Shown here one piece after another: positions 1-64,000 of a stretch of DNA of 64,000 nt (position 1 is the stretch's first letter; every line of letters begins with the position of its first letter). This stretch comes from Gammaproteobacteria bacterium (GTDB taxonomy: Bacteria > Pseudomonadota > Gammaproteobacteria > Nevskiales > Nevskiaceae), in NCBI GenBank assembly GCA_026398815.1, contig JAPLSA010000018.1:1-64000 (forward strand). The letters are read 5' to 3'. Made by a program: the position numbers and the translations under genes. The notes below the pieces were generated by a model that saw only the letters and a program-made list of their open reading frames with translations, was not told the DNA's origin and did no database searches.

Positions 1-93
1 GAACTGCGCCGCGACGAGGAAAAGCGCGCCGCCGAAAACCAGCGCGGCGCCGGCGAATTCCGGGAAGAGGATTTCCCGGAACTGGCGAAATAG
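1..93 (+). CDS. 3' end of an unknown gene (5' end outside window)
   Basis: An open frame enters from the left edge and ends at TAG (91-93). The 30 visible residues are highly charged (ELRRDEEKRAAENQ, then GEFREEDFPELAK) and look like a hydrophilic C-terminal tail. I do not recognise the protein; the tail does not resemble the end of a TrpE that I know. It lies 54 bp before trpG on the same strand, so it may belong to the trp transcript. Confidence 0.55.
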   Translation, partial: ELRRDEEKRAAENQRGAGEFREEDFPELAK

Positions 94-147
94 CGAGGGA
101 CTCTTAGGGGCCTATGAGAGGCAGCACGGACCGGATAAACTGACCCC

Positions 148-738
148 ATGCTTCTCCTGATCGATAACTACGACAGCTTCACCTACAACCTCGTCCACTT
201 CCTGGGCGATCTCGGCGCGCGCTGCGTCGTGCATCGCAACGACCAGATCACGGTCGACGAGGCGCTGGCACTGAAGCCGGCCGGCATCGTGCTCTCGCCC
301 GGCCCGTGCACGCCGAACGAGGCCGGCATCTGCCTGGAGCTGATCGAGACGCTCGGCAAGCCGGGACGCTTTCCGATCCTCGGCGTCTGCCTCGGCCACC
401 AGTCGATCGGCCAGGCCTTCGGCGGCACCGTGCGCCGCGCCGCCAGCGTGATGCACGGCAAGACCAGCCCGATCCACCACCACGCGACCAGCGTGTTCCG
501 CGATCTGCCGACGCCATTCACCGCTACCCGCTACCACTCGCTGATCGTCGATCGCGAAGGCTTCCCGGCGGAACTCGAAGCCACCGCGTGGACGGTGAAG
601 GCCGATGGCTCGCCGGACGAGATCATGGGCCTGCGCCACCGCAGCCTGCCGATCGAGGGCGTGCAGTTCCACCCGGAATCGATCCTGACCGAGCATGGCC
701 ACGCCATGCTCAAGAACTTCCTCGACAACTGGAGCTGA
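148..738 (+). CDS. trpG: Anthranilate synthase component II (glutamine amidotransferase)
   Basis: This cytoplasmic subunit releases ammonia from glutamine for TrpE, which makes anthranilate from chorismate. The 196-aa protein is one class I glutamine amidotransferase domain of normal length. The nucleophile Cys81 sits in GVCLGHQ, and the other triad residues are His175 and Glu177 in VQFHPES. The N-terminus [14 protein letters not shown] is typical of TrpG/PabA. It is followed 7 bp later by trpD and then trpC. TrpG can also serve aminodeoxychorismate synthase as PabA; the trpDC neighbours favour the tryptophan role, though both are possible. No trpE is visible in the window. Confidence 0.96.
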
Positions 739-745
739 TCCGGTC

Positions 746-1786
746 ATGACGCCGCAGGCCGCGCTGGCGCGCACCATCGAGCACCGCGAGATCTTCCACG
801 ACGAGATGATCGCGCTGATGCGCCAGATCATGGGCGGCGAAGTGTCCCCGGTGATGCTGGCCGCCATCCTGACCGGGCTGCGGGTGAAGAAGGAAACCGT
901 CGGCGAGATCGCGGCGGCGGCGATGGTGATGCGCGAGTTCTCGGTCAAGGTGCCGACCCCGGGCGGTGTGGCCGATCGCCATCTGGTCGACATCGTCGGC
1001 ACCGGCGGCGACGGTTCCAACACCTTCAACATCTCCACCGCGTCGATGTTCGTCGCGGCTGCGGCCGGCGCCAAGGTGGCCAAGCACGGCAACCGCAGCG
1101 TGTCGTCGAAATCCGGCAGCGCTGATGTGCTCGAAGCGCTGGGCGCCAACATCGAGCTGGCGCCGGACGCGGTCGCCCGCTGTCTGGCCGCCACCGGCAT
1201 CGGCTTCATGTACGCGCCGAAGCATCATCCGGCGATGAAGAACGTCGCCGCCGTGCGCCGCGAAATGGGCGTGCGGACGATCTTCAATATCCTCGGCCCG
1301 CTGACCAACCCGGCCAGCGCGCCGAACATCCTGATGGGCGTGTTCCATCCGGATCTGGTCGGCATCCTGGTGCGTGTGCTGGACCGGCTCGGCGTGCAGC
1401 GGGCGCTGGTGGTCTGGGGCCGCGACGGCATGGACGAGATTTCCCTCGGCGCCTCGACCCTGGTCGGCGAGCTGCGCGACGGCGCGATCCGCGAGTACGA
1501 CATCCACCCCGAGGACTTCGGCCTGCGGATGGCCGCCAGCCGCAACCTGGCCGTGGCCGATGCCAGCGAATCGAAACGGCTGCTGCTGCAGGCGCTCGAC
1601 GATGTCGAAGGCCAGGCCCGCGACATCGTCTGCCTGAATGCCGGCGCCGCATTGCATGCCGCCGGCGTCGCCGCGTCGATCGCCGATGGCGTGGCCCGGG
1701 CCCGCACGGCGATCGCCAGCGGCGCGGCGCGCGCGAAGCTGGATGCCTACGTGGCCGCCTCGAACGCCGCCGCTTCCGAAACCTGA
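746..1786 (+). CDS. trpD: Anthranilate phosphoribosyltransferase
   Basis: Transfers the phosphoribosyl group of PRPP to anthranilate, the second step of tryptophan synthesis. The PRPP/Mg loop GTGGDG is at residues 85-90 and KHGNRSVSS, which binds PRPP and anthranilate, follows at about 113-121. The frame is open from 695, but I chose ATG 746: it gives 346 aa, the usual size, begins MTPQAALAR as in relatives, and avoids a 44-bp overlap with trpG. The upstream part of the frame is just trpG read in another frame. The gene lies 7 bp after trpG and 11 bp before trpC. Confidence 0.96.
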
Positions 1787-1797
1787 GCCGCACGCCC

Positions 1798-2592
1798 ATG
1801 AGCGACATCCTGGAAACCATCCTGGCCCGCAAGCGCGAGGAAATCGCGGCGCTGCAGGCGCGCATCGACATCGGCACCCTGGAGCGCATCGCGCTGGCCC
1901 AGCCGGCGCCGCGCGGCTTCGCCGCGGCGCTGACGGCCAAGGCCGCCGGCGGGGCGGCAGTGATCGCCGAGATCAAGAAGGCGAGCCCGTCGAAAGGGCT
2001 GATCCGGGCCGATTTCAATCCCGGCTGGCTGGCCGAGGACTACGCGCGCGGCGGCGCGGCAACCCTGAGCGTGCTGACCGACCGCGACTTCTTCCAGGGC
2101 CATGACGACTATCTCGTCGAGGCCCGCCAGCACACGGCACTGCCGGCGATCCGCAAGGATTTCCTGATCGACGAGATGCAGATCGTCGAGGCCCGCGCGA
2201 TCGGCGCCGACTGCGTGCTGCTGATCGCCGCCGCGCTCGCACCGAGCCGGCTCGGCGAACTGGCGCGGCTGGCACAGGAACTGGAGATGGACGTGCTGAT
2301 CGAAGTCCACGATCGCGCCGAGCGCGACGCGATGATCGGCCTCGACCTGCGGCAGCCGGTGCTGCTCGGCATCAACAACCGCAACCTGCGGACCTTCGAG
2401 ACGCGGCTGGAAACGACGATCGAGCTGCTCGACGGGATTCCGGCCGGTTACGACGTGGTCACCGAAAGCGGCATCGGCACACCCGCCGACGTGCGGACGA
2501 TGATGGCGGCCGGGGTCCGGCGTTTCCTGATCGGCGAATCGCTGATGCGCCAGCCCAGCCCCGGCGATGCGCTGCAGCAGCTGATCGGCTGA
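1798..2592 (+). CDS. trpC: Indole-3-glycerol phosphate synthase
   Basis: Closes the indole ring of carboxyphenylamino-deoxyribulose phosphate. It is a monofunctional (beta/alpha)8 barrel of 264 aa without the TrpF fusion found in enteric bacteria. Family motifs are clear: AEIKKASPSKG with the catalytic Lys near the start of the barrel, LIEVHDRAE, LLGINNRNLRTFE and VTESGI. It is the last gene of trpGDC; trpF, trpB and trpA are not nearby. It converges on the Crp-like gene 38 bp downstream. Confidence 0.96.
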   Translation: MSDILETILARKREEIAALQARIDIGTLERIALAQPAPRGFAAALTAKAAGGAAVIAEIKKASPSKGLIRADFNPGWLAEDYARGGAATLSVLTDRDFFQGHDDYLVEARQHTALPAIRKDFLIDEMQIVEARAIGADCVLLIAAALAPSRLGELARLAQELEMDVLIEVHDRAERDAMIGLDLRQPVLLGINNRNLRTFETRLETTIELLDGIPAGYDVVTESGIGTPADVRTMMAAGVRRFLIGESLMRQPSPGDALQQLIG

Positions 2593-2595
2593 CCG

Positions 2596-2630
2596 GCCGG
2601 CGTCCCGCCGCGCGCGGCGGCGGGGCCGGC
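2596..2630. terminator. GC-rich hairpin between convergent trpC and crp-like gene
   Basis: GCCGGC arms (2596-2601 and 2625-2630) enclose a second CCCGCCGC/GCGGCGGG stem. It fills the whole gap between two convergent genes. There is no T-tract on either side, so its role as an intrinsic terminator is only a guess from position. Confidence 0.35.
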
Positions 2631-3278
2631 TTAGCTGGGGACCTTGTTGGTCTTGGCCAGCCGGCCGCTGGCCAGCAGCACGATGCTGCGGCCCTGCGAC
2701 AGCACGACGCCGTCTTCCTCGAGCTTCTTCAGCACGCGGCCGGCCATTTCCCGCGAGCAGCCGACGATGCGGGCGATTTCCTGACGGCTGACCTTGACCA
2801 GCGTACCGCGCGCATGGGCCTTGGCGTCCGGCTGGGCCGCCAGGTCCATCAGCGTGCGCGCCATGCGGCCGGCAACGTCGACGAAGGTCAGGTCGCGCAG
2901 GCGGCCGGAGGTATCGCGCAGGCGGGCGGCCAGCTGGCCGGCGACCTCGAACATGATGTCCGGCTGTTCGCGGACAAACGTCCGGAACGCCGGATAGCTG
3001 ACTTCCGCCAGCAAGGTGGCCGTGCGGGTGCGGACCACGGCGGTGCGGACGTTCTGCTCGGGGAACAACCCCATTTCGCCGAAGAAGTCGCCGGCGTTGA
3101 GGTAGGCCAGCACCATTTCGCGGCCGTCCTCGTCTTCCACCAGCACGCTGACCGAGCCGGTCAGGATCAGGAACAACGACTGCGGCTGGGTGCCCGCGTT
3201 GACCACGACCTGCTTGGGTGCGTACGAGCGCTTGTGGGCGATGTTGATGAAGGCCTGCACAGCCGGTTTTTCAAGCAC
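2631..3278 (-). CDS. Crp/Vfr/Clp-family transcription regulator
   Basis: A global regulator with an N-terminal cyclic-nucleotide domain (about 1-110), a dimer helix and a C-terminal helix-turn-helix VSRQEIARIVGCSREMAGRVL (split here: VSRQEIARIVG, CSREMAGRVL). I start at GTG 3278, preceded by GAGGGG; this gives 215 aa, close to E. coli CRP. The frame is open up to a GTG at 3356, but that start has no ribosome site and overlaps the osmC promoter. In the short numbering the phosphate-binding pair is Gly67-Glu68 and Arg78-Thr79; E. coli has Arg-Ser at the latter pair. The DTS matching Thr127/Ser128 of CRP is kept. So cAMP is plausible, but Xanthomonas Clp binds c-di-GMP, and that cannot be excluded. 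An adenylate cyclase lies 2 kb away. Confidence 0.88.
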   Translation of the reverse strand: MLEKPAVQAFINIAHKRSYAPKQVVVNAGTQPQSLFLILTGSVSVLVEDEDGREMVLAYLNAGDFFGEMGLFPEQNVRTAVVRTRTATLLAEVSYPAFRTFVREQPDIMFEVAGQLAARLRDTSGRLRDLTFVDVAGRMARTLMDLAAQPDAKAHARGTLVKVSRQEIARIVGCSREMAGRVLKKLEEDGVVLSQGRSIVLLASGRLAKTNKVPS

Positions 3279-3382
3279 GCCGATCCCCTCGAGTTGTCCC
3301 TGGTGCACGCCGGAATAGCAGTCGCCAGCGTAAAATCTTGCTTCGGAAAATATCACAGCTCTGGAAGCGGCCGGAAAATCAA

Positions 3383-3802
3383 ATGGAAGCTCGGGTCAAG
3401 TGGCATGAAAACGCCGTTTTCATTGCAGAAAGCGGCAGCGGTCACGGCATCGTCGTCGACGGCCCGGCCGAGATCGGCGGCCGCAATCTTGGCCCGCGGC
3501 CGATGGAGCTGATGCTGATGTCGGTCGGCAGCTGTTCCGCAGTCGACATCGTGCAGATCCTCAAGAAGGCGCGGCAGCCGGTCAGCGGCTGCGAGGTAAA
3601 GGTGTCCGGCGAGCGCGCCGACACCGACCCGAAGGTATTCCTGAAGATTCACCTGCACTTCATCGTGTCCGGCGCCGGGCTTTCGGAAAACCACGTCAAA
3701 CGGGCGGTGCAGCTGTCGGCGGAAAAGTACTGCTCGGCGTCGATCATGCTCGGCAAGGCCGCCGAGATCACCCACGGCTACGAGATCGTCGCCGCTGACT
3801 GA
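3383..3802 (+). CDS. OsmC-family protein (YhfA-like)
   Basis: A 139-aa OsmC/Ohr-fold protein. The two family cysteines are visible in [11 protein letters not shown] and [11 protein letters not shown]. Members reduce organic or fatty-acid hydroperoxides, but the YhfA branch, usually found beside crp, has no settled substrate. ATG 3383 ([10 protein letters not shown]) is chosen because the family starts here and GGAAGCGG lies upstream; the longer frame from 3338 would overlap the divergent regulator. The head-to-head arrangement with the Crp-like gene (about 100 bp between starts) suggests a shared promoter region. Confidence 0.85.
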
Positions 3803-3936
3803 GCGGCGGCACGGCGGTGTCTCCCGACGGTCACATTGATCCAGGAGATTTGTTGGATAATGTCGCCCCTTCGCTGGCGCGCCCAGGCATACGAAGGTGC
3901 TCGTTTTTCTGTCTGCGCCCCACTGGGAGATGCACG

Positions 3937-4752
3937 TTGGCAAAGCCCACGAACAATCCGAAGCTCAAGCTGCTCGGTTTCAACAACCTGACCAAGTCCT
4001 TGAGCTTCAACATCTATGACATCTGCTATGCGCGCAATTCGGCGCAGCAGCAGGAGTACATCGAGTACATCGACGAGGCCTACAACGCCGAACGCCTGAC
4101 CGCGATCCTGACCGAGGTCGCGCACATCATCGGCGCCAACATCCTGAACGTGGCCCGCCAGGACTACGACCCCCAGGGCGCTTCGGTGACGATGCTGATC
4201 TCCGAAGGCCACCTCGACGGCCTGCCGACGCCGACCAACACCAAGTCCTCGAAGGGCAAGGAAAAGGAATCGGTGGTGGCGCATCTCGACAAGAGCCACA
4301 TCACCGTCCACACCTATCCGGAAAACCATCCGGACGCCGGCATCTCGACGTTCCGCGCCGACATCGACGTGTCGACCTGCGGCAAGATTTCGCCGCTCAA
4401 GGCGCTGAACTACCTGATCAAGAGCTTCGAGAGCGACATCGTGGTGATGGACTACCGCGTACGCGGCTTCACCCGCAACGTGCGCGGCATGAAGCACTTC
4501 ATCGACCACCAGATCGACTCGATCCAGAACTTCCTGTCGCGGGAAGCGAAGGAGAAGTACGACATGGTCGACGTCAACGTCTATCAGGAGAACATCTTCC
4601 ACACCAAGATGCGCCTGAAGCAGCTCGACCTCGACACCTACCTGTTCGGCGAAGGCGTGTCCGAACTGCCGCCGCGCGAAGCCAAGCGGATTCGCGAGCG
4701 GGTCGACCACGAAATCATGGAAATCTTCTATGGGCGCAACATCCAGCGCTGA
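3937..4752 (+). CDS. speD: S-adenosylmethionine decarboxylase proenzyme
   Basis: Supplies decarboxylated SAM for spermidine synthesis. The 271-aa protein is the E. coli-type SpeD proenzyme. The self-cleavage site is in [11 protein letters not shown], where the Ser becomes the pyruvoyl cofactor of the alpha chain. The frame is open from 3817, but the conserved N-terminus begins at TTG 3937 ([18 protein letters not shown]), with GGGAGA six bases upstream; I use this rare start. No speE is seen next to it. A clear intrinsic terminator follows. Confidence 0.94.
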
Positions 4753-4770
4753 ACGCTGACGCCGCCCCCA

Positions 4771-4795
4771 AGCCCGCCTTTCCGGCGGGCTTTTT
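4771..4795 (+). terminator. Intrinsic terminator after speD
   Basis: Stem AGCCCGCC / GGCGGGCT with a 5-base loop followed directly by TTTTT, 19 bp past the speD stop codon. Confidence 0.9.
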
Positions 4796-5007
4796 CGTGG
4801 TGGACGGCAGCGGCGGCGCCCGAAAGCAGCTCGAAACAGACGTTGAACTGGCCAATCCGGCCCGTTTTGCATTCACAGCCCGATGGGCGCGGTGAAGAAC
4901 AAGCATCGCGGCCATCTAGACGTCATCAGACTGTTAAAACAGAATCAGGAAACGGAACGATTTCAAGTCTTCTCCACTGATTCCAACCGACTGCCGGCAG
5001 AATCGAC

Positions 5008-6318
5008 GTGAATCCGAAGTTCGGCCCCCTCGCCGCCGTTTTCACCCTGCGCCGGCATGATGCCCAGGCGATCCGCGACGATTGGCGTCACGAGTTCACC
5101 GAAGACTGCAACCGCACCGCGCTGTCCAATATCCGGCAGCTGTTCTGGGCCGCGACCCTGCTGAATCTGGTCGCGCTGGCCGCTTACGACCTGCCGATCT
5201 TCCTTGCCGGCCTGTTCGAACGGCACCGGATGTACGGCGATCTGGTGGTCTGGCGGCTGGCCAACATCACCGCGCTCGGCAGCTGGTTGCTGGTGGCGCG
5301 CGCACTCGGCGCGGCGCCGCCGCCGGCGACCGCGCACCGGATGACCAGCGTCGCCATCCCGATCGCGCTGGCGCTGTGCGTCTGGCATGCGGTGCTCAGC
5401 CAGACGCTGGCAATGGACGTGTCGATCTACGCGCTGGTGCTGTTCGTGGTCGCCGGCATGATCGTCACGCCCCACCGCAGCAAGCTGATCGCCTATCCGC
5501 TCGGCTTCGTCGCACTGGTCACCGGCATCGTGCTGATCAACCCGAACCCGCTGGTGGTCTACGCCATCGGCGTCAATGCCTTCTGCCTGACCGCCTGCGC
5601 GATGCTCGCCGACGAGGTCTGGTACCGCGCCGCGATCCGCAACTTCGTGCTGCGCCGGACGCTGATCGAGGAACGCGCCCGCGCCGACGACCTGCTGCAC
5701 AACATCATGCCGACCGCAATCGCGGAGCGGCTGAAACACGGCGAGAACCACGTCGTCGAGTTCCACGACGAGGTCTCGGTGATGTTCGCCGACGTCGTCG
5801 GCTTCACCCAGCTGGCCACCGAACTGCCGCCGCCGCAGCTGATCCAGATGCTGGAAACGCTGTTCCAGGCCTTTGACGAGATCGCCGAGCAGCACGGCGT
5901 GGAAAAGATCAAGACGGTCGGCGACGCCTACATGGCCGCCGCCGGCGTGCCGGCGGCGGCGGCGGATCACGCCGACCGGATCGCGCAGATGGCGCTGGCG
6001 ATGCTGGCGGCCAGCGAACGCATCGGCCGCGAATCGGGCATGACGCTGAACCTGCGGATCGGCATCGACGCCGGCCCGGCGATCAGCGGCGTGATCGCGC
6101 AGAAGAAGTTCGCGTACGACCTCTGGGGCGACACGGTCAATACCGCCAGCCGGATGGAATCGACCGGGGCGATCGGCCGCATCCATGTCACCGACGCCTT
6201 CCGCCAGCGGCTCGGCGACCGCTTCGTGTTCGAACGCCGGGGACCGCAGGAGCTCAAGGGCAAGGGCCTGGTGCCGAGCCATTTCCTGGTCGGCATGGCG
6301 GCGGCGCAGGCGGCCTGA
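5008..6318 (+). CDS. Membrane-anchored class III adenylate cyclase
   Basis: Predicted to make cAMP from ATP. The first 220 residues hold about six hydrophobic segments after a short basic N-terminus; a linker leads to a cyclase homology domain (about 245-430). Metal aspartates are Asp262 (FADVVGFTQ) and Asp306 (KTVGDAYM). The adenine-selecting pair is Lys302 (KIKTVGD) and Asp371 (YDLWGD), and Asn378/Arg382 complete the transition-state set, so a homodimer would have two full sites; guanylate cyclases have Glu/Cys at the adenine positions. GTG 5008 is the only start covering the family N-terminus, and its ribosome site is weak. It is a plausible source of ligand for the Crp-like protein 2 kb upstream. 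Confidence 0.88.
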   Translation: MNPKFGPLAAVFTLRRHDAQAIRDDWRHEFTEDCNRTALSNIRQLFWAATLLNLVALAAYDLPIFLAGLFERHRMYGDLVVWRLANITALGSWLLVARALGAAPPPATAHRMTSVAIPIALALCVWHAVLSQTLAMDVSIYALVLFVVAGMIVTPHRSKLIAYPLGFVALVTGIVLINPNPLVVYAIGVNAFCLTACAMLADEVWYRAAIRNFVLRRTLIEERARADDLLHNIMPTAIAERLKHGENHVVEFHDEVSVMFADVVGFTQLATELPPPQLIQMLETLFQAFDEIAEQHGVEKIKTVGDAYMAAAGVPAAAADHADRIAQMALAMLAASERIGRESGMTLNLRIGIDAGPAISGVIAQKKFAYDLWGDTVNTASRMESTGAIGRIHVTDAFRQRLGDRFVFERRGPQELKGKGLVPSHFLVGMAAAQAA

Positions 6319-6366
6319 GGGCGATGGCCGGCGCGGCCCGAGGCGCGCCGCCGGCCCGGACAGCGC

Positions 6367-8361
6367 TTACCAGTGCTCGCCCTTGAAGACGTTGGCGAAC
6401 ACCACCTGCTCCAGCGTCGGCTTGTCGGCCTTGCGATCCTTGTCCCGGGCGCCACGCGCGGCCGTCGATGACGGGAACAGCTGGAAGCCCTTCGACAGGA
6501 TGTAGTCGTTGAGCTTCGGCCACACCGCGTACGACAGTGCCGCCGCCGTGCCGAGCGGCGTGGCGATCGATTTCGGCTCCTCGACGATCGCCTTGATGAC
6601 GGTATCGGCGGCGTCGTCCGGCGACCAGGTCGGGATGTACGAATAGATCTTGGTCGGCGCGATCATCGGCGTGCGCACCAACGGCATGTAGATCGCCGTG
6701 GTGCGGATGTTGCTGCCCTTGACCTCGGCCGACAGACAGCGGGTGAAGGCATCCAGCGCGGCCTTCGACGCCACGTAGGCGGAAAAGCGCGCCGCGTTGG
6801 CCAGCACGCCGATCGAGCTGATGTTGATGATGTGGCCTTCCCGGCGCTGGGTCATCGTCGGCAGCAGCGCCATGATCAGGCGCACGGCGCCGAAGTAGTT
6901 CAGCTCCATCGTCCGTTCGAAATCGTGGAAGCGGTCGAAGCTTTCCATCACCGCGCGGCGGATCGAGCGGCCGGCGTTGTTGATCAGGATGTCGACATGG
7001 CCGAAGTCGCGCAGCACCTTGGCGGCCATGCGGTCGATCGCGTCCATGTCGATCAGGTCGCAGGGGTAGACGTAACTTTCGCCGCCGGCCTTGGCGATGA
7101 TGTTCTGGGTCTCGATCAGCGCCGATTCGGTGCGTGCGACCAGGATCACCTTGGCGCCGGCGATGGCCAGGTTCTTCGCCGTGGTGAACCCGATGCCGCT
7201 CGATGCGCCGGTGACCAGGATCACCTTGCCCTGCACCTTGGCGACCAGTTCCGCGCTCGGCTGGTAGTGGATGTCGAGGAACTGCTCCCAGTAGCCCCAG
7301 ATCGCCTTCACGTAATCGCGGAACTCGGGGCACTTGATGCCGGTGCCCTTCAGCGCCGCGCGGGCGTTCTTGTCGTCGAACACGGCGCGATTGGTGATGT
7401 AGCCGAGCACCGAGATCGGCGCGCCGATCGCCTTGGCGACCTGCTTCTTGACCGAGCTCGGCAGCGCGCCACCGACCTGGCCGCCGAGCTTGCGGACCGC
7501 ACCCGGCATCGTCGGCAGCGCCAGCTTCTTCGCGAAGCGCGGCCCATGCGCGGCCTTGAGGATCGACTGGATCAGGTCGCCGACGCTGGGGGAATTCGAC
7601 TGCACCAGGTGGAAGGTCTGGCCGTTCAGGCCGTCCTTGTGGGCGATCGCATCCAGCGCATCGGCCACGTAGTCGACCGGGGCGATCGGCACCTTGCCAC
7701 CTTCGATGCCGAGCAGCGGCAGCCACTTCGGAATCCGGTGACTCAGCTTCTGGATGGTCTTGAAGAAGTAGTAGGGGCCGTCGATCTTGTCCATCTCGCC
7801 GGTCTTGGAATGACCGACGACCGCGCCCGGCCGGTAGACCCGGAACGGCACCTTGGCTTCGTCGCGAACGATCTTCTCGCTCTGGAACTTGGTGCGGAAG
7901 TACGGATGCTTGACCGGCTGGCCTTCGTCGAACATGTCTTCGGTGAAACTGCCGGCGAAATCGCCGCCGGCCACCGCCACGCTCGACACGTGATGCAGCA
8001 CCACGTCGCCGCCGAGGCTGCTGGTGAACGCCACGGTGTTGCGGGTGCCCTCGTTGTTGATGCGGTCGCCCTGCTCGTCGCTCATGTTCATGTCGTAGAC
8101 GGCGGCGAGATGGAACACGTGGTCGACCTTGCCCTTGAGCTTCTTGAACTCGGCGGCCGAGACCAGGCCCGGCGTGGTGATGTCACCCGGCACCATGTGC
8201 AGGCGATCGCCAGCATCGCCGTAGCGCTCCTGCAGCTGCGAGAACTTGTCCTCCGATTCCGCCCGCACCAGCACGTGCACGATGGCGTCGGGACGCGCCA
8301 GCAGGCGCTCGATCAGATGCTTGCCGATGAAGCCGGTCGCGCCGGTGACGAAGTAATTCAT
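6367..8361 (-). CDS. Two-domain fatty acyl-CoA/aldehyde reductase (Marinobacter FAR type)
   Basis: A 664-aa fusion of two Rossmann SDR domains. The N-terminal reductase has TGATGFIG at 6-13 and the segment RVYRPGAVVGHSKTGEMDK; the C-terminal SDR starts near 375 with VTGASSGIG and has YVASK. The order, length and many blocks (DGPYYFFK, NNAGRSIRR, FDRFHDFERTM, MPLVRTPMIAPTKIY) match from memory the Marinobacter enzymes that reduce fatty acyl-CoA or acyl-ACP to fatty alcohol for wax esters. No wax ester synthase is in the window. It follows the membrane protein gene by 75 bp on the same strand and may be the last gene of the cytochrome cluster. It converges on the cyclase gene. Confidence 0.85.
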   Translation of the reverse strand: MNYFVTGATGFIGKHLIERLLARPDAIVHVLVRAESEDKFSQLQERYGDAGDRLHMVPGDITTPGLVSAAEFKKLKGKVDHVFHLAAVYDMNMSDEQGDRINNEGTRNTVAFTSSLGGDVVLHHVSSVAVAGGDFAGSFTEDMFDEGQPVKHPYFRTKFQSEKIVRDEAKVPFRVYRPGAVVGHSKTGEMDKIDGPYYFFKTIQKLSHRIPKWLPLLGIEGGKVPIAPVDYVADALDAIAHKDGLNGQTFHLVQSNSPSVGDLIQSILKAAHGPRFAKKLALPTMPGAVRKLGGQVGGALPSSVKKQVAKAIGAPISVLGYITNRAVFDDKNARAALKGTGIKCPEFRDYVKAIWGYWEQFLDIHYQPSAELVAKVQGKVILVTGASSGIGFTTAKNLAIAGAKVILVARTESALIETQNIIAKAGGESYVYPCDLIDMDAIDRMAAKVLRDFGHVDILINNAGRSIRRAVMESFDRFHDFERTMELNYFGAVRLIMALLPTMTQRREGHIINISSIGVLANAARFSAYVASKAALDAFTRCLSAEVKGSNIRTTAIYMPLVRTPMIAPTKIYSYIPTWSPDDAADTVIKAIVEEPKSIATPLGTAAALSYAVWPKLNDYILSKGFQLFPSSTAARGARDKDRKADKPTLEQVVFANVFKGEHW

Positions 8362-8436
8362 GTCTGCTCCTGGGCGGCCCGTGCAGGCCGGTCTTGAATG
8401 CGGTCGGGCAATCGTAAGCCCTGCCGCGATGCGCCA

Positions 8437-9303
8437 CTATCTGCGCTGCTGCTGTTGCGCCTGGCGGCGGGCCAGCCGCTCGGCGCGGTCCTTGTCGCTG
8501 CCCCAGATCACTTCCGGAAACAGCAGCACGCGCAAGAGGCCGATCAGCATCCACAGATAGCTGACCGTGAACAGCAGCCCGCAGAACAGGCTGATCCATT
8601 CGAAGTTCGCCGACACGTACTTGATGCCCCACCAGGACATCACGTCGATCAGACTGGCTGCCAGGCCGACTGGAAATACCCACTGGTAGACGCGCAGCTG
8701 GTTGAACTGCAGCGAGAACGGAATGCCGACGATGAAGAAGCTGGTGGTGAAGCCGAACAGGTGGGCGTGGCTGAAGGCGATCAGCTTGCCGAGCGACATC
8801 TGCTCGAAGTAGGCGCTGGCCGAGCCGTGCAGGTTCAGCTGGTAGCGGATCTCGGACGCGCCGAACGCGAAGGCGATGCCGAAGATCACCACCGCCATCG
8901 CGATGCCGCGCTTGGCCGCCGGCGGGAAGTTGCGCAGGTTGATGTCGATCGAATGCGCCGAGGGAGTGGTTGGAAAGGGCACCAGCCGCCAGATCGCCAG
9001 GTTCAGCGCGAAGAAGAAGGCCAGCAGCGCGATCGGCCCGCCGATGGTCTGCCAGGCCGGCCGGTCCGGCGCCAGCTGGACGATCTCGCTGGCCGCCACC
9101 GGCTGCTCGCTGAAGAAGTCGAAGCCATCGGGCTGCGCGGCGTCGGCAGGCGCGCCGGTCGACTGGGCGGTCGTCGCAGCGGCAGCGGGCGCTGCCGGCG
9201 CCGGTGGGTCATCCGCGCGGGCTGCAGGCAGCGGCCCGCCCGTCAAGCCTGCCGCCAGCAGCAGTGCAAGCAGGCCGTGAACAACGCCGCGCAGGGCGCG
9301 CAT
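8437..9303 (-). CDS. Unknown multi-pass membrane protein of the cytochrome cluster
   Basis: I do not recognise this 288-aa protein. It has a cleavable-looking signal (basic start, hydrophobic core, AARA), a Pro/Ala-rich stretch (about 35-65), then about five membrane segments. A histidine pair in FSHAHLFGF lies at the start of the third segment and could bind haem, metal or quinone, but this is only a thought. The C-terminus is basic and Gln-rich (RRQAQQQQRR). Its ATG overlaps the stop of the cytochrome gene upstream by one base, so the two are translationally coupled. By position it could anchor or re-oxidise the exported cytochromes. Confidence 0.75.
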   Translation of the reverse strand: MRALRGVVHGLLALLLAAGLTGGPLPAARADDPPAPAAPAAAATTAQSTGAPADAAQPDGFDFFSEQPVAASEIVQLAPDRPAWQTIGGPIALLAFFFALNLAIWRLVPFPTTPSAHSIDINLRNFPPAAKRGIAMAVVIFGIAFAFGASEIRYQLNLHGSASAYFEQMSLGKLIAFSHAHLFGFTTSFFIVGIPFSLQFNQLRVYQWVFPVGLAASLIDVMSWWGIKYVSANFEWISLFCGLLFTVSYLWMLIGLLRVLLFPEVIWGSDKDRAERLARRQAQQQQRR

Positions 9304-10130
9304 CAGGCGTTCTTCAGCCGCACGTACAGCAGGGTGCCGGCGTTCTTGACGGCGGCGGTGATCGCCGCCTCGAGTCCAGTGCCGCTGGCGGCCGGCAACC
9401 GGTCCACCGGCACGCCGGTGAAGCGGGCGTAGACCGGTGACTTCGCCGCCTGCGGAAGTTGCCGGGTATTCATCGGCTCGACCGCCGTGACGTTCAGCTG
9501 GCGATCGGTGGTCAGCAGCAGGTAGAACGGCTTGCCCTGGTATTCGGCGGCCACGATCAGCGCCGTGCCCGATGGCCGCTGGTCGACCAGCGGGATGTAG
9601 ATGGTGTTGTCGTCGGCCTTGCTCAAGGACGCACCCAATGCGCTGGCACGGGCCAGGTCGGCATCGGTCAGCAGCGCATCCTTCGGCAGCCAGGTCTTGA
9701 CGCCGGGGAAGCGGGCCTGAACTTCCTTCGGGATCAGGCTCAAGGCATCCAGCCAGTCCCCAGGCGCCTTCGGCGTCGAGGCCTTGAAACCCGGATTGGC
9801 CTTGGCCGCCGCTTCCTCGCCGTTGCTCACACCGTCGCCATCGGAATCCTGCTTGTCGATGGTCTTGAAGGCACCGAGGCTCTTGCCAGCGGCCTTGAAC
9901 GCTTCGCCGTAGGCATTCAGCGCCGTGCCACCGCCGTCCTGGTGGCAGGCATTGCAGCTCGGCGCGTAGCCGAACTGCTGCTTGTACATCAGCGCGAAGA
10001 CCGGCTGAGCCTGTGCGGCCGCACTCGCGATCGCCAAGGTCATCCCGGCGAAAGCCGGGAGCCAGCGGCGGCCTGCGACAGCACTGGATTCCGGCCTGCG
10101 CCGGAATGACGAGCAAGGGAGGGGCGTCAT
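9303..10130 (-). CDS. Exported mono-haem cytochrome c with a Ca-binding-like loop
   Basis: The mature part has one haem c motif CNACH near its N-terminus, then DSDGDGVSNGEE, which resembles a calcium loop, and a long domain of unknown function. The start is unsettled. ATG 10043 gives MTLAIASAAAQAQPVF, a signal lacking a basic head. ATG 10130 adds 29 residues read through an interspersed repeat (RRPESS...RRWLPAFAG), which provides basic residues and extends the hydrophobic core before AQA. I use 10130 for that reason. The frame is open to 10316 through a second repeat copy, which I do not count. It overlaps the next gene by one base. Confidence 0.7.
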   Translation of the reverse strand: MTPLPCSSFRRRPESSAVAGRRWLPAFAGMTLAIASAAAQAQPVFALMYKQQFGYAPSCNACHQDGGGTALNAYGEAFKAAGKSLGAFKTIDKQDSDGDGVSNGEEAAAKANPGFKASTPKAPGDWLDALSLIPKEVQARFPGVKTWLPKDALLTDADLARASALGASLSKADDNTIYIPLVDQRPSGTALIVAAEYQGKPFYLLLTTDRQLNVTAVEPMNTRQLPQAAKSPVYARFTGVPVDRLPAASGTGLEAAITAAVKNAGTLLYVRLKNA

Positions 10131-10400
10131 GGGATCTGAAACCTCTAGAAATCGAACATTCCGGGCACCACCGCCCGCATCTCGTCCAGCAGTTTCGGAT
10201 CCGGCTGGGCCTGCACGGCCGAGCACCTCATTCACAGCGTCATCCCGGCGCAACCCGGGATCCAGCGGTGGCCTGCGCCAGCACTGGATTCCGGCCTGCG
10301 CCGGAATGACGAGCAAGGAAGCGGTGTCATGGGATCTGAAACCTTTAGAAATCGAACATTCCGGGCACCACCGCCCGCATCTCGTCCAGCAGTTTCGGAT
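10039..10400. repeat. Direct duplication, two 162-bp copies with 200-bp period, each holding a proteobacterial interspersed repeat
   Basis: 10039-10200 and 10239-10400 are near-identical and exactly 200 bp apart. Each begins with an element whose arms are GTCATCCCGGCG and GCCGGAATGAC, of the common type that translates as PAFAGMT or VIPAQAGIQ, and ends with the last codons of the cytochrome lipoprotein gene. Only copy 2 is joined to the intact gene; copy 1 carries an orphan gene end. The 38 bp between the copies are unique. Confidence 0.9.
10145..10225 (-). pseudogene. Orphan C-terminal fragment of a cytochrome lipoprotein gene
   Basis: Read on the minus strand this ends PKLLDEMRAVVPGMFDF and a stop, identical to the true C-terminus of the gene at 10345-12054. 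Upstream the fragment reads SAVQAQPD rather than QAALAQN, so it continues a little beyond the duplicated block with similar but different codons. This looks like the remnant of a diverged paralogue rather than a pure copy. Confidence 0.6.
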
Positions 10401-12054
10401 TCTGCGCGAGCGCGGCCTGCAGGCGCTCGTGCTGCAGCGAATCGGCTGGCGGCATCAGCTTGTTGGCGCGGTCGGTGCCCTGGTAGCGCTGCCAGTCGAG
10501 TGCTTCGCGGATCGCGTCCTTGGCCTTGATGTTGGCGAGCACGGCGGCCTCGTCGGCGCCGCTCATGAAGTTCAGCTTCTTCGACGGATTGCCGCGATGG
10601 CAGGCGAAGCAGTACTGCTCATAGGGATGCAGCGGCGAGTTCGCGGCCAGCACTACCGGCGGCTCGCCGCTGGCCACCGGCGGCGACAGCTCGGACGTGT
10701 CGAGGCAGCAGTAGTTCAGCGGCGCGCTGCCTAGGGCCGCCAACAGCGCATTGACGGTCTTCACCCGCGAATAGACGGCCGGCGCGAAGAAGTGTTCGTC
10801 GATGCGATCGACGGCCGCTTCGAGTCTGGCGGCGTCAGAACCGGCAGCCGCTTCCAGCAACTGCCGGTCGGCGTCGGAGAACAGCGCGGCGAGACCGTAG
10901 ACGCCATCCAGCTCAGCAGCCGCCAGCAGCCGCTTCGGCGGCCGCGGGCTCAGCGGATCGAAGGCGGCCTGCAGCTTCGGCAGGCGGTCGAAGGCGTCGA
11001 GATCCTCGTTGGTCCGGGCGCCCTCGCCGGGCTTCGGCTGGCGCGTCGTCAGCCGCCGCCACCAGCCCTTGATGCCGCGCGCCTCCTCGATCGGATCGCG
11101 ATTGGCGAGATCGCTTTCGGCCACCGCGATGCCACCCGCCGGCCAGCTGGCCGCCTGCAGCGCGCGCAACTGCTGCGCCTCGGCGGACTGCGCATCGAAG
11201 CCGGCCGGATTGTCGAGCCAGCGCAGCGCCAGTTTGAGCATGATCCGGCGACAGTCGGCGGACGTGCCGCAGGCGTCGATCCACAGCCGCTGCGTGGCCG
11301 GGATGAAGCCGCCGACGTCGGTCAGCTGGTCGAAACGTTCGGGTACGCCGAGCGGATTGGCCAGCGGCACACCGAGATAGGGCTGGCGGTCGCCGCGCGC
11401 GGCGCTGATCGCGGCGGCCGTCGCTGGCGCGCCATTGGTTTCGTTCCACGGCCGCTGCGGAAAGATCGGCACCGCGCCCTGATGGCAGGTGGTGCAGACC
11501 GCACGCCTGGCGTAGACGAGCTTCGGGATGCAGCCGGCGCAATAGTTCTGTACCAATTGAAACTCGTAGCGGCCAGCCGCCTCGTTGTAGCTCAGCACTT
11601 CGATTTCGCTGGCGTTCTCGACGAAGCCGAGAAACAGCTGGCCGCGCGGATTCAGGCCCAGCGAAGCCGGTGTCGCCGCAGCCTGGAAATCGGCGGCGAC
11701 CAGCACCCGCGGATGCGCCTCGTCGGCCAGCCCTTTCAGCAGCGAGCGGCCCTGCGGCACCAGCAGGGTCAGCGGTGCAGCACCGTCCGGATCCTGCTTG
11801 CCGATCAGCGCGACCAGCCTGTCGAATGGATACGGGATCTGGCCGTTGGCGGCGATCAGGTGATCGAACAGCGAGCGGGTGCCGTCCGGCGGCAGATCGT
11901 CGGCCGGAATCAGCGCCGCACTCGGCGCGTCGTGGGCCAGCGCTCCGGGTTGCTTCGCAAGCTGGCGGATGCCGCTGCCCTCGTCATCGCCGCAGGCCGC
12001 CAGCAGGCCGGCGGCAAGCATCGCAGCGACAACCGCGCGCATCGCCCTGATCAC
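10345..12054 (-). CDS. Cytochrome c lipoprotein with two haem motifs, function unknown
   Basis: A 569-aa exported protein with a lipobox LLAAC (Cys21), so probably membrane-anchored on the periplasmic side. Two CxxCH motifs are present: CTTCH at 187-191 and CFACH at 482-486; the first follows another Cys pair (YCAGC). No catalytic domain is recognised. The GTG start overlaps the stop of the RoxA-like gene (GTGA); ATG 12042 (MRAVVAAML) is an equally good start and would shorten the signal by four residues. It is likely an electron-transfer partner of the cytochrome encoded upstream. The 3' end lies in the second copy of the local duplication. Confidence 0.75.
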   Translation of the reverse strand: MIRAMRAVVAAMLAAGLLAACGDDEGSGIRQLAKQPGALAHDAPSAALIPADDLPPDGTRSLFDHLIAANGQIPYPFDRLVALIGKQDPDGAAPLTLLVPQGRSLLKGLADEAHPRVLVAADFQAAATPASLGLNPRGQLFLGFVENASEIEVLSYNEAAGRYEFQLVQNYCAGCIPKLVYARRAVCTTCHQGAVPIFPQRPWNETNGAPATAAAISAARGDRQPYLGVPLANPLGVPERFDQLTDVGGFIPATQRLWIDACGTSADCRRIMLKLALRWLDNPAGFDAQSAEAQQLRALQAASWPAGGIAVAESDLANRDPIEEARGIKGWWRRLTTRQPKPGEGARTNEDLDAFDRLPKLQAAFDPLSPRPPKRLLAAAELDGVYGLAALFSDADRQLLEAAAGSDAARLEAAVDRIDEHFFAPAVYSRVKTVNALLAALGSAPLNYCCLDTSELSPPVASGEPPVVLAANSPLHPYEQYCFACHRGNPSKKLNFMSGADEAAVLANIKAKDAIREALDWQRYQGTDRANKLMPPADSLQHERLQAALAQNPKLLDEMRAVVPGMFDF

Positions 12055-14477
12055 ATCAGCTTCAGGAATTCGCGCAGCGCCAGCTTGTCGGCCGGCGACA
12101 GGCTGACGCCGAACTGGTGGCCCTTGTTCTCGACCGGGTCATCGCACTTCATGAACAGCGGATGGTGCGGATCGGCACTCGCGAAGTTCGCGATCGGCGT
12201 GCCCTTGGACACCGGCAGCTTGATCAGGCCCTGGCCGTCCTCGCGCGGTGCCAGCCAGAAATCGCGGTCGACCGTGGTGATCTTCTGCGGGCGATGCGGC
12301 GTCACGCTGGGATCATCCGAGGTCATCAGCTCAGCGAACGCCATCTCGAATTGCTGGATGCGGCCCTTGACCGTGTAGTCGAGCGTCTTGCCGTCGGCGA
12401 GCCGGGTCTGTTCGCCGATCGCGTTGTTGTGCAGGAACGGGGCGGTGGCCCAGACCGACAGCAGCGAGATGTTGCGGTAGTAGCCGGGGCCGCCTTCGAT
12501 CTTGCGCTCGCCGGACTTCATGCCGCCGATACCCGGCACCATGCGGTTGACCACGTTCGGCACGCTGCCCGGCGACGGCCGCTGCTTGTAGTCCTCGCTG
12601 GAGAACTCCTCCCAGATGTGGCCGGTGTTGTGGTTGTCGTGCAGCGCGCGGCACATGTTGGTACCGATGATGTTGAACGGCGTCGGTTCGTCGTTGCCGA
12701 GCCAGTCCTGGCCGAACACTTCGTCCTTCGCGAACTGCGCTGGCCTCAGCCGGCCGCTCGCATCCTTGGCCATGTGCTTGGCGATGAACGCCGGGCTGGT
12801 CCGCTCGGCTTCGGTGAACTCGTGCTGCCAGAAGGCTTCCGAGCCGAACACGTGGCCGTCGTAGTAGCGCTCCAGCGCCGCCTTGTCCTGGCGGACGTTG
12901 TCCGGGGCGACCTTGGTCGAATGGCAGCTGGCGCATTCGCGAGCGAAGACCTTGCGGCCCTGCGGGACCTTGGCGAGGTCGATGTAGTCGAGGCCGGCCT
13001 TGCCGTCGACATCCTTCGCCGCCGCCAGATAGTTCGGGCCGCCGGTGATCAGGAACGCGGCGAGGTCGTCCATCTTGGCGTCGGCGTAGTTCCAGGGCTC
13101 GCAGTCACGCGCGCACTGGGCGATGCGGAACGGCTTCTGCGCGGACTTCTCGCCGAAGAAGCTGCCCGGCGACGGGAAGTTCGGCGCCCAGCATTCCTCG
13201 GTGCACATGCCGATGTTGACGTAGACGCGGATCAGCGCGAGATGGTCGCCGACCGAATCCTCGCCGCCTTTCAGCACGTGCTGGGTGCGGCCCTTCTCGA
13301 GCTTGCCGGTGATCGGGTCCTTGATCGTGTTCGTGAAGACACGCCGATTCTGGAAATCCATGATGTTGTTCTGGGTGCCCGGATTGTTCTGGAAATCGTT
13401 GGCAACCAGGCTGGTATCGATGGTGCCGTTGCGGCCGGCCTGCAGCGCGATGCGGGCCAGCGAATCCTCCGGTGCGCCCTGGAAGAACATGGTCGGCTGA
13501 TTGATGTGCTGGTTGCCGATGGTCGCCGAAATGTTTTCCCATTTCGGCAGGTTCGGATTGGCCGGCGGCCGGGTCGGATCGAAGCCGACGTGGCACTGCA
13601 CGCAGGGGTGGCCGACCACGTAGCGCAGGTTTTTCTTCAGCTCGTCCGGCTGGTACGGCGAGCGGTTCGGGTCGAACACGATCTTGCCGCTGGCGTCCTT
13701 GGTCGGGTCGGCCTTGTACTTGCGGTAGCCGAGCACGCCGGAGGAATGCTCGTCCGGGCAGCGGTCCCACCAGTAGGTGCTGGCATCGCCTTCGGTGCAG
13801 TCCGGATCGTTGATCAGACCGTACTTCTCGAAACGCTTGGCGCGTTCACGGGTATCGAGCCACGGGTACCAGATGTCCGCCATGCCGTTCGGCACCGTGC
13901 GGGCGAAGTGCAGGTAGATCTCGTCCTGGTTGCCGAAGGTGCCCTTGAACCAGACATCTCGGCCGCGCCGGGCCTGTGCGCGCAGCGTCCGCGCCTTTTC
14001 CGGGTCGCGCGCTTCGACATCCTTGAACAGCTGGTTCACGTAGCGGCAGCTTTCTGCGTCGTAGCCGGTCGGCTGCGGCTGGTCGCAGGTCGGCGGCGCG
14101 GCCTGCGGGATCGGCGCGAAGGTCCAGGTGATCGGCCCTTGCCAGTCGTGCGTGTAGTGCTGGGCGCCGTCCGGCCAGACCTTGCGGGCGGCAAGCGTGG
14201 CGTAGAAGTTGGCGTCGTACCAGGCGCGCTTGGCATTCAGCTGCGGCGTGCCCTTGTAGGTGCCGAGCGGCAGCAGGTCGCGCTTGGCGAGGTCTTCCAG
14301 CGACACCGAGCGCACGGTCATGCCGTAGGGCGCATCACTGACCGGATAAAGACCGGCCTGGCCGGCCGCCGGTACCGGCGTCGTGGCGGCGGCAGGTGCC
14401 GGGGTAGCACCCAGCACGCTCGGCGGCAGCAACAGGCAGGCCGCCAGCGCGGACGAAAGTCGCAGTGTCTGCTTCAT
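12051..14477 (-). CDS. RoxA/MauG-like di-haem cytochrome c, putative dioxygenase or peroxidase
   Basis: An 808-aa exported protein with a signal peptide (SSALAACLLLPPSVLGA) and two haem c motifs: CVQCH at 292-296 and CASCH at 515-519. The spacing of 223 residues and a tail of about 290 after the second haem resemble the rubber oxygenase RoxA (haem sites near 191 and 390 of 678, from memory). The block after haem 2, with RALHDNHNTGHIW and LLSVWATAPFLHNN, is the kind seen in that family. Extra cysteines (MCTEECW, AQCARDC) may form disulfides. ATG 14477, with GGGGA upstream, is preferred to 14498. It is first in the cluster. RoxA-family enzymes cleave polyisoprene; the substrate here is unknown. 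Confidence 0.72.
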   Translation of the reverse strand: MKQTLRLSSALAACLLLPPSVLGATPAPAAATTPVPAAGQAGLYPVSDAPYGMTVRSVSLEDLAKRDLLPLGTYKGTPQLNAKRAWYDANFYATLAARKVWPDGAQHYTHDWQGPITWTFAPIPQAAPPTCDQPQPTGYDAESCRYVNQLFKDVEARDPEKARTLRAQARRGRDVWFKGTFGNQDEIYLHFARTVPNGMADIWYPWLDTRERAKRFEKYGLINDPDCTEGDASTYWWDRCPDEHSSGVLGYRKYKADPTKDASGKIVFDPNRSPYQPDELKKNLRYVVGHPCVQCHVGFDPTRPPANPNLPKWENISATIGNQHINQPTMFFQGAPEDSLARIALQAGRNGTIDTSLVANDFQNNPGTQNNIMDFQNRRVFTNTIKDPITGKLEKGRTQHVLKGGEDSVGDHLALIRVYVNIGMCTEECWAPNFPSPGSFFGEKSAQKPFRIAQCARDCEPWNYADAKMDDLAAFLITGGPNYLAAAKDVDGKAGLDYIDLAKVPQGRKVFARECASCHSTKVAPDNVRQDKAALERYYDGHVFGSEAFWQHEFTEAERTSPAFIAKHMAKDASGRLRPAQFAKDEVFGQDWLGNDEPTPFNIIGTNMCRALHDNHNTGHIWEEFSSEDYKQRPSPGSVPNVVNRMVPGIGGMKSGERKIEGGPGYYRNISLLSVWATAPFLHNNAIGEQTRLADGKTLDYTVKGRIQQFEMAFAELMTSDDPSVTPHRPQKITTVDRDFWLAPREDGQGLIKLPVSKGTPIANFASADPHHPLFMKCDDPVENKGHQFGVSLSPADKLALREFLKLM

Positions 14478-14654
14478 CGAAATCCCCGGAAAACGCACTC
14501 TTGCGGTGCATTCGACGGCGAGTGTACAGCCTCGACCGGCATTTCCATACTGGGGCGTATTGATGCAGCTGACGAACGATTCGTCTGCGGACGAGGCGAA
14601 ATCGGTCGCCGCCGCCCGGCCTTCAGGCCGCGGCCGATGCGGCCGGGATGCGGG

Positions 14655-15089
14655 TCAGCCGGGCACGACCAGGGCGGTGCCGAGCGCATCGCGCAGCTGC
14701 GCGATCCGCTCCGCCTGCGCGGCCGGCGTGTACGCCAGCGCCGGCAGCCGCCCCCAGACCGGTGCCGGCCAGGCCGGATCGTGGTCGTAGCGGACGATGT
14801 GGTGGACGTGCAGCTGTGGCACCACGTTGCCGAGCGCCGCGACATTCAGCTTGGTCGGCGTGAACAGCGCGGTCAGCGCCCGCGACAGCCGCACCGATTC
14901 CTGCAGCAGCAGCAGCTGGTCGGCGTCGGTCAACTCGTGAATCTCCCGGATGCCGGCCCGACGCGGCACCAGCAGGGTCCACGGATAGCGGGCATCGCTG
15001 GACAGCAGTACCCGCGACAGCGGCAGATCGCCGATCAGCGCGGTATCGGCGCGCAGCTGCGGGTGCAGGGACCAGTCGGATTCGGTCAT
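14655..15089 (-). CDS. HIT-family nucleotide hydrolase
   Basis: A 144-aa protein with the histidine triad in QLHVHHIVR (HxHxH) near residue 93. HIT proteins hydrolyse dinucleoside polyphosphates or AMP-conjugates in the cytoplasm. The N-terminal half is a typical beta-sheet HIT fold with PWTLLVPRR. It starts 37 bp after hemP on the same strand and is probably cotranscribed from the Fur-box promoter, although a link to haem is not implied by the family. Confidence 0.88.
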   Translation of the reverse strand: MTESDWSLHPQLRADTALIGDLPLSRVLLSSDARYPWTLLVPRRAGIREIHELTDADQLLLLQESVRLSRALTALFTPTKLNVAALGNVVPQLHVHHIVRYDHDPAWPAPVWGRLPALAYTPAAQAERIAQLRDALGTALVVPG

Positions 15090-15126
15090 CGGGGAGGGAG
15101 AGTCGGGCGGCGGACGGGCGCCGGGA

Positions 15127-15336
15127 TCACTTGGTCAGCAGCAGCTTGCCGGCGCGCGTCAGCTGCAGGCAATAGCGCTCGCCCTGATGGACGATCACCC
15201 GGCGGCGGCTGTCCGCAAACAGCGTCCGGGTATCGAGTTCGTCGTCGCCGCCCACATGCGTGTCGGGCACGGCGGCGGCGATCCTCGGCGCATCGGCGCG
15301 GTTGGCATCAGCGAAATCACGGTCGAATGCGGGCAT
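15127..15336 (-). CDS. hemP: Hemin uptake protein HemP
   Basis: A 69-aa protein whose C-terminal half, DSRRRVIVHQGERYCLQLTRAGKLLLTK in two blocks (DSRRRVIVHQGERY, LQLTRAGKLLLTK), is the HemP signature. HemP proteins are small and accompany haem uptake genes; in Burkholderia HemP acts as an activator of the haem receptor gene. No haem receptor or ABC genes lie beside it here. A palindromic Fur box sits about 32-44 bp upstream of the ATG, so iron repression is likely. Confidence 0.87.
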   Translation of the reverse strand: MPAFDRDFADANRADAPRIAAAVPDTHVGGDDELDTRTLFADSRRRVIVHQGERYCLQLTRAGKLLLTK

Positions 15337-15367
15337 GACGATCAGCGTCCAGAGGGGCTTTCTTGCG

Positions 15368-15380
15368 AATGATTATCATT
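15368..15380 (-). promoter_or_regulatory. Fur box upstream of hemP
   Basis: AATGATTATCATT is a perfect 6-1-6 palindrome and matches the core of the Fur consensus GATAATGATAATCATTATC. It lies about 32 bp before the hemP start in an AT-rich patch that also reads TTATCTAATGAT on the minus strand. Confidence 0.82.
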
Positions 15381-15428
15381 AGATAAACCAATCATCGCAA
15401 GTCCGCCCGTTCCGGACCCGCCGCAGGC

Positions 15429-16001
15429 TCAGCCGCCGACACCCAGCAAGGCGGCAACGCCCAGCGCCGCGAACAGCGCTGCCGCGATATAGCGGATCGC
15501 CGCAAACGACAGCTTCCGGGTCAGCTGTGTCGCGAAGATCACGGCCGGCGCGTCAGCGATCATCATGCCCAGCGTGGTGCCGCAAACCACGGCGATCAGC
15601 GCGTCATAGCGCGCCGCCAAGGTCACGGTCGCCAGCTGGGTCTTGTCGCCGATCTCGGCCAGGAAGAAGGTCACCACGGTCAGCGCGAACACGCCGTAGC
15701 GGCCGACCGGCTTCGGCTCCTCGTCGTCGAGGGTATCGGGCACCAGCGCCCAGGCAGCGATGCCGAGGAAGGTCAGGCCGACGATCCAGCGCAGGGTGTC
15801 GGGCGCGAACTGATCCCGCACCCAGGCGCCGAACAGGCCGGCCAGCCCGTGGTTGGCGATGGTGGCAACCAGGATGCCGGCCAGGATCGGCCAGCGGGCA
15901 TTGCGGAAACGGCAGGCCAGCAGCAGCGCCAGCAACTGGGTCTTGTCGCCAATCTCGCCGATCGCGACAACCGCTGTGGAAACACCGAAAGCTTCAAGCA
16001 T
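15429..16001 (-). CDS. Manganese exporter of the UPF0016/TMEM165-GDT1 family (MneA-like)
   Basis: A 190-aa membrane protein with six predicted helices in two homologous halves. Each half carries the family motif EIGDKTQ (Glu16 and Glu116), whose acidic residues bind the metal. Bacterial members export Mn2+. The case is strengthened by a yybP-ykoY-type Mn riboswitch immediately upstream, which controls such exporters in other bacteria. The internal loop DTLDDEEPKP separates the halves. No downstream partner; hemP follows after about 90 bp. Confidence 0.93.
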   Translation of the reverse strand: MLEAFGVSTAVVAIGEIGDKTQLLALLLACRFRNARWPILAGILVATIANHGLAGLFGAWVRDQFAPDTLRWIVGLTFLGIAAWALVPDTLDDEEPKPVGRYGVFALTVVTFFLAEIGDKTQLATVTLAARYDALIAVVCGTTLGMMIADAPAVIFATQLTRKLSFAAIRYIAAALFAALGVAALLGVGG

Positions 16002-16012
16002 GGCAGGGACTC

Positions 16013-16059
16013 GGGGTCAGGCGAACGTGGACGATTGACGCGCGGCCCCGCCTGACCCC
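16013..16059 (-). promoter_or_regulatory. Stem-loop between riboswitch and exporter start (possible expression platform)
   Basis: Arms GGGGTCAGGCG (16013-16023) and CGCCTGACCCC (16049-16059) form a perfect 11-bp stem that ends 12 bp before the exporter ATG. There is no U-tract, so if it is the riboswitch output it would act on ribosome access rather than as a terminator. Confidence 0.5.
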
Positions 16060-16080
16060 CGGAAAGGTGTCATGGACTGC

Positions 16081-16221
16081 GCGTCAAAGGTCTCGCCTGA
16101 TGCGGGAAAGGGCTTCCCGATCTGGATGCGCCACGGCCGTGAGGCCGATTGTGTTGACGCATCCCCCGATCAACGTCGGACCAAGCATCGGTCCGCGCGC
16201 CGGGTGACTACTCCCCAATGA
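16081..16221 (-). ncRNA. yybP-ykoY manganese riboswitch
   Basis: On the minus strand the leader has both hallmark pieces of this class: GGGGAGTAGTC at its 5' side (16206-16217) and GGCGAGACCTTTGACGC at its 3' side (16082-16098), with GC-rich paired arms between them (for example GGACCGATGCTTGGTCC). These loops make the Mn2+ site in known members. The downstream gene is a Mn exporter family that this riboswitch is known to switch on. Boundaries are approximate. Confidence 0.85.
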
Positions 16222-16232
16222 GCGGGTGCAGT

Positions 16233-17150
16233 CTACCCGATTGCACTGCGCTGCCGGGCGATCAGCGCGTCCTTGTCGGCCCACAGGCCGTTGACCCAGT
16301 GCTGGAAGCGCTCGCGGAACGCCTCGTCATCCTGGTAGTCGCCACCGAGCAGGTCCGCCGGCAGCGGCTTGACATCCACCTGCACGAAGGCCGCGTTCTG
16401 CTCGCCGCACAGCCAGCTCCACAGCTTGCTGCGGCCATTGCCAGTCGGGCGATAGATCAGGGTCACGTCGATGAGCCCGGTGAATTGCTCGCCCATCGCG
16501 TTCAGGGTGAAGCTGAAGCCGCCGGACTTCGGCCGCAGCAGATGCCGGTACGGCGAGCCCTTGGCCGCCGCCTTCGCCGGCGTGTAACGGGTGCCTTCGA
16601 GGAAATTCACCACCGCAATCGGGCGCCGCTTGAACTTGTCGCAGAAGCGCCGGGTGGTTTCCAGATCGTCGTTGCGCAGGCCCGGATTCTTCGCGATCGC
16701 CGCTGCCGAGTTGCGCTTCATGAACGGCATGTCCAGCGCCCAGCAGACGAAGCCGACCAGCGGAATCCAGATCAGCTCGCGCTTCATGAAGAAGCGCGGG
16801 AACGGCGTGCGGCCGTACATCACGTCGAACAGGATCAGGATATCGGCCCAGCTCTGGTGGTTGGCGACGATCATCCAGCTGCGCGTCGGGTCCAGCTGGC
16901 CGTGGATCGCGCAGTTCTCGCGCCGGCCGTGCAGCACCCGGAACACCTGCTGGTTCCAGCCGACCCAGCCGTGGTTCGCGCACCAGGCGATCCAGGCATC
17001 GAGCGGCCGAGTGAGCACCGGAAACGGCTGCAGCAGCAGTTTCAGCAGTGCGGCCGGCAGGATCAGCATGCCCGCCCAGACCAGCAGCACCACGAGCATC
17101 GCCAGGAACGTCAGAACCCCGATGGCCTGGGGCGGCAACCAGCGCTTCAT
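16233..17150 (-). CDS. 1-acylglycerol-3-phosphate acyltransferase-like protein (YihG type)
   Basis: A 305-aa PlsC-superfamily acyltransferase. An N-terminal membrane segment (about 10-40) precedes the catalytic motif NHQSWAD and the phosphate-binding block FLEGTR. Length and motif spacing fit YihG/YihU-type lysophospholipid acyltransferases, which set acyl composition of membrane lipids. It begins 4 bp after hemE on the same strand, so it is the last gene of pyrF-hemE-plsC-like. Confidence 0.87.
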   Translation of the reverse strand: MKRWLPPQAIGVLTFLAMLVVLLVWAGMLILPAALLKLLLQPFPVLTRPLDAWIAWCANHGWVGWNQQVFRVLHGRRENCAIHGQLDPTRSWMIVANHQSWADILILFDVMYGRTPFPRFFMKRELIWIPLVGFVCWALDMPFMKRNSAAAIAKNPGLRNDDLETTRRFCDKFKRRPIAVVNFLEGTRYTPAKAAAKGSPYRHLLRPKSGGFSFTLNAMGEQFTGLIDVTLIYRPTGNGRSKLWSWLCGEQNAAFVQVDVKPLPADLLGGDYQDDEAFRERFQHWVNGLWADKDALIARQRSAIG

Positions 17151-17154
17151 CGAC

Positions 17155-18249
17155 TCAGGGCGCCTCGACTTCCGCCGTCTCGTGATACTGCGGACTCAGC
17201 TCGCGCACCGCTTCGACCAGCGCCGCGACGTTCTCCGGCGGCGTACCGGGCACGATGCCGTGACCGAGGTTGAAGATGTGGCCGTTGTGCGGGCCGTAGT
17301 CGTCGAGGATCTTGCCGACCAGTTCGCGGATCGTTTCCGGCGGCGCGAACAGCGCAGCGGGATCGAAGTTGCCCTGCAGCGCCACGCTGCCACTGACCAT
17401 GTTGCGGGCATCGCCGATGTTGGTGGTCCAGTCCACACCCAAGCCCGCGCAGCCGGTCGCCGACATCTCGATCAGGAACTGGCCGCAGCCCTTGGAGAAC
17501 AGGATCACCGGCACGCCGGGCGCCAGCACCTTGAGGCGATCGACCAGCTTCGCCATCGAGGCCAGCGAGAAGAACTTGTAGCCCTCGCGGTCAAGCACGC
17601 CGCCCCAGGTGTCGAAGATCATCAGCGCGTTGGCGCCGGCGTCGGCCTGCGCGGCCAGATACAACGCGACGCTTTCGGTGAGCTTGTCGAGCAGCGCCTT
17701 CAGCAGGTGCGGTGCGCCGTAGCGCATCGCCTTGGCGTGACGGAAATCCTTCGAGCCGCTGCCCTCGATCATGTAGGTGGCCAAGGTCCACGGACTGCCG
17801 GCAAAGCCAATGAGCGGCACCCGGCCGGCCAGGCCCTTCTTGCAGGCACGGACGCCGTCGATCACATAGCGCAGCTCGGTTTCCGGGTCTGGAATCGGCA
17901 GTGCCGCGATGTCGTCCGCAGTGCGCACGGTCTTTTCAAAAGCCGGGCCTTCGCCCTCGGTGAAATGCAGACCGAGCCCCATCGCATCCGGCACGGTCAG
18001 GATGTCGGAGAACAGGATCGCCGCGTCGAAGCCATAGCGATCGATCGGCTGCAGGGTCACCTCGCAGGCCATGTCCGGCGACTTGCACAGGTTCATGAAA
18101 TTGCCGGCGCGGGCCCGCGTGGCGCGGTATTCGGCCAGGTAACGGCCAGCCTGGCGCATCAGCCAGACCGGCGTGCGGTCGACCGGCTGGCGCTTCAGCG
18201 CCCGGAGGAAGCGATCGTTCTGCAGAACTTCGGGCTTGAGGGTGGTCAT
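17155..18249 (-). CDS. hemE: Uroporphyrinogen decarboxylase
   Basis: Decarboxylates uroporphyrinogen III to coproporphyrinogen III in haem synthesis. The 364-aa protein has the family N-terminus [14 protein letters not shown] with the substrate-binding Arg pair, [13 protein letters not shown] with the catalytic Asp, and [16 protein letters not shown] near the end. The frame is open further upstream through pyrF; ATG 18249 begins the conserved sequence and overlaps the pyrF stop by 4 bp (ATGA). Confidence 0.97.
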
Positions 18250-18977
18250 GATGCAAGCGCGCCTGCGATTTCGGTTTGGATGGCCAGCGCCGCAGCGCGG
18301 GGGTCTTGTGCATCTCGGATCGGCCGGCCGACGACGAGGTAGTCGGCGCCCGCCTGCAGCGCCAGGGTCGGGGTCATCACCCGCTTCTGGTCGCCGACAC
18401 CGGCCGCCACATCGTTGTCCACCGGGCGGATGCCGGGGGTGACGCAGATCAGTTCCTGCGGTGCTTCCCGGCGCAGTTTCGCGACTTCGAGCCCCGACGA
18501 CACCACGCCGTCGCAGCCGGCAGCCAGTGCCCGGCGGGCGCGGGACAGCACCAGCGCCTCGACGTCGCAGGCGAAGCCGAGATCGTCGAGATCGCCGCGA
18601 TCGAGGCTGGTCAGCGCAGTCACCGCCAGCACCTTCAGGCCGTTGGACTTGGCTTTCGCCGCCGCCTGCATGATCGACTGGTTGCCGTGAATGGTGCAGA
18701 ACTGCGCGCCCTGCTCGGACAGCCGAGACACGGCGCGGGCAACGGTTTCCGGAATGTCGAAGAACTTCAGATCGACGAACACCTTCTTGTCTTGCCGGCG
18801 CAGCCAGCCCAGCAGTTCGAAGAAGCCCGGCGCCATGCACAGCTCCATGCCGATCTTGTAGAACGTCGCGCCATCGTCGATGCGTTCGACCAGCTGGCGG
18901 GCGTCATCGGCTTCCGGAACATCAAGGGCGACGATCAGGCGGTCGCGAGGGGCGATGCTGCTGCGGGTTTCGCTCAA
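18246..18977 (-). CDS. pyrF: Orotidine 5'-phosphate decarboxylase
   Basis: Last step of UMP synthesis. The 243-aa barrel has [12 protein letters not shown], the catalytic [11 protein letters not shown] (DxKxxD), VTPGIRP and [12 protein letters not shown], the phosphate-binding end. It is first in a three-gene unit with hemE and an acyltransferase, an uncommon pairing that seems to be only transcriptional. Confidence 0.97.
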
Positions 18978-19314
18978 GGGTTCAGATTCCGAATAAAAAC
19001 AACGTCGTGTGCCGCCCCGCGCAGCGCGCCGGCCTTGCCAGTGTCCAGTACGGCTGACGGCGGCATTCTAGCCGTGCATCGGATGGCTGTCCGCTTACGT
19101 ACAGGGGTGCATGCGTGGCTGTCGGCGCAGCCGGTTTGCTGCACCGCCGACGGCACCCGCATGATCGCCCACAGGGCTGTCGAGCATGCCGCAACACAGG
19201 GTTATCCCTCCGTTGCTGCAAGCCGACAGCTCCGTCATCAATGCCACCCTGTCCGACCATCCGAGCCGCGCCATGTCCGAGTCGAGCGTGCTGTCGAAAT
19301 TCTCCGCCCCTGCG
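18978..19314. other. Intergenic region between divergent pyrF and a secreted-protein gene
   Basis: About 340 bp with no gene I can support. The plus-strand frame of the next gene is open back to 19186, but codons before 19315 encode no recognisable signal. The region should hold the promoters of pyrF and the plus-strand gene; I see no clear operator or RNA structure. Confidence 0.5.
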
Positions 19315-20802
19315 ATGATCCGGCCGCGTGCCGCGCGCCTGCTGGCTGTTGCCGCACTGGCGGTTTCCACAGCGGCCGCAGGAGCCGGCGCCAGCGCCGA
19401 ACCGGTGCTGCCGGCACCGCTGGCCCCCGATGTCTTCACCGGCATCCTCAAGGCCTACAAGAACTGCCGCGCCAAGTACGCCGAGATGGACGCCCGCATC
19501 GACGCCGCCGGCGTCCGCGACGGCAGCTACTACCGGGTGCCCGGTTTCCCGTACTTCCGTACCGATCGCTACGCCGCCTCGTACAAGGACGAGGTCAAGG
19601 GACTCGACGACACCGCCGGCTGGATGCGGCGGATGCGCGAGTTCGACCAGGAAGCGCGCGAGTTCGAATACCGCAACCTCGGCATGTCCGAACAGGAAAT
19701 CGGTACCTGGCGCTACGACCTGCTGGCCTGCGGCGGCGGCCTGGCCAGCCTGGAGATGTTCGAGGACGACAACCTGGCGTTCCTGCGCCGCCAGGTCGTG
19801 CCGGGCAGCGAATACCGGCCGAAAGCGCCGCCGCTGACCGAGCAGCAGCGCAAGGCCGTCGCCACGCACGACGCCGATGTCCGCAAGCGCTTCAGCGGCG
19901 CACTGCCGGCCAGCCCGGCCGATGCCAGCCTCACGCTGTGGACCGCGACACCGGTCGAGGACCTGCGCCTGATCGAAGCCGGCTACGGCAAGGCGGTTCC
20001 GGACGAACTCGGCGTGCCGGCGCTGATCGAATCGCAATGGCGCGCGTTCGCCGAACGGCATGCGCCGGCCCTGTGGATCGAAACCGCCGGCCCGCGTGAC
20101 CAGCCGGGTGCGCCAGTGGTCCGCGATGGCGCGTTCACCGTCGATCCGGCGCAGCCGCGCATGCACTACTACATCACCTTCACCCGCCTCGGCGGCCAGA
20201 CGCTGACCCAGCTCAACTACTTCATCTGGTTCGCCGGCCGCGAAGGCAACAGCGGCGCGCTGGACAGTCTGATCTGGCGCGTCACCCTCGACGCCAACGC
20301 CCAGCCGCTGATCTACGAAAGCGTCAACGCCAGTGGCCGCGATCACCTGTGGTTCGCCGCCCAGCCGCTGAAGCGCCGTCCGGCCCGCTCGAAGGCCGAC
20401 GACAACGCCCCGCTGTTCCCACAGGCCGAACCGATCACCGGGTCGGTCGCGCTGCGGCTCTCCGCCGGCAGCCACGCCCTGACCCGGGTCGTTCCGCTGG
20501 CCACCGCCAGCGCTGCCGGTGCAGCGGGCAGCGCCTACCAGCTGCGTCACTACGAAGAGGTATTCACTTTGCCGGCCGGCGACGGCAAGACCCGCAGCCT
20601 CTACGACGTCAGCGGCGTGATCCCCGGCGTCCGCGACGACGAGCAGGCCCGGCTGGCAGGCGATCGGGTCGTCGCACCGGGCGCGCTTCACGTGCTTGGC
20701 CGGGTGCCGACCGCCGTTGCCGGCAGCCGGCATTTCGACGACGCCGACCGCCTCGAACAGCTGCTGACCGTGCCGCCGGTCAAGCACGCGGCTTTGCGCT
20801 GA
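19315..20802 (+). CDS. Secreted protein of unknown function
   Basis: I do not recognise this protein. From ATG 19315 (MIRPRAARLLAVAALAV) it has a canonical signal peptide ending near GASA-EP, followed by about 465 residues rich in aromatic and charged residues and no membrane helices. The frame extends upstream to 19186, and ATG 19273 is a second option; no start has a good ribosome site. The two mature Cys (KNCRAKY, LLACGGG) could form a disulfide. It stands alone between pyrF and hrpA and ends at a strong convergent hairpin. Confidence 0.7.
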   Translation: MIRPRAARLLAVAALAVSTAAAGAGASAEPVLPAPLAPDVFTGILKAYKNCRAKYAEMDARIDAAGVRDGSYYRVPGFPYFRTDRYAASYKDEVKGLDDTAGWMRRMREFDQEAREFEYRNLGMSEQEIGTWRYDLLACGGGLASLEMFEDDNLAFLRRQVVPGSEYRPKAPPLTEQQRKAVATHDADVRKRFSGALPASPADASLTLWTATPVEDLRLIEAGYGKAVPDELGVPALIESQWRAFAERHAPALWIETAGPRDQPGAPVVRDGAFTVDPAQPRMHYYITFTRLGGQTLTQLNYFIWFAGREGNSGALDSLIWRVTLDANAQPLIYESVNASGRDHLWFAAQPLKRRPARSKADDNAPLFPQAEPITGSVALRLSAGSHALTRVVPLATASAAGAAGSAYQLRHYEEVFTLPAGDGKTRSLYDVSGVIPGVRDDEQARLAGDRVVAPGALHVLGRVPTAVAGSRHFDDADRLEQLLTVPPVKHAALR

Positions 20803-20842
20803 TCGCGGGGCGTCGGCAGCGCAGCAGCTGCTTTCGACACGC

Positions 20843-20880
20843 CCGATGCCCGGCCCGAACGCCATAGGGCCGGGCATCGG
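20843..20880. terminator. Bidirectional hairpin between secreted-protein gene and hrpA
   Basis: A perfect 14-bp stem (CCGATGCCCGGCCC / GGGCCGGGCATCGG) with a 10-base loop sits between two convergent genes. No T-tract follows on either strand, but position and strength favour termination. Confidence 0.65.
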
Positions 20881-20891
20881 GCCGGCCTTGA

Positions 20892-23800
20892 TCAGGTCGC
20901 CAGCACGGCCTGGATCCGGGCCGTGCTCGGCGAGCCCTGGGCCTTGAGCTCCTGCGCGAACAGCGCAATGCGCCATTCCTCGATCAGCCAGCGGGCCGGG
21001 TGGAACGGGCCCTTCAGATGCTGGGACACGGCGCGGATCTGCTTGAGCATTTCCAGATCGCGCTGTGGCTTGTGCGGCAGGCGGTCGGCGCGGATCGTCG
21101 CCGCCTTGAGGTAGACGGCGATGCGCGGCCAGGCCTCGTCCGGAATCTGGTCGATGAAGCCGGGCGCGAACAGGGTCTGCAGCTGCTGGCGCAGATCGGC
21201 ATTGGCATCCGGCCAGGGCTTGGCGATGGCATCCAGCTTCTTGCGCAGCTCCATGCCGGCCACCAGCCAGGCGCAGACTTCTTCCAGCCGCTTGACCGCT
21301 TCGCGACCGAACTCGCCGCGCTTGGCGAGTGCGGCCTGGAACGCGGCCTCGTCGCGGATCGCCGCCGGATTCCAGTAGCTGCGCGCAGCCCGTTCGGCGA
21401 CCTGCAAGGCCAGCTGTTCGGCCGATAGCCCGGTCTGCGCCAGCGAGATGCCGAGCTTCGTGCGCGCCGTCTTCGCCAGATCCTTGAGCCGATCAGCGAC
21501 CCGCGCCAGCAGCAGCGCCTGCACGCCGCTGGCGTGCGCGGCCTGCGCCGCGTCGGCCGATTCGAACAGCTTCAGGCCGATGCGCTCGTTGGCCGCCACC
21601 AGTGCCGGATAAGCGCGGGCACCGCTCACTTCGATGAACGCCGGCATCGCGCCGAAATCCCAGTCCAGCACCACGTCGCGCGTCCAGCGCTTCGCCTCCG
21701 GGCTTGCCTCGGCGCGCTTGCCGAGTTCGGTACGGGCGGCGCCACCGAAGCGCTGCTGCAGCGCGACCAGCGACTCCGCTTCGCCGATCGCCTTGCCGTC
21801 GGCCCCGACCAGCACCAGCCTCGGCTTCAGGTGCGCCTCGAGCTTGGGCAGCGCGAAATCCTCCGGCTTCAGCTGCACGCCGTTCATGTCGCGGAACTTC
21901 GCGCAAATCGCGTCGAGCAGCTCGCCGGACGCCGGATTCGCGGCATTGGCGATCGCATTCGCGTACTCCGCAGCCGGCGTGCACAGCCGCCGCAACTGCA
22001 TCGGCAGGCTGCGGATCAGCGCTTCGATCTTGGCCGGCAAGAGGCCGGGCACCAGCCAGTCGAAGCGCGCGGCCGGCAGCTGGAACAGCGCTGCGATCGG
22101 GATCTCGAAGCTCACGCCGTCCTCGTCGGCGCCCGGCTCGTGCGAATAGCTCAGTTCGATGCGCTGCCCGGCAAGGTCCAGATGATCCGGGAACAGGCTG
22201 GCGACATCGGCATTGGCGCCGGGCTTCAGCGCATCGGCTTCGGCCATGGTCAGCTGGCGCTGCGCGGCCGGCTCCTTGCGCAGCCAGTTCTTCAGGCCGA
22301 CCGTCGTGCAGATGTCGGCCGGCAGCAAGGCGTCGTAGAAGTCGAAGAACTGCGCGTCATCGGCAAGCAGGTCCGGCCGGCGCAGCCGCGCTTCCTTGTC
22401 GCGCACGTCATCGAGCAACGCGAGGTTCTTCTCGAGGAACGCCGGCTTGTTCGGCATTTCGCCGCGCACCAGCGCTTCGCGGATGAAGATCTCGCGGGCA
22501 TGCGCCGGCTCGTCGCGGCCGTAATGGCGAGCGCGCTTGAGCACTTGCATGCCGAACAAGGTCACCACTTCCATCGCCGTGACTTCGCCGCGGTCGGCGT
22601 GCCAGACCGGGTCCTGCAGCACGCGCTTGACCAGATGCGGTGCGACATCGGCGAGCCATTCCGGCTGGATCTCGGCGTTGATGCGGCCGAACAGCTGGCT
22701 GGTCTGCGCCAGCTGCGCGCTCATCATCCACGGCGGCGGCTTCTTCGACAGGGTCGAGCCCGGGAACACCTTGAAGCGCCGGCCACGCGGGCCGTTGAAG
22801 TCCGGCTTCTCGCGATCCTTCTGGCCAATGTGGTCGATCAGGCCGGCGAGCAACGCCTTGTGGATGTCGGTGTAGAGCTTGTCGAGCGGCTGGTCGGTCT
22901 TCGGCCTGGCGGCGTCATCCTTGCCTAGCATGTCGACGATCTGCTTGTGGACCGACTCCCATTCCTCCAGCCGCAGGTAGCTGACGAAATGCTCCTTGCA
23001 CAGCTTGCGCAGCTGGCGATTGGAACTGGCGGCACTCCACTGCTGGTAACGCGCCCACAGGTTCAGCAGCGTGAAGAAATCGGACTTCGGATGCCGCCAC
23101 TCGGCGTGCTTGAGCCGCGCGGCGTTCTGCTGGTCCGGCGACACCTCGTGCGGATCCTGCACGGACAGTGCGGCAGCCAGCACCCAGACATGCTCGCGAT
23201 ACGCGGTGCCGCGCGCGGCGACCGCGATGCGGGCGATGCGCGGGTCGAGCGGCAGCCGGCCGAGATCGCGGCCGAGCGGCGTGATGCGCTTGGCGTCGTC
23301 GAGCGCGCCCAAAGTCTGCAGCAGCCGGTAACCCTCGGCGATGTGGCGGCCTTCCGGCGCATCGAGCCAGGGGAAATCCTCGACATCGCCGAGACCCAGC
23401 GAGGCCATCTGCAGGATCACGCCAGCGAGGTTCGAACGCAGGATTTCCGGATCGGTGAATGCTGGCCGGCTGTCGAAATTCTGCTGCTCGTACAGGCGCA
23501 GGCAGACACCCGGGCCGACACGCCCGCAGCGGCCGGCACGCTGGTTCGCGGCGGCCTGCGAGACGTTCTCGATCTGCAGCTGCTGCACGCCGAGACGCGG
23601 CGAAAAGCGGTTGATGCGCGCAGTGCCGGTGTCGACGACGTAGCGGATGCCGGGCACGGTCACCGAGGTTTCGGCGACGTTGGTGGCCAGCACGATGCGC
23701 GGCGCGCCACCCGAGGAAAACACCTTGTCCTGCTTCTCCGCCGGCAGCCGCGAGTACAGCGGCAGCACTTCGGCGCGCGGGAAGCGGCCGGGAAGGCTGC

Positions 23801-24740
23801 GCGCCAGATCGTTGATCTCGCGCTCACCGGGCAGGAAGACCAAGGTGTCGCCGACGCGGCCGGACTGCCACAGGCTGTCGATGCCATTGGCGACCGTGCC
23901 TTCGAGATCGTCGTCCTGATCCGGCTCGCGGTAGCGCATCTCGACCGGGTAGGTGCGGCCTTCGACCAGCAGGATCGGCGCAGGCTCGCCGCGCGCATTG
24001 GCGAAGTGCCGGGCCAGCTTTTCCGGATCGAGCGTGGCCGAGGTGATGATCAGTTTCAGCTCGGGCCGACGCGGCAGCAGACGCTTCAGCCAGCCGAGCA
24101 GGAAGTCGATGTTGAGGCTGCGCTCGTGGGCCTCGTCGATGATGATGGTGTCGTAGGCCAGCAGTTCGCGATCACGCGACAGTTCGGCGAGCAGGATGCC
24201 GTCGGTCATCAGCTTGATCAGGCTGCGCTCGGACATCCGGCGATCGAAGCGGGTCTCGAAGCCGACCAGATCGCCGACCTTGCCGTCGAGTTCCGAGGCG
24301 ATCCGGTTGGCGACACTGCGCGCTGCCAGCCGTCGCGGCTGGGTGTGGCCGATCAGGCCGCGCGTGCCGCGGCCCAGTTCCAGGCACAACTTCGGCAACT
24401 GCGTGGTCTTGCCGGAGCCGGTCTCGCCGCAGACGACGACCACCTGATGATCGCGGATCGCGGTGATCAGCTCGTCCTTGGCCTGCACCACCGGCAGCTC
24501 GGCCGGGTAGCGGATGGTTTCGGGGCGCAGCCGCGCGCGGTTCTCGGCGGCCAGCAGGGCCGCTTCGACGTCCTTCTCGAAACGAGCGACATCGAACTTC
24601 GGGCTGTTGCGTGCGCCCGCCACGGTGCGCGCCAGCCGCGCGGCATCGCGCAGCAGCAGCTGGTCGCGGATCAGGTCGAAGCGGGCTTGCAGCGAGGGCG
24701 TGGCAGTCACGGGCGGCGGCACAGCGGGAGCGGCCGTCAT
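20892..24740 (-). CDS. hrpA: ATP-dependent RNA helicase HrpA
   Basis: A 1282-aa DEAH-box helicase of the length typical for E. coli-type HrpA. Domain 1 has Walker A GETGSGKTTQ, DEAH in IIIDEAHERSL and SAT in ITSATLD; domain 2 has TNVAETSVTVPGI and QRAGRCGRVGPG. Helicase-associated and OB-like regions follow, then the long HrpA-specific C-terminal domain. HrpA works on RNA and ribosome collisions in the cytoplasm. It is monocistronic and divergent from an epimerase gene 89 bp away. Confidence 0.96.
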   Translation of the reverse strand: MTAAPAVPPPVTATPSLQARFDLIRDQLLLRDAARLARTVAGARNSPKFDVARFEKDVEAALLAAENRARLRPETIRYPAELPVVQAKDELITAIRDHQVVVVCGETGSGKTTQLPKLCLELGRGTRGLIGHTQPRRLAARSVANRIASELDGKVGDLVGFETRFDRRMSERSLIKLMTDGILLAELSRDRELLAYDTIIIDEAHERSLNIDFLLGWLKRLLPRRPELKLIITSATLDPEKLARHFANARGEPAPILLVEGRTYPVEMRYREPDQDDDLEGTVANGIDSLWQSGRVGDTLVFLPGEREINDLARSLPGRFPRAEVLPLYSRLPAEKQDKVFSSGGAPRIVLATNVAETSVTVPGIRYVVDTGTARINRFSPRLGVQQLQIENVSQAAANQRAGRCGRVGPGVCLRLYEQQNFDSRPAFTDPEILRSNLAGVILQMASLGLGDVEDFPWLDAPEGRHIAEGYRLLQTLGALDDAKRITPLGRDLGRLPLDPRIARIAVAARGTAYREHVWVLAAALSVQDPHEVSPDQQNAARLKHAEWRHPKSDFFTLLNLWARYQQWSAASSNRQLRKLCKEHFVSYLRLEEWESVHKQIVDMLGKDDAARPKTDQPLDKLYTDIHKALLAGLIDHIGQKDREKPDFNGPRGRRFKVFPGSTLSKKPPPWMMSAQLAQTSQLFGRINAEIQPEWLADVAPHLVKRVLQDPVWHADRGEVTAMEVVTLFGMQVLKRARHYGRDEPAHAREIFIREALVRGEMPNKPAFLEKNLALLDDVRDKEARLRRPDLLADDAQFFDFYDALLPADICTTVGLKNWLRKEPAAQRQLTMAEADALKPGANADVASLFPDHLDLAGQRIELSYSHEPGADEDGVSFEIPIAALFQLPAARFDWLVPGLLPAKIEALIRSLPMQLRRLCTPAAEYANAIANAANPASGELLDAICAKFRDMNGVQLKPEDFALPKLEAHLKPRLVLVGADGKAIGEAESLVALQQRFGGAARTELGKRAEASPEAKRWTRDVVLDWDFGAMPAFIEVSGARAYPALVAANERIGLKLFESADAAQAAHASGVQALLLARVADRLKDLAKTARTKLGISLAQTGLSAEQLALQVAERAARSYWNPAAIRDEAAFQAALAKRGEFGREAVKRLEEVCAWLVAGMELRKKLDAIAKPWPDANADLRQQLQTLFAPGFIDQIPDEAWPRIAVYLKAATIRADRLPHKPQRDLEMLKQIRAVSQHLKGPFHPARWLIEEWRIALFAQELKAQGSPSTARIQAVLAT

Positions 24741-24829
24741 GATACGGCAGCCCCTGCGCTTGCCGGCCGCTTGCGCGATCGGCGCTCGGCGCGTGAAATC
24801 GCGCCCTGATCACGGCAGGGCGAGCGGAC

Positions 24830-25840
24830 ATGAAGGTACTGGTCACCGGCAGCAGCGGCCATCTGGGCGAAGCGCTGATCCGCACGCTGCAGGCGCGCGG
24901 CGATCAGGCCGTCGGGATCGACATCGAGCCGTCGCCGTTCACCGATCGCGTTGGCTCGATCACCGATGCCGCATTCATTGCTGCCTGCATGGACGGCGTC
25001 GAGGCAGTGCTGCACACCGCCACCTTGCACAAGCCGCATGTCGAAACCCACACGCGCCAGCAGTTCGTCGACACCAACATCAGCGGCACGCTGAACCTGC
25101 TCGAAGCCGCCGTGAAAGCCGAGGTGCGCGCCTTCGTCTACACCAGCACGACCAGTGCCTTCGGCGCTGCGCTGACGCCGCCAGCCGATGCACCGGCGGC
25201 GTGGATCACCGAAGCCGTGGTGCCGGTGTCGAAGAACATCTACGGCGCCACCAAGCTGGCCGCCGAAGACCTCTGCCAGCTGTTCCATCGCCTGCATCGG
25301 CTGCCGTGCGTGGTGCTGCGCACCTCGCGTTTCTTCCCGGAAGCGGACGACGATGGCAGCGCCCGCGCGGCCTACGCCGACACCAACCTGAAGCTCAACG
25401 AATTCCTGCATCGCCGGGTCGAGATCGAAGACGTGGTTGGCGCCCATCTGCTGGCGATCGAGCGGGCGGCGGCGATCGGCCACGGCTGCTACATCATCAG
25501 CGCCACCACGCCGTTCGTGCCGGCCGATGCCGCCGCGCTGCGCCGCGATCCGGCTGCCGTGCTGCGCGAACGGCTGCCGCAGTACGCGGCGGAATATGCA
25601 CGCCGCGGCTGGCGGATGGCCGACAGCCTCGACCGCGTCTACGACAACCGTCTGGCCCGCGAGCAGCTGGGCTGGCAGCCGCGCTGGGATTTCGCGGCGC
25701 TGATCGCCAAGCTGGCGCGCAACGAGGACTGGCGCAGCCCGCTGGCGCTGGCCGTCGGCCGCAAGCCGTATCACGATGCGCCGCCAGCCGGGCCGGGCCC
25801 GTATCCGGTTGGCACCCGTCCTGCTTCAGCGCATTCCTGA
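24830..25840 (+). CDS. NAD-dependent epimerase/dehydratase (extended SDR)
   Basis: A 336-aa extended SDR. VTGSSGHLGEAL at 4-15 binds NAD(P), and the catalytic pair is in YGATK near residue 140. The layout is like UDP-sugar 4-epimerases, but the central insertion (FFPEADDDGSARAAY) and lack of sugar-nucleotide neighbours leave the substrate open. It stands alone between hrpA and a permease. Confidence 0.8.
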   Translation: MKVLVTGSSGHLGEALIRTLQARGDQAVGIDIEPSPFTDRVGSITDAAFIAACMDGVEAVLHTATLHKPHVETHTRQQFVDTNISGTLNLLEAAVKAEVRAFVYTSTTSAFGAALTPPADAPAAWITEAVVPVSKNIYGATKLAAEDLCQLFHRLHRLPCVVLRTSRFFPEADDDGSARAAYADTNLKLNEFLHRRVEIEDVVGAHLLAIERAAAIGHGCYIISATTPFVPADAAALRRDPAAVLRERLPQYAAEYARRGWRMADSLDRVYDNRLAREQLGWQPRWDFAALIAKLARNEDWRSPLALAVGRKPYHDAPPAGPGPYPVGTRPASAHS

Positions 25841-25860
25841 TTCCCTGCCTCCCTCCGCTC

Positions 25861-25950
25861 ATGCCGAACCTTGCCCGCGTCATCGCCGATGACGACTCGC
25901 TGCTGCACTGCATCTGCCGCCTCGCGTTGACCTTGGAGACGCGCTGGTGA
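25861..25950 (+). CDS. Possible 29-aa leader peptide before the permease
   Basis: ATG 25861 opens a 29-codon frame (MPNLARVIADDDSL... ending LETRW) whose TGA overlaps the permease GTG (GTGA). The overlap would allow translational coupling. There is no known family and only a weak ribosome site, so this may be chance. Confidence 0.25.
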   Translation: MPNLARVIADDDSLLHCICRLALTLETRW

Positions 25951-27512
25951 AGGCCTTCGTCCGCGGCGATCTCGATGGCTTCGTCGGCCTGGCGCTCGAC
26001 AACCTGGTGCTGCTGCTGCTGATTTCCGGGCTCGGCCACTTCGTGCTCGGCTTCGACGACGCGCTGCTGCTCGGCACCGTACTGCCCGGGGCGGCGGTGT
26101 CGCTCTTGGTCGGCAACCTGTTCTACGCCTGGCAGGCGCGCAAGCTGGCGGCGCGTGAAGGCCGTGATGACGTCTGCGCGCTGCCGTTCGGGCTGAACAC
26201 GATCACCGTGTTCTCGTTCGTCTTCCTGGTGATGCTGCCGGCCAAGCTCGCGGCGATCGCCGTCGGCAGCGCCGACCCGGCCCGCGCCGCCTGGCAGGCC
26301 GGGCTGCTGGCCTGCTTCGGCACCGGCGTCATCGAATTCGCCGGTGCCTTCGTCGCCGGCTGGGTGCGCCGCCACACGCCGCGTGCAGCGCTCTTGTCGA
26401 CACTGGCCGGGCTGGCGCTGGCCTTCATCGCGCTCGGCTTTCTGATGCGCGCCTATGCCCATCCGCTGATCGGCATCGTCACGCTGGTGGTGGTGCTGAT
26501 CGGCTACTTCGGCCGCGTCCGCTTCCGGGGCGGGCTGCCGATCGGTGTCGTGGTGCTGCTGCTCGGCATCGCCTTGGGCTGGACCCTCGGGCTGGCGCCG
26601 ACCGGCCCGCTGCCGCCGCCGGCCCGGCTGGCGCTGCCGGTGCCAGTGCTCGGCGCGCTGTGGGAAAGCCTGCGCTTCGAGCAGTTCATGGCCTACGCGG
26701 CGGTGATCGTGCCGATGGGCCTGATCTCGGTGGTCGGCTCGATGCAGAACCTGGAGTCGGCGGAAGCCGCCGGCGATCGCTACGACACCCGCTCGTCGCT
26801 GGCCGTCAACGGCATCGCCACCCTGATCGCCAGCGCCTTCGGCTCCTGCTTCCCGACCACGCTGTACATCGGCCATCCGGGCTGGAAGGCGATGGGCGCG
26901 CGCGCCGGCTACTCGACCTTGAGCGGCCTGTTCATCGCGCTGCTGTGCTTCAGCGGCACCATCGCCCATGTCGCCTGGGCGGTGCCGATCGACGCCGGCA
27001 TCGCGATCCTGTTGTGGATCGGCATCGTCATGAGCGTGCAGGCCTTCGATGCGACGCCGAAGGCGCACTTCCCCGCCGTGGTCGTCGGCCTGCTGCCGGG
27101 GCTGGCGATGTGGGGGGCTTTGATGCTGAAGGCCGGCCTGCGCGCGGCCGGTGCCGGCGCCGAAGGCGGGCCGGGCATCACCGAGGCGCTGCTGCCGGCC
27201 TTCCATGCGGCCGACGTCTGGGCCGAAGGCGCGTTCGCGCTGGAACAGGGCGTGGTGTTCAGCGCGATGATCCTGTCGGCGGCGACGGTGGCGATCATCG
27301 AGCGCCGCTTCGTCACCGCCGCCATCTGGATGCTGGTCGCCGCCGCGCTGTCGGCCACCGGCCTGATGCACTCGTTCCGCTACACCGGCGCCGATACCAG
27401 CCTGAGCCTGCAGCCGGCCTGGACCTTCGTGATGGCCTATCTGGCGGCGGCCGGCGTGCTGGTCGCGGCCCGCTGGCTGACCGTGCCGGACGACAGGCCG
27501 TCAGCGCACTGA
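25947..27512 (+). CDS. NCS2/AzgA-like permease, substrate unknown
   Basis: A 521-aa inner-membrane protein with about 12-14 hydrophobic segments. The block GSCFPTTLYIGHPGWKAMGARAGYS (read as GSCFPTTLYIGHPG, then WKAMGARAGYS) sits where AzgA-type purine permeases have their TTTYIESAAG-type loop, and the first helices also fit the xanthine/uracil permease fold. The loop differs enough that I do not name a substrate. The GTG start at 25947 has GGAG 11 bases upstream. It overlaps the convergent sterol desaturase-like gene by 12 bp at the 3' end. Confidence 0.75.
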   Translation: MKAFVRGDLDGFVGLALDNLVLLLLISGLGHFVLGFDDALLLGTVLPGAAVSLLVGNLFYAWQARKLAAREGRDDVCALPFGLNTITVFSFVFLVMLPAKLAAIAVGSADPARAAWQAGLLACFGTGVIEFAGAFVAGWVRRHTPRAALLSTLAGLALAFIALGFLMRAYAHPLIGIVTLVVVLIGYFGRVRFRGGLPIGVVVLLLGIALGWTLGLAPTGPLPPPARLALPVPVLGALWESLRFEQFMAYAAVIVPMGLISVVGSMQNLESAEAAGDRYDTRSSLAVNGIATLIASAFGSCFPTTLYIGHPGWKAMGARAGYSTLSGLFIALLCFSGTIAHVAWAVPIDAGIAILLWIGIVMSVQAFDATPKAHFPAVVVGLLPGLAMWGALMLKAGLRAAGAGAEGGPGITEALLPAFHAADVWAEGAFALEQGVVFSAMILSAATVAIIERRFVTAAIWMLVAAALSATGLMHSFRYTGADTSLSLQPAWTFVMAYLAAAGVLVAARWLTVPDDRPSAH

Positions 27513-28418
27513 GTCGGTGGCGGCAGTTGCGGCGGCCGTGGCCGGGCGCTGCCATTCGGGCGGCATCACCAGCACTTTCAGGCGGTCGATCAGCCGGCCC
27601 GGGCGCAACACATCGCGCCACATGTCGGCGAACTCGTGGAAGTTCAGGGTGATCGCGTTGTAGCTGGTCGGCTGGCGCTGGGCGATGCCGTAATCGACCT
27701 TCTCGCCCTCCGGCTCGAAGCTGCAGAACCAGCGGTCGAACAGGATCAGCACGCCGCCGAAGTTCTTGTCGATGTACTGCGGGTTGCGGCCGTGGTGCAC
27801 GCGGTGATGCGAGGGCGTGTTGAACACGTACTCGATCCACGGATGCAGCTTGCCGACCACTTCGGTATGCACGAAGTACTGGTAAGCCAGGTTGACGCCG
27901 TACAGGAAGAACACCACCGACGGATGCACGCCGAGCAGCACCATCGGCATCCAGAACAGCCACCAGCCGGTGATCGAGTACAGCAGGCTCTGGCGCATCG
28001 CCGTGGTCATGTTCATCACGGTGCCGGTGTGATGGACGACGTGGGCGCTCCAGAACCAGCGAATGCGGTGGCTGCCCCGGTGGAACAGGTAGTAGCAGAA
28101 CTCCACGGCGAAGAAGATCGGCAGGATGGTCCAGCCATTGACCGGCAGTTCGTCGATCAGCCGGTGCTGCCAGAACCAGGCGACGGCCGCCGCCGTGATC
28201 AGCGCATGGGCGATGACCTCGAAGATCTGGTAGGCGCCGCCGAGCATCAGATTGGCGACGATCTCCTTGATCTGGAACGGCTCGCGCCGGCCACGGCCGC
28301 GCATCACCTGCCATTCGATCGCGAAGGCGATCAGGAACAGCGGCGTCATCGCGGTCAGCACCACCTGCTTCCAGTCGATGTGCGGGCCAAACATCGTGTC
28401 GATCAGTTCCATCACCAC
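27501..28418 (-). CDS. Sterol desaturase/fatty acid hydroxylase superfamily protein
   Basis: A 305-aa membrane diiron enzyme. The histidine clusters FHRGSH, HVVHH and SHHRVHH are all present between hydrophobic segments, as required for the non-haem diiron centre that inserts oxygen into lipids. Substrate unknown. The GTG at 28418 follows GAGGAG by 8 bases; ATG 28412 is an alternative. An AraC-family gene diverges 117 bp away and is the likely regulator. Confidence 0.88.
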   Translation of the reverse strand: MVMELIDTMFGPHIDWKQVVLTAMTPLFLIAFAIEWQVMRGRGRREPFQIKEIVANLMLGGAYQIFEVIAHALITAAAVAWFWQHRLIDELPVNGWTILPIFFAVEFCYYLFHRGSHRIRWFWSAHVVHHTGTVMNMTTAMRQSLLYSITGWWLFWMPMVLLGVHPSVVFFLYGVNLAYQYFVHTEVVGKLHPWIEYVFNTPSHHRVHHGRNPQYIDKNFGGVLILFDRWFCSFEPEGEKVDYGIAQRQPTSYNAITLNFHEFADMWRDVLRPGRLIDRLKVLVMPPEWQRPATAAATAATDSVR

Positions 28419-28534
28419 GGCGCTATCTCCTCGTCGTTATGGCGTGGATTCTCGACCGATTCCGCTTGCGCGGCTTGATCGTCCACCGCCATTCTTTTGA
28501 TCTTTCACGCCACCGCCGGATCGACGCGCCGCCG

Positions 28535-29530
28535 ATGCAGGGACAGGTTTCCGCCACCTACGTACGCCTGCTGCATGAATACCTCGCGCGGCGCGGCCAC
28601 GACGCGCAGGCGGTGCTGGGCGAAGCCTTGCCGGCAGATGACGGCAGCGGGCTGCTGCGGGTGCCGGTGGCGCACTGGGCGGCGCTGCTGGCGCGCGCCG
28701 ATGCCGTGCTGCAGGAACCGGCGCTGGGGCTGAAGGTCGGCGCGGGCATCCAGCCGTCGCACTTCGGGCTGCTGGGCTACCTGACGCTGTGCAGCGCCAC
28801 GCTGGGCCAGGCGCTGGCGCGGCTCGCCGATTACGAACGGCTGGTCTACGACGTCAACCAGGTGCGGGTGACGATGCTGGCCGAGGGCGTGGCGCTGGAA
28901 TGGGGCGACGAGCGCGGCAGGCCCGGCCAGCGCGTCGACGAATGCGCGATCGCGGCGCTGGTCGCCTATGCCCGCAACATCACCGCGCAGCCGGATGCCG
29001 CGCCAGTGACGGTGCGCTTCATCAATCCGGCGCCGGCCGATGTCGGCCCGTACCGCGCGTTCTTCGGCTGCCCGGTCGGCTTTGCGGCCGCCACCACGCG
29101 GGTGCTGCTGTCGCCGGCGCTGATCGCCGCGCCGCTGCGCCAGCCCGATCCGGCGCTGCACGCGCTGCTCGACGCCCAGGCGCGGGCGCTGCTGGCACGG
29201 CTGCCGCCGGTCGACGATTTCGAGCGCCGGCTGCGCGAAACGATGGCCGCCGGCCTGCGCTCCGGCGATGCCAGCCTGCCGGCCTGCGCGGCACGGCTGC
29301 ACTGTTCGGCACGAACGCTGCAACGGCGGCTGGCGGCCGCCGGCTCGACCTTCCAGCGGGCGCTCGATGACACCCGCCGGCAGCTGGCGGAGTCCTGGCT
29401 GGCGGATTCCCGCCTGAAGCTCGCCGAGGTGGCGCAGCTGCTCGGCTACACCGACCAGGCCGCGTTCACCCGTGCGTTCCAGCGCTGGACCGGTGTCGCG
29501 CCCGGGCATTGGCGTCGGGGCCAGCGCTGA
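28535..29530 (+). CDS. AraC-family transcription regulator (OruR/ArgR-like)
   Basis: A 331-aa regulator with an N-terminal ligand domain of the Arabinose-binding-like type (about 10-200) and a C-terminal AraC DNA-binding domain with two helix-turn-helices (SARTLQRRLAAAGSTF; KLAEVAQLLGYTDQAAFTRA; ending WTGVAPGHWRR). ATG 28535 is used since the family starts at about this point; the frame is open to 28439. It is divergent from the sterol desaturase-like gene and probably controls it, perhaps in response to a lipid. Confidence 0.87.
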   Translation: MQGQVSATYVRLLHEYLARRGHDAQAVLGEALPADDGSGLLRVPVAHWAALLARADAVLQEPALGLKVGAGIQPSHFGLLGYLTLCSATLGQALARLADYERLVYDVNQVRVTMLAEGVALEWGDERGRPGQRVDECAIAALVAYARNITAQPDAAPVTVRFINPAPADVGPYRAFFGCPVGFAAATTRVLLSPALIAAPLRQPDPALHALLDAQARALLARLPPVDDFERRLRETMAAGLRSGDASLPACAARLHCSARTLQRRLAAAGSTFQRALDDTRRQLAESWLADSRLKLAEVAQLLGYTDQAAFTRAFQRWTGVAPGHWRRGQR

Positions 29531-29575
29531 TCGCGAATGGCCGCCGCGTTGTGTCGACGGCCGTCAGGGCCGTAA

Positions 29576-29607
29576 AATAAAATTTGAATAATGTTATGCA
29601 TTTTATT
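29576..29607. promoter_or_regulatory. AT-rich inverted repeat upstream of persulfide dioxygenase
   Basis: AATAAAAT (29576-29583) and ATTTTATT (29600-29607) are perfect inverted arms around a 16-bp AT-rich spacer, in an otherwise GC-rich genome and 30 bp before the start codon. This is a good place for a promoter and operator. No BigR or CstR gene is adjacent. Confidence 0.5.
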
Positions 29608-29636
29608 CATAAGACTTCCCCGACGCGACACCACCC

Positions 29637-30332
29637 ATGATCTTCCGCCAGTTCTTCGACCCGGTTTCCAGCACCTACACCTACCTCATGGCCTCCGGCC
29701 GGGGCCGCGAGGCCGTGATCATCGATCCGGTGAAGGAGCAGGCCCATCACTACCTCGCCGCGATCGACGCGCTGGAGCTGAAGCTGGTCCGCGCCATCGA
29801 CACCCATACCCACGCCGACCACATCACCGCGCTCGGCGACCTGCGCACCGCCACCGGCTGCGTGACGATCATGGGCGAGTTCACCAAGGCCAGCTGCGTG
29901 TCGGAACAGATCCGCGACGGCGAGACGCTGAACGTCGACGGCATCCGCCTGCAGGCGCTCTACACCCCTGGCCACACCGACGAATCGTTCAGCTTCGTGC
30001 TCGACCCGGCGCACCCGGAAGCCGTGTTCACCGGCGACGTACTGCTGATCCGCGGCAGCGGTCGCACCGATTTCCAGGGCGGCGATCCGCACAAGAGCTG
30101 GGATTCGATCGTCAACCGGCTGTTCCGGCTGCCGGACACGGTCACCGTCTATCCCGGCCACGACTACAAGGGCTGGAACGCCTCGTCGATCGGCGAGGAA
30201 AAGCGCCACAACCCGCGCCTGGCCGGCAAGACCGAGGCCGAGTACGTGGCGATCATGAACGGCCTGAAGCTGCCGAACCCGAAGCTGATGGACATCGCGG
30301 TGCCCGCCAACCTGGCCTGCGGGAACGCCTGA
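29637..30332 (+). CDS. ETHE1-like persulfide dioxygenase (MBL fold)
   Basis: Oxidises glutathione persulfide to sulfite with O2. The 231-aa metallo-beta-lactamase fold has HTHADH (57-62), TPGHTDES, FTGDVLLI and YPGHDYKG, giving the mononuclear-iron site of ETHE1; GRTDFQGGD is also typical. The next gene, a SulP anion transporter, starts 4 bp later, so the two form an operon, which suggests sulfite or sulfate export or uptake. A single Cys near the C-terminus (LACGN) is conserved in this group. Confidence 0.9.
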   Translation: MIFRQFFDPVSSTYTYLMASGRGREAVIIDPVKEQAHHYLAAIDALELKLVRAIDTHTHADHITALGDLRTATGCVTIMGEFTKASCVSEQIRDGETLNVDGIRLQALYTPGHTDESFSFVLDPAHPEAVFTGDVLLIRGSGRTDFQGGDPHKSWDSIVNRLFRLPDTVTVYPGHDYKGWNASSIGEEKRHNPRLAGKTEAEYVAIMNGLKLPNPKLMDIAVPANLACGNA

Positions 30333-30336
30333 GGCT

Positions 30337-32082
30337 GTGGCCGATGAGAACGCCGGGCCCGGCTGGCTGAAGCTGTTTCCGCTGCTCACCGATCTGCGCC
30401 GCAGCAGCCCGTCCGACCTCGCGCAGGACGGCCTGGCCGGCACCATCACCGCGATCCTGCTGATTCCGCAGGCGCTGGCCTATGCGCTGCTGGCCGGGCT
30501 GCCACCGGAAGTCGGCCTCTATGCCAGCGTCCTGCCGGTGATTGTCTACGCCCTGCTCGGTTCCAGCCGGGTGCTGGCGGTGGGGCCGGTAGCGGTGGCG
30601 GCGGTGATGGTGTCGGCGGCGCTGATTCCCTACGCCGGCAACGATCCGGCCCGCTACCTGACCGGCGCACTGATGCTGTCGGGCTTAAGCGGCGTGATCC
30701 TGCTGGCGATGGCGGCGCTGAAGCTGGGCTGGCTGACCCATTTCATCAGCCACCCGGTGCTGTCCGGCTTCACCACCGGCGCGGCGCTGTACATCATCGG
30801 CACCCAGCTGTCGGGCCTGACCGGCATTCCGGTGCCGCGCGATGCCGGCGCCGACGGCATTGTCCAGGCCCTGTTCCTGGGCCGCGACCGGCTGAACCTG
30901 CCGACGCTGGCCTTCGGCCTCGGCGCGATGACCCTGCTGTTCGCCGCCCGCACGCCGCTGCAGCGGCTGCTGACCGGCTTCGGGCTGAAGCGCGAAACCG
31001 CTGGCAGCATCGGCCGCACCGCGCCGCTGCTGCTGGTGATCGCCAGCACGCTGCTGTCGGCGTCGCTGGCGGCGCAGGCGCACTGGGCGGTCGCCGTGGT
31101 CGGCGAGATTCCGCACGGGCTGCCCCGGCTGTCGCTGCGCATCCTGGCCGAGGACGGCTGGCAGCGGCTGCTGGCGCCGGCGGCGATGATCGCGATCATC
31201 GGCTATGTCGAAAGCATCTCGGTGGCCAAGGCGTTGGCTTTCCGGCGCCAGGAAAAAATCGACCCGGACCGCGAACTGCTGGCGCTCGGCGGCACCAACC
31301 TGATCGCGTCTGTCGCCGGCGCGATGCCGGTGGCCGGCGGTTTCGCCCGCTCGATGGTCAATTACGAGGCCGGCGCGCGGACCCAGCTGGCGGCGGTGGT
31401 CACTGCGCTGTGGGTGGCGCTGGCGGCGCTGCTGTTCACCGGCCTGCTGGCGCCGCTGCCGAAGGCGGTGCTGGCGGCGATCATCGTCGTCGCCGTCTGG
31501 CAGCTGGTGGATTTCGCCAGCCTGCGTCACAGCTGGCGCTACGACCGCGGCGATGGCGCCGCCCAGGCGGCAACCATCGTCGGCGTGCTCGCGTTCGGTG
31601 TGGAAGGCGGGCTGATGATCGGCGCCGGGCTGTCGCTGCTGCTGTTCCTGTACCGCACCAGCCGGCCGCACATCGCCGTGGTCGGGCAGGTTGGCGACAG
31701 CGAACACTTCCGCAACGTGCTGCGCCACGAGGTGCGCACCTGGCCGGACCTGCTGCTGATGCGCATCGACGAGACGCTGTACTTCGCCAATGCGCCGCGA
31801 GTCGAATCGGAGCTGCAGGCCCACATCGTCGAGGCACGACAGCCGAAGGACGTGGTGCTGGTGATGTCCGGCGTGGCCTATATCGACACCAGCGGGCTCG
31901 ACGTGCTCGAAGGCCTGGAGCAGGCCCTACGCCAGAACGGCAGCCGGCTGCACCTGGCCGAGGTCAAGGGCCCGGTGATGGATCGCCTGGCCGGCACCGA
32001 CCTGCTGGCCGCGCTCGGCCCGCAGCAGGTGCACCTGTCGGCACACCAGGCGATCGCCACGATCCACGCGCTCCGGGAATGA
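30337..32082 (+). CDS. SulP-family anion transporter with STAS domain
   Basis: A 581-aa inner-membrane protein. LAGTITAILLIPQALAYALLAG (in two blocks, LAGTITAILLIPQ and ALAYALLAG) is the SulP helix 1 signature; about 11 segments follow, then a cytoplasmic STAS domain (about 445-560) with DTSGLDVLEG. The GTG at 30337 is 4 bp past the persulfide dioxygenase stop. SulP proteins carry sulfate, bicarbonate or other anions. The upstream partner points to sulfate or sulfite; the carbonic anhydrase downstream would fit bicarbonate. I cannot decide. Confidence 0.9.
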   Translation: MADENAGPGWLKLFPLLTDLRRSSPSDLAQDGLAGTITAILLIPQALAYALLAGLPPEVGLYASVLPVIVYALLGSSRVLAVGPVAVAAVMVSAALIPYAGNDPARYLTGALMLSGLSGVILLAMAALKLGWLTHFISHPVLSGFTTGAALYIIGTQLSGLTGIPVPRDAGADGIVQALFLGRDRLNLPTLAFGLGAMTLLFAARTPLQRLLTGFGLKRETAGSIGRTAPLLLVIASTLLSASLAAQAHWAVAVVGEIPHGLPRLSLRILAEDGWQRLLAPAAMIAIIGYVESISVAKALAFRRQEKIDPDRELLALGGTNLIASVAGAMPVAGGFARSMVNYEAGARTQLAAVVTALWVALAALLFTGLLAPLPKAVLAAIIVVAVWQLVDFASLRHSWRYDRGDGAAQAATIVGVLAFGVEGGLMIGAGLSLLLFLYRTSRPHIAVVGQVGDSEHFRNVLRHEVRTWPDLLLMRIDETLYFANAPRVESELQAHIVEARQPKDVVLVMSGVAYIDTSGLDVLEGLEQALRQNGSRLHLAEVKGPVMDRLAGTDLLAALGPQQVHLSAHQAIATIHALRE

Positions 32083-32126
32083 TTTGATGACATAATTTTT
32101 ACAAATCCCCGTCCTTGGAGTGTGCG

Positions 32127-32900
32127 ATGAAGCGGCAACTCGTTCTGGCAGTGCTCGGCCTCATGATCGGCTCTTCGGCACTGGCCGATCCGGCTCCGGG
32201 GCACATCGACTGGAACTACGACGGGGATCATGGCCCGAAGCACTGGGCCGAGCTGGCGCCAGACTTCGGCGAATGCGCGCGCGGCAAGGCCCAGTCGCCG
32301 ATCAACATCAGCCACGCCACGGCGCGCGCCAATCTGCCGGACCTCGACGTCCACTACCACACGGCGCCGCTGCGCATCCTCAACAACGGCCATACCGTGC
32401 AGGTCAACGCGCCGGACGACGACACGCTGAGCGTCGGCGATCACCGCTACCACCTGGCGCAGTTCCACTTCCACACGCCATCCGAGGAACACCTCGACGG
32501 CAAGACCTACGCGATGGAGCTGCACATGGTTCATCGCGACGATGAAGGCCACCTGGCGGTGCTCGGCGTGATGATCCGCAACGGCAAGCGGAATCCGGCG
32601 CTCGACCACGTGCTGAGCCACCTGCCGAAGGACGCCGACGGCGACCATGATGTCGACGATGCGGTCGATCCGGCCTCATTGCTGCCGAAAGATCTCAGCT
32701 ACTTCTATTACGAGGGCTCGCTGACCACGCCGCCGTGCGCCGAACACGTCGCCTGGTATGTGCTGGAACACCCGATCCAGGCCTCCAAACAGCAGATCGC
32801 CAGCTTTAAGAAGCTGTACTCGCACAACGCACGACCGGTGCAGCCGCTGAACGCGCGTACCGTCTACGCGCATCGCGCACACGCGCCCGCACACCCTTAA
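32127..32900 (+). CDS. Periplasmic alpha-carbonic anhydrase
   Basis: A 257-aa alpha-class enzyme that interconverts CO2 and bicarbonate. A signal peptide (to about residue 20, SALA) precedes the catalytic domain. Zinc ligands are His114, His116 (AQFHFHTPSEEH) and His133 (ELHMVH); the proton-shuttle His is 89 (NNGH) and LTTPPC is present. ATG 32127 has GGAG upstream. It starts 44 bp after the SulP gene with an AT-rich spacer that may hold its own promoter. Confidence 0.95.
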   Translation: MKRQLVLAVLGLMIGSSALADPAPGHIDWNYDGDHGPKHWAELAPDFGECARGKAQSPINISHATARANLPDLDVHYHTAPLRILNNGHTVQVNAPDDDTLSVGDHRYHLAQFHFHTPSEEHLDGKTYAMELHMVHRDDEGHLAVLGVMIRNGKRNPALDHVLSHLPKDADGDHDVDDAVDPASLLPKDLSYFYYEGSLTTPPCAEHVAWYVLEHPIQASKQQIASFKKLYSHNARPVQPLNARTVYAHRAHAPAHP

Positions 32901-32921
32901 GGCCGGACCGGCGAGGGTCGA

Positions 32922-33530
32922 TCAGCGCGGCCGGCGGCGCGTGCCCGACCGGCCGGCCTCGACCGTCGCCTGACCCAGCGACCGCGCGACCTCGACGAAG
33001 GCGCGCGGAATCGCGGCATCGTCGAAGCGGCGGTGGATGATGCACAGCGCTACCGTCGCCCGGTCGGCCGGCGCCAGCGGCACGTGGACGATGCCGCGAA
33101 TGCTCAGGCTGCGGCCGGATTCGGTGACCAGGCTCAGGCCCAGGTTGGAGGCCACCAGCGCGGCGGCGGTCAGCACATCGTCCACTTCCTGAACTCGCTG
33201 CGGCGTCAGGCCGTGATCGTGGAACAGACGCATCAGGTAGTCGATGAAACCGGGCCGCGGCGCCCTCGGGTAGAGCACCAGCGGCGCGCGCGCCAGCTCG
33301 GCCAGCTCGGCCAGCTCGGCCAGCGACAGGCTGGCGCGCTTCGCCAGCGAATGGCGCTCCGGCACCACGACCGACATCGGTTCGGTCTGGATCACTTCCC
33401 AGGCCAGATCCGGCTCCTCGGTGAAGAAGCGGTTGAAGCCGACATCGATGTGCCGCTCGCGCAGCGCCTTCAACTGGGCGGCGCGATCGAGGCTGTGCAG
33501 CACCACCTCGACCTTCGGCAGGCAGGTCAT
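32922..33530 (-). pseudogene. Headless LysR-family regulator (substrate-binding domain only)
   Basis: About 200 residues of a LysR effector domain are intact from PKVEVVLHSLDRAAQLKAL to the C-terminus, with ALRERHIDVGF, RASLSLAELA and LVASNLGLSLVTES of the CatR/BenM kind. The DNA-binding helix-turn-helix and linker are missing: upstream of about 33530 the sequence becomes a Rieske oxygenase gene on the other strand. The frame happens to stay open to 33731, but that part is not LysR. A 9-bp tandem repeat (CAGCTCGGC, about 33293-33325) codes AELAELA. Confidence 0.8.
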
Positions 33531-33532
33531 CG

Positions 33533-34073
33533 ACGAATGCAGCTTTACCCTGGCCGCCGGCCTCGGCACCGGCCCGATGTCAGTGGAGCCGTATCGCTCG
33601 CCCGAATACTTCGGGCTGGAGAGCGGCGGCCTGATGCCGATCCACTGCGAGGTCTGGGAAGGCTTCATCTTCCTGAATTTCCAGAAAGTGCCCGAGGTGA
33701 CGCCGGCGGAATTTCTGGGCCCGTTCGGCACCCGCTACGCCGACATTCCGAACTTCAACATCGACTCCTCCACCGGCGGCTTCTGGCCCCACGAGTTCTG
33801 GCCGGTGGCCTACAACCGCACCAGGTGGATCTTGAAGATCTTCATTCCGAAGACGATGTCGGTCCGGCATCGCCTGTAGCTGGAGCACTACGCTGCCGCT
33901 GGGCGGAGGTGCTGCTGGAAGACGTCACCAGCTGCGAACGCGTCCAGCACGGGCTCGAAAGCGGCTCGAAGGACACGATGATCCTGCAGGACGCGGAGAT
34001 GCTGATCCGCCACTCGCTGCACGTGCTCGACCGCTGGGTGAAGGCGGATCGGGTCGCCGACGCGCTGCGCTGA
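33533..34073 (+). pseudogene. Broken Rieske oxygenase alpha subunit (C-terminal part)
   Basis: From 33533 the plus strand encodes the region behind the Rieske domain of a ring-hydroxylating oxygenase: YRSPEYFGLESGGLMPIH and EVWEGFIFLNF, then FWPVAYNRTRW. It stops at TAG 33877-33879. Family sequence resumes in another frame with LEHYAAA / WAEVLLEDVTSCERVQHGLESGSK (in blocks) and ends ALR at 34073. So the 5' half with the [2Fe-2S] ligands is gone and there is at least one stop and one frameshift near 33880-33900. Confidence 0.8.
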
Positions 34074-34608
34074 CCGCGAAGCAGGCTGCCCTGATGCCAC
34101 CCGCAGTTCGGCAGCGAGATCGCGTGCGGCAAGCCTCGGCAGCCGCCTGGCTCGCTGGTATCGCCCGGACTTCCACCGCATCGGCCAGCGAGCGTCGGCA
34201 GCCAGGCTCCCGCTGACGAACGCGGCACCCACCAGCCGTTCTTCGAACTGTGCGGCTCATCACAGAAGCGCAGTCGGGTCGTGCCACCTGCGCAACACCT
34301 CGCACCTGGCTGTCCCATGATGGCGGCGCCGGCGTGCAACGCGACTTCCGTCACCTAACACCAGGCCGGATCGGGGACTGACTTTGATCATGAATGCCAG
34401 TCAAGACCATCAAGACGAGCATCGGCGAGCGCCACGGGGCGTCAGCCATCACGCCGCCAACCGCGATGGCCGACACCTGCATCCGGACCCCTGCACCTCA
34501 CGTAACGCGACTGCTGCTGCGGTGTTTCGTTTTTTCTGACACCTGATTCAAGACAACCGTCTCGCCGGTCCCGCAACTTCTTCCGCTTCGGACTCCAGGG
34601 AAACTCCA
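34074..34608. other. Non-coding scar region
   Basis: 535 bp without a supportable gene. It follows the broken oxygenase gene and probably holds degraded sequence of the same lost locus plus the promoter of the esterase. TTTCGTTTTTTCTGAC at about 34525 is the only AT-rich patch. No inverted repeats or transposase remnants were recognised. Confidence 0.5.
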
Positions 34609-36996
34609 ATGGCCTCTGTCATTGCTCCGCGTCTCCTGCCTGCACTGTTGTGCAGCGTCCTGCCGTTGGTGATGCCCGCCGCACTTGCGGCCGGCGCGGA
34701 ACCGGACCCGTTCGCGATCGCCCCGCAGCGGGACGCCGCGCTGCGCAGCGAGGTGACCAGCGCGCCGTTCACCGTCTACGGCCTTGATGTCGATACGCCG
34801 ATCAGCGTCTCCGCCGGCAGCTACAGCATCAATGGCAGCGCGTTTTCGTCCGGCGTCGGCCTGGTCCGCAACGGTGACAGCATTCGGCTCAAGGCTGAGG
34901 CCGCCGAGAATTTCGGCGAGAGCCGCAGCGTCGCCGTGACCGTCGGCAGCGTCACCAGCCCGTTCGTGGTCAGCACCGTCACGCGCCGCGCGACGCCGAA
35001 CCTGTTCCGGTTCTCGCCGGTCCTCGGCGCCGCGCCGGGGCTTGAGTACTTCAGCGACGCCGTCACGGTGTCCGGCATCAATACGGCGGTGCCGGTGTCG
35101 ATTGCCAGCGGGTTGTACAGCATCAACGGCGGCGCCTGGACGGCCGCCGAGGGGCAGGTCGTCAGCGGCGACGCAGTCCGCGTTTCGGTGATCGCCGCCA
35201 CCGCGCCGGCCAACAGCGCCACGGCGACGCTGACCATCGGCAGTCGAAGCGCGCCGTTCTCGGTCGTCAACGACGGCGCCGACACCGTCCCCAACCCGTT
35301 CCAGTTTTCCGGCCCGGTCAACGGCTTGCCGACCATGGGGCAGACCAGCAGCATGATCACGGTGTCGGGCATCGCCGCACCGGCGCTGATCGCCAGCCCG
35401 GACGGAACGCCGTTCCAGATCAATGGCGGGCCGTTCTCGTCGCTGCCGGGCGTCGTCAATGCGGGGGACAAGGTGGCGCTGTACGTCACGTCGGCTGCGC
35501 TGTTGAACGAGCTGCGCAGCGGTTCGATCACCATCGGCGGCGTCAGCGCCACGTTCTTCGTGCGAAGCGATGCCGCCGTCGACCAGGTGCCGGATGCCTT
35601 CGCCGTCCGTGCCGCCACCGTGCCACCCGGAACCGAAGTGATCAGCTCGCCGGTACTGGTCGGCAACATCAATTCGGCGACGCCCATCACGGTCAGTGGC
35701 GCCAACTACAACATCAACGGCGGGGCCTATACGACACAGGAAGGCCTGGTGATGCCCGGCGATCTGGTCACCCTGAAGATGCTCGCCGCAGCCACCTCCG
35801 GGCAGTCCAAGTCGGCCACGCTGACGATCGGCAGCGGCATCAGCAAGTCCCGGCAGGCGACCTGGAAGGTCACCGCCAAGACGCCGAGCGCGCCGAACGC
35901 CTTCAAGCTGGTCAATGCGGAGCTGTACGCCGGTGGCGTGGTTCCGCCGGGCAGCATCGTCACCACCCAGCCGGTAGTGGTTCGCAACGCCCGCAAGGCC
36001 GTCGCGGTGAAAGTCACGGGCGGCTACTACAGCATCAATGGCGGCCGCTACCTGGCGACCGACGGCACCGCCGTCAACGGCGACTCGATCACCGTGCAGG
36101 CAAAGGCCGTGGCCGGGTACGGCAAGAGCGCGACCGTCAAGCTGAGCCTCGGCTCGCAGTCATCAAGCCTCACCATCAACACCTCGGCGGACCCGGTTGC
36201 CGCGACGAAGTCCACGTTCGACGGTATGACCGGCTACATCTACCGCGAGCTGTCGCCGGTACCGCTGCGCGTGTTCGTCGCCTATCCCCCGGGCTGGACA
36301 GCGCAGGGTCGCCGGGCCGCCCGCGTGCAGTTCTTCGGTGGCGGCTACAACCACGGCGATCCCGATGCGGCGATCGGCGCCGCCCGGAGCTGGGCCAAGC
36401 GCTCGGGCTATGTCGGCATCGCGCCGGACTATCGGGTCAACGACCGCTTCGGCAGTTCGCCGGTGGCCGTCGCCGACGACAATCGGCTGGTCATCAAATG
36501 GATCATGGACAACGCGGCGATGCTGGGCGTCGACCCGCTGCGTGTCGTCGTGGCCGGCGGCTCGTCGGGCGGCGGCAGCGCCTTCTTCGCTGCCCTGCCG
36601 GAGCCGCCGGCGACGACCGATCCGGCCAGCACTCCGCCGTTCCCCGTGGCGGCCGTGTCGATCCGCAGCGGCGCCATCGAGGTCGGCGTCGGCGATGGGA
36701 CCTTCGCCTCGCCAAGCACCGACTACTTCTTCCCGGTCTCCAACGAAATCTCGCCGGCGCGCAACCTGAAGGCCGGCATGCCGCCAGTCATCATGATCCA
36801 CGGCAATGCCGACGAGCAGGCGCCGCAGTCGACCACGCTTGCCGCCTGCAGCCAGATCCGGCTGCTGGGTGTCCGCTGCCAGTACAAGAGCGTCGCGGGC
36901 GGCCGTCACCGGCTGTCGTCGAGCGCCACCGAACAGGCCGACCGCGACGACGAGGCGTTCATGACCTCCATCGGCGTACTGCCATCGCTGCGCTGA
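34609..36996 (+). CDS. Secreted esterase-like hydrolase with N-terminal Ig-like repeats
   Basis: A 795-aa modular exported protein. After a signal peptide (ending near AALAAGA) come five repeats of about 100 residues, each with a core like YSINGGAYTTQEGLV and a later LTIGS; one is truncated by divergence (FQINGGPFS). The last 240 residues form an alpha/beta hydrolase: an oxyanion-like FFGGGYNHG, nucleophile Ser653 in GGSSGGG, Asp735 in IHGNADEQ and His767 in GGRHRLS, a full triad in family order. It resembles hormone-sensitive-lipase-like or feruloyl-esterase-like enzymes. The repeats may bind a polymer or surface. Start fixed by the signal peptide. Confidence 0.82.
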   Translation: MASVIAPRLLPALLCSVLPLVMPAALAAGAEPDPFAIAPQRDAALRSEVTSAPFTVYGLDVDTPISVSAGSYSINGSAFSSGVGLVRNGDSIRLKAEAAENFGESRSVAVTVGSVTSPFVVSTVTRRATPNLFRFSPVLGAAPGLEYFSDAVTVSGINTAVPVSIASGLYSINGGAWTAAEGQVVSGDAVRVSVIAATAPANSATATLTIGSRSAPFSVVNDGADTVPNPFQFSGPVNGLPTMGQTSSMITVSGIAAPALIASPDGTPFQINGGPFSSLPGVVNAGDKVALYVTSAALLNELRSGSITIGGVSATFFVRSDAAVDQVPDAFAVRAATVPPGTEVISSPVLVGNINSATPITVSGANYNINGGAYTTQEGLVMPGDLVTLKMLAAATSGQSKSATLTIGSGISKSRQATWKVTAKTPSAPNAFKLVNAELYAGGVVPPGSIVTTQPVVVRNARKAVAVKVTGGYYSINGGRYLATDGTAVNGDSITVQAKAVAGYGKSATVKLSLGSQSSSLTINTSADPVAATKSTFDGMTGYIYRELSPVPLRVFVAYPPGWTAQGRRAARVQFFGGGYNHGDPDAAIGAARSWAKRSGYVGIAPDYRVNDRFGSSPVAVADDNRLVIKWIMDNAAMLGVDPLRVVVAGGSSGGGSAFFAALPEPPATTDPASTPPFPVAAVSIRSGAIEVGVGDGTFASPSTDYFFPVSNEISPARNLKAGMPPVIMIHGNADEQAPQSTTLAACSQIRLLGVRCQYKSVAGGRHRLSSSATEQADRDDEAFMTSIGVLPSLR

Positions 36997-37018
36997 GGCT
37001 GCGCTACCCGTGGTGATC

Positions 37019-37044
37019 GCTGCGGCCGAATGGGCGGCCGCAGC
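37019..37044. terminator. Hairpin between convergent esterase and regulator genes
   Basis: Arms GCTGCGGCCG and CGGCCGCAGC with a 6-base loop between convergent genes. No T-tract. Confidence 0.45.
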
Positions 37045-37059
37045 GCTGGTAGCTGGCGT

Positions 37060-37398
37060 TCAGCCGTACTTGGCCAGCAGCCGCGTCTTCTCGGCCAGCC
37101 GCCGCGCCAGCTGCGCCGGGTCGCTGCTGCGGACGATTTCCTGCTCGAAATCGCAGGCCATCATCTCGTAGAAGGCGCGATCCAGCGCCTTGCGGGCGGC
37201 GGCGAGTTGCTGGGCCACCGTGTCGCACGGGGTTTCGGCTTCGATCATCGCCAGCACGCCGCGAATCTGGCCTTCGACCCGCCGCAGCCGCATCACCACC
37301 GCCTGCCGGTGGTCGTGGCCAGCGGCATCCGAGGCCCCGCGATCGGCTTCCGGCAGTGCTTTTGCGGACGCGTTCCGCCGACCTTTCACATACCCCAT
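37060..37398 (-). CDS. CsoR/RcnR/CstR-family repressor
   Basis: A 112-aa all-helical repressor (DUF156) with the family block RLRRVEGQIRGVLAMIE. Cys58 is in the usual first ligand place (TPCDTV). The second Cys is Cys82, 24 residues on, instead of the His/Cys at +25/+29 of copper CsoR, so copper sensing is doubtful. Because a YeeE/YedE sulfur-transport pair diverges from it, a persulfide-type sensor like CstR is the likeliest role. ATG 37398 has GGAG 8 bases upstream; the frame is open to 37419 but without a ribosome site. Confidence 0.82.
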   Translation of the reverse strand: MGYVKGRRNASAKALPEADRGASDAAGHDHRQAVVMRLRRVEGQIRGVLAMIEAETPCDTVAQQLAAARKALDRAFYEMMACDFEQEIVRSSDPAQLARRLAEKTRLLAKYG

Positions 37399-37407
37399 AC
37401 CGTATAC
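37390..37407. promoter_or_regulatory. Possible CsoR-family operator
   Basis: ATACCCCATACCGTATAC contains the palindrome ATACCGTAT and an ATACCCC half-site of the sort used by this family. It overlaps the proposed regulator start, between the regulator and the divergent transporter genes, so autoregulation is possible. Confidence 0.35.
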
Positions 37408-37487
37408 TCCATGCGTCATTTTCAGCCACTGTAGCGGGCGGTGGCTGCGCTGTCAGCCCGCGATTCGACTCAGGGAGATTCGTTGCC

Positions 37488-37934
37488 ATGACTGTATTGA
37501 TGGATACCGACAGCTGGCTGCGCGCCGCCGGCGGCGGCTTGCTGATCGGCCTTGCCGCCGCGCTGATGATCATCTTCAACGGCCGCATTGCCGGCGTCAG
37601 CGGCGCGCTCGGCGGCCTGCTGCTCGACCCGGTGCCCGGCGAGCGCCGCTGGCGCAGCCTGTTTCTCGGCGGCATGGTGCTGGGTGCGCTGCTGTTGACC
37701 ACGGCGGTCACGTCGCTGCCGCCAGCGCAGCTGCAGACCGGCTGGCTGGGCATGGCGGCGGCCGGGCTGATCGTCGGGTACGGCACCCGCATGGGCTCCG
37801 GCTGCACCTCCGGCCACGGCGTCTGCGGGATCGCCCGGCTGTCGCCGCGGTCGATCGTCGCCACCCTCACCTTCATGGCCTTCGGCGTCGCCACCGTGTT
37901 CGTGATCCGCCACCTGTCCGGAGCTGCCGCATGA
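37488..37934 (+). CDS. YeeE/YedE-family sulfur transport protein, first half
   Basis: A 148-aa membrane protein with four hydrophobic segments. GSGCTSGHGVCG near residue 105 is the cysteine motif of the YeeE/YedE (TsuA/PmpA) family, which carries thiosulfate or related sulfur compounds across the membrane by cysteine contacts. The start ATG 37488 has AGGGAGA upstream; the longer frame to 37356 overlaps the regulator. It overlaps the second half-gene by 4 bp (ATGA). Confidence 0.9.
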   Translation: MTVLMDTDSWLRAAGGGLLIGLAAALMIIFNGRIAGVSGALGGLLLDPVPGERRWRSLFLGGMVLGALLLTTAVTSLPPAQLQTGWLGMAAAGLIVGYGTRMGSGCTSGHGVCGIARLSPRSIVATLTFMAFGVATVFVIRHLSGAAA

Positions 37935-38350
37935 AGATCGCCCTGGTGGCCCTGCTGGCTGGCCTGCTGTTCGGGGCCGGTCTTGCTCTCGGCGGCATGA
38001 CCAATCCGGCCAAGGTCGTCGCCTTTCTCGACGTCGGCGGTCGCTGGGACCCGTCACTGGCCTTCGTCATGGGATCGGCACTGCTGGTGACCTTCCCGGT
38101 GTTCGCCTGGGTGCGGCGCGCCGGCAGGCCGCTGCTGGCGGAACGCTTCCAGCTGCCGACCAAGCGCGATCTGGATCCGCAGCTGCTGGCCGGCGCGGCA
38201 CTGTTCGGAATCGGCTGGGGCATCGCCGGCCTGTGCCCGGGCCCGGCGATTGCCAACCTGGCCGCCGGTTCGCCGGAGGTGCTGCTGTTCGTCGTCGCGA
38301 TGGTGGCCGGCATGTGGCTGCGTGACCGGACTGCCGCCATCACCGGTTAG
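37931..38350 (+). CDS. YeeE/YedE-family sulfur transport protein, second half
   Basis: A 139-aa partner with the complementary motifs of the split family: GGMTNPAKVVAFLDVGG with WDPSLAFVMG, and GLCPGPAI near residue 101. In fused homologues both halves are one polypeptide, so the two proteins likely form one transporter. Coupled by ATGA to the first half; the divergent CsoR-like gene is the expected regulator. Confidence 0.9.
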   Translation: MKIALVALLAGLLFGAGLALGGMTNPAKVVAFLDVGGRWDPSLAFVMGSALLVTFPVFAWVRRAGRPLLAERFQLPTKRDLDPQLLAGAALFGIGWGIAGLCPGPAIANLAAGSPEVLLFVVAMVAGMWLRDRTAAITG

Positions 38351-38362
38351 CCCGCGCGGCCA

Positions 38363-38398
38363 CAAAAAAAGCGGCACGGTGCCGAAGCACCGTGCCGC
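38363..38398 (-). terminator. Intrinsic terminator of the lipoprotein gene
   Basis: On the minus strand GCGGCACGGTGC-TTCG-GCACCGTGCCGC (12-bp stem, TTCG tetraloop) is followed by TTTTTTT. It also separates the convergent YeeE/YedE genes. Confidence 0.92.
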
Positions 38399-38423
38399 CC
38401 TGGTGGCGCCGGAGCGCCGCCGA

Positions 38424-39194
38424 TCAGCTGGCCTTCGGAATCACGAAGCGGCCGTCGTAGCAGAACTCGTGGATGCGCACGGCGTTGCCGACGTTGACCG
38501 ACAGCAGGCCCGGCACCAGCGACACCGTCACCTTGTCGTACGGCCGCGTGGCCTTCAGGCCGATCCAGGCCGACGGAACGGTGCTGCCGTTGATGCCCAG
38601 CAGCGAAATCGCCGACTGGTTCAAGGTCGCCACTTCCTGCGTGAGGCCGAGCAGCGAGGTCTGCACGGTGATCGAGTTGAACAGCGACAGGTTGGCGACG
38701 CCGCCCGGGAAGCTCAGGCCGGCGATCGCGTAGTAGCCGGACGGCACCGTGCCGCCATCGCGAACCACGGCGGTGAGGTCGACCGAGGTCAGCACGCCGC
38801 CGAGCAGGCCGGCGGTCAAGGTGACGCCAGCGGCGGTATCGAGATTGCCGTCGGCAGCCGCTTCCGGCGTCGACACGCTGTTGAGCAGATTGGCCACCAC
38901 ATCGAGCCCGAGCGAGCCGAGCAGGTTGGTCAGCACGCCGCCGACCAGGCCATTGGTGCCGACGACCATGTCCGGCTCGGTGGCCGAAACGCTGTGCGAG
39001 CAGATGAAGTTGCCGGCAATCGCGTTGCCGCTGTCGGTGACGACGGTCGGGGCGCCGCCATCGTTGAGCAGGCCGGTGGCCGACTCCGGTTCACCGCCGA
39101 CAACATCGCCATTGAGGTTGTCACAGCCACCCAGCGCCAGGGCTACTGCGCCGGCGCCGATGACCCGCGTCGTGATCTTGAAAATTCGCATCAT
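38424..39194 (-). CDS. Lipoprotein of unknown function
   Basis: A 256-aa exported protein with a lipobox LALGGC (Cys about 22), so a lipid-anchored envelope protein. The mature part is low in charge and rich in Gly, Val, Leu and Asn (NLLGSLGLDVVANLLNS, GGVLTSVDLTAVV) and may form beta structure. No family recognised. The start ATG 39194 has CAGGAG 7 bases upstream; a second ATG follows directly. It has its own terminator and is monocistronic. Confidence 0.75.
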   Translation of the reverse strand: MMRIFKITTRVIGAGAVALALGGCDNLNGDVVGGEPESATGLLNDGGAPTVVTDSGNAIAGNFICSHSVSATEPDMVVGTNGLVGGVLTNLLGSLGLDVVANLLNSVSTPEAAADGNLDTAAGVTLTAGLLGGVLTSVDLTAVVRDGGTVPSGYYAIAGLSFPGGVANLSLFNSITVQTSLLGLTQEVATLNQSAISLLGINGSTVPSAWIGLKATRPYDKVTVSLVPGLLSVNVGNAVRIHEFCYDGRFVIPKAS

Positions 39195-39546
39195 TGTGAA
39201 ACTCCTGATCTTGAAGGGCGATTCATCAGCATTGATGTTGCCCGCGACCAGCCGGATCGGCGGCTCGTCATTTAGAAATGTCCCTTTGCTCATCCGGCCA
39301 GTCCCGGCCCCGCCGTTCTGTGGCGACCGACAAAAATCCTTGTTTCCTGAATGATTCGTCGGCACCCCTGTTCCCGATAATCATGGCGCGATCTGTTATC
39401 GACCCGACTATTTTCCGGGAAATTTTTATGAATTGCCCGTCATAAGAAGAAAAACCCGTCTCGGACCTGATCTGTGAATTTTTTGCTAGGGCGAACAGGC
39501 GGTTCGCCGAGGAAACAGACTGGCCGGCAGCAGCGGCGACAAACCC
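39195..39546. other. Intergenic region upstream of the lipoprotein gene
   Basis: About 350 bp, more AT-rich than its surroundings (for example TTTTCCGGGAAATTTTTATG near 39410). No gene, known RNA or repeat is recognised. It should contain the promoter of the lipoprotein gene, perhaps with a long leader. Confidence 0.45.
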
Positions 39547-39572
39547 AAAAAAACGGCCCGAAGGCCGTTTTT
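39547..39572 (-). terminator. Intrinsic terminator after ahpF
   Basis: AAACGGCC-CGAA-GGCCGTTT with A- and T-runs on both sides works on either strand; it lies 17 bp past the ahpF stop. Confidence 0.88.
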
Positions 39573-39588
39573 CCATCTGCAAAAACGA

Positions 39589-41166
39589 TCAGGCGGCCTT
39601 GCGGGCGGCGTCCGGCGCGGTCATGCGGATCAGATGATCGAAGGCGCTGAGCGCGGCCTTGGAGCCTTCGCCCATCGCGATGATGATCTGCTTGTACGGC
39701 GTGGTGGTGACGTCGCCGGCGGCGAACACGCCCGGCATCGAGGTGGCGCCGCGAGCATCGACGACCACTTCGCCACGCGGGCTCAGGTCGACCGCACCCT
39801 TCAGGAAGTCGCTGTTCGGCAGCAGGCCGATCTGCACGAAGATGCCTTCCAGCGCGATCGTGTGCAGCTCGCCGGTGCCGCGATCCTTGTAGACCAGGCC
39901 GTTGACCTTGGCGCCGTCACCGGTCACTTCGGTGGTCTGCGCCGAGGTGATCACCCGCACGTTCGGCAGGCTGTTCAGCTTGCGCTGCAGCACGGCGTCA
40001 GCGCGCAGCTGGCTGTCGAACTCGATCAGCGTCACCTGCGACACGATGCCGGCGAGGTCGATCGCCGCTTCCACGCCCGAGTTGCCGCCGCCGATCACGG
40101 CGACGCGCTTGCCCTTGAACAGCGGGCCGTCGCAGTGCGGGCAGTAGGCCACGCCCTTGTTGCGGTACTGGTCCTCGCCCGGCACGTTCATCTGCCGCCA
40201 GCGCGCGCCGGTGGCGACGATCACGGTCTTGGACTTGAGCGTTGCGCCGGACGCCAGCGCGACGCTGACCAGTTCGCCATCGCTGGCAATGCCGTCGGCG
40301 CGCTGCAGCTTCATCACGTCGACGTCGTAGTGGCCGACGTGATTTTCCATCGCCGCGACCAGCTTCGGGCCTTCGGTTTCCGGAATCGAGATCAGGTTTT
40401 CGATGCCCATGGTGTCAGCCACCTGGCCGCCGAAGCGCTCGGCGACCACCCCGGTGCGGATGCCCTTGCGGGCGGCGTAGATCGCCGCTGCTGCGCCGGC
40501 CGGGCCTCCGCCGACGATCAGCACGTCGTACGGCGCCTTGTCTTTCAGCTTCTCGGCTTCGCGGGCGGCCGCGCCGGTGTCGAGCTTGGCGAGAATCTCG
40601 TCGACACCCATGCGGCCGGCGGCGAACGGTTCGCCGTTCAGATAAATGCTCGGCACCGACATCACCTGGCGCGACTCGACCTCGCCCTGGAAGGCGCTGC
40701 CTTCGATCGCCGTGTGTTCGATGTTCGGGTTCAGCACCGCCATCAGGTTCAGCGCCTGCACGACATCCGGGCAGTTCTGGCAGGACAGCGAGAAATAGCT
40801 TTCGAACTTCAGCGGGCCAGGCAGCGCCTTGATCGCGGCGATGACCTCGTCGCTGACCTTCGGCGGATAGCCGCCGGCCTGCAGCAGCGCCAGCACCAGC
40901 GAGGTGAACTCGTGGCCGAGCGGAATACCGGCGAAGCGCAAGCGGATGTCATGGCCGGGGCTGCCGATCGCGAACGACGGCGCGTGCAAGGCTGCGTCCG
41001 AGGTTTCGCGCACGGTGATCCGGCTGCAGACATCGGTGATGTCGGCCAGCAGGGCCATCATTTCCTTCGAGGCATCCGAGCCATTGGTGTTGGCGACGAT
41101 CTCGAGCGGGCGGGTCAGGCGCTCGAGGTAGCCCTTCAATGTTTCCTTCAGGTCCTGGTCAAGCAT
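39589..41166 (-). CDS. ahpF: Alkyl hydroperoxide reductase subunit F
   Basis: The flavoprotein that passes electrons from NADH to AhpC. The 525-aa protein has the N-terminal tandem thioredoxin-fold domain with SCQNCPD, then a thioredoxin-reductase-like part with [10 protein letters not shown] (FAD), [13 protein letters not shown] (redox Cys pair) and VIGGGNSG (NADH). Lengths and motifs match E. coli AhpF. It follows ahpC after 162 bp that contain an intrinsic-terminator-like hairpin, so less AhpF than AhpC is expected. Confidence 0.97.
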
Positions 41167-41228
41167 GGGGTTCTCCGTTCGAAACCACGACAGCGAACAT
41201 CGTTACTGAATTCGGGGACTGCGGGATG

Positions 41229-41316
41229 CAAAACGCCCTGCCGCCACCCCGGTGAAGGTGCGGGCAACGGCAGGGCGCGGGTGTTGCGGAATCGGGCCGG
41301 CAGCGAGGCCGGCCCG
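41229..41316 (-). terminator. Two hairpins between ahpC and ahpF (partial terminator)
   Basis: Reading on the minus strand, CGGGCCGG/CCGGCCCG (41293-41316) is followed by CGCCCTGCCG/CGGCAGGGCG (41234-41277) and then TTTT. The second could stop a share of transcripts after ahpC, as seen in other ahpCF operons. Confidence 0.6.
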
Positions 41317-41328
41317 AAGCAGGATCGC

Positions 41329-41892
41329 TTAGATCTTGCCGACCAGATCCAGCGACGGCGCGATGGTCTTCGCGCCTTCCTTCCACTTCGCCGGGCAGAC
41401 CTGGCCCGGGTTGGCGGCGGTGAACTGCGCAGCCTTCAGCTTGCGCAGGGTTTCCGACACGTCGCGGGCGATCTCGTTCGAGTGGATCTCGACGGTCTTG
41501 ATCACGCCTTCCGGGTTGATCACGAAGGTGCCGCGCAGCGCCAGGCCTTCCTCATCGATATGCACGTCGAACGCGCGGGTCAGCGCGTGGGTCGGGTCGC
41601 CGACCAGCGGGAACTGCGCCTTGCCGACCGCCGGCGAGGTCTCGTGCCAGACCTTGTGCGAGAAGTGAGTGTCGGTGGTGACGATGTAGACCTCGGCGTT
41701 CGCCTTCTGGAACTCGGCGTAGCTGTTGGCGGCGTCCTCGACTTCGGTCGGGCAGTTGAAGGTGAAGGCGGCCGGCATGAAGATCAGGACCGACCACTTG
41801 CCCTTCAGCGAGGCGTCGGTGACTTCGATGAACTTGCCATTGTGGAAAGCCTGCGCCTTGAACGGCTTGACCGCGGTGTTGATCAGCGACAT
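41329..41892 (-). CDS. ahpC: Alkyl hydroperoxide reductase subunit C (peroxiredoxin)
   Basis: A 187-aa typical 2-Cys peroxiredoxin that reduces H2O2 and organic peroxides. The peroxidatic Cys is in FTFNCPTE and the resolving Cys in GQVCPAKW; the ending APSLDLVGKI matches E. coli. ATG 41892 (MSLINTAVKPFKAQAF) is certain by homology; the frame extends upstream without meaning. First gene of ahpC-ahpF. Confidence 0.97.
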   Translation of the reverse strand: MSLINTAVKPFKAQAFHNGKFIEVTDASLKGKWSVLIFMPAAFTFNCPTEVEDAANSYAEFQKANAEVYIVTTDTHFSHKVWHETSPAVGKAQFPLVGDPTHALTRAFDVHIDEEGLALRGTFVINPEGVIKTVEIHSNEIARDVSETLRKLKAAQFTAANPGQVCPAKWKEGAKTIAPSLDLVGKI

Positions 41893-42234
41893 GAACGTGT
41901 CCTTGGTGTGTGGGGTGGGTTGATTTGATAGCGAGATACTACTTACACGACCCGCGGGATTGAAATCATTTATCGAAATCCGGGCCATTGATGAAACCTA
42001 TGGACCGGCGGCGGACGGCAGTGCCGAACGCCGTACGGTGCATGGCGTCGGCCGGCCTCGATTTCAATTGGCGCCGCCCCGGATCGTCGCGCGATGGATC
42101 GCTCCGGGCCCGAATCATCGCCGAATTCCCGTGCCGGACGCAGGACCGCTGCGTCATCACGGCCGCCCGCTCGGCCGAGCCCCGGAAACGACAACGGCCG
42201 CTTGCGCGGCCGTTGTCGGTACAGCGCGCTGCGC
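41893..42234. other. Intergenic region upstream of ahpC
   Basis: 342 bp. Near ahpC, GATAGCGAGATACTAC resembles half of an OxyR site but lacks the second half. At 42190-42217 the arms ACAACGGCCG/CGGCCGTTGT form a hairpin just past the diiron hydrolase stop that may terminate it, though the T-tract is poor. The rest holds nothing I recognise. Confidence 0.5.
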
Positions 42235-43206
42235 TCAGGCGGCGCTGCGGTCCGCCATCATCGCGGCGGCGGCCGGCGAGCCTTCGAGATAGGCCAGCGC
42301 TTCTTCGGTCGAGCCTTCCTTTGCCGGGTCGTACCAGGGGCTGAAGAACGGCAGCTGGCGAACCAGCAGGGCCGGCAGCGACGGCAGCATCCCGGTCTTC
42401 GACTGCCGCTGCCATTCCAGCCACACCCACGGCCGGAAGACGCTCGGACGCTTGGCGGCGAAGCGCGGGTCCTGCTTCATCAGGTGCGCAGCACCGTGGG
42501 CCCAGAGGCCGAAGATGACCGGCATCGCGATCAGACTCAGGTAATAGCGCGACGGGTAGGTGCCGCCGAGATGGCGGTAGAGGTCGAAGGCGACGCAGCG
42601 GTGCTCGACTTCCTCGGCGCCGTGCCAGCGCAGCAGGTCGAGCAGCACCGGATCGGCGCCGATGGCGTCCCAGTTCTTGTTGTCGAGCGCGTACTGGCCG
42701 AGCACGCAGGTCATGTGCTCGACGGCGGCGATGATGCCGAGGCGGAACACCAGCCACTGCTTCTTCGCCCAGTCGCTCTTCAAGTCGCGGCCGGCGAGCT
42801 TGTCGCCGAGCAGGTTCTCGAACAGCCAGTCTTCCTGCCGGGTGTTCGATTCGGTCTCGATGCCGCGCTTGTTCAGATAGTCAGCCACCGCACCGCCGTG
42901 GGCGCGAGCGTGCATCGCTTCCTGGCGGATGAACATCTGCACGTCGTCTCTGAGCTTGTCGTCGGTGATCATCGGCAGCGCCTGGTTATACAGGCGACAG
43001 AACCAGAACTCGCCGGCCGGCAGCAGCAGGTTGATCTCGTTGATGAAATGGCTGGCGAACGGATGGCCGGGAATCCAGTCGACCGGCGTGTCCGACCAGT
43101 CGAACTTGACCTTGCGCGGAATCAGCCGGCCACGGGTCTTGGAAGCCCTGGCGGGCTTGCCGGACGTGACCTTGCCGAGCAGCGCGGTGATGGGAGTGAC
43201 GGCCAT
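42235..43206 (-). CDS. PF10118-type metal-dependent hydrolase with ferritin-like diiron motifs
   Basis: A 323-aa protein of the COG3687 type, annotated as metal-dependent hydrolase. The helices carry a ferritin-like set: Glu66 (PAGEFWF), Glu96/His99 (EAMHARAH), a Glu in VEHMTCV and HGAEEVEHR, that is two ExxH helices plus two Glu, which suggests a diiron oxidase or oxygenase fold. Activity is unproven. ATG 43206 with GGAG upstream starts the family sequence. Its 5' side is next to a repeat element. Confidence 0.8.
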   Translation of the reverse strand: MAVTPITALLGKVTSGKPARASKTRGRLIPRKVKFDWSDTPVDWIPGHPFASHFINEINLLLPAGEFWFCRLYNQALPMITDDKLRDDVQMFIRQEAMHARAHGGAVADYLNKRGIETESNTRQEDWLFENLLGDKLAGRDLKSDWAKKQWLVFRLGIIAAVEHMTCVLGQYALDNKNWDAIGADPVLLDLLRWHGAEEVEHRCVAFDLYRHLGGTYPSRYYLSLIAMPVIFGLWAHGAAHLMKQDPRFAAKRPSVFRPWVWLEWQRQSKTGMLPSLPALLVRQLPFFSPWYDPAKEGSTEEALAYLEGSPAAAAMMADRSAA

Positions 43207-43262
43207 GGGAATGCTCCGTGGGCGAAGTGGGTAAGGAATCAAAATCTGAAGCAAAAAATCGC

Positions 43263-43412
43263 ACGCAAAGGCGCAAAGGGGAAAAACGACAGTAGAAAGG
43301 GAGCAACAGCAAAATCTTTCGTGGGAAAAGCCAAGGCGGGGATTGCTTCTGGCTTGACCCAAGATCTGTTTTTCCTTTGCGTCCTTTCTTTTCCCTTTGC
43401 GCCTCTGCGTTT
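43263..43412. repeat. Small element with imperfect inverted ends (MITE-like)
   Basis: The left end ACGCAAAGGCGCAAAGGGG and the right end, read inverted, ACGCAGAGGCGCAAAGGG, match over about 24 bp with few changes. The inside is A-rich and purine-rich, unlike its surroundings, and carries more CGCAAAGG copies. CGCAAAGGCGCAAAG blocks are seen as interspersed repeats in many proteobacteria. It lies between two same-strand genes. Confidence 0.65.
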
Positions 43413-43430
43413 AACCGTTGATGTTGTTCT

Positions 43431-45200
43431 TCACGGCAGCAGGTCGAGGCGCGCAAGGCCGCGCGACAACTTCGGGAACAGCCGGGAAATCATGCGGGCG
43501 CCTTGCGCCTCGGCACCGACCGGCACCTCGTCGCGCCGGTTCTCGACGGCGTCGAGGATGGCATTGGCGATCTTGTCCGGGGTCAGGTTGCGGCGCTGGT
43601 AGAGCTTGGTCGCCCGCGCCTGCTTCTCGGCTTCGGCCTGAGCATCGAGGCCGACGAAACGCGTGCTTTGCGTGATGTTGGTAATCGACAGGCCCGGGCA
43701 GATGGTCGCGACATGGATGCCCTTGTCGGCCAGTTCGGCGCGCAGGCAGTCGCTGAGCATCATCACTGCCGCCTTGCTGGTGTTGTAGGCCGACATGAAC
43801 TTCGACGGCGTGAAGCCGCCCATCGACGACACGTTGACGATATGGCCGCGGCGGCCGGCCTTGATCATCTGCCGGCCGAACAGCTTGGAGCCGTGGATCA
43901 CGCCCCAGAGGTTGACCCGCAGCACCTTTTCCCAGTCGGCATCGGAGGTGTCGAAGAACGAGCCGGCGACGCCGATGCCAGCATTGTTGACGACGATGTC
44001 CGGCGCGCCGAAATCGGCTTCCACCCAGTCGGCGAGTACCTCCATCTGCTCGACATTGCCGACATCGACCTTGCGCGCCCAGGCCTGGGCGCCGAGCAGG
44101 CGCACCAGCTCCACGGTGCGCTCGGCGGCTTCGAGGTTCAGGTCGACGCAGATGACGTCCGCGCCGTGTTCGGCGAACAGCAGCGCGGTCTCGCGGCCGA
44201 AGCCGGAACCGGCGCCGGTGACCACGACGAGCCGTCCGCGCTGGCGATCCGAAATCCGGCCGCTGCGCGCCTCACGGGCGTGGAGGCGGGCCCGGGCCAG
44301 CGCCGGCGTTTCCTCGGCACCTTCGACGTGGTCGATGAATTCGGACGCCCAGTCGATCACCAGCTGCGGATGGCTGGCCTGGATCCAGTGGCCGGCATCG
44401 GCTTCGCGCCGCCACAGGTTCGGCACCCATTGCGGCAGGTCGTCCCAGATCTCGGCGACCATGAACTTGTCCTTGCGCGGCACGATCAGCTGCACCGGAA
44501 TGTCGGTGCGCCGCTCGCCCGGCTTCAGCAGGCGCTTGGCGAAATTGGCGCGATACAGGTTGACGCCGTTGGCGCCGTCCTTGCGCTGGCTGTCACTCGC
44601 CTCCGGACGCACGCCGTCGAGCTTTTCCAGCAGGCCCGGCCACAGCTTGTCGAGGCCGGCTTTCCACAGGGTCGGCGCCACGGCCGGCAGGTGGAGCATG
44701 CCGACGTACCAGGAATGGGCGATCTGCCGCGCGACCTGGGCCATCTGGTCTGGCGAGCCGCTTTTCAGGCGCTGCAGGATCCAGTACGCCGCGTGATCGA
44801 GGCTGGGTCCGGAGATCGTCGTGTACGAGGCGATCTGCCCGGCCATGCGCTCGGTGGTCACCGCTTCCCAGCTCTGGATCGAGCCCCAGTCGTGACAGAT
44901 CAGATGCACCGGCTGGGCCGGACTCATCGCGTCGACCACCGCTGCGAGATCGGCGACCAGGTGGTCGAGGTCGTAAGCCTGCGTGTGATCGGGTACCGAC
45001 GAACGGCCGGCACCGCGCACGTCATAGGCGATGACGTGATGACGCTCGGCCAACCCTTCGGCCACGGTGGACCAGATGCTCGCGGCATCCGGATAGCCGT
45101 GCACCAGCACCACCGTCGGCTTGCCGCCGGGCGTGCCCCACTCATAAACAGCGAGTTCGACTTCGCCGGAAGCAACCACCCGTACCGGTTCGAGCGCCAT
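43431..45200 (-). CDS. Alpha/beta hydrolase-SDR fusion protein
   Basis: A 589-aa fusion. Residues 1-300 are an epoxide-hydrolase/dehalogenase-like hydrolase: oxyanion HGYP, nucleophile Asp in CHDWGS, acid Asp in PRKDKF and His in DAGHWI. Residues about 320-589 are a classical SDR: VTGAGSGFG, NNAGIGVAG, and YNTSK with the catalytic Tyr/Lys. One protein could open an epoxide or ester and oxidise or reduce the alcohol. The gene starts 4 bp after the M24 peptidase gene stop, so they form an operon. Confidence 0.88.
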   Translation of the reverse strand: MALEPVRVVASGEVELAVYEWGTPGGKPTVVLVHGYPDAASIWSTVAEGLAERHHVIAYDVRGAGRSSVPDHTQAYDLDHLVADLAAVVDAMSPAQPVHLICHDWGSIQSWEAVTTERMAGQIASYTTISGPSLDHAAYWILQRLKSGSPDQMAQVARQIAHSWYVGMLHLPAVAPTLWKAGLDKLWPGLLEKLDGVRPEASDSQRKDGANGVNLYRANFAKRLLKPGERRTDIPVQLIVPRKDKFMVAEIWDDLPQWVPNLWRREADAGHWIQASHPQLVIDWASEFIDHVEGAEETPALARARLHAREARSGRISDRQRGRLVVVTGAGSGFGRETALLFAEHGADVICVDLNLEAAERTVELVRLLGAQAWARKVDVGNVEQMEVLADWVEADFGAPDIVVNNAGIGVAGSFFDTSDADWEKVLRVNLWGVIHGSKLFGRQMIKAGRRGHIVNVSSMGGFTPSKFMSAYNTSKAAVMMLSDCLRAELADKGIHVATICPGLSITNITQSTRFVGLDAQAEAEKQARATKLYQRRNLTPDKIANAILDAVENRRDEVPVGAEAQGARMISRLFPKLSRGLARLDLLP

Positions 45201-45203
45201 GAC

Positions 45204-46094
45204 TCAGGCCGCCTGCTTCACGGGATTCAACAGGCCGCGCGCCTGCCAGCGACGTACATGCGGCACATCGTCATCGAGCCAGAAGGCATCGTCTTCGGTG
45301 ACCACCAGCAGCTCTTCCCACTTGGCGCCGACATCGCGGAAACCCAGATGCGGCTCGACCGCCCACAGGCCCGGCGTCGGCGGATGATCGGAGGTGGCAT
45401 GGCTCGACCACAGCGGCGAGAGGCCGTCCTTGCGGCTGGCAAGCACATCCTTGACCAGTTCGCGGATGTTGCGGGCGCCGAAGTTGAACAGGCTCAGGTG
45501 CGACTTGGCGCCATCGTCGGCGAGCTTTTCGACCCGATGCGCCAGCACTTCGAACGGATAGGCCTTGTGGCGAGGATCGTAGCCGTGGCGCTGGCACAGG
45601 CGATCGACCGCCTGGCTGACTTCCGACAGATGCTTGCGCTGGCGGACGAGGCTGACGATCAGCTCGCGGTATTCGAGCAGGTCATCCATCAAACGATCAA
45701 GCACGCGGTTCTCGCCGATCACGCCGCAGTAGCCGATGTCGGCGGTATAGCCGTTCATCGACGGCGCGCAGTCGAGGATGTACGGCATGCCTTCCTCGAG
45801 CCGGCGCAGGCCCGGATAGAACGCCGGATTGAAGCCGCCCAGCTGCTTGAATCCAACCGCACCGCGGAACGCCGTGCGATCGCCGAACCAGGCGAACGGC
45901 TGGTGGAACCAGTCGTCGACGCCGTGATCGAGCAGCCAGGTCTTCATCCGTGCTGCCGCCTGCCGCTCGGTCATGCCGGGCGCAAGCTCCGCCCCGATGG
46001 TTTCGGCGCAGCGATAGGCCAAGCGCTGGATGGCGCGAAAACCGTCGAGATCCTGCTGGCTGGGTGCGGCGTGTCGCGTCGTTGTCATTGTCAT
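45204..46094 (-). CDS. M24-family metallopeptidase or related hydrolase
   Basis: A 296-aa pita-bread fold protein. The metal Asp pair is in ILDCAPSMNGYTADIGY, and the later ligands seem to be Glu in AVEPHLGF and Glu in KWEELLVVTED. It is short, without the N-terminal domain of creatinase or prolidase, so its substrate need not be a peptide. ATG 46094 has GAGGAGG upstream; the frame beyond is not used. First gene of a two-gene unit with the hydrolase-SDR fusion. Confidence 0.8.
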   Translation of the reverse strand: MTMTTTRHAAPSQQDLDGFRAIQRLAYRCAETIGAELAPGMTERQAAARMKTWLLDHGVDDWFHQPFAWFGDRTAFRGAVGFKQLGGFNPAFYPGLRRLEEGMPYILDCAPSMNGYTADIGYCGVIGENRVLDRLMDDLLEYRELIVSLVRQRKHLSEVSQAVDRLCQRHGYDPRHKAYPFEVLAHRVEKLADDGAKSHLSLFNFGARNIRELVKDVLASRKDGLSPLWSSHATSDHPPTPGLWAVEPHLGFRDVGAKWEELLVVTEDDAFWLDDDVPHVRRWQARGLLNPVKQAA

Positions 46095-46119
46095 GGCGCC
46101 TCCTCGTCTGACGTTGCCA

Positions 46120-46145
46120 TTGATCAATGTTACTTTGACATCAAA
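46120..46145. promoter_or_regulatory. Twin palindromes upstream of the M24-hydrolase operon
   Basis: TTGATCAA (46120-46127) and TTTGACATCAAA (46134-46145) lie 26-51 bp upstream of the M24 start codon. Both share TTGA/TCAA ends, so one dimeric repressor could bind each. No regulator gene is adjacent. Confidence 0.45.
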
Positions 46146-46201
46146 GCGCAGCGCCAGCCCCGCCAATCAGCCCGCCGTGCCTCGCTTCCGGCACAGCCTC
46201 A

Positions 46202-46232
46202 AGAAAATCGGGGTCAGATACACATTGTTTGC
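46202..46232 (+). repeat. Fragment of an interspersed repeat
   Basis: AAAATCGGGGTCAGATACAC is of the GGGGTCAGA-type short sequences that flank REP-transposase-like genes in many proteobacteria. No transposase remains here. The rest of 46146-46410 holds nothing else I recognise. Confidence 0.4.
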
Positions 46233-46410
46233 GTTCGGCGGCAATGATGGGGCCTGGCCGATCGACATGAACGCCCGATCATTATTCGATCCGGGCTGTG
46301 CCTCGGGGGATTGCCGAACCGGTCGCCGGCCCCGCCCAAAGGCTTGTAACGATAGAACGATTCCGGCAGACTCCGCCCACGTCGAAACAACAAACACAAA
46401 GTCGACGCCC

Positions 46411-46537
46411 AAAAAAAACCCCCTGTTGCAGGGGGCAAGGTGCGAGAAAGGCCGAAGCCTTTCTGGAGGAGACATCCACAACGCGTTCGAATTCTTGTTC
46501 GCGTTGTGGTGAGTGACTGTTGTTGCGGTGCAGTATA
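46411..46537 (-). ncRNA. Candidate orphan small RNA with three hairpins
   Basis: On the minus strand: a TATACT -10 box (46537-46532), then a hairpin with arms CCACAACGCG/CGCGTTGTGG (46476-46509), a loose TGTCTCCTCC, a hairpin AGAAAGGC-TTCG-GCCTTTCT (46445-46464) and a terminator CCCCCTG/CAGGGGG followed by TTTTTTTT (46411-46435). The unpaired CTCCTCC is complementary to ribosome-binding sites. No reading frame of note lies inside. The nearest gene downstream starts over 300 bp later, past the terminator. The -35 box is weak (TTGTCT, long spacing). Confidence 0.6.
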
Positions 46538-46644
46538 ATTAGCGTCAAAAACATTGAGACAAACGGTGGGGTAAAGGGGGTTCAAAGGCGCGTCACGGGA
46601 CAATCCCGGCCGGCGCTGGCACCACCACCTTGCCGAGTACTGAA

Positions 46645-46678
46645 AAAGCCCCGGATCGGCTGCCGATTCCGGGGCTTT
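46645..46678 (-). terminator. Intrinsic terminator after icmF
   Basis: AAAGCCCCGG / CCGGGGCTTT arms with a short inner dyad (ATCGGC/GCCGAT); on the minus strand CTTTTTC follows. It lies about 85 bp past the icmF stop. Confidence 0.85.
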
Positions 46679-46762
46679 CCTTTGCCGCTTGCCGAACAGC
46701 TTGCCGGCCAATGCCCGCGCGGCTGGCTGGCCGGGCGGGAGATCCGGCCAGCCGGTCGGCCT

Positions 46763-49700
46763 CTACATGTTGCGCCGGTACTCGCCGCCGACGTCGTACA
46801 GCGCGTGGCTGATCTGGCCGAGGGAGTTGTACTTCACCGCTTCGAGCAGCGCCTCGAAGATGTTGCGGCGATCACGCGCGGTCTGCTGCAGCACCTGGAG
46901 GCTGTCGGCCTTCAGCTTGTTGCGCGCGGTGCGGAAGGACGCGACGTTGTCGATCTGCTGCCCCTTCTCGTTCTCGGTCGAACGGATCAGTTCGATGGTC
47001 GTCGCGATCTCGCCGCCGTGGTCCTTCGGCAGGAAGGTGTTGACGCCGATCAGCGGCAGGCTGCCGTCGTACTTCTTGTGCTCGTAGTACAGCGACTCTT
47101 CCTGGATCTTGCCGCGCTGGTACATGGTGTCCATCGCGCCCAGCACGCCGCCGCGCTCGCTGATCGACTCGAACTCCTTGTAGACCGCTTCTTCGACGAG
47201 GTCGGTCAGCTGGTCGATGACGAAGCTGCCCTGCCAGGGGTTCTCGCAGTAGTTCAGGCCCAGCTCGCGGTTGATGATCAGCTGGATCGCGACGGCGCGA
47301 CGCACGCTTTCCTCGGTCGGCGTGGTGATCGCTTCGTCGTAGGCGTTGGTGTGCAGGCTGTTGCAGTTGTCGAACAGCGCGTACAGCGCCTGCAGCGTGG
47401 TGCGGATGTCGTTGAACTGGATTTCCTGCGCGTGCAGGGATCGGCCGGAAGTCTGGATGTGGTACTTCAGCATCTGGCTGCGTTCGTTGGCCTGATAGCG
47501 CTCGCGCATCGCCCGCGCCCAGATGCGGCGCGCCACACGGCCGATCACCGAATACTCCGGGTCCATGCCGTTGCTGAAGAAGAACGACAGGTTCGGCGCG
47601 AAGTCGTCGATCTTCATGCCGCGCGCCAGGTAGTACTCGACGAACGTGAAGCCGTTGGCCAGCGTGAAGGCGAGCTGGCTGATCGGGTTCGCGCCGGCTT
47701 CGGCGATGTGGTACCCGGAAATCGACACCGAATAGAAGTTGCGCACGCCGCGCTCGACGAACGTCTGCTGGATGTCGCCCATCATCCTGAGGGCGAATTC
47801 GGTGGAGAAGATGCAGGTGTTCTGCGCCTGGTCTTCCTTCAGGATGTCGGCCTGCACGGTGCCGCGGACGATGGCCATCGTTTCGCGCTTGATCTTGTCG
47901 TAAGTCTCGGCATCGACCAGCTGATCGCCAGTGACGCCCAGCAGCGCCAGGCCCAGCCCGTTGTTGCTGGCCGGCAGCTCGCCGGAATAGACCGGGCGCG
48001 GCTTGTCCTTGAACAGCGCGGCGATCTTCTTCTCGGCCTCCGCCCAGCGCGCGGCATCGGCCTTCAGGTACTTCTCGACCTGCTGGTCGATCGCGGTGTT
48101 CATGAACATCGCGAGGATCATCGGCGCCGGGCCGTTGATGGTCATCGACACCGAGGTGCTCGGCAGGCACAGGTCGAAGCCCGAATAGAGCTTCTTCATG
48201 TCATCGAGCGTGGCGATGTTGACGCCGGAGTTGCCGATCTTGCCGTAGATGTCCGGGCGGGTTTCCGGGTCTTCGCCGTACAGGGTCACCGAGTCGAAAG
48301 CCGTCGACAGGCGCGTCGGCATGCCCGGCTGGCTCAGATAGTGGAAGCGGCGATTGGTGCGCTCCGGCGTGCCTTCACCGGCGAACATGCGGATCGGGTC
48401 TTCGCCGACGCGGCGGTACGGATACAGGCCGGCCGTGTATGGATAGCCGCCCGGCAGGTTTTCCTTCAGCAGGAAGCGCAGCAGCTCGCCCCAGCCCTGG
48501 AACTTCGGCGCGGCGACCTTCGGGATCTTCGAGTGGCTCAAGGATTCGGTGTAGTTGTCGCCGGCCACCGGCTTGCCACGCACGTGGTAGACGTACTGCT
48601 CATCGGTCACGCCCTTGAGCCGTTCCGGCCATTCGCGCAGCAGCGCGATCGACTCCGATTTCAGGCCCTTGATCGCCTCGTTGTAACGGTTGCGCAGCAC
48701 CAGCAGGCTCTTGTCGCCGCCGGCGGCGAGATCTTCGCCAGCGTAGACATCAAGCGGCTTCGGCAGCTTCGGATCGTCGAGTTCCTTCAGCGCGTCCCAT
48801 AGCGACTGCGCGCGGTCGGCGATGTCGTGCTGCTGCTCGACCTCGCGATTGAGACCACGGCCGTTCTCGGCGATTTCGGCGAGATAGCGCGTGCGCTGAC
48901 CGGGAATCAGCACCGTGGCGCGCGGCTCCTTGACGCTGGTGTCGAGCGCCGGCGTCCAACGGTCGGCGGGCAGGCCGAGCTTGTCGCGCAGCAGGCGGCA
49001 CAGGTTGGTGAACATCCAGGTGACGCCCGGATCGTTGAACTGGCTGGCGATCGTCGGGTAGACCGGAACGTCTTCATCCTTCAGGTCGAAGCGCACGCGG
49101 TTGCGCTTCCACTGCTTGCGCACATCGCGGAGCGCGTCCTCGGCACCGCGACGGTCGAACTTGTTGAGGATGACCAGCTCGGCGTAATCGATCATGTCGA
49201 TCTTCTCGAGCTGGCTGGCCGCGCCGTAGTCGCTGGTCATCACGTAGATCGGGAAGTCGACCAGGTCGACGATTTCCGAATCGCTCTGGCCGATGCCGGC
49301 GGTTTCGACGATGACCAGGTCGTAGCTCAGGCTCTTCAGGAAGGCGATGCAGTCCTTGAGCACCGTGTTGGTCGACGCGTGCTGGCGGCGGGTGGCCATC
49401 GAACGCATGAAGGCGCGCGGGTTGCGCAGGGAATTCATGCGGATGCGGTCGCCGAGCAGCGCGCCACCGGAGCGGCGGCGGGTCGGGTCGACGGCCAGCA
49501 CGGCGATGCGCATCGTCGGGAAGGCCTGCAGGAAGCGCAGCAGCAGTTCATCGACCGCCGAAGACTTGCCGGCGCCGCCGGTGCCGGTGAAGCCGATCAC
49601 CGGCGTCTTGGCGCCGGCCACCTTCCACTCGGCGCGCAGCTGGGTCAGTTCGGCTTCGCTGAACAGATCGTCTTCCAGCGCCGACAGCCAGCGGCCAACG

Positions 49701-50212
49701 GTGATTTCGTCGTCGATCGACGCCGCCCCCGGCTTGATGCTGCCCTTGCGGTGCGTCTCGGCGCGCTTGATCAGGTCCTCGATCATGCCGACCAGGCCGA
49801 GCTTGCTGCCGTCGTTCGGGTGGTAGATACGCTCCACACCCTGCTCGTGCAGCACGGCGATCTCTTCCGGCGTGATCGTACCGCCGCCACCGCCGAACAC
49901 GCGGATGTGGCTGGCGCCGCGCTCGGCCAGCATGTCGACCATGTACTTGAAGAATTCGTTGTGGCCGCCCTGGTAGCTGGACAGGGCGATGCCGTCGGCA
50001 TCTTCCTGCAGCGCGGCGCGAACCACGTCCTCGACCGAGCGGTTGTGGCCGAGGTGGATCACCTCGGCGCCCTGGGCCTGGATCAGCCGCCGCATCACGT
50101 TGATGGCGGCATCGTGACCGTCGAACAGGCTCGCCGCCGTGACAAAGCGCAGCGGATTGCGGGTCTGGGACAGGTCGGCGTCCAGCGGCTTCAGCGAAGG
50201 GGAGTCAGGCAT
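46763..50212 (-). CDS. icmF: Fused isobutyryl-CoA mutase with G-protein chaperone
   Basis: A 1149-aa B12 enzyme. The N-terminal cobalamin domain has DGHDAA (His33 is the lower ligand); a MeaI-type GTPase follows with GTGGAGKSS and LNKFDRR; the rest is the mutase barrel. Phe610 (RMFAGEG) and Gln797 ([11 protein letters not shown]) occupy the places of Tyr and Arg in methylmalonyl-CoA mutase, the pattern of isobutyryl/butyryl-CoA mutases. It rearranges isobutyryl-CoA to butyryl-CoA and related branched acyl-CoAs. ATG 50212 starts the family sequence. Neighbours are acyl-CoA enzymes, which fits branched-chain breakdown. Confidence 0.95.
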
Positions 50213-50369
50213 GGCGAATGTCTTCGGTAATCGAAACTGGAGAACAGGCGAACCCGCCCCCGAACGAGCCGGGAACGGGTCAAGCATCATGCAGCAGACC
50301 CATGGTGCAGGCGGGTCGCCGACATTACGGAATGCCTTCCGGGGCGGTCGCCACCCGAACGGGCAGAAA

Positions 50370-51935
50370 TCAGGATTTCCCCGCGGCGGCCCGCGCCAGC
50401 TCGTCGCGCACGACGCGCTTCAGCACCTTGCCGGTCGCGGTCATCGGGAAAGCCTCAACCAGCCGCACTTCCTTCGGCACCTTGTAGCCGGCGATGTGCT
50501 GGCGGCAGTGGGCGATGATCTCGTCCTGTGTCGGCTTGTGGCCGTCGCTCGGCATGATCATGGCGACCACGCGCTCGCCCCATTTTTCGTCCGGCAGGCC
50601 GATGACGGCGCACATCCGCACACCCGGATGCTTGGCCAGCACCTGCTCGACTTCGGCTGAGTACACGTTCTCGCCGCCGGTGACGATCATGTCCTTGACC
50701 CGGTCGACCAGATACAGCAGCCCTTCGGCGTCGCGGCGTCCGGCGTCGCCGGTTTTGTACCAGCCGTCCTGGAGCACGGCGGCCGTGGTGTCCGGCTGCT
50801 TCCAGTAACCGCCAAACAGCGACGGCGCACGCACCACCAGTTCTCCGATCGCGCCTTCCGGCACCTCGTCGCCATTGGCGTCGACGAACTTGACGTCGAT
50901 CAGCGGCAGCGGCGTGCCGCAGGACTTGAGCTTGGCCTCGTCGTCGATCACATGCTGCTCCGGCCGCAGCAGCGAGATCGCACCCGAACTTTCGGTGGCG
51001 CCATAGAACTGCATGAACTTGCACTTCATCTCGCGCAGCGCGCGCGCCAGCAGATGCGAGCTGATCGGCGAGCCGGCGTACATCGCCAGCCGCAGACTGG
51101 AGAAATCGGCGGTCTTGGCATCCGGGTGGTCGAGCACCATCTGGATCGCGGTCGGCACCAGCGCGACGATCGACGGCCGATCGCGCTGGATCACCTTGAT
51201 CAGCTGACCCGGATCCAGCTGCGGCAGGATCGACAGCGTTCCGCCGTTGTACAGCGACTGGATGCTCAGGCCACTGCCGACCAGATGGAAGTTCGGCATC
51301 ACCATCATCATCACGTCGTCGTCCTGCCACTGCAGCGCCGGCTCCAGATGCTCGCAGAGCCGCATGTAGTGGAAGCCGCGATGGGTCAGCTCCACGCCCT
51401 TCGGCTTGCCGGTAGTGCCCGAGGTGTAGATCAGCAGTGCCGCCTGCTCGGCATCGAGCGGCATCCGCGGATCGACGTCCGAGACGCCCGCCAGCGCCTG
51501 ATCGAGCGCGCTGTCGGCATCGAGAGGATCAAGGCTGACGACCTTGAACGGCCTGGGGCTGATCGCCTGCACGGCTTCGATCAGCGGCGTCAGATCACGG
51601 TCGACGAACATCAGCGGCGCTTCGGCATCGGCGATCACCGCCGCCAGCTCCGGTGCGGCCAGCCGCCAGTTCATCGGCGACATCGTGCTGCCGGCCTTGT
51701 TGATGCCGAACAGCAGCTCGAAGTACAGCGATGAATTCTTGCCGAGGAAGCCGATGTTCGACCGCGCCGGAATGCCGTGGCCGAGGATGAGGTTGGCGAC
51801 GCGGTTGGAACGTTCGTCGAGCCTGGCGAAGCTGATCGCGCCGCGGCCATCGACCAGCGCGGTCTTGTCCGGCCGGGTCTTGCCGTACAGGCGGGGGATG
51901 TCGGCGAGTGTCTTGATGTCGGCATACAACCACAT
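50370..51935 (-). CDS. Fatty acyl-CoA synthetase (AMP-forming)
   Basis: Activates a carboxylic acid with ATP and CoA. The 521-aa protein has the P-loop [13 protein letters not shown], the FYGATES core motif, [10 protein letters not shown], and the C-terminal Lys in TATGKVLKR. Chain specificity cannot be read. ATG 51935 is preceded by AGGAGG. It lies 74 bp after an enoyl-CoA hydratase-like gene and 157 bp before icmF, all on the minus strand. Confidence 0.92.
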
Positions 51936-52009
51936 GGTGTCGTTCCTCCTCGCTACCGCATGATGGCGCTGCTTGCTCGCAAACCCGGTGTCGCCCTTGG
52001 GCCTGTGGT

Positions 52010-52798
52010 TCAGCGTCCCTTGAAATCCGGCGCCCGCTTTTCGACGAACGCGGTGATGCCCTCGCGGGCGTCGGCGCTGGCCGCGCAGCCCGACAAGGCT
52101 TGCGCCTCATCCTCCAGCTGCGATTCCAGCGGCGTGCGCAGCGCCTTGTCGATCAGGCGACGGATCTCGCCGAAGGCCCGCGTCGGCCCCTGCGCCAGCT
52201 GCCTGGCGGCCTGCTCGGCGGTATCGGCCAGGGCTGCGTCGTCGACGACGTAGTCTGCAAGCCCGGCCGTCAACGACTGGTCAGCGCTGAGCATCTCGTT
52301 GAACAGCAGGAAGCGGCGGGCGCGGGCGATGCCCATGCGCGAGGCCAGCGCGAACGAGGCGCCGGCATCGCAGGAGTAGCCGATCTGCGGGTAGGCCGCG
52401 CCGAAGCGCGCGCTCTTGCCGGCGTAGACCACGTCGCAGGCGCCGACCAGCGCCACGCCGCCACCCATGCAGATGCCGTGGACGCTGGCGATCAGCGGCG
52501 CGTTGAGGCGCTTGATGCGGGCCAGCCCCATGTGCAGGGTCGAGGTCCACTCGAGGATCTGCGTCGGCAGCATGTCGAGCTGCTCGGCGAACATGCGGAT
52601 GTCGCCACCGACCGAAAAGAACTTGCCGCGCGCCGACAGCAGCACGGCGCGGACATCGCCACGGCCCAGCAGCTCGGAGCCGACGCGGCCCATGTCGGCA
52701 CACATCTGCGCGTTGAACGGATTGCCGAGCGCCGGCTGGTTCAGCACCAGCCGCGCCAGTCCGTCTTCCACCGTCAGTTCCAGCGTTTCGTATTGCAT
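52010..52798 (-). CDS. Enoyl-CoA hydratase/isomerase family protein
   Basis: A 262-aa crotonase-fold protein with the oxyanion block HGICMGGGVALVGACD. The hydratase Glu normally found in the xPE motif is Gln here (YPQIGY), and an Asp lies in SCDAGAS, at the place of the catalytic Asp of PaaG-type isomerases. So an isomerase or unusual lyase is more likely than a classic hydratase. It starts after the terminator of the dehydrogenase unit and runs into the acyl-CoA synthetase gene. Confidence 0.87.
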   Translation of the reverse strand: MQYETLELTVEDGLARLVLNQPALGNPFNAQMCADMGRVGSELLGRGDVRAVLLSARGKFFSVGGDIRMFAEQLDMLPTQILEWTSTLHMGLARIKRLNAPLIASVHGICMGGGVALVGACDVVYAGKSARFGAAYPQIGYSCDAGASFALASRMGIARARRFLLFNEMLSADQSLTAGLADYVVDDAALADTAEQAARQLAQGPTRAFGEIRRLIDKALRTPLESQLEDEAQALSGCAASADAREGITAFVEKRAPDFKGR

Positions 52799-52897
52799 GT
52801 TCGACTCCGTGGCAGGTCGCTGCGGCGGAACTTCAAGTTCCGCGCAGCGCCACCGGCCGGTGCGTCATCGCTGCACGCGGCGCGGTCGTGATCCAAA

Positions 52898-52929
52898 CAA
52901 AAGCCCGCCCCGGTGACGGTCGGCGGGCT
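52898..52929 (-). terminator. Intrinsic terminator after acyl-CoA dehydrogenase
   Basis: On the minus strand AGCCCGCC...GGCGGGCT is followed by TTTTG. It closes the MaoC-ACAD-ACAD unit and separates it from the crotonase-synthetase genes. Confidence 0.85.
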
Positions 52930-52949
52930 ATTCCTTCACCGCGCTGGCC

Positions 52950-54158
52950 TCAGCCGGCCAGCCGTTTCCGGTCGGCGCCGGAGTCGATCGCCTTGACCTT
53001 TTCGTGACCCTGCTGACGACCGAACAGCGAGCGGCCAATGATCAGCTTCATCACTTCGATCGAACCGCCAGCGATCTTGACGATGCGGCAGTCGGCGAAG
53101 GCGCGCGAGATCGGGTATTCCCACATGTATCCCCAGCCGCCGAACAGCTGCAGGCACTCGTCGGCACACTTGCAGTGCAGGTTCGACAGCCACATCTTGG
53201 CCATCGCGGCGTCGACCTCGTCGAGCTCGCCGTTCATGAACTTGGTGATGCAGTGATCGGTGAACACGCGGCCGATCGTCGCCTCGGTATGCAGCTCGGC
53301 GAGCTTGAACTGGGTGTTCTGGAACGCGCCGATGGTGGTGCCGAAGGCCTTGCGGTTGGCGGTGTAGTCGACCGTCATCTCGATCAGCGTCTCGGCAACC
53401 GTGGCCGAACGGATTGCCTGGGCGAGGCGCTCCTGCGCCAGCTTGGTCATCATCAGCTTGAAGCCTTCACCTTCCTTGCCCAGCATGCAGCTGGCCGGAA
53501 TGCGCATGTCCTCGAAGAACAGCTCGGAGGTGTCCTGCGCCTTCATGCCGAGCTTTTCGAGATTCTTGCCGCGCTTGAAGCCCGGCGTCTTGGTGTCGAC
53601 CAGGAACAGGGTCACGCCCTTGGAGCCGGCGTCGCTGTCGGTCTTGGTCGCCAGCACCAGCACATCGCAGAGCTGGCCATTGGAAATGAACACCTTCTGG
53701 CCGTTGATGATGAAATCGTCGCCGTCGCGCACGGCGCGGGTGCGGATCGCCTTCAGGTCCGAACCGGCATGCGGCTCGGTCATGCCGAGGCTGCCGATGG
53801 CTTCGCCGGACACCATCTTCGGCAACCACTGCTGCTTCTGCTCTTCGGTGCCGAACGATTTCACGTAGGTGGCGACCAGATCGCAGTGGATCAGGAAACC
53901 CGGGCCGGTGAAGCCGCTGCGCGCCATTTCCTCGAACACGACGACGTCGAACAGATAGTCGAGGCCGAGGCCGCCGTACTCTTCCGGAACAGTGCAGCAG
54001 AGCATGCCGGCCGCACCCGCCTTGAGCCAGAGATCACGCGGCACGATGCCGTCATGTTCCCACTGCGCGTGGTACGGCGCGATCTCGCGTTCGATGAACT
54101 TGCGGACCGTATCGCGGAACAGTTCGTGCTCGTGGGTAAACAGGGTGCGCTTGAACAT
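52950..54158 (-). CDS. Acyl-CoA dehydrogenase, isovaleryl-type (1)
   Basis: A 402-aa FAD enzyme that oxidises an acyl-CoA to the 2-enoyl form. SLGMTEPHAGSDL is the FAD/substrate loop. The Glu near the C-terminus used by medium-chain enzymes is missing (IAGGSIEV), while ER in LAQERLAQA on helix G carries the catalytic Glu as in isovaleryl-CoA dehydrogenase. This suggests a branched substrate. A member of the shared palindrome family (54189-54206) lies upstream, so it has its own regulated promoter. Confidence 0.92.
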   Translation of the reverse strand: MFKRTLFTHEHELFRDTVRKFIEREIAPYHAQWEHDGIVPRDLWLKAGAAGMLCCTVPEEYGGLGLDYLFDVVVFEEMARSGFTGPGFLIHCDLVATYVKSFGTEEQKQQWLPKMVSGEAIGSLGMTEPHAGSDLKAIRTRAVRDGDDFIINGQKVFISNGQLCDVLVLATKTDSDAGSKGVTLFLVDTKTPGFKRGKNLEKLGMKAQDTSELFFEDMRIPASCMLGKEGEGFKLMMTKLAQERLAQAIRSATVAETLIEMTVDYTANRKAFGTTIGAFQNTQFKLAELHTEATIGRVFTDHCITKFMNGELDEVDAAMAKMWLSNLHCKCADECLQLFGGWGYMWEYPISRAFADCRIVKIAGGSIEVMKLIIGRSLFGRQQGHEKVKAIDSGADRKRLAG

Positions 54159-54188
54159 GGGCCGATCCCGATGGAAATCTGAGGGTAA

Positions 54189-54206
54189 TCGTAGGGTACC
54201 GTACGA
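54189..54206. promoter_or_regulatory. Shared 18-bp palindrome, site C
   Basis: TCGTAGGGTACCGTACGA, 31 bp before the acyl-CoA dehydrogenase start at 54158. It follows the same form GTAnGGTrCCnTAC as the sites at 55996, 58330 and 61207. Confidence 0.65.
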
Positions 54207-54267
54207 CTATTGTAAAGCCACGCCGCCAGGCGCCGGACCAGCAGCCGGCGTCCGATGACGGCGCCGG

Positions 54268-55434
54268 TCAGTACGACTTGGGCTGGTCCAGCACCTTTTC
54301 GGCGATGAACGACAGGATCAGCTGTTCGGTGATCGGCGCGATACGGGTCACGGTGACTTCGCGCAGCAGCCGTTCGACGTGGTACTCCTTGGCGTAGCCG
54401 AAGCCGCCGAAGGTCAGCACCGCCTGCAAGCAGGCGTCGTAGCCGGCGCGCGCGCCGAGGAACTTGCCGGAGTTCGCCTCGGCGCCGCAGGGCAGCCCGT
54501 TGTCGTACAGCCATGCCGCCTTCTCGACCATCCGCTGGGCGGCTTCCAGGTACATCCACTTTTCCGCCAGCGGGTGCTGGATGCCCTGGTTCTGGCCGAT
54601 CGGGCGCCCGAAGACAACGCGTTCCCGGGCGTACTTGGACGCGCGCCGCAGCGCGTCCTGGCCGATGCCGATCGCCTCGATGCCGATCAGCACCCGTTCC
54701 GGATTCAGGCTGTGCAGGATGTAGCCGAAGCCCTTGCCTTCCTCACCGATGCGGTCGGATTCGGGAATGAACAGGTCGTCGATGAAGATCGAATTGGAGT
54801 CGACCGCCTTGCGGCCCATCTTCGGAATCTTGGTGACCGCGATCTTGCTGCGGTCGAGGTCGGTGTAAAAGATCGTGATGCCGTCGGTCGGGCGCTTGCA
54901 GTCCTCGAGCCGGGTGGTGCGCGTCAGCAGCATGATCTTGTTGGCGACCTGGGCCGTCGAGGTCCAGACCTTCTGGCCGCGCACCACGTAACCGCCGTCA
55001 ACCTTGGTCGCGAAGGTCTTGATCGCCGTGGTGTTCAAGCCGGCGTCCGGCTCGGTGAAGCCGAAGCAGCACTGGTCGGTGCCGGCGATCAGCTTCGGCA
55101 CCCAGCGCGCCTTTTGGTCCGGCGTGCCGTGAACGACGATCGGGTGCGGTCCGAACAGGTTGATGTGCACCGACGAGGTCGCCGCCATGCCGCCGCCGTG
55201 GCTGGCGATCTCATGCATCATGATCATCGCTTCTGTGACGCCGAGACCCGAGCCGCCGTACTCCTCCGGCATCGTCAATCCCAGCCAGCCGCCATCGGCC
55301 ATGGCCTTGTGGAATTCGCGCGGGAACACGCCGTCCTCGTCGCGCGCCAGCCAGTATTCATCGCCGAACGAACGAACCACGGCGCCCACGCCGTCGCGGA
55401 TCGCCTGATGATCGGGATTGATCGTGAAGTCCAT
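54268..55434 (-). CDS. Acyl-CoA dehydrogenase, isovaleryl-type (2)
   Basis: A 388-aa FAD enzyme. CFGFTEPDAGLNT is the conserved loop, and ER in LNPERVLIG gives the helix G Glu; the C-terminal Glu site reads IAPITEQ, so the medium-chain Glu is absent here too. The arrangement RVVFGRPIG is typical. It follows the MaoC gene by 63 bp. It may work on a different step or chain from the other two copies. Confidence 0.92.
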   Translation of the reverse strand: MDFTINPDHQAIRDGVGAVVRSFGDEYWLARDEDGVFPREFHKAMADGGWLGLTMPEEYGGSGLGVTEAMIMMHEIASHGGGMAATSSVHINLFGPHPIVVHGTPDQKARWVPKLIAGTDQCCFGFTEPDAGLNTTAIKTFATKVDGGYVVRGQKVWTSTAQVANKIMLLTRTTRLEDCKRPTDGITIFYTDLDRSKIAVTKIPKMGRKAVDSNSIFIDDLFIPESDRIGEEGKGFGYILHSLNPERVLIGIEAIGIGQDALRRASKYARERVVFGRPIGQNQGIQHPLAEKWMYLEAAQRMVEKAAWLYDNGLPCGAEANSGKFLGARAGYDACLQAVLTFGGFGYAKEYHVERLLREVTVTRIAPITEQLILSFIAEKVLDQPKSY

Positions 55435-55497
55435 CGGGAAAAGCTCCGGAGAGATTGAGAATTCAGGGACCAGCGGCGGCGCGTGTAGCAGCGGCGC

Positions 55498-55953
55498 TCA
55501 GGCGGCCGGCTTGCGCAGCATCAGCGCCTGGCGCTGGGTGGTGCAGATGATTTCGCCGCGCTGGTTCAAGCCTTCGTGCAGGAAGGTGACGATGCCGGCG
55601 TTCGGCCGCGACTTGGACTCGCGCACTTCCAGCACCGTGGTCCGCGAGCGGATGGTGTCGCCGGCGAACACCGGCTTCGGGAAGCGGGTGTCGGTCATGC
55701 CCAGATTGGCCACCGTGGTGCCAAGCGTGGTGTCCTGGATCGAAAGACCGATCACCAGGCCCAGCGTGAAGATCGAATTGACCAGCGGCTGGCCGAACTC
55801 GGTGCTCTTGCAGTACTCGGCGTCGATGTGGATCTGCGCCGGGTTGTAGGTGGCGCCGCAGAACCAGACGTTGTCGGATTCGGTGACCGTACGGCGGATC
55901 TCGTGCTCGATGACCCGCCCGACCGTGAACTGCTCGAAATACAGACCCGCCAT
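55498..55953 (-). CDS. MaoC-like dehydratase/hydratase
   Basis: A 151-aa hot-dog fold protein. The MaoC block is GATYNPAQIHIDAEY, but the catalytic Asp of the GDxNPxH motif is replaced, while Asn-Pro and His remain. Similar variants occur in mesaconyl- or methylmalyl-CoA hydratases, so the enzyme may hydrate a methyl-branched enoyl-CoA; this is inference. The palindrome at 55996 is 43 bp upstream, marking it as first gene of a unit with two acyl-CoA dehydrogenases. Confidence 0.82.
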   Translation of the reverse strand: MAGLYFEQFTVGRVIEHEIRRTVTESDNVWFCGATYNPAQIHIDAEYCKSTEFGQPLVNSIFTLGLVIGLSIQDTTLGTTVANLGMTDTRFPKPVFAGDTIRSRTTVLEVRESKSRPNAGIVTFLHEGLNQRGEIICTTQRQALMLRKPAA

Positions 55954-55995
55954 TGCCGACTCCCGGAAAAGGCCGGCCGATGGCCGGTGGTTATT

Positions 55996-56013
55996 TAGTA
56001 TGGTGCCATACTA
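55996..56013. promoter_or_regulatory. Shared 18-bp palindrome, site A
   Basis: TAGTATGGTGCCATACTA, arms of 8 bp with a TG centre, 43 bp before the MaoC start. The best-formed member of the family. Confidence 0.75.
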
Positions 56014-56055
56014 TCACGGCCGTCCAACGGAGCAACAGGGCCGGCGCGCCGGGCA

Positions 56056-57201
<1,146 letters not shown>

Positions 57202-57238
57202 GGGTGTTCTCGGTCAGGTGGGAAGCGGTTCAGGGCGC

Positions 57239-58213
57239 TCAGGCGCGGAAGCGGGTACCGAACGAGGCGGCCACCGCCTGGTATTCGTCGATCAGCTGGG
57301 CCGCCACTTCGGCCGTGGTCGCCGCGCGATCGACCTGTCCAACACCCTGGCCGGCGCCGTAGATGTTCTTCCACGGCTTCAGTTCGCCGTGGACATCGCT
57401 GAAGTCGATCTTGGCGGTGGACGCGATCCGGGTGTCGTCGAAGCCGGCGGCCACCAGGCTTTCCTTGAGCCAGCTGCACTGCACGCCGGTGACCGATTTG
57501 GTGGCGACCACGCCATCCATGTTGGCGCTGATCATCATTCGCCGGTAATCGTCGTTGATCATGGTTTCCGGGCAGGCGATGAAGCGCGTGCCCATGTAGA
57601 CCAGATCGGCGCCCAGCACTTCGGCGGCGAGCACGCCGCGGCCATCGGAGATCGCACCGCCGACGACGATCGTACCGTTGAAGAAGCGGCGCACCTCGGA
57701 CACGAACGCGAACGGGCTATTGGCGCCGGTGTGGCCGCCGGCGCCATGGCAGACCAGCACCAGGCCGTCGGCGCCGGCGTCGGCCGCCTTGCGCGCGTGT
57801 TCCAGCGACATCACGTCGGCGAACACCGCGCCGCCGTAGCCGTGCACCTGATCGAGCACCCGCTTCGGGCTGCCGAGCGCGGTGACGACGATGTCCGGCC
57901 GGTATTCCTGCAGCATCTCCAGCTCTTCCGGGAAGCGGTCGTAGCTGTTGTGCACCAGCACGCTCGCCGCCCAGCCGCCGGGCGTATGACCCGCTGCACG
58001 GAAGGCGGCCAGTTCATCGCGGATCTCGTCGAACCATTGGCGCAGTTGCGCCGTGGTGCGGGCGTTCTGGGTCGGCAGCGAGCCGATCAGGCCGGCCTTG
58101 CAGGATTCCAGCAGCAGCTTCGGCGTGGAGACGAGGAACATCGGGGCGACGATCACCGGCAGCTTCAGCGGCTGGCGCAGGCGGCTGGCAGTGGTCGGGG
58201 TAGCAGGGGACAT
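57239..58213 (-). CDS. Nitronate monooxygenase-like FMN oxidoreductase
   Basis: A 324-aa TIM-barrel flavoprotein of the 2-nitropropane dioxygenase family. GAGGHTGANSPFAF and GGAISDGRGVLAAEVLGAD (FMN phosphate region, then GTRFIACPE) are characteristic. True nitronate activity is not implied; in catabolic clusters such proteins often have unknown roles, including enoyl reduction. First gene of a unit with acyl-CoA dehydrogenase 3, divergent from the XylM-like gene. Confidence 0.87.
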   Translation of the reverse strand: MSPATPTTASRLRQPLKLPVIVAPMFLVSTPKLLLESCKAGLIGSLPTQNARTTAQLRQWFDEIRDELAAFRAAGHTPGGWAASVLVHNSYDRFPEELEMLQEYRPDIVVTALGSPKRVLDQVHGYGGAVFADVMSLEHARKAADAGADGLVLVCHGAGGHTGANSPFAFVSEVRRFFNGTIVVGGAISDGRGVLAAEVLGADLVYMGTRFIACPETMINDDYRRMMISANMDGVVATKSVTGVQCSWLKESLVAAGFDDTRIASTAKIDFSDVHGELKPWKNIYGAGQGVGQVDRAATTAEVAAQLIDEYQAVAASFGTRFRA

Positions 58214-58329
58214 GGCGAACTCGGGTTCCAGTGGCGGTCCGCACCGTAAGTCGTCACGGCGCAGCGGAAAAGGCCGACCCCGTAACTAAAGCCGGCGCCC
58301 GCCGTTTCCCTGGGGCAATCCCCTGCCGT

Positions 58330-58347
58330 TCGTCGCCTACCATACGA
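58330..58347. promoter_or_regulatory. Shared palindrome, site D (one good arm)
   Basis: On the minus strand TCGTATGGTAGGCGACGA: the left arm is perfect and the right is weak. It lies in the divergent region between the flavoprotein gene and the XylM-like gene, 117 bp and about 190 bp from the starts. Confidence 0.5.
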
Positions 58348-58534
58348 TCTCCGTTGACAGGGCCCAAGAACGCCCTGCTAGTATCGAAACTGAACACGGT
58401 GTTTAATTTTGTTGTGCAGTGCGTTTTCGCACCCGCAGCATCGGCACCGCGCCCCATTCGAACCTGCATGCACGGCCTCGAGCGCGCCATGCAGCGGCAA
58501 CACGGACAAACAGCAGCCTGAGGAGGCGATCACG

Positions 58535-59653
58535 ATGGACTACTTGAAATACTGGATCCCGGTCGGCGTTGTCGCCGCCGCGTTCTACGGCTTCCTTGTC
58601 GGCGGCGATGCCGTGTGGATCGGCATCCTGTCGTTCCCGGTGCTGGCCGTGCTCGACACGGTGGCCGGCCGCGACTACAGCGTCCGCAAGATGAGCAACG
58701 CGACGCTGGCCAACCTACCGATCTGGCTGTGCGCGATCGGCCCGGTCAGCCTCTACTTCGCGATGGCCTGGCGCGTCGCCCAGGGCGACCTGAGCACGAT
58801 GCAACTGGTCGGCTCGGTGCTGAGCCTGGCCTGGATGGGCGTGATCCCGCTGGTGCCGGCGGCGCATGAGCTGTACCACATGCGCGGCGCGCTGCCGCGC
58901 ACGGTCGGCCGCTACTCGCATCTGTGCATCCTCGACTGCACGCGCGACATCGGCCACGTCGTCGGCCATCACATCGACGTCGCCACGCCGGACGACGGCG
59001 ACACCGCCGCCCGCGGCACCAACCTGTATTCGTTCACCTGGAATGCGTTCCTCGAATCGACGCAGTACGCGATGAACATGGAAGCCAATGCGCTGCGCAA
59101 GAAGGGCAAGGCCCCGTACGGCATCAGCCATCGCCTGTGGCGCGCGCTGCTGGCGCTGGCGCTGTTCCACGGCGTGATCTTCCTGATCGGCGGCCCGCTG
59201 GCCAACCTCGTGGCCTTGGGCGGCCAGATCATCGCCCGCTTCTGGGTCGAGTCGTTCAACTACTTCCAACACTACGGCGTGGTGCGCCTGAAGGGCGCGC
59301 CGATCGGCCGCCGCCACCTGTGGAACCACCTCGGCTGGTTCAGCCGCGTGATGGCGTTCGAGATCACCAACCACGCCGACCATCACCTGAACTCGTATCA
59401 GGTCTATTACAAGCTGGTGCCGCACAAGGAAGCGATCACCATGCCGAGCGTGTTCGTCTGCTTCCTCGCCGCGCTGGTGCCGCCGCTCTGGCACAACATG
59501 ATCATCAAGCCGGCGCTGAAGCGCTGGGACCTGGAGTTCGCGACCCGCGAGGAACGCGCGCTTGCCGCCGAGCAGAACCGCAAGGCCGGCTGGCCGGACT
59601 GGCAGAACGAGCCGGGCGCCGAAGTCGGCCGCGCAGCAACGGTCGGCGTCTGA
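58535..59653 (+). CDS. XylM-like membrane diiron monooxygenase
   Basis: A 372-aa hydroxylase with the AlkB/XylM histidine clusters: HELYH (111-115), HVVGHH (141-146), NYFQHYG (242-248) and NHADHH (279-284). The NYFQHYG form and general layout match xylene monooxygenase XylM rather than alkane AlkB (NYxEHYG), so the target may be the methyl group of an alkyl-aromatic or terpene such as p-cymene. Hydrophobic helices flank the clusters. ATG 58535 has GAGGAGG upstream. No ferredoxin or reductase partner lies nearby. A divergent promoter with site D lies upstream. Confidence 0.9.
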   Translation: MDYLKYWIPVGVVAAAFYGFLVGGDAVWIGILSFPVLAVLDTVAGRDYSVRKMSNATLANLPIWLCAIGPVSLYFAMAWRVAQGDLSTMQLVGSVLSLAWMGVIPLVPAAHELYHMRGALPRTVGRYSHLCILDCTRDIGHVVGHHIDVATPDDGDTAARGTNLYSFTWNAFLESTQYAMNMEANALRKKGKAPYGISHRLWRALLALALFHGVIFLIGGPLANLVALGGQIIARFWVESFNYFQHYGVVRLKGAPIGRRHLWNHLGWFSRVMAFEITNHADHHLNSYQVYYKLVPHKEAITMPSVFVCFLAALVPPLWHNMIIKPALKRWDLEFATREERALAAEQNRKAGWPDWQNEPGAEVGRAATVGV

Positions 59654-59668
59654 TCCCGGCCTGATGCG

Positions 59669-59702
59669 AAAAAGGCGGCGTCCTTCGGGACGCCGCCTTT
59701 TT
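59669..59702. terminator. Bidirectional terminator between XylM-like and TetR genes
   Basis: AAAAAGGCGGCGTCC-TTCG-GGACGCCGCCTTTTT, with A- and T-runs on both sides; it serves the convergent hydroxylase and TetR genes. Confidence 0.93.
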
Positions 59703-59752
59703 CATGTCCGCCGGAGGTTCCGGCGCTGCGGTACAAGCGCTGCTTTCGGGCT

Positions 59753-60403
59753 TCAGGATTTCTCGTCGGCGAAGATCGCGCTGGCGCAGATGTCGGCCAC
59801 CGCCTTGATCAGCCGTTCCAGCGCTTCGCCCTCGCGCAAGGGGCTGAAGCGGCCAAGGTAGGTGACGACGAACCAGGACAGCGCATCGGCCACGTCATCG
59901 CCGGTGCCGGGCCGGCAGCCGCCGCTGCGGTTGACTGCTGCGATCGCGGCCCGGCAGCGGCCGCAGATGGTGTCCATCATCTTCTGGAACTGCTGGCCGA
60001 GCGCATCGTCCTGCCGGGCGCTGTCGGCGAACGCCGACAGGATCGCCCGATGCTTCCGGAACGTGCGGCTGACACCGACCATGGTCGTCTGCATTTCCTC
60101 GCGCCGCGGCCGCTGGCCACCGGGATCGGGGCCCAGCCAGTTGCCGGCGCTGTCGACGATCTCGTCGGTGATCAGCGCCATCAGCCGGGCGATCAGCTCG
60201 TTCTTGTCGCGGAAGTGCGAATAGAAGGTGCCGCGCGACATGCCGGCCTCGGCGGCCAGCTCCTCGACCGACAGCGACACATAACGCTGGCCCTGCTCCA
60301 GCATCCGCTCCATCGCCGCCAGCAGGCGCTCCTCGATGGTCAGCTTCTTGCCGCCATGCTTGGAACGGGTGCGGCGCGTGGGACGGGGTGCAATCGGCAG
60401 CAT
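59753..60403 (-). CDS. TetR-family regulator (1)
   Basis: A 216-aa repressor. A basic N-terminal arm leads into the helix-turn-helix LSVEELAAEAGMSRGTFYSHF (LSVEELAAEAG, MSRGTFYSHF). The ligand domain follows with no recognisable specificity; it has a Cys pair ICGRC. It may be one of two regulators of this catabolic region. It has no palindrome of the shared family next to it. Confidence 0.85.
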   Translation of the reverse strand: MLPIAPRPTRRTRSKHGGKKLTIEERLLAAMERMLEQGQRYVSLSVEELAAEAGMSRGTFYSHFRDKNELIARLMALITDEIVDSAGNWLGPDPGGQRPRREEMQTTMVGVSRTFRKHRAILSAFADSARQDDALGQQFQKMMDTICGRCRAAIAAVNRSGGCRPGTGDDVADALSWFVVTYLGRFSPLREGEALERLIKAVADICASAIFADEKS

Positions 60404-60460
60404 TCGGCTTTTCGTCAGGCGGGCGGACAGACAACGCGAGTGTAGCGTCCGCAGCCCGCT

Positions 60461-61147
60461 TCAGGCCGTCTTGCGCCAGGCCCGGGTGAACAGCGTGACC
60501 AGCGATTCCACCCAGCGACGCCGGCTTGCCGGATGCCGTCCGGGTGTCAGCAGCACATAGCGGCCGGCGCCGCTGGCCAGCCCGGAAATCTGCGCCGCCG
60601 CGTCGTACGGCGAATCGAGATCGACCTGCCCGGCATCCTTGAGCCGCTGCAGGTAGGCCACCAGCGGCGCCGACACCTGCGCGGAATCGTCGAGCATCGC
60701 CCGCCCCAGCTTCGGGAAACGGCCGGCCTCGGCGATCACCATCCGCATCACCGCCAGGTACTCCGGATGCGTGTAGCCGTCGTAAAGCTTGCTGATGATC
60801 TGCCGCAACGCGGCTTCCAGCGGCACGCCGGCATCGGCCACCGTTCCCAGCCGCTCGCGGACGCCCAGCTGGGCGCGCCGCGCCACTTCGACGAACAGCT
60901 GCTCCTTGCTTTCGTAATGCCGGTACAGCGTGATCTTGGCGACGCCGGCCGCGCGTGCGATGCCCGCCATGCTGGCGGCCTCGAAGCCGCGGGCGATGAA
61001 TACCGACAACGCGGCGTCGAGGATGGCCTTGCGCAAGGCCTCGCCTTCTTCCCGCGTCGGCCGGCCACGGGTCCGGCGTTGCACGCCCGCTATGGCCTGG
61101 CTGTCGATCGGTGGGGGAGCGGCCGTCATGGCGTGATCATGCGACAT
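60461..61147 (-). CDS. TetR-family regulator (2), likely regulator of the shared palindromes
   Basis: About 228 aa with helix-turn-helix MAGIARAAGVAKITLYRHY and a C-terminal ligand domain of the AefR/TetR_C type. The start is uncertain: ATG 61147 and ATG 61129 are both without a good ribosome site. A perfect-arm palindrome (61207-61224) lies 60 bp upstream in the divergent promoter with an SDR gene, the usual place for an autoregulated TetR. I infer that this protein binds all four sites. Confidence 0.82.
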   Translation of the reverse strand: MSHDHAMTAAPPPIDSQAIAGVQRRTRGRPTREEGEALRKAILDAALSVFIARGFEAASMAGIARAAGVAKITLYRHYESKEQLFVEVARRAQLGVRERLGTVADAGVPLEAALRQIISKLYDGYTHPEYLAVMRMVIAEAGRFPKLGRAMLDDSAQVSAPLVAYLQRLKDAGQVDLDSPYDAAAQISGLASGAGRYVLLTPGRHPASRRRWVESLVTLFTRAWRKTA

Positions 61148-61206
61148 CGCGCGGCGCCGCCGCAGCACTCATTGCGAGGCATCGCATTGAAGCGTCGCCG
61201 CGAATA

Positions 61207-61224
61207 TCGTATGGTGCCATATCA
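61207..61224. promoter_or_regulatory. Shared palindrome, site B, in the TetR-SDR divergent promoter
   Basis: TCGTATGGTGCCATATCA, with core GTATGGTGCCATAT, 27 bp upstream of the SDR start and 60 bp from the TetR start. Confidence 0.72.
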
Positions 61225-61250
61225 ATTAACCCCACCCGCAGGAACTGAAC

Positions 61251-62144
61251 ATGGCGCTTTACTCGTCGGATGCACTGGCTGGCAAACGCATCCTCGTCAC
61301 CGGCGGCGGCACCGGCCTCGGCAAGGGCATGGCGAGACATTTCGCGGCGCTCGGTGCCCACGTCCACCTCTGGGGGCGGCGCATCGACGTGCTGGAGGCC
61401 GCCGCCGCCGAAATCAATGCCGAACACGCCAGCCCGCGCGCCTTCGTGCAGACCGTCGACATCCGCAAGGCCGAGCTGGTCGATGCCGCGGTCGGCGAGA
61501 TCTTCGAGAAGTTCGGCCCGCTGACCGGCCTGGTCAACAACGCCGCCGCCAACTTCATCGCCCCGACCAAGGACTTGTCGCCGCGCGGCTTCGAGGCCAT
61601 CACCTCGACAGTGATGAACGGCGGCTTCTTCACCACCCACGCGGTGGCCAAGCGCTGGATCGCGCAGGGCTTGCCGGGCTCGGTGGTGTCGACCCTGGTG
61701 ACCTGGATCTGGACCGGCTCGGCCTATGTGGTGCCGAGCGCGATGGCCAAAGCGGCGATCAATGCGATGACCATGTCGCTGGCCGTGGAGTGGGCGAAGT
61801 ACGGCATCCGCCTGAACGCCGTGGCGCCGGGCCCGTTCCCGACCGAGTACGCCTGGCAGATGCTGTCGCCGACCGGCGACGCTGCGGTCGGCGCGACGCA
61901 GGCCGACGAAGTGCCGGCTGGCCGCTACGGCCGGATCGAGGAACTGGGCAACCTGATGACCCTGCTGATGAGCGATGGCGCCGACTACATCACCGGCGAA
62001 ACCATCTGCATCGACGGCGGCCATCATCTGGCTGCGCCCTCGACCTTCGCCGGCCTGAACAAGCTCGACGACGCAGCCTGGGCCAAGATCAGGGAAGCGG
62101 CGCAGGCCGCGACCCAGGCCAGCAAGGCCCAGCGCTCGGTCTGA
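61251..62144 (+). CDS. 2,4-dienoyl-CoA reductase-like SDR
   Basis: A 297-aa SDR with VTGGGTGLGKGMARHF. Where classical SDRs have Tyr-x-x-x-Lys it has SAMAKAAIN, i.e. no Tyr in the motif, and the following LAVEWAKYGIRLNAVAPGPF is as in DECR-type enzymes. These reduce 2,4-dienoyl-CoA esters with NADPH in breakdown of unsaturated acids. Site B is in its promoter and a terminator follows. The molybdopterin gene downstream has its own spacing of 160 bp. Confidence 0.85.
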   Translation: MALYSSDALAGKRILVTGGGTGLGKGMARHFAALGAHVHLWGRRIDVLEAAAAEINAEHASPRAFVQTVDIRKAELVDAAVGEIFEKFGPLTGLVNNAAANFIAPTKDLSPRGFEAITSTVMNGGFFTTHAVAKRWIAQGLPGSVVSTLVTWIWTGSAYVVPSAMAKAAINAMTMSLAVEWAKYGIRLNAVAPGPFPTEYAWQMLSPTGDAAVGATQADEVPAGRYGRIEELGNLMTLLMSDGADYITGETICIDGGHHLAAPSTFAGLNKLDDAAWAKIREAAQAATQASKAQRSV

Positions 62145-62171
62145 AGCCGAGCCGGAGCAAGCACGCCGACC

Positions 62172-62204
62172 AGCCGCCTCGCACGCCGTGCCAGGCGGCT
62201 TTTC
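62172..62204 (+). terminator. Intrinsic terminator after the SDR gene
   Basis: AGCCGCCT / AGGCGGCT arms with a 13-base loop followed by TTTT, 28 bp past the stop. Confidence 0.85.
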
Positions 62205-62303
62205 CACTTGTAGAGTCGCCGTCGCGGCCACTGCCGCAAACCGCCACGCCCGGCAGCAGCACAGACCAGAACAGGCGGACGGGCACGCCACCGAGGAGCG
62301 CAC

Positions 62304-64000
62304 ATGAACGCCTTGCACGACAGCGCCGCAAGCCCCGCGACCATCGAACGGAAAACCTTCTGCGGCATCTGCGAGGCCGCCTGCGGCATCATCGTCACCG
62401 TCCAGGGCGACGCGGTACTGAAGATCCGTGGCGACGTCGACCACCCGAATTCGAAGGGCTTCCTGTGCCCGAAGGGAGCGGCGTTCGGCGCCGTGCGCGA
62501 CGACCCCGACCGCGTGCTGCAGCCGCTGCAGCGGCAAGCCGATGGCGGCTTCGTGCCGGTCAGCTGGGATGCGGCGCTCGACGACATCGGCGCCCGGCTG
62601 CGCGGCATCATCCGGCGCCACGGCCGGGAGTCGATCGGCGTCCACCTCGGCAATCCGAACGGCTGGAACTACGGCGCCTTCATGTGGCTGCTGGGCATGG
62701 CCGCCGCGCTGAAGACCAAGCACCTGTACACGGCCTCGTCGGTCGACATCAACAACTACTGGGTGGTCGGCGAACTGCTCTACGGCCACAACCTGGTGAC
62801 GCCGTTCCCGGACATCGCCCACACGCAGTTCTTGATCGTGCTCGGCGCCAATCCAGTGGTCACCCACGGCAGCATGATGACCGCCGGCCGGGTCAAGGAG
62901 CAGATGGCGGCCATCGTCGAACGCGGCGGCAGAGTGGTGGTGATCGACCCGCGCCGTTCGGAGACCGCCGCGCAGTTCGAATGGCAGCCGATGCGCCCGG
63001 ACGGCGATCCCTGGCTGCTGGCCGGCATGCTGAAGACGATCCTCGACGAAGGCCTGGCGGATACCGCCGCGCTGCATCGGCAGACCCGCGATGCCGACGC
63101 GCTGCCGGCGCTGCTGGCCACCGTCAGCGGCGATCGGGTGGCGGCCGAAACCGGCATCGCCTGGGCCGAGGTGCAGGCGCTGGCGCGCGCCTTCGCCGCC
63201 GCGCCGGCTGCGGCGCTGTACGGCCGCTGCGGCGCTTCGCTTGGGCCGTTCTCGACCCTGACCAATTACCTGATCAACCTGCTGAACATCGTCACCGGCA
63301 ACCTCGACAAGCGCGGCGGCATGGTGTTCGGCCAGCCGATGCTCGACACCGAGGGCTTCACCCGGCTGTTCGGCATCAACGGTTACGACCGCTGGCGCAC
63401 GCGCGTCGACGGCATTCCGGAAGTGATGGGCACCTCGCCGCTGGCCACCCTGCCGCGCGAGATCCGCACGCCGGGCAAGGGCCAGCTGCGGGCGCTGCTG
63501 ATCGCCTCCGGCAACATCGCCACCACGTCCTGCGCGTCGGGTGATGTCGGGGCCGCGCTGGACGAGCTGGACCTGCTGATCTCGCTCGATCCCTACATCA
63601 CCGAAACCAGCCAGCGCGCCCACTACATCCTGCCGCCGACCTTGTGGCTGGAGCGCGACGGCATGCCGATCTTCAGCCAGATGCACGCCGCCGTGCCGTA
63701 CGCGCAGTGGACGCCAGCCAGCGTGGCGCCGCGCGGCGAAGCGCGTGACGACTGGTGGATCATCGACGAGATCTGCAAGCGCATCGGCCTGGTGCCGTCG
63801 GCCTCGCGCGCCGCGCAGTGGCTAGGCAAGCTTGGCATCCGCCTGACACCGGCCACCGCCGTCGACCTGTTCATGCGCCTCGGCAGCGCCGGCGACCGTT
63901 TCGGCCTGAAAGCCGGCATCAGCCGCCGGCGGCTGTTCGAGCGCACCAGCGGCGTGGCCCTGGCCGATGTGCCGGCGGTCGGCGTCAGCCGCCAGCGCGT
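62304..64000 (+). CDS. Molybdopterin oxidoreductase, 3' end outside window
   Basis: The frame runs from ATG 62304 (GAGGAG upstream) to the window edge, 565 codons. CGICEAACG and, 30 residues on, LCPKG supply the four Cys of an N-terminal [4Fe-4S] site; molybdopterin-domain blocks follow (LGNPNGWN, IVLGANPVVTHG, VIDPRRSETA, ISLDPYITETS). It belongs to the DMSO-reductase superfamily; no signal peptide or Tat motif, so cytoplasmic. The substrate is not clear. The Mo ligand region reads SSVDINNYW. Confidence 0.87.
   Translation, partial: MNALHDSAASPATIERKTFCGICEAACGIIVTVQGDAVLKIRGDVDHPNSKGFLCPKGAAFGAVRDDPDRVLQPLQRQADGGFVPVSWDAALDDIGARLRGIIRRHGRESIGVHLGNPNGWNYGAFMWLLGMAAALKTKHLYTASSVDINNYWVVGELLYGHNLVTPFPDIAHTQFLIVLGANPVVTHGSMMTAGRVKEQMAAIVERGGRVVVIDPRRSETAAQFEWQPMRPDGDPWLLAGMLKTILDEGLADTAALHRQTRDADALPALLATVSGDRVAAETGIAWAEVQALARAFAAAPAAALYGRCGASLGPFSTLTNYLINLLNIVTGNLDKRGGMVFGQPMLDTEGFTRLFGINGYDRWRTRVDGIPEVMGTSPLATLPREIRTPGKGQLRALLIASGNIATTSCASGDVGAALDELDLLISLDPYITETSQRAHYILPPTLWLERDGMPIFSQMHAAVPYAQWTPASVAPRGEARDDWWIIDEICKRIGLVPSASRAAQWLGKLGIRLTPATAVDLFMRLGSAGDRFGLKAGISRRRLFERTSGVALADVPAVGVSRQR

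What the first reader, a model, noticed from the sequence alone, without database searches (positions are those of the whole stretch)
54189..61224. Four matching 18-bp palindromes point to one TetR regulon
TAGTATGGTGCCATACTA (55996), TCGTATGGTGCCATATCA (61207), TCGTAGGGTACCGTACGA (54189) and a one-armed TCGTATGGTA (58330) all fit TCGTATGGTRCCATACGA. They sit at promoters of MaoC-ACAD-ACAD, the SDR/TetR pair, ACAD 1 and the flavoprotein/XylM divergence. One is beside a TetR gene (60461-61147), the classical autoregulator position. This would tie hydroxylase, acyl-CoA enzymes and regulator into one pathway that I cannot assign to a known regulon.
Basis: partly seen in the sequence, partly recalled or inferred. 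Interest (0 to 1): 0.78.

Follow-up and report, generated by a model that had tools for sequence, protein, structure and literature searches.

The report
Shared operator, likely of MarR repressor
The repeated palindrome is very probably a real switch site in front of a large set of hydrocarbon- and fat-breakdown genes, but the protein that reads it is more likely a MarR-type repressor found nearby than the TetR regulator that first seemed the obvious candidate.

Summary
Three of the four palindromes are real. The own genome (4.30 Mb) holds 11 sites at up to 2 mismatches, and 0 for the reversed control. They lie at acyl-CoA dehydrogenase, MaoC, SDR/TetR, enoyl-CoA hydratase, CitE/HMGS-like, oxygenase-reductase, aldehyde dehydrogenase, ETF-QO and lipid-storage genes, so the regulon is larger than claimed.

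The one-armed fourth site is degenerate and poorly conserved. The hydroxylase promoter carries a different palindrome, TGAACANNNTGTTCA, which tracks the second TetR gene.

TetR-1 is probably not the main reader. In 58 family genomes all 13 with TetR-1 have the palindrome, but 7 more have it without TetR-1. A MarR-family gene in the same cluster (C1:99681-100259, outside the window) fits better: 18 of 20 palindrome genomes carry it, and 1 genome has MarR without a close palindrome. The palindrome stays at the SDR gene where TetR-1 is absent or has moved, and lies just upstream of several MarR copies. Homologous MarR cassettes in two betaproteobacteria, with no TetR found in the stretches fetched, keep weaker copies at corresponding genes.

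Exceptions exist on both sides. No binding was tested. The substrate is unknown.

The parts
54189..54206 (.). Palindrome TCGTAGGGTACCGTACGA, 31 bp upstream of the ACAD1 start
   Evidence: window; genome; distance; ACAD1 sites in 8 other genomes
55996..56013 (.). Palindrome TAGTATGGTGCCATACTA, 43 bp upstream of the MaoC start
   Evidence: site at MaoC also in G002, G007, G010, G017, G035
61207..61224 (.). Palindrome TCGTATGGTGCCATATCA between TetR-1 (60 bp) and SDR (27 bp)
   Evidence: present in 12 of 13 TetR-1 loci and at SDR promoters without adjacent TetR-1
58330..58347 (.). Claimed one-armed site TCGTCGCCTACCATACGA (4 mismatches): degenerate, probably not functional
   Evidence: one-armed also in G014, 2-mismatch site in G010, not found in G016, G002, G009, G007
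58391..58405 (.). Second palindrome TGAACACGGTGTTTA (TGAACANNNTGTTCA), 130 bp upstream of the XylM-like gene; proposed TetR-2 operator
   Evidence: in 6 of 6 XylM-like promoters examined beside TetR-2; 0 of 9 copies (70-88% identity, 7 genomes) without a close TetR-2, at up to 2 mismatches
46763..50290 (-). Fused B12-dependent acyl-CoA mutase (IcmF-like: B12-binding, MeaB, mutase)
   Evidence: Pfam; IcmF name recalled
50370..51935 (-). Acyl-CoA ligase (AMP-binding)
   Evidence: Pfam
52010..52798 (-). Enoyl-CoA hydratase
   Evidence: Pfam
52950..54158 (-). ACAD1, acyl-CoA dehydrogenase
   Evidence: Pfam
54268..55434 (-). ACAD2, acyl-CoA dehydrogenase
   Evidence: Pfam
55498..55953 (-). MaoC-like hydratase
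   Evidence: Pfam
56056..57201 (-). ACAD3, acyl-CoA dehydrogenase
   Evidence: Pfam
57239..58213 (-). NMO-like flavoprotein
   Evidence: Pfam
58535..59653 (+). AlkB/XylM-type membrane hydroxylase
   Evidence: Pfam FA_desaturase; closest solved chain alkane 1-monooxygenase 8sbb, E 1.9e-22; XylM name recalled
59753..60403 (-). TetR-2 regulator
   Evidence: Pfam TetR_N
60461..61147 (-). TetR-1 regulator
   Evidence: Pfam TetR_N and TetR_C_7
61251..62144 (+). SDR; best NCBIfam model 2,4-dienoyl-CoA reductase (230 bits, below its cut-off of 318)

Best explanation
The palindrome, core TNGTATGGNNCCATACNA with A/T-rich flanks, is most likely the operator of a MarR-family repressor encoded in the same cluster (C1:99681-100259, 36 kb right of the window). 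The proposed mechanism: a MarR dimer sits on the site at or near the promoters of a hydrocarbon/acyl-CoA regulon and blocks transcription. A pathway intermediate, probably a CoA thioester, releases it. Because marR lies third in an HMGS-like/thiolase/marR run behind a palindrome, it would be autoregulated. TetR-1 and TetR-2 would be lineage-specific extra regulators inside the regulon, with TetR-2 probably acting on TGAACANNNTGTTCA at the hydroxylase gene. Shown by computation: the sites, the genes beside them, their conservation and their co-occurrence with MarR. Inferred: binding, repression, operon structure, the ligand and the roles of the TetRs.
For: 11 genomic sites versus 0 in the reversed control. 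93 of 114 sites (up to 2 mismatches, 18 genomes) lie outside called genes versus 12.7% of random positions, and 100 of 114 have a gene start within 350 bp versus 32%. A/T preference extends 4 bp beyond the searched pattern on each side, compatible with MarR wings in the adjacent minor grooves (wing contacts: review PMC5487221, passages seen; the A/T link is my inference). 58 family genomes: MarR and palindrome 18, palindrome only 2, MarR only 1, neither 37 (phi 0.88); TetR-1: 13/7/0/38 (phi 0.74). G066 has MarR and 6 palindromes while the other 10 genomes of its genus have neither. MarR lies 2.87-2.98 kb behind the CitE/HMGS palindrome in G000 and in G002, G007, G009, G013, G014, G015. A palindrome lies about 0.1-0.3 kb upstream of the matched stretch of MarR copies in G066 and in G012, G030, G002, G017. 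The helix stretch VGKASLG is in 24 of 28 aligned MarR copies. The palindrome is at the SDR gene without adjacent TetR-1 in G030, G066 and G002. Betaproteobacterial plasmid cassettes with MarR (50-55% identity) have 7 sites at up to 3 mismatches, 7 of 7 outside listed genes, among them at the homologues of ACAD1 (80% identical), MaoC (64%) and HMGS-like (50%); in two of the three stretches I also searched for TetR helices and found none.
Against: No binding data. MarR, TetR-1 and the sites all travel with the pathway, so co-occurrence does not prove which protein binds, and genomes are related, so counts are not independent. G010 and G063 have palindromes but no MarR at E<=1e-40 (G010, 88% complete, also lacks the neighbouring HMGS-like gene and has a 42% MarR on the same contig as sites; in G063 the contig ends 1.2 kb past the thiolase with no MarR called). 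G011 and, outside the family, G052 have MarR but no site at up to 1 mismatch; G011 shows 3-mismatch versions at two expected promoters. No site at up to 2 mismatches was seen in the fetched pieces within 6 kb of MarR in G021, G032 and for one of two MarR copies of G030, and G030's HMGS-like promoter has only a 4-mismatch version. In betaproteobacteria the count (7 versus about 2.1 in shuffles) is only a modest excess and the sites are weak (one at 2, six at 3 mismatches). Three alphaproteobacterial MarR loci have none at up to 3. In G005 and G017 the site stays with TetR-1 opposite a gene that is not the SDR.
Confidence: 0.74

Rival explanations
1. TetR-1 is the main reader: it represses its own divergent promoter and the other palindrome-bearing promoters.
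For: The palindrome lies in the TetR-1 promoter in 12 of 13 orthologous loci; all 13 TetR-1 genomes of 58 carry palindromes; by eye I noticed no other palindrome in the TetR-1/SDR gap; in G005 and G017 it stays with TetR-1 although the gene opposite is not the SDR.
Against: 7 of 20 palindrome genomes lack TetR-1 at E<=1e-50. In G002 TetR-1 has moved and has no site at up to 4 mismatches within about 420 bp, while the SDR elsewhere keeps one. TetR-3, with a different recognition helix, has the palindrome upstream in 4 genomes.
Confidence: 0.1
2. Two or more regulators of different superfamilies (MarR plus TetR-1, and TetR-3 in relatives) read the same operator, so the regulon integrates two signals or has changed hands between regulators.
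For: MarR, TetR-1 and TetR-3 genes all sit beside the same palindrome in different genomes.
Against: The TetR genes could simply be regulon members; at TetR-3 no site at up to 3 mismatches is seen in G012, G031 and G035; sharing one 18-bp operator between MarR and TetR would be unusual (recalled).
Confidence: 0.11
3. Another, unidentified regulator reads the site and MarR is only a passenger of the cassette.
For: G063 has three sites but neither MarR nor TetR-1 was found; not every regulator in these genomes was screened.
Against: MarR fits 18 of 20 palindrome genomes and has sites near its own gene in several.
Confidence: 0.05

Closest known systems
CouR / FerC / HcaR-type MarR repressors of CoA-dependent catabolism (review PMC5487221, passages seen; CouR paper PMC4737184, start of abstract in the search listing)
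   Same: MarR-family protein, palindromic operators at catabolic promoters, autoregulatory placement, CoA-ester chemistry in the pathway
   Different: Those act on hydroxycinnamate genes; here 11 scattered sites reach a reductase, beta-oxidation-like steps, ETF-QO and lipid storage; sequence kinship to solved MarR proteins is family level
AmeABCD monoterpene efflux island of Castellaniella defragrans (PMC6394551, passages seen)
   Same: DUF1302, DUF1329 and RND genes beside a CoA-dependent catabolic cluster
   Different: That study describes efflux; its text has no word beginning 'regulator'; its proteins were not compared with ours; substrate here unknown
MarR cassettes on plasmids of Azoarcus sp. 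KH32C and Diaphorobacter sp. HDW4B
   Same: MarR 50-55% identical; homologous ACAD, MaoC, CitE, HMGS-like and thiolase genes (45-85% identity), DUF1302/DUF1329/MMPL genes annotated
   Different: Operators weaker (2-3 mismatches); no hydroxylase annotated in the stretches fetched
KstR, PsrA and FadR TetR regulons
   Same: TetR repressors of lipid breakdown with palindromic operators (recalled)
   Different: TetR-1 scores far below the NCBIfam cut-offs of KstR (33 of 280), PsrA of Vibrio (21 of 300) and Bacillus FadR (37 of 200)

Membership tests
MarR family | MarR winged-helix domain above the curated cut-off | tested here: met
   MarR_2 55.5 bits (cut-off 27), MarR 49.6 (24.6)
MarR family | Palindromic operator at its own promoter or the promoter of its gene run | tested here: met
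   Palindrome 2.9 kb upstream in 7 genomes; close by in G066, G012, G030, G002, G017; not seen in fetched pieces of G021, G032; 0 at three alphaproteobacterial loci
CouR-like CoA-thioester-responsive repressors | Release from DNA by a pathway CoA thioester | not testable with these tools
   needs protein and ligand
TetR-1 regulon | TetR domain | tested here: met
   TetR_N 64.4 bits (cut-off 24)
TetR-1 regulon | Operator beside the regulator gene | tested here: met
   12 of 13 loci
TetR-1 regulon | Operator set present only where the regulator is present | tested here: not met
   7 of 20 palindrome genomes lack TetR-1
KstR / PsrA / Bacillus FadR | Score above the curated equivalog cut-off | tested here: not met
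TetR-2 operator TGAACANNNTGTTCA | Presence at the hydroxylase promoter follows presence of TetR-2 | tested here: met
   6 of 6 versus 0 of 9 copies at up to 2 mismatches; G013, which also has TetR-2, was not examined for this; binding untested

The most novel reading that the evidence does not exclude
One 18-bp operator is read by repressors of two unrelated superfamilies (MarR in most carriers; TetR-1 or TetR-3 added in some lineages), so a regulon keeps its sites while its regulators are added, moved or replaced.
Probability: 0.17. Interest if true: 0.65.

Novelty: new member of a known kind. Interest (0 to 1): 0.45.

Why it matters
It gives a testable operator, regulator and gene list for a hydroxylation/beta-oxidation-like pathway, found here in 20 of 58 family genomes and in related plasmid cassettes, that also reaches ETF-QO and lipid-storage genes. 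It also shows that the regulator gene next to a palindrome need not be its reader: comparing genomes that lack each candidate pointed to a different protein 38 kb away.

Tried and rejected
Rejected: TetR-1 as sole reader (7 of 20 palindrome genomes lack it). TetR-2 as reader of the main palindrome: no match at E<=1e-15 in G005, G007 or G015, which carry sites, and only 30% identity in G006. TetR-3 as universal reader: the own genome has only a 36% relative. The 58330 half-site as a true site.

Led nowhere: genome-contig scan with TetR-1 gave 23 loci; the two best are 32% identical over most of the protein and none is a close relative. Paper searches for the motif or regulon listed nothing I judged relevant from titles and abstract starts, so 'not described' rests on those five searches of an open-access library only. 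The promoter scan found 1 site versus 0.8 expected, uninformative. Substrate assignment failed; a terpenoid-like or branched hydrocarbon is a guess from the AmeABCD resemblance. No structure prediction was run.

Caveats: genes outside the window come from a simple ORF and codon-composition caller of mine, so starts may be off; 14 of 114 sites had no called start within 350 bp. The target count for 'SDR' mixes orthologues with 31-35% SDR relatives and is not used. For the hydroxylase comparison I dropped one cut fragment (L115:62-541, 159 aa) and one 58% copy of G030; one of the 9 negatives (G007) has a 3-mismatch chance-like match. 'HMGS-like' is a recalled name: that protein had no Pfam match at 1e-8; its plasmid homologues (47-50%) are annotated as KAS III C-terminal-domain proteins. 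The plasmid gene tables are incomplete, so 'outside listed genes' may miss a gene.
Full report
Observation. The three full palindromes are present at the stated places, and the window shuffles expect almost none (mean 0.03). Whole genome: TNGTATGGNNCCATACNA at up to 2 mismatches gives 11 sites and none for the reversed pattern. Eight lie on contig C1 (54189, 55996, 61207, 73185, 77193, 94227, 96756, 102605); the others are C22:8426, C13:53074 and C11:48827.

What the sites serve. 54189: ACAD1, followed by enoyl-CoA hydratase, acyl-CoA ligase and a fused B12 mutase. 55996: MaoC and ACAD2. 61207: SDR and TetR-1/TetR-2. 73185: alpha/beta hydrolase, then glycerol-3-phosphate acyltransferase, glycerol-3-phosphate dehydrogenase, wax ester synthase/DGAT and another hydrolase. 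77193: two divergent enoyl-CoA hydratases. 94227: region of DUF1329, DUF1302 and MMPL genes (no start called within 350 bp). 96756: CitE-like lyase and CoA transferase genes on one side; HMGS-like (recalled name), thiolase and MarR on the other. 102605: a ferredoxin-reductase like the partner of a XylM hydroxylase (XylA-like, recalled name). C22: ETF-QO, with an ETF subunit gene behind it. C13: aldehyde dehydrogenase. C11: inositol-monophosphatase family gene, the least obvious. Operon membership is inferred from gene order.

Conservation. In the 58 family genomes that one search examined, 20 carry at least one site at up to 1 mismatch. In fetched loci of 18 genomes I counted 114 sites at up to 2 mismatches: 93 outside called genes (random 12.7%) and 100 with a gene start within 350 bp (random 32%). 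HMGS-like has the site in 11 of these 18 genomes, ACAD1 in 9, the hydrolase/lipid run in 9, CitE in 8, the XylA-like reductase in 7. Loci were fetched only in part, so these are lower bounds. Flanks outside the searched pattern show A/T preference for four bases on each side.

Which protein reads it. TetR-1 orthologues (58-86% identity in the 12 relatives) occur in 13 of 58 genomes counting the own one, all with palindromes, but 7 palindrome genomes lack TetR-1 at E<=1e-50: G012, G015, G030, G031, G035, G063, G066. A MarR gene at C1:99681-100259 was found while looking for what these share. At E<=1e-40 it is in 19 of 58 genomes, 18 of them with palindromes; exceptions are G010 and G063 (sites, no MarR) and G011 (MarR, no site at up to 1 mismatch). 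Fisher p is 8e-12 for MarR and 2e-8 for TetR-1, but genomes are related, so only the comparison is meaningful. G010's assembly lacks the HMGS-like neighbour too, and G011 has 3-mismatch versions at the expected CitE/HMGS and reductase promoters. Outside the family, G052 has MarR but no site at up to 1 mismatch.

Locus tests. In G030 and G066 the SDR orthologue (77-78%) keeps a palindrome in front although no TetR-1 was found there. In G002 TetR-1 has no site within about 420 bp, while the SDR, now elsewhere, keeps one. Against this, in G005 and G017 the site stays with TetR-1 opposite a different gene. TetR-3, another TetR with recognition region VVDGTIYRYF instead of VAKITLYRHY, also has the palindrome upstream in G002, G007, G014 and G017, though not in G012, G031 and G035. 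So two different TetR helices sit beside one operator, whereas VGKASLG is in 24 of 28 aligned MarR copies. MarR lies 2.87-2.98 kb behind the CitE/HMGS palindrome in G000 and six relatives, and MarR copies in G066 and in G012, G030, G002 and G017 have a palindrome 0.1-0.3 kb upstream of the matched stretch. In G021 and G032 none was seen near MarR in the pieces fetched, and G030's HMGS-like promoter has only a 4-mismatch version.

Outside the family. MarR relatives on plasmids of Azoarcus sp. KH32C (50.5% identity), Diaphorobacter sp. HDW4B (55%) and Paraburkholderia sp. PGU19 (54%) were fetched. The first two carry homologous genes: ACAD1 80 and 62%, ACAD2 85 and 63%, MaoC 77 and 64%, thiolase 66 and 75%, HMGS-like 47 and 50%, and no TetR helix was found in them by my profile at E<=1e-3. 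Across the three there are 7 sites at up to 3 mismatches (one at 2), all 7 outside listed genes; six precede cassette genes or MarR and the seventh precedes a transglutaminase-family gene; shuffles expect about 2.1 and the reversed pattern gives 0. They include the ACAD1 homologue of Azoarcus (41 bp) and the MaoC (37 bp) and HMGS-like (55 bp) homologues of Diaphorobacter. Three alphaproteobacterial MarR loci (39-46% identity) have none.

The hydroxylase promoter. The half-site at 58330 is not conserved. A different palindrome, TGAACANNNTGTTCA, lies at 58391-58405. It is present in 6 of 6 XylM-like promoters examined where TetR-2 (83-100% identity) is next door (G000, G010, G014, G016, G002, G009; three perfect), and at up to 2 mismatches in 0 of 9 copies of 70-88% identity in 7 genomes without a close TetR-2. 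G007 is the best control: its hydroxylase is 87.6% identical, it has no TetR-2 at E<=1e-15 and no such palindrome. The six are also close relatives, so this is suggestive only. Of six more distant hydroxylase paralogues (50-52%), three (G012, G031, G035) carry the main palindrome 107-124 bp upstream and three (G007, G002, G014) do not.

Mechanism. Most likely a MarR repressor, released by a pathway intermediate, with autoregulation, in the manner of CouR and FerC (PMC5487221, passages seen). By eye, the 61207 site overlaps a possible -10 of the SDR promoter (TTGAAG, 17 bases, TATGGT), and the scan's one promoter-like hit overlaps the 54189 site (not above chance). The substrate is unknown; DUF1302/DUF1329/RND genes recall the AmeABCD monoterpene efflux system (PMC6394551, passages seen).

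Verdict.

Noticed in passing
58391-58405: Second conserved palindrome TGAACANNNTGTTCA upstream of the XylM-like hydroxylase; follows presence of TetR-2.
   Followed up: partly
L085:5412-13091 (C1:65412-73091): Lipid-storage run (GPAT, glycerol-3-phosphate dehydrogenase, WS/DGAT, hydrolases) behind the same palindrome as the catabolic genes.
   Followed up: partly
L089:8426-8443 (C22): Same palindrome 103 bp upstream of ETF-QO, the general electron outlet of acyl-CoA dehydrogenases.
   Followed up: partly
L086:13392-14783 (C1:92392-93783): A DUF1329 gene seems to fall into two ORFs (only the 298-aa one has a Pfam match); may be a frameshift, an assembly error or a gene-calling artefact.
   Followed up: no
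L103, L108, L120, L132, L133: In relatives, TetR-3 lies beside 2-hydroxyacyl-CoA-dehydratase-like and BcrA-like genes; in four of these five loci with the same palindrome just upstream. TetR-3 has only a 36% relative in this genome.
   Followed up: partly
L091:9827-9844 (C11:48827): Site upstream of an inositol-monophosphatase gene; a similar site (TGGTATCGCACCATACGA) occurs in G010 (C10:36650), whose neighbouring genes were not examined.
   Followed up: no
L179: Sphingopyxis macrogoltabida plasmid carries a homologous ACAD/SDR/thiolase/MaoC/CitE/MarR cassette and an alkane 1-monooxygenase 56% identical to the XylM-like protein, without the palindrome at up to 3 mismatches in the stretch fetched.
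   Followed up: partly
46763-50290: Fused B12-dependent acyl-CoA mutase (IcmF-like) at the end of the ACAD1 run, suggesting a branched short-chain acyl-CoA product.
   Followed up: no
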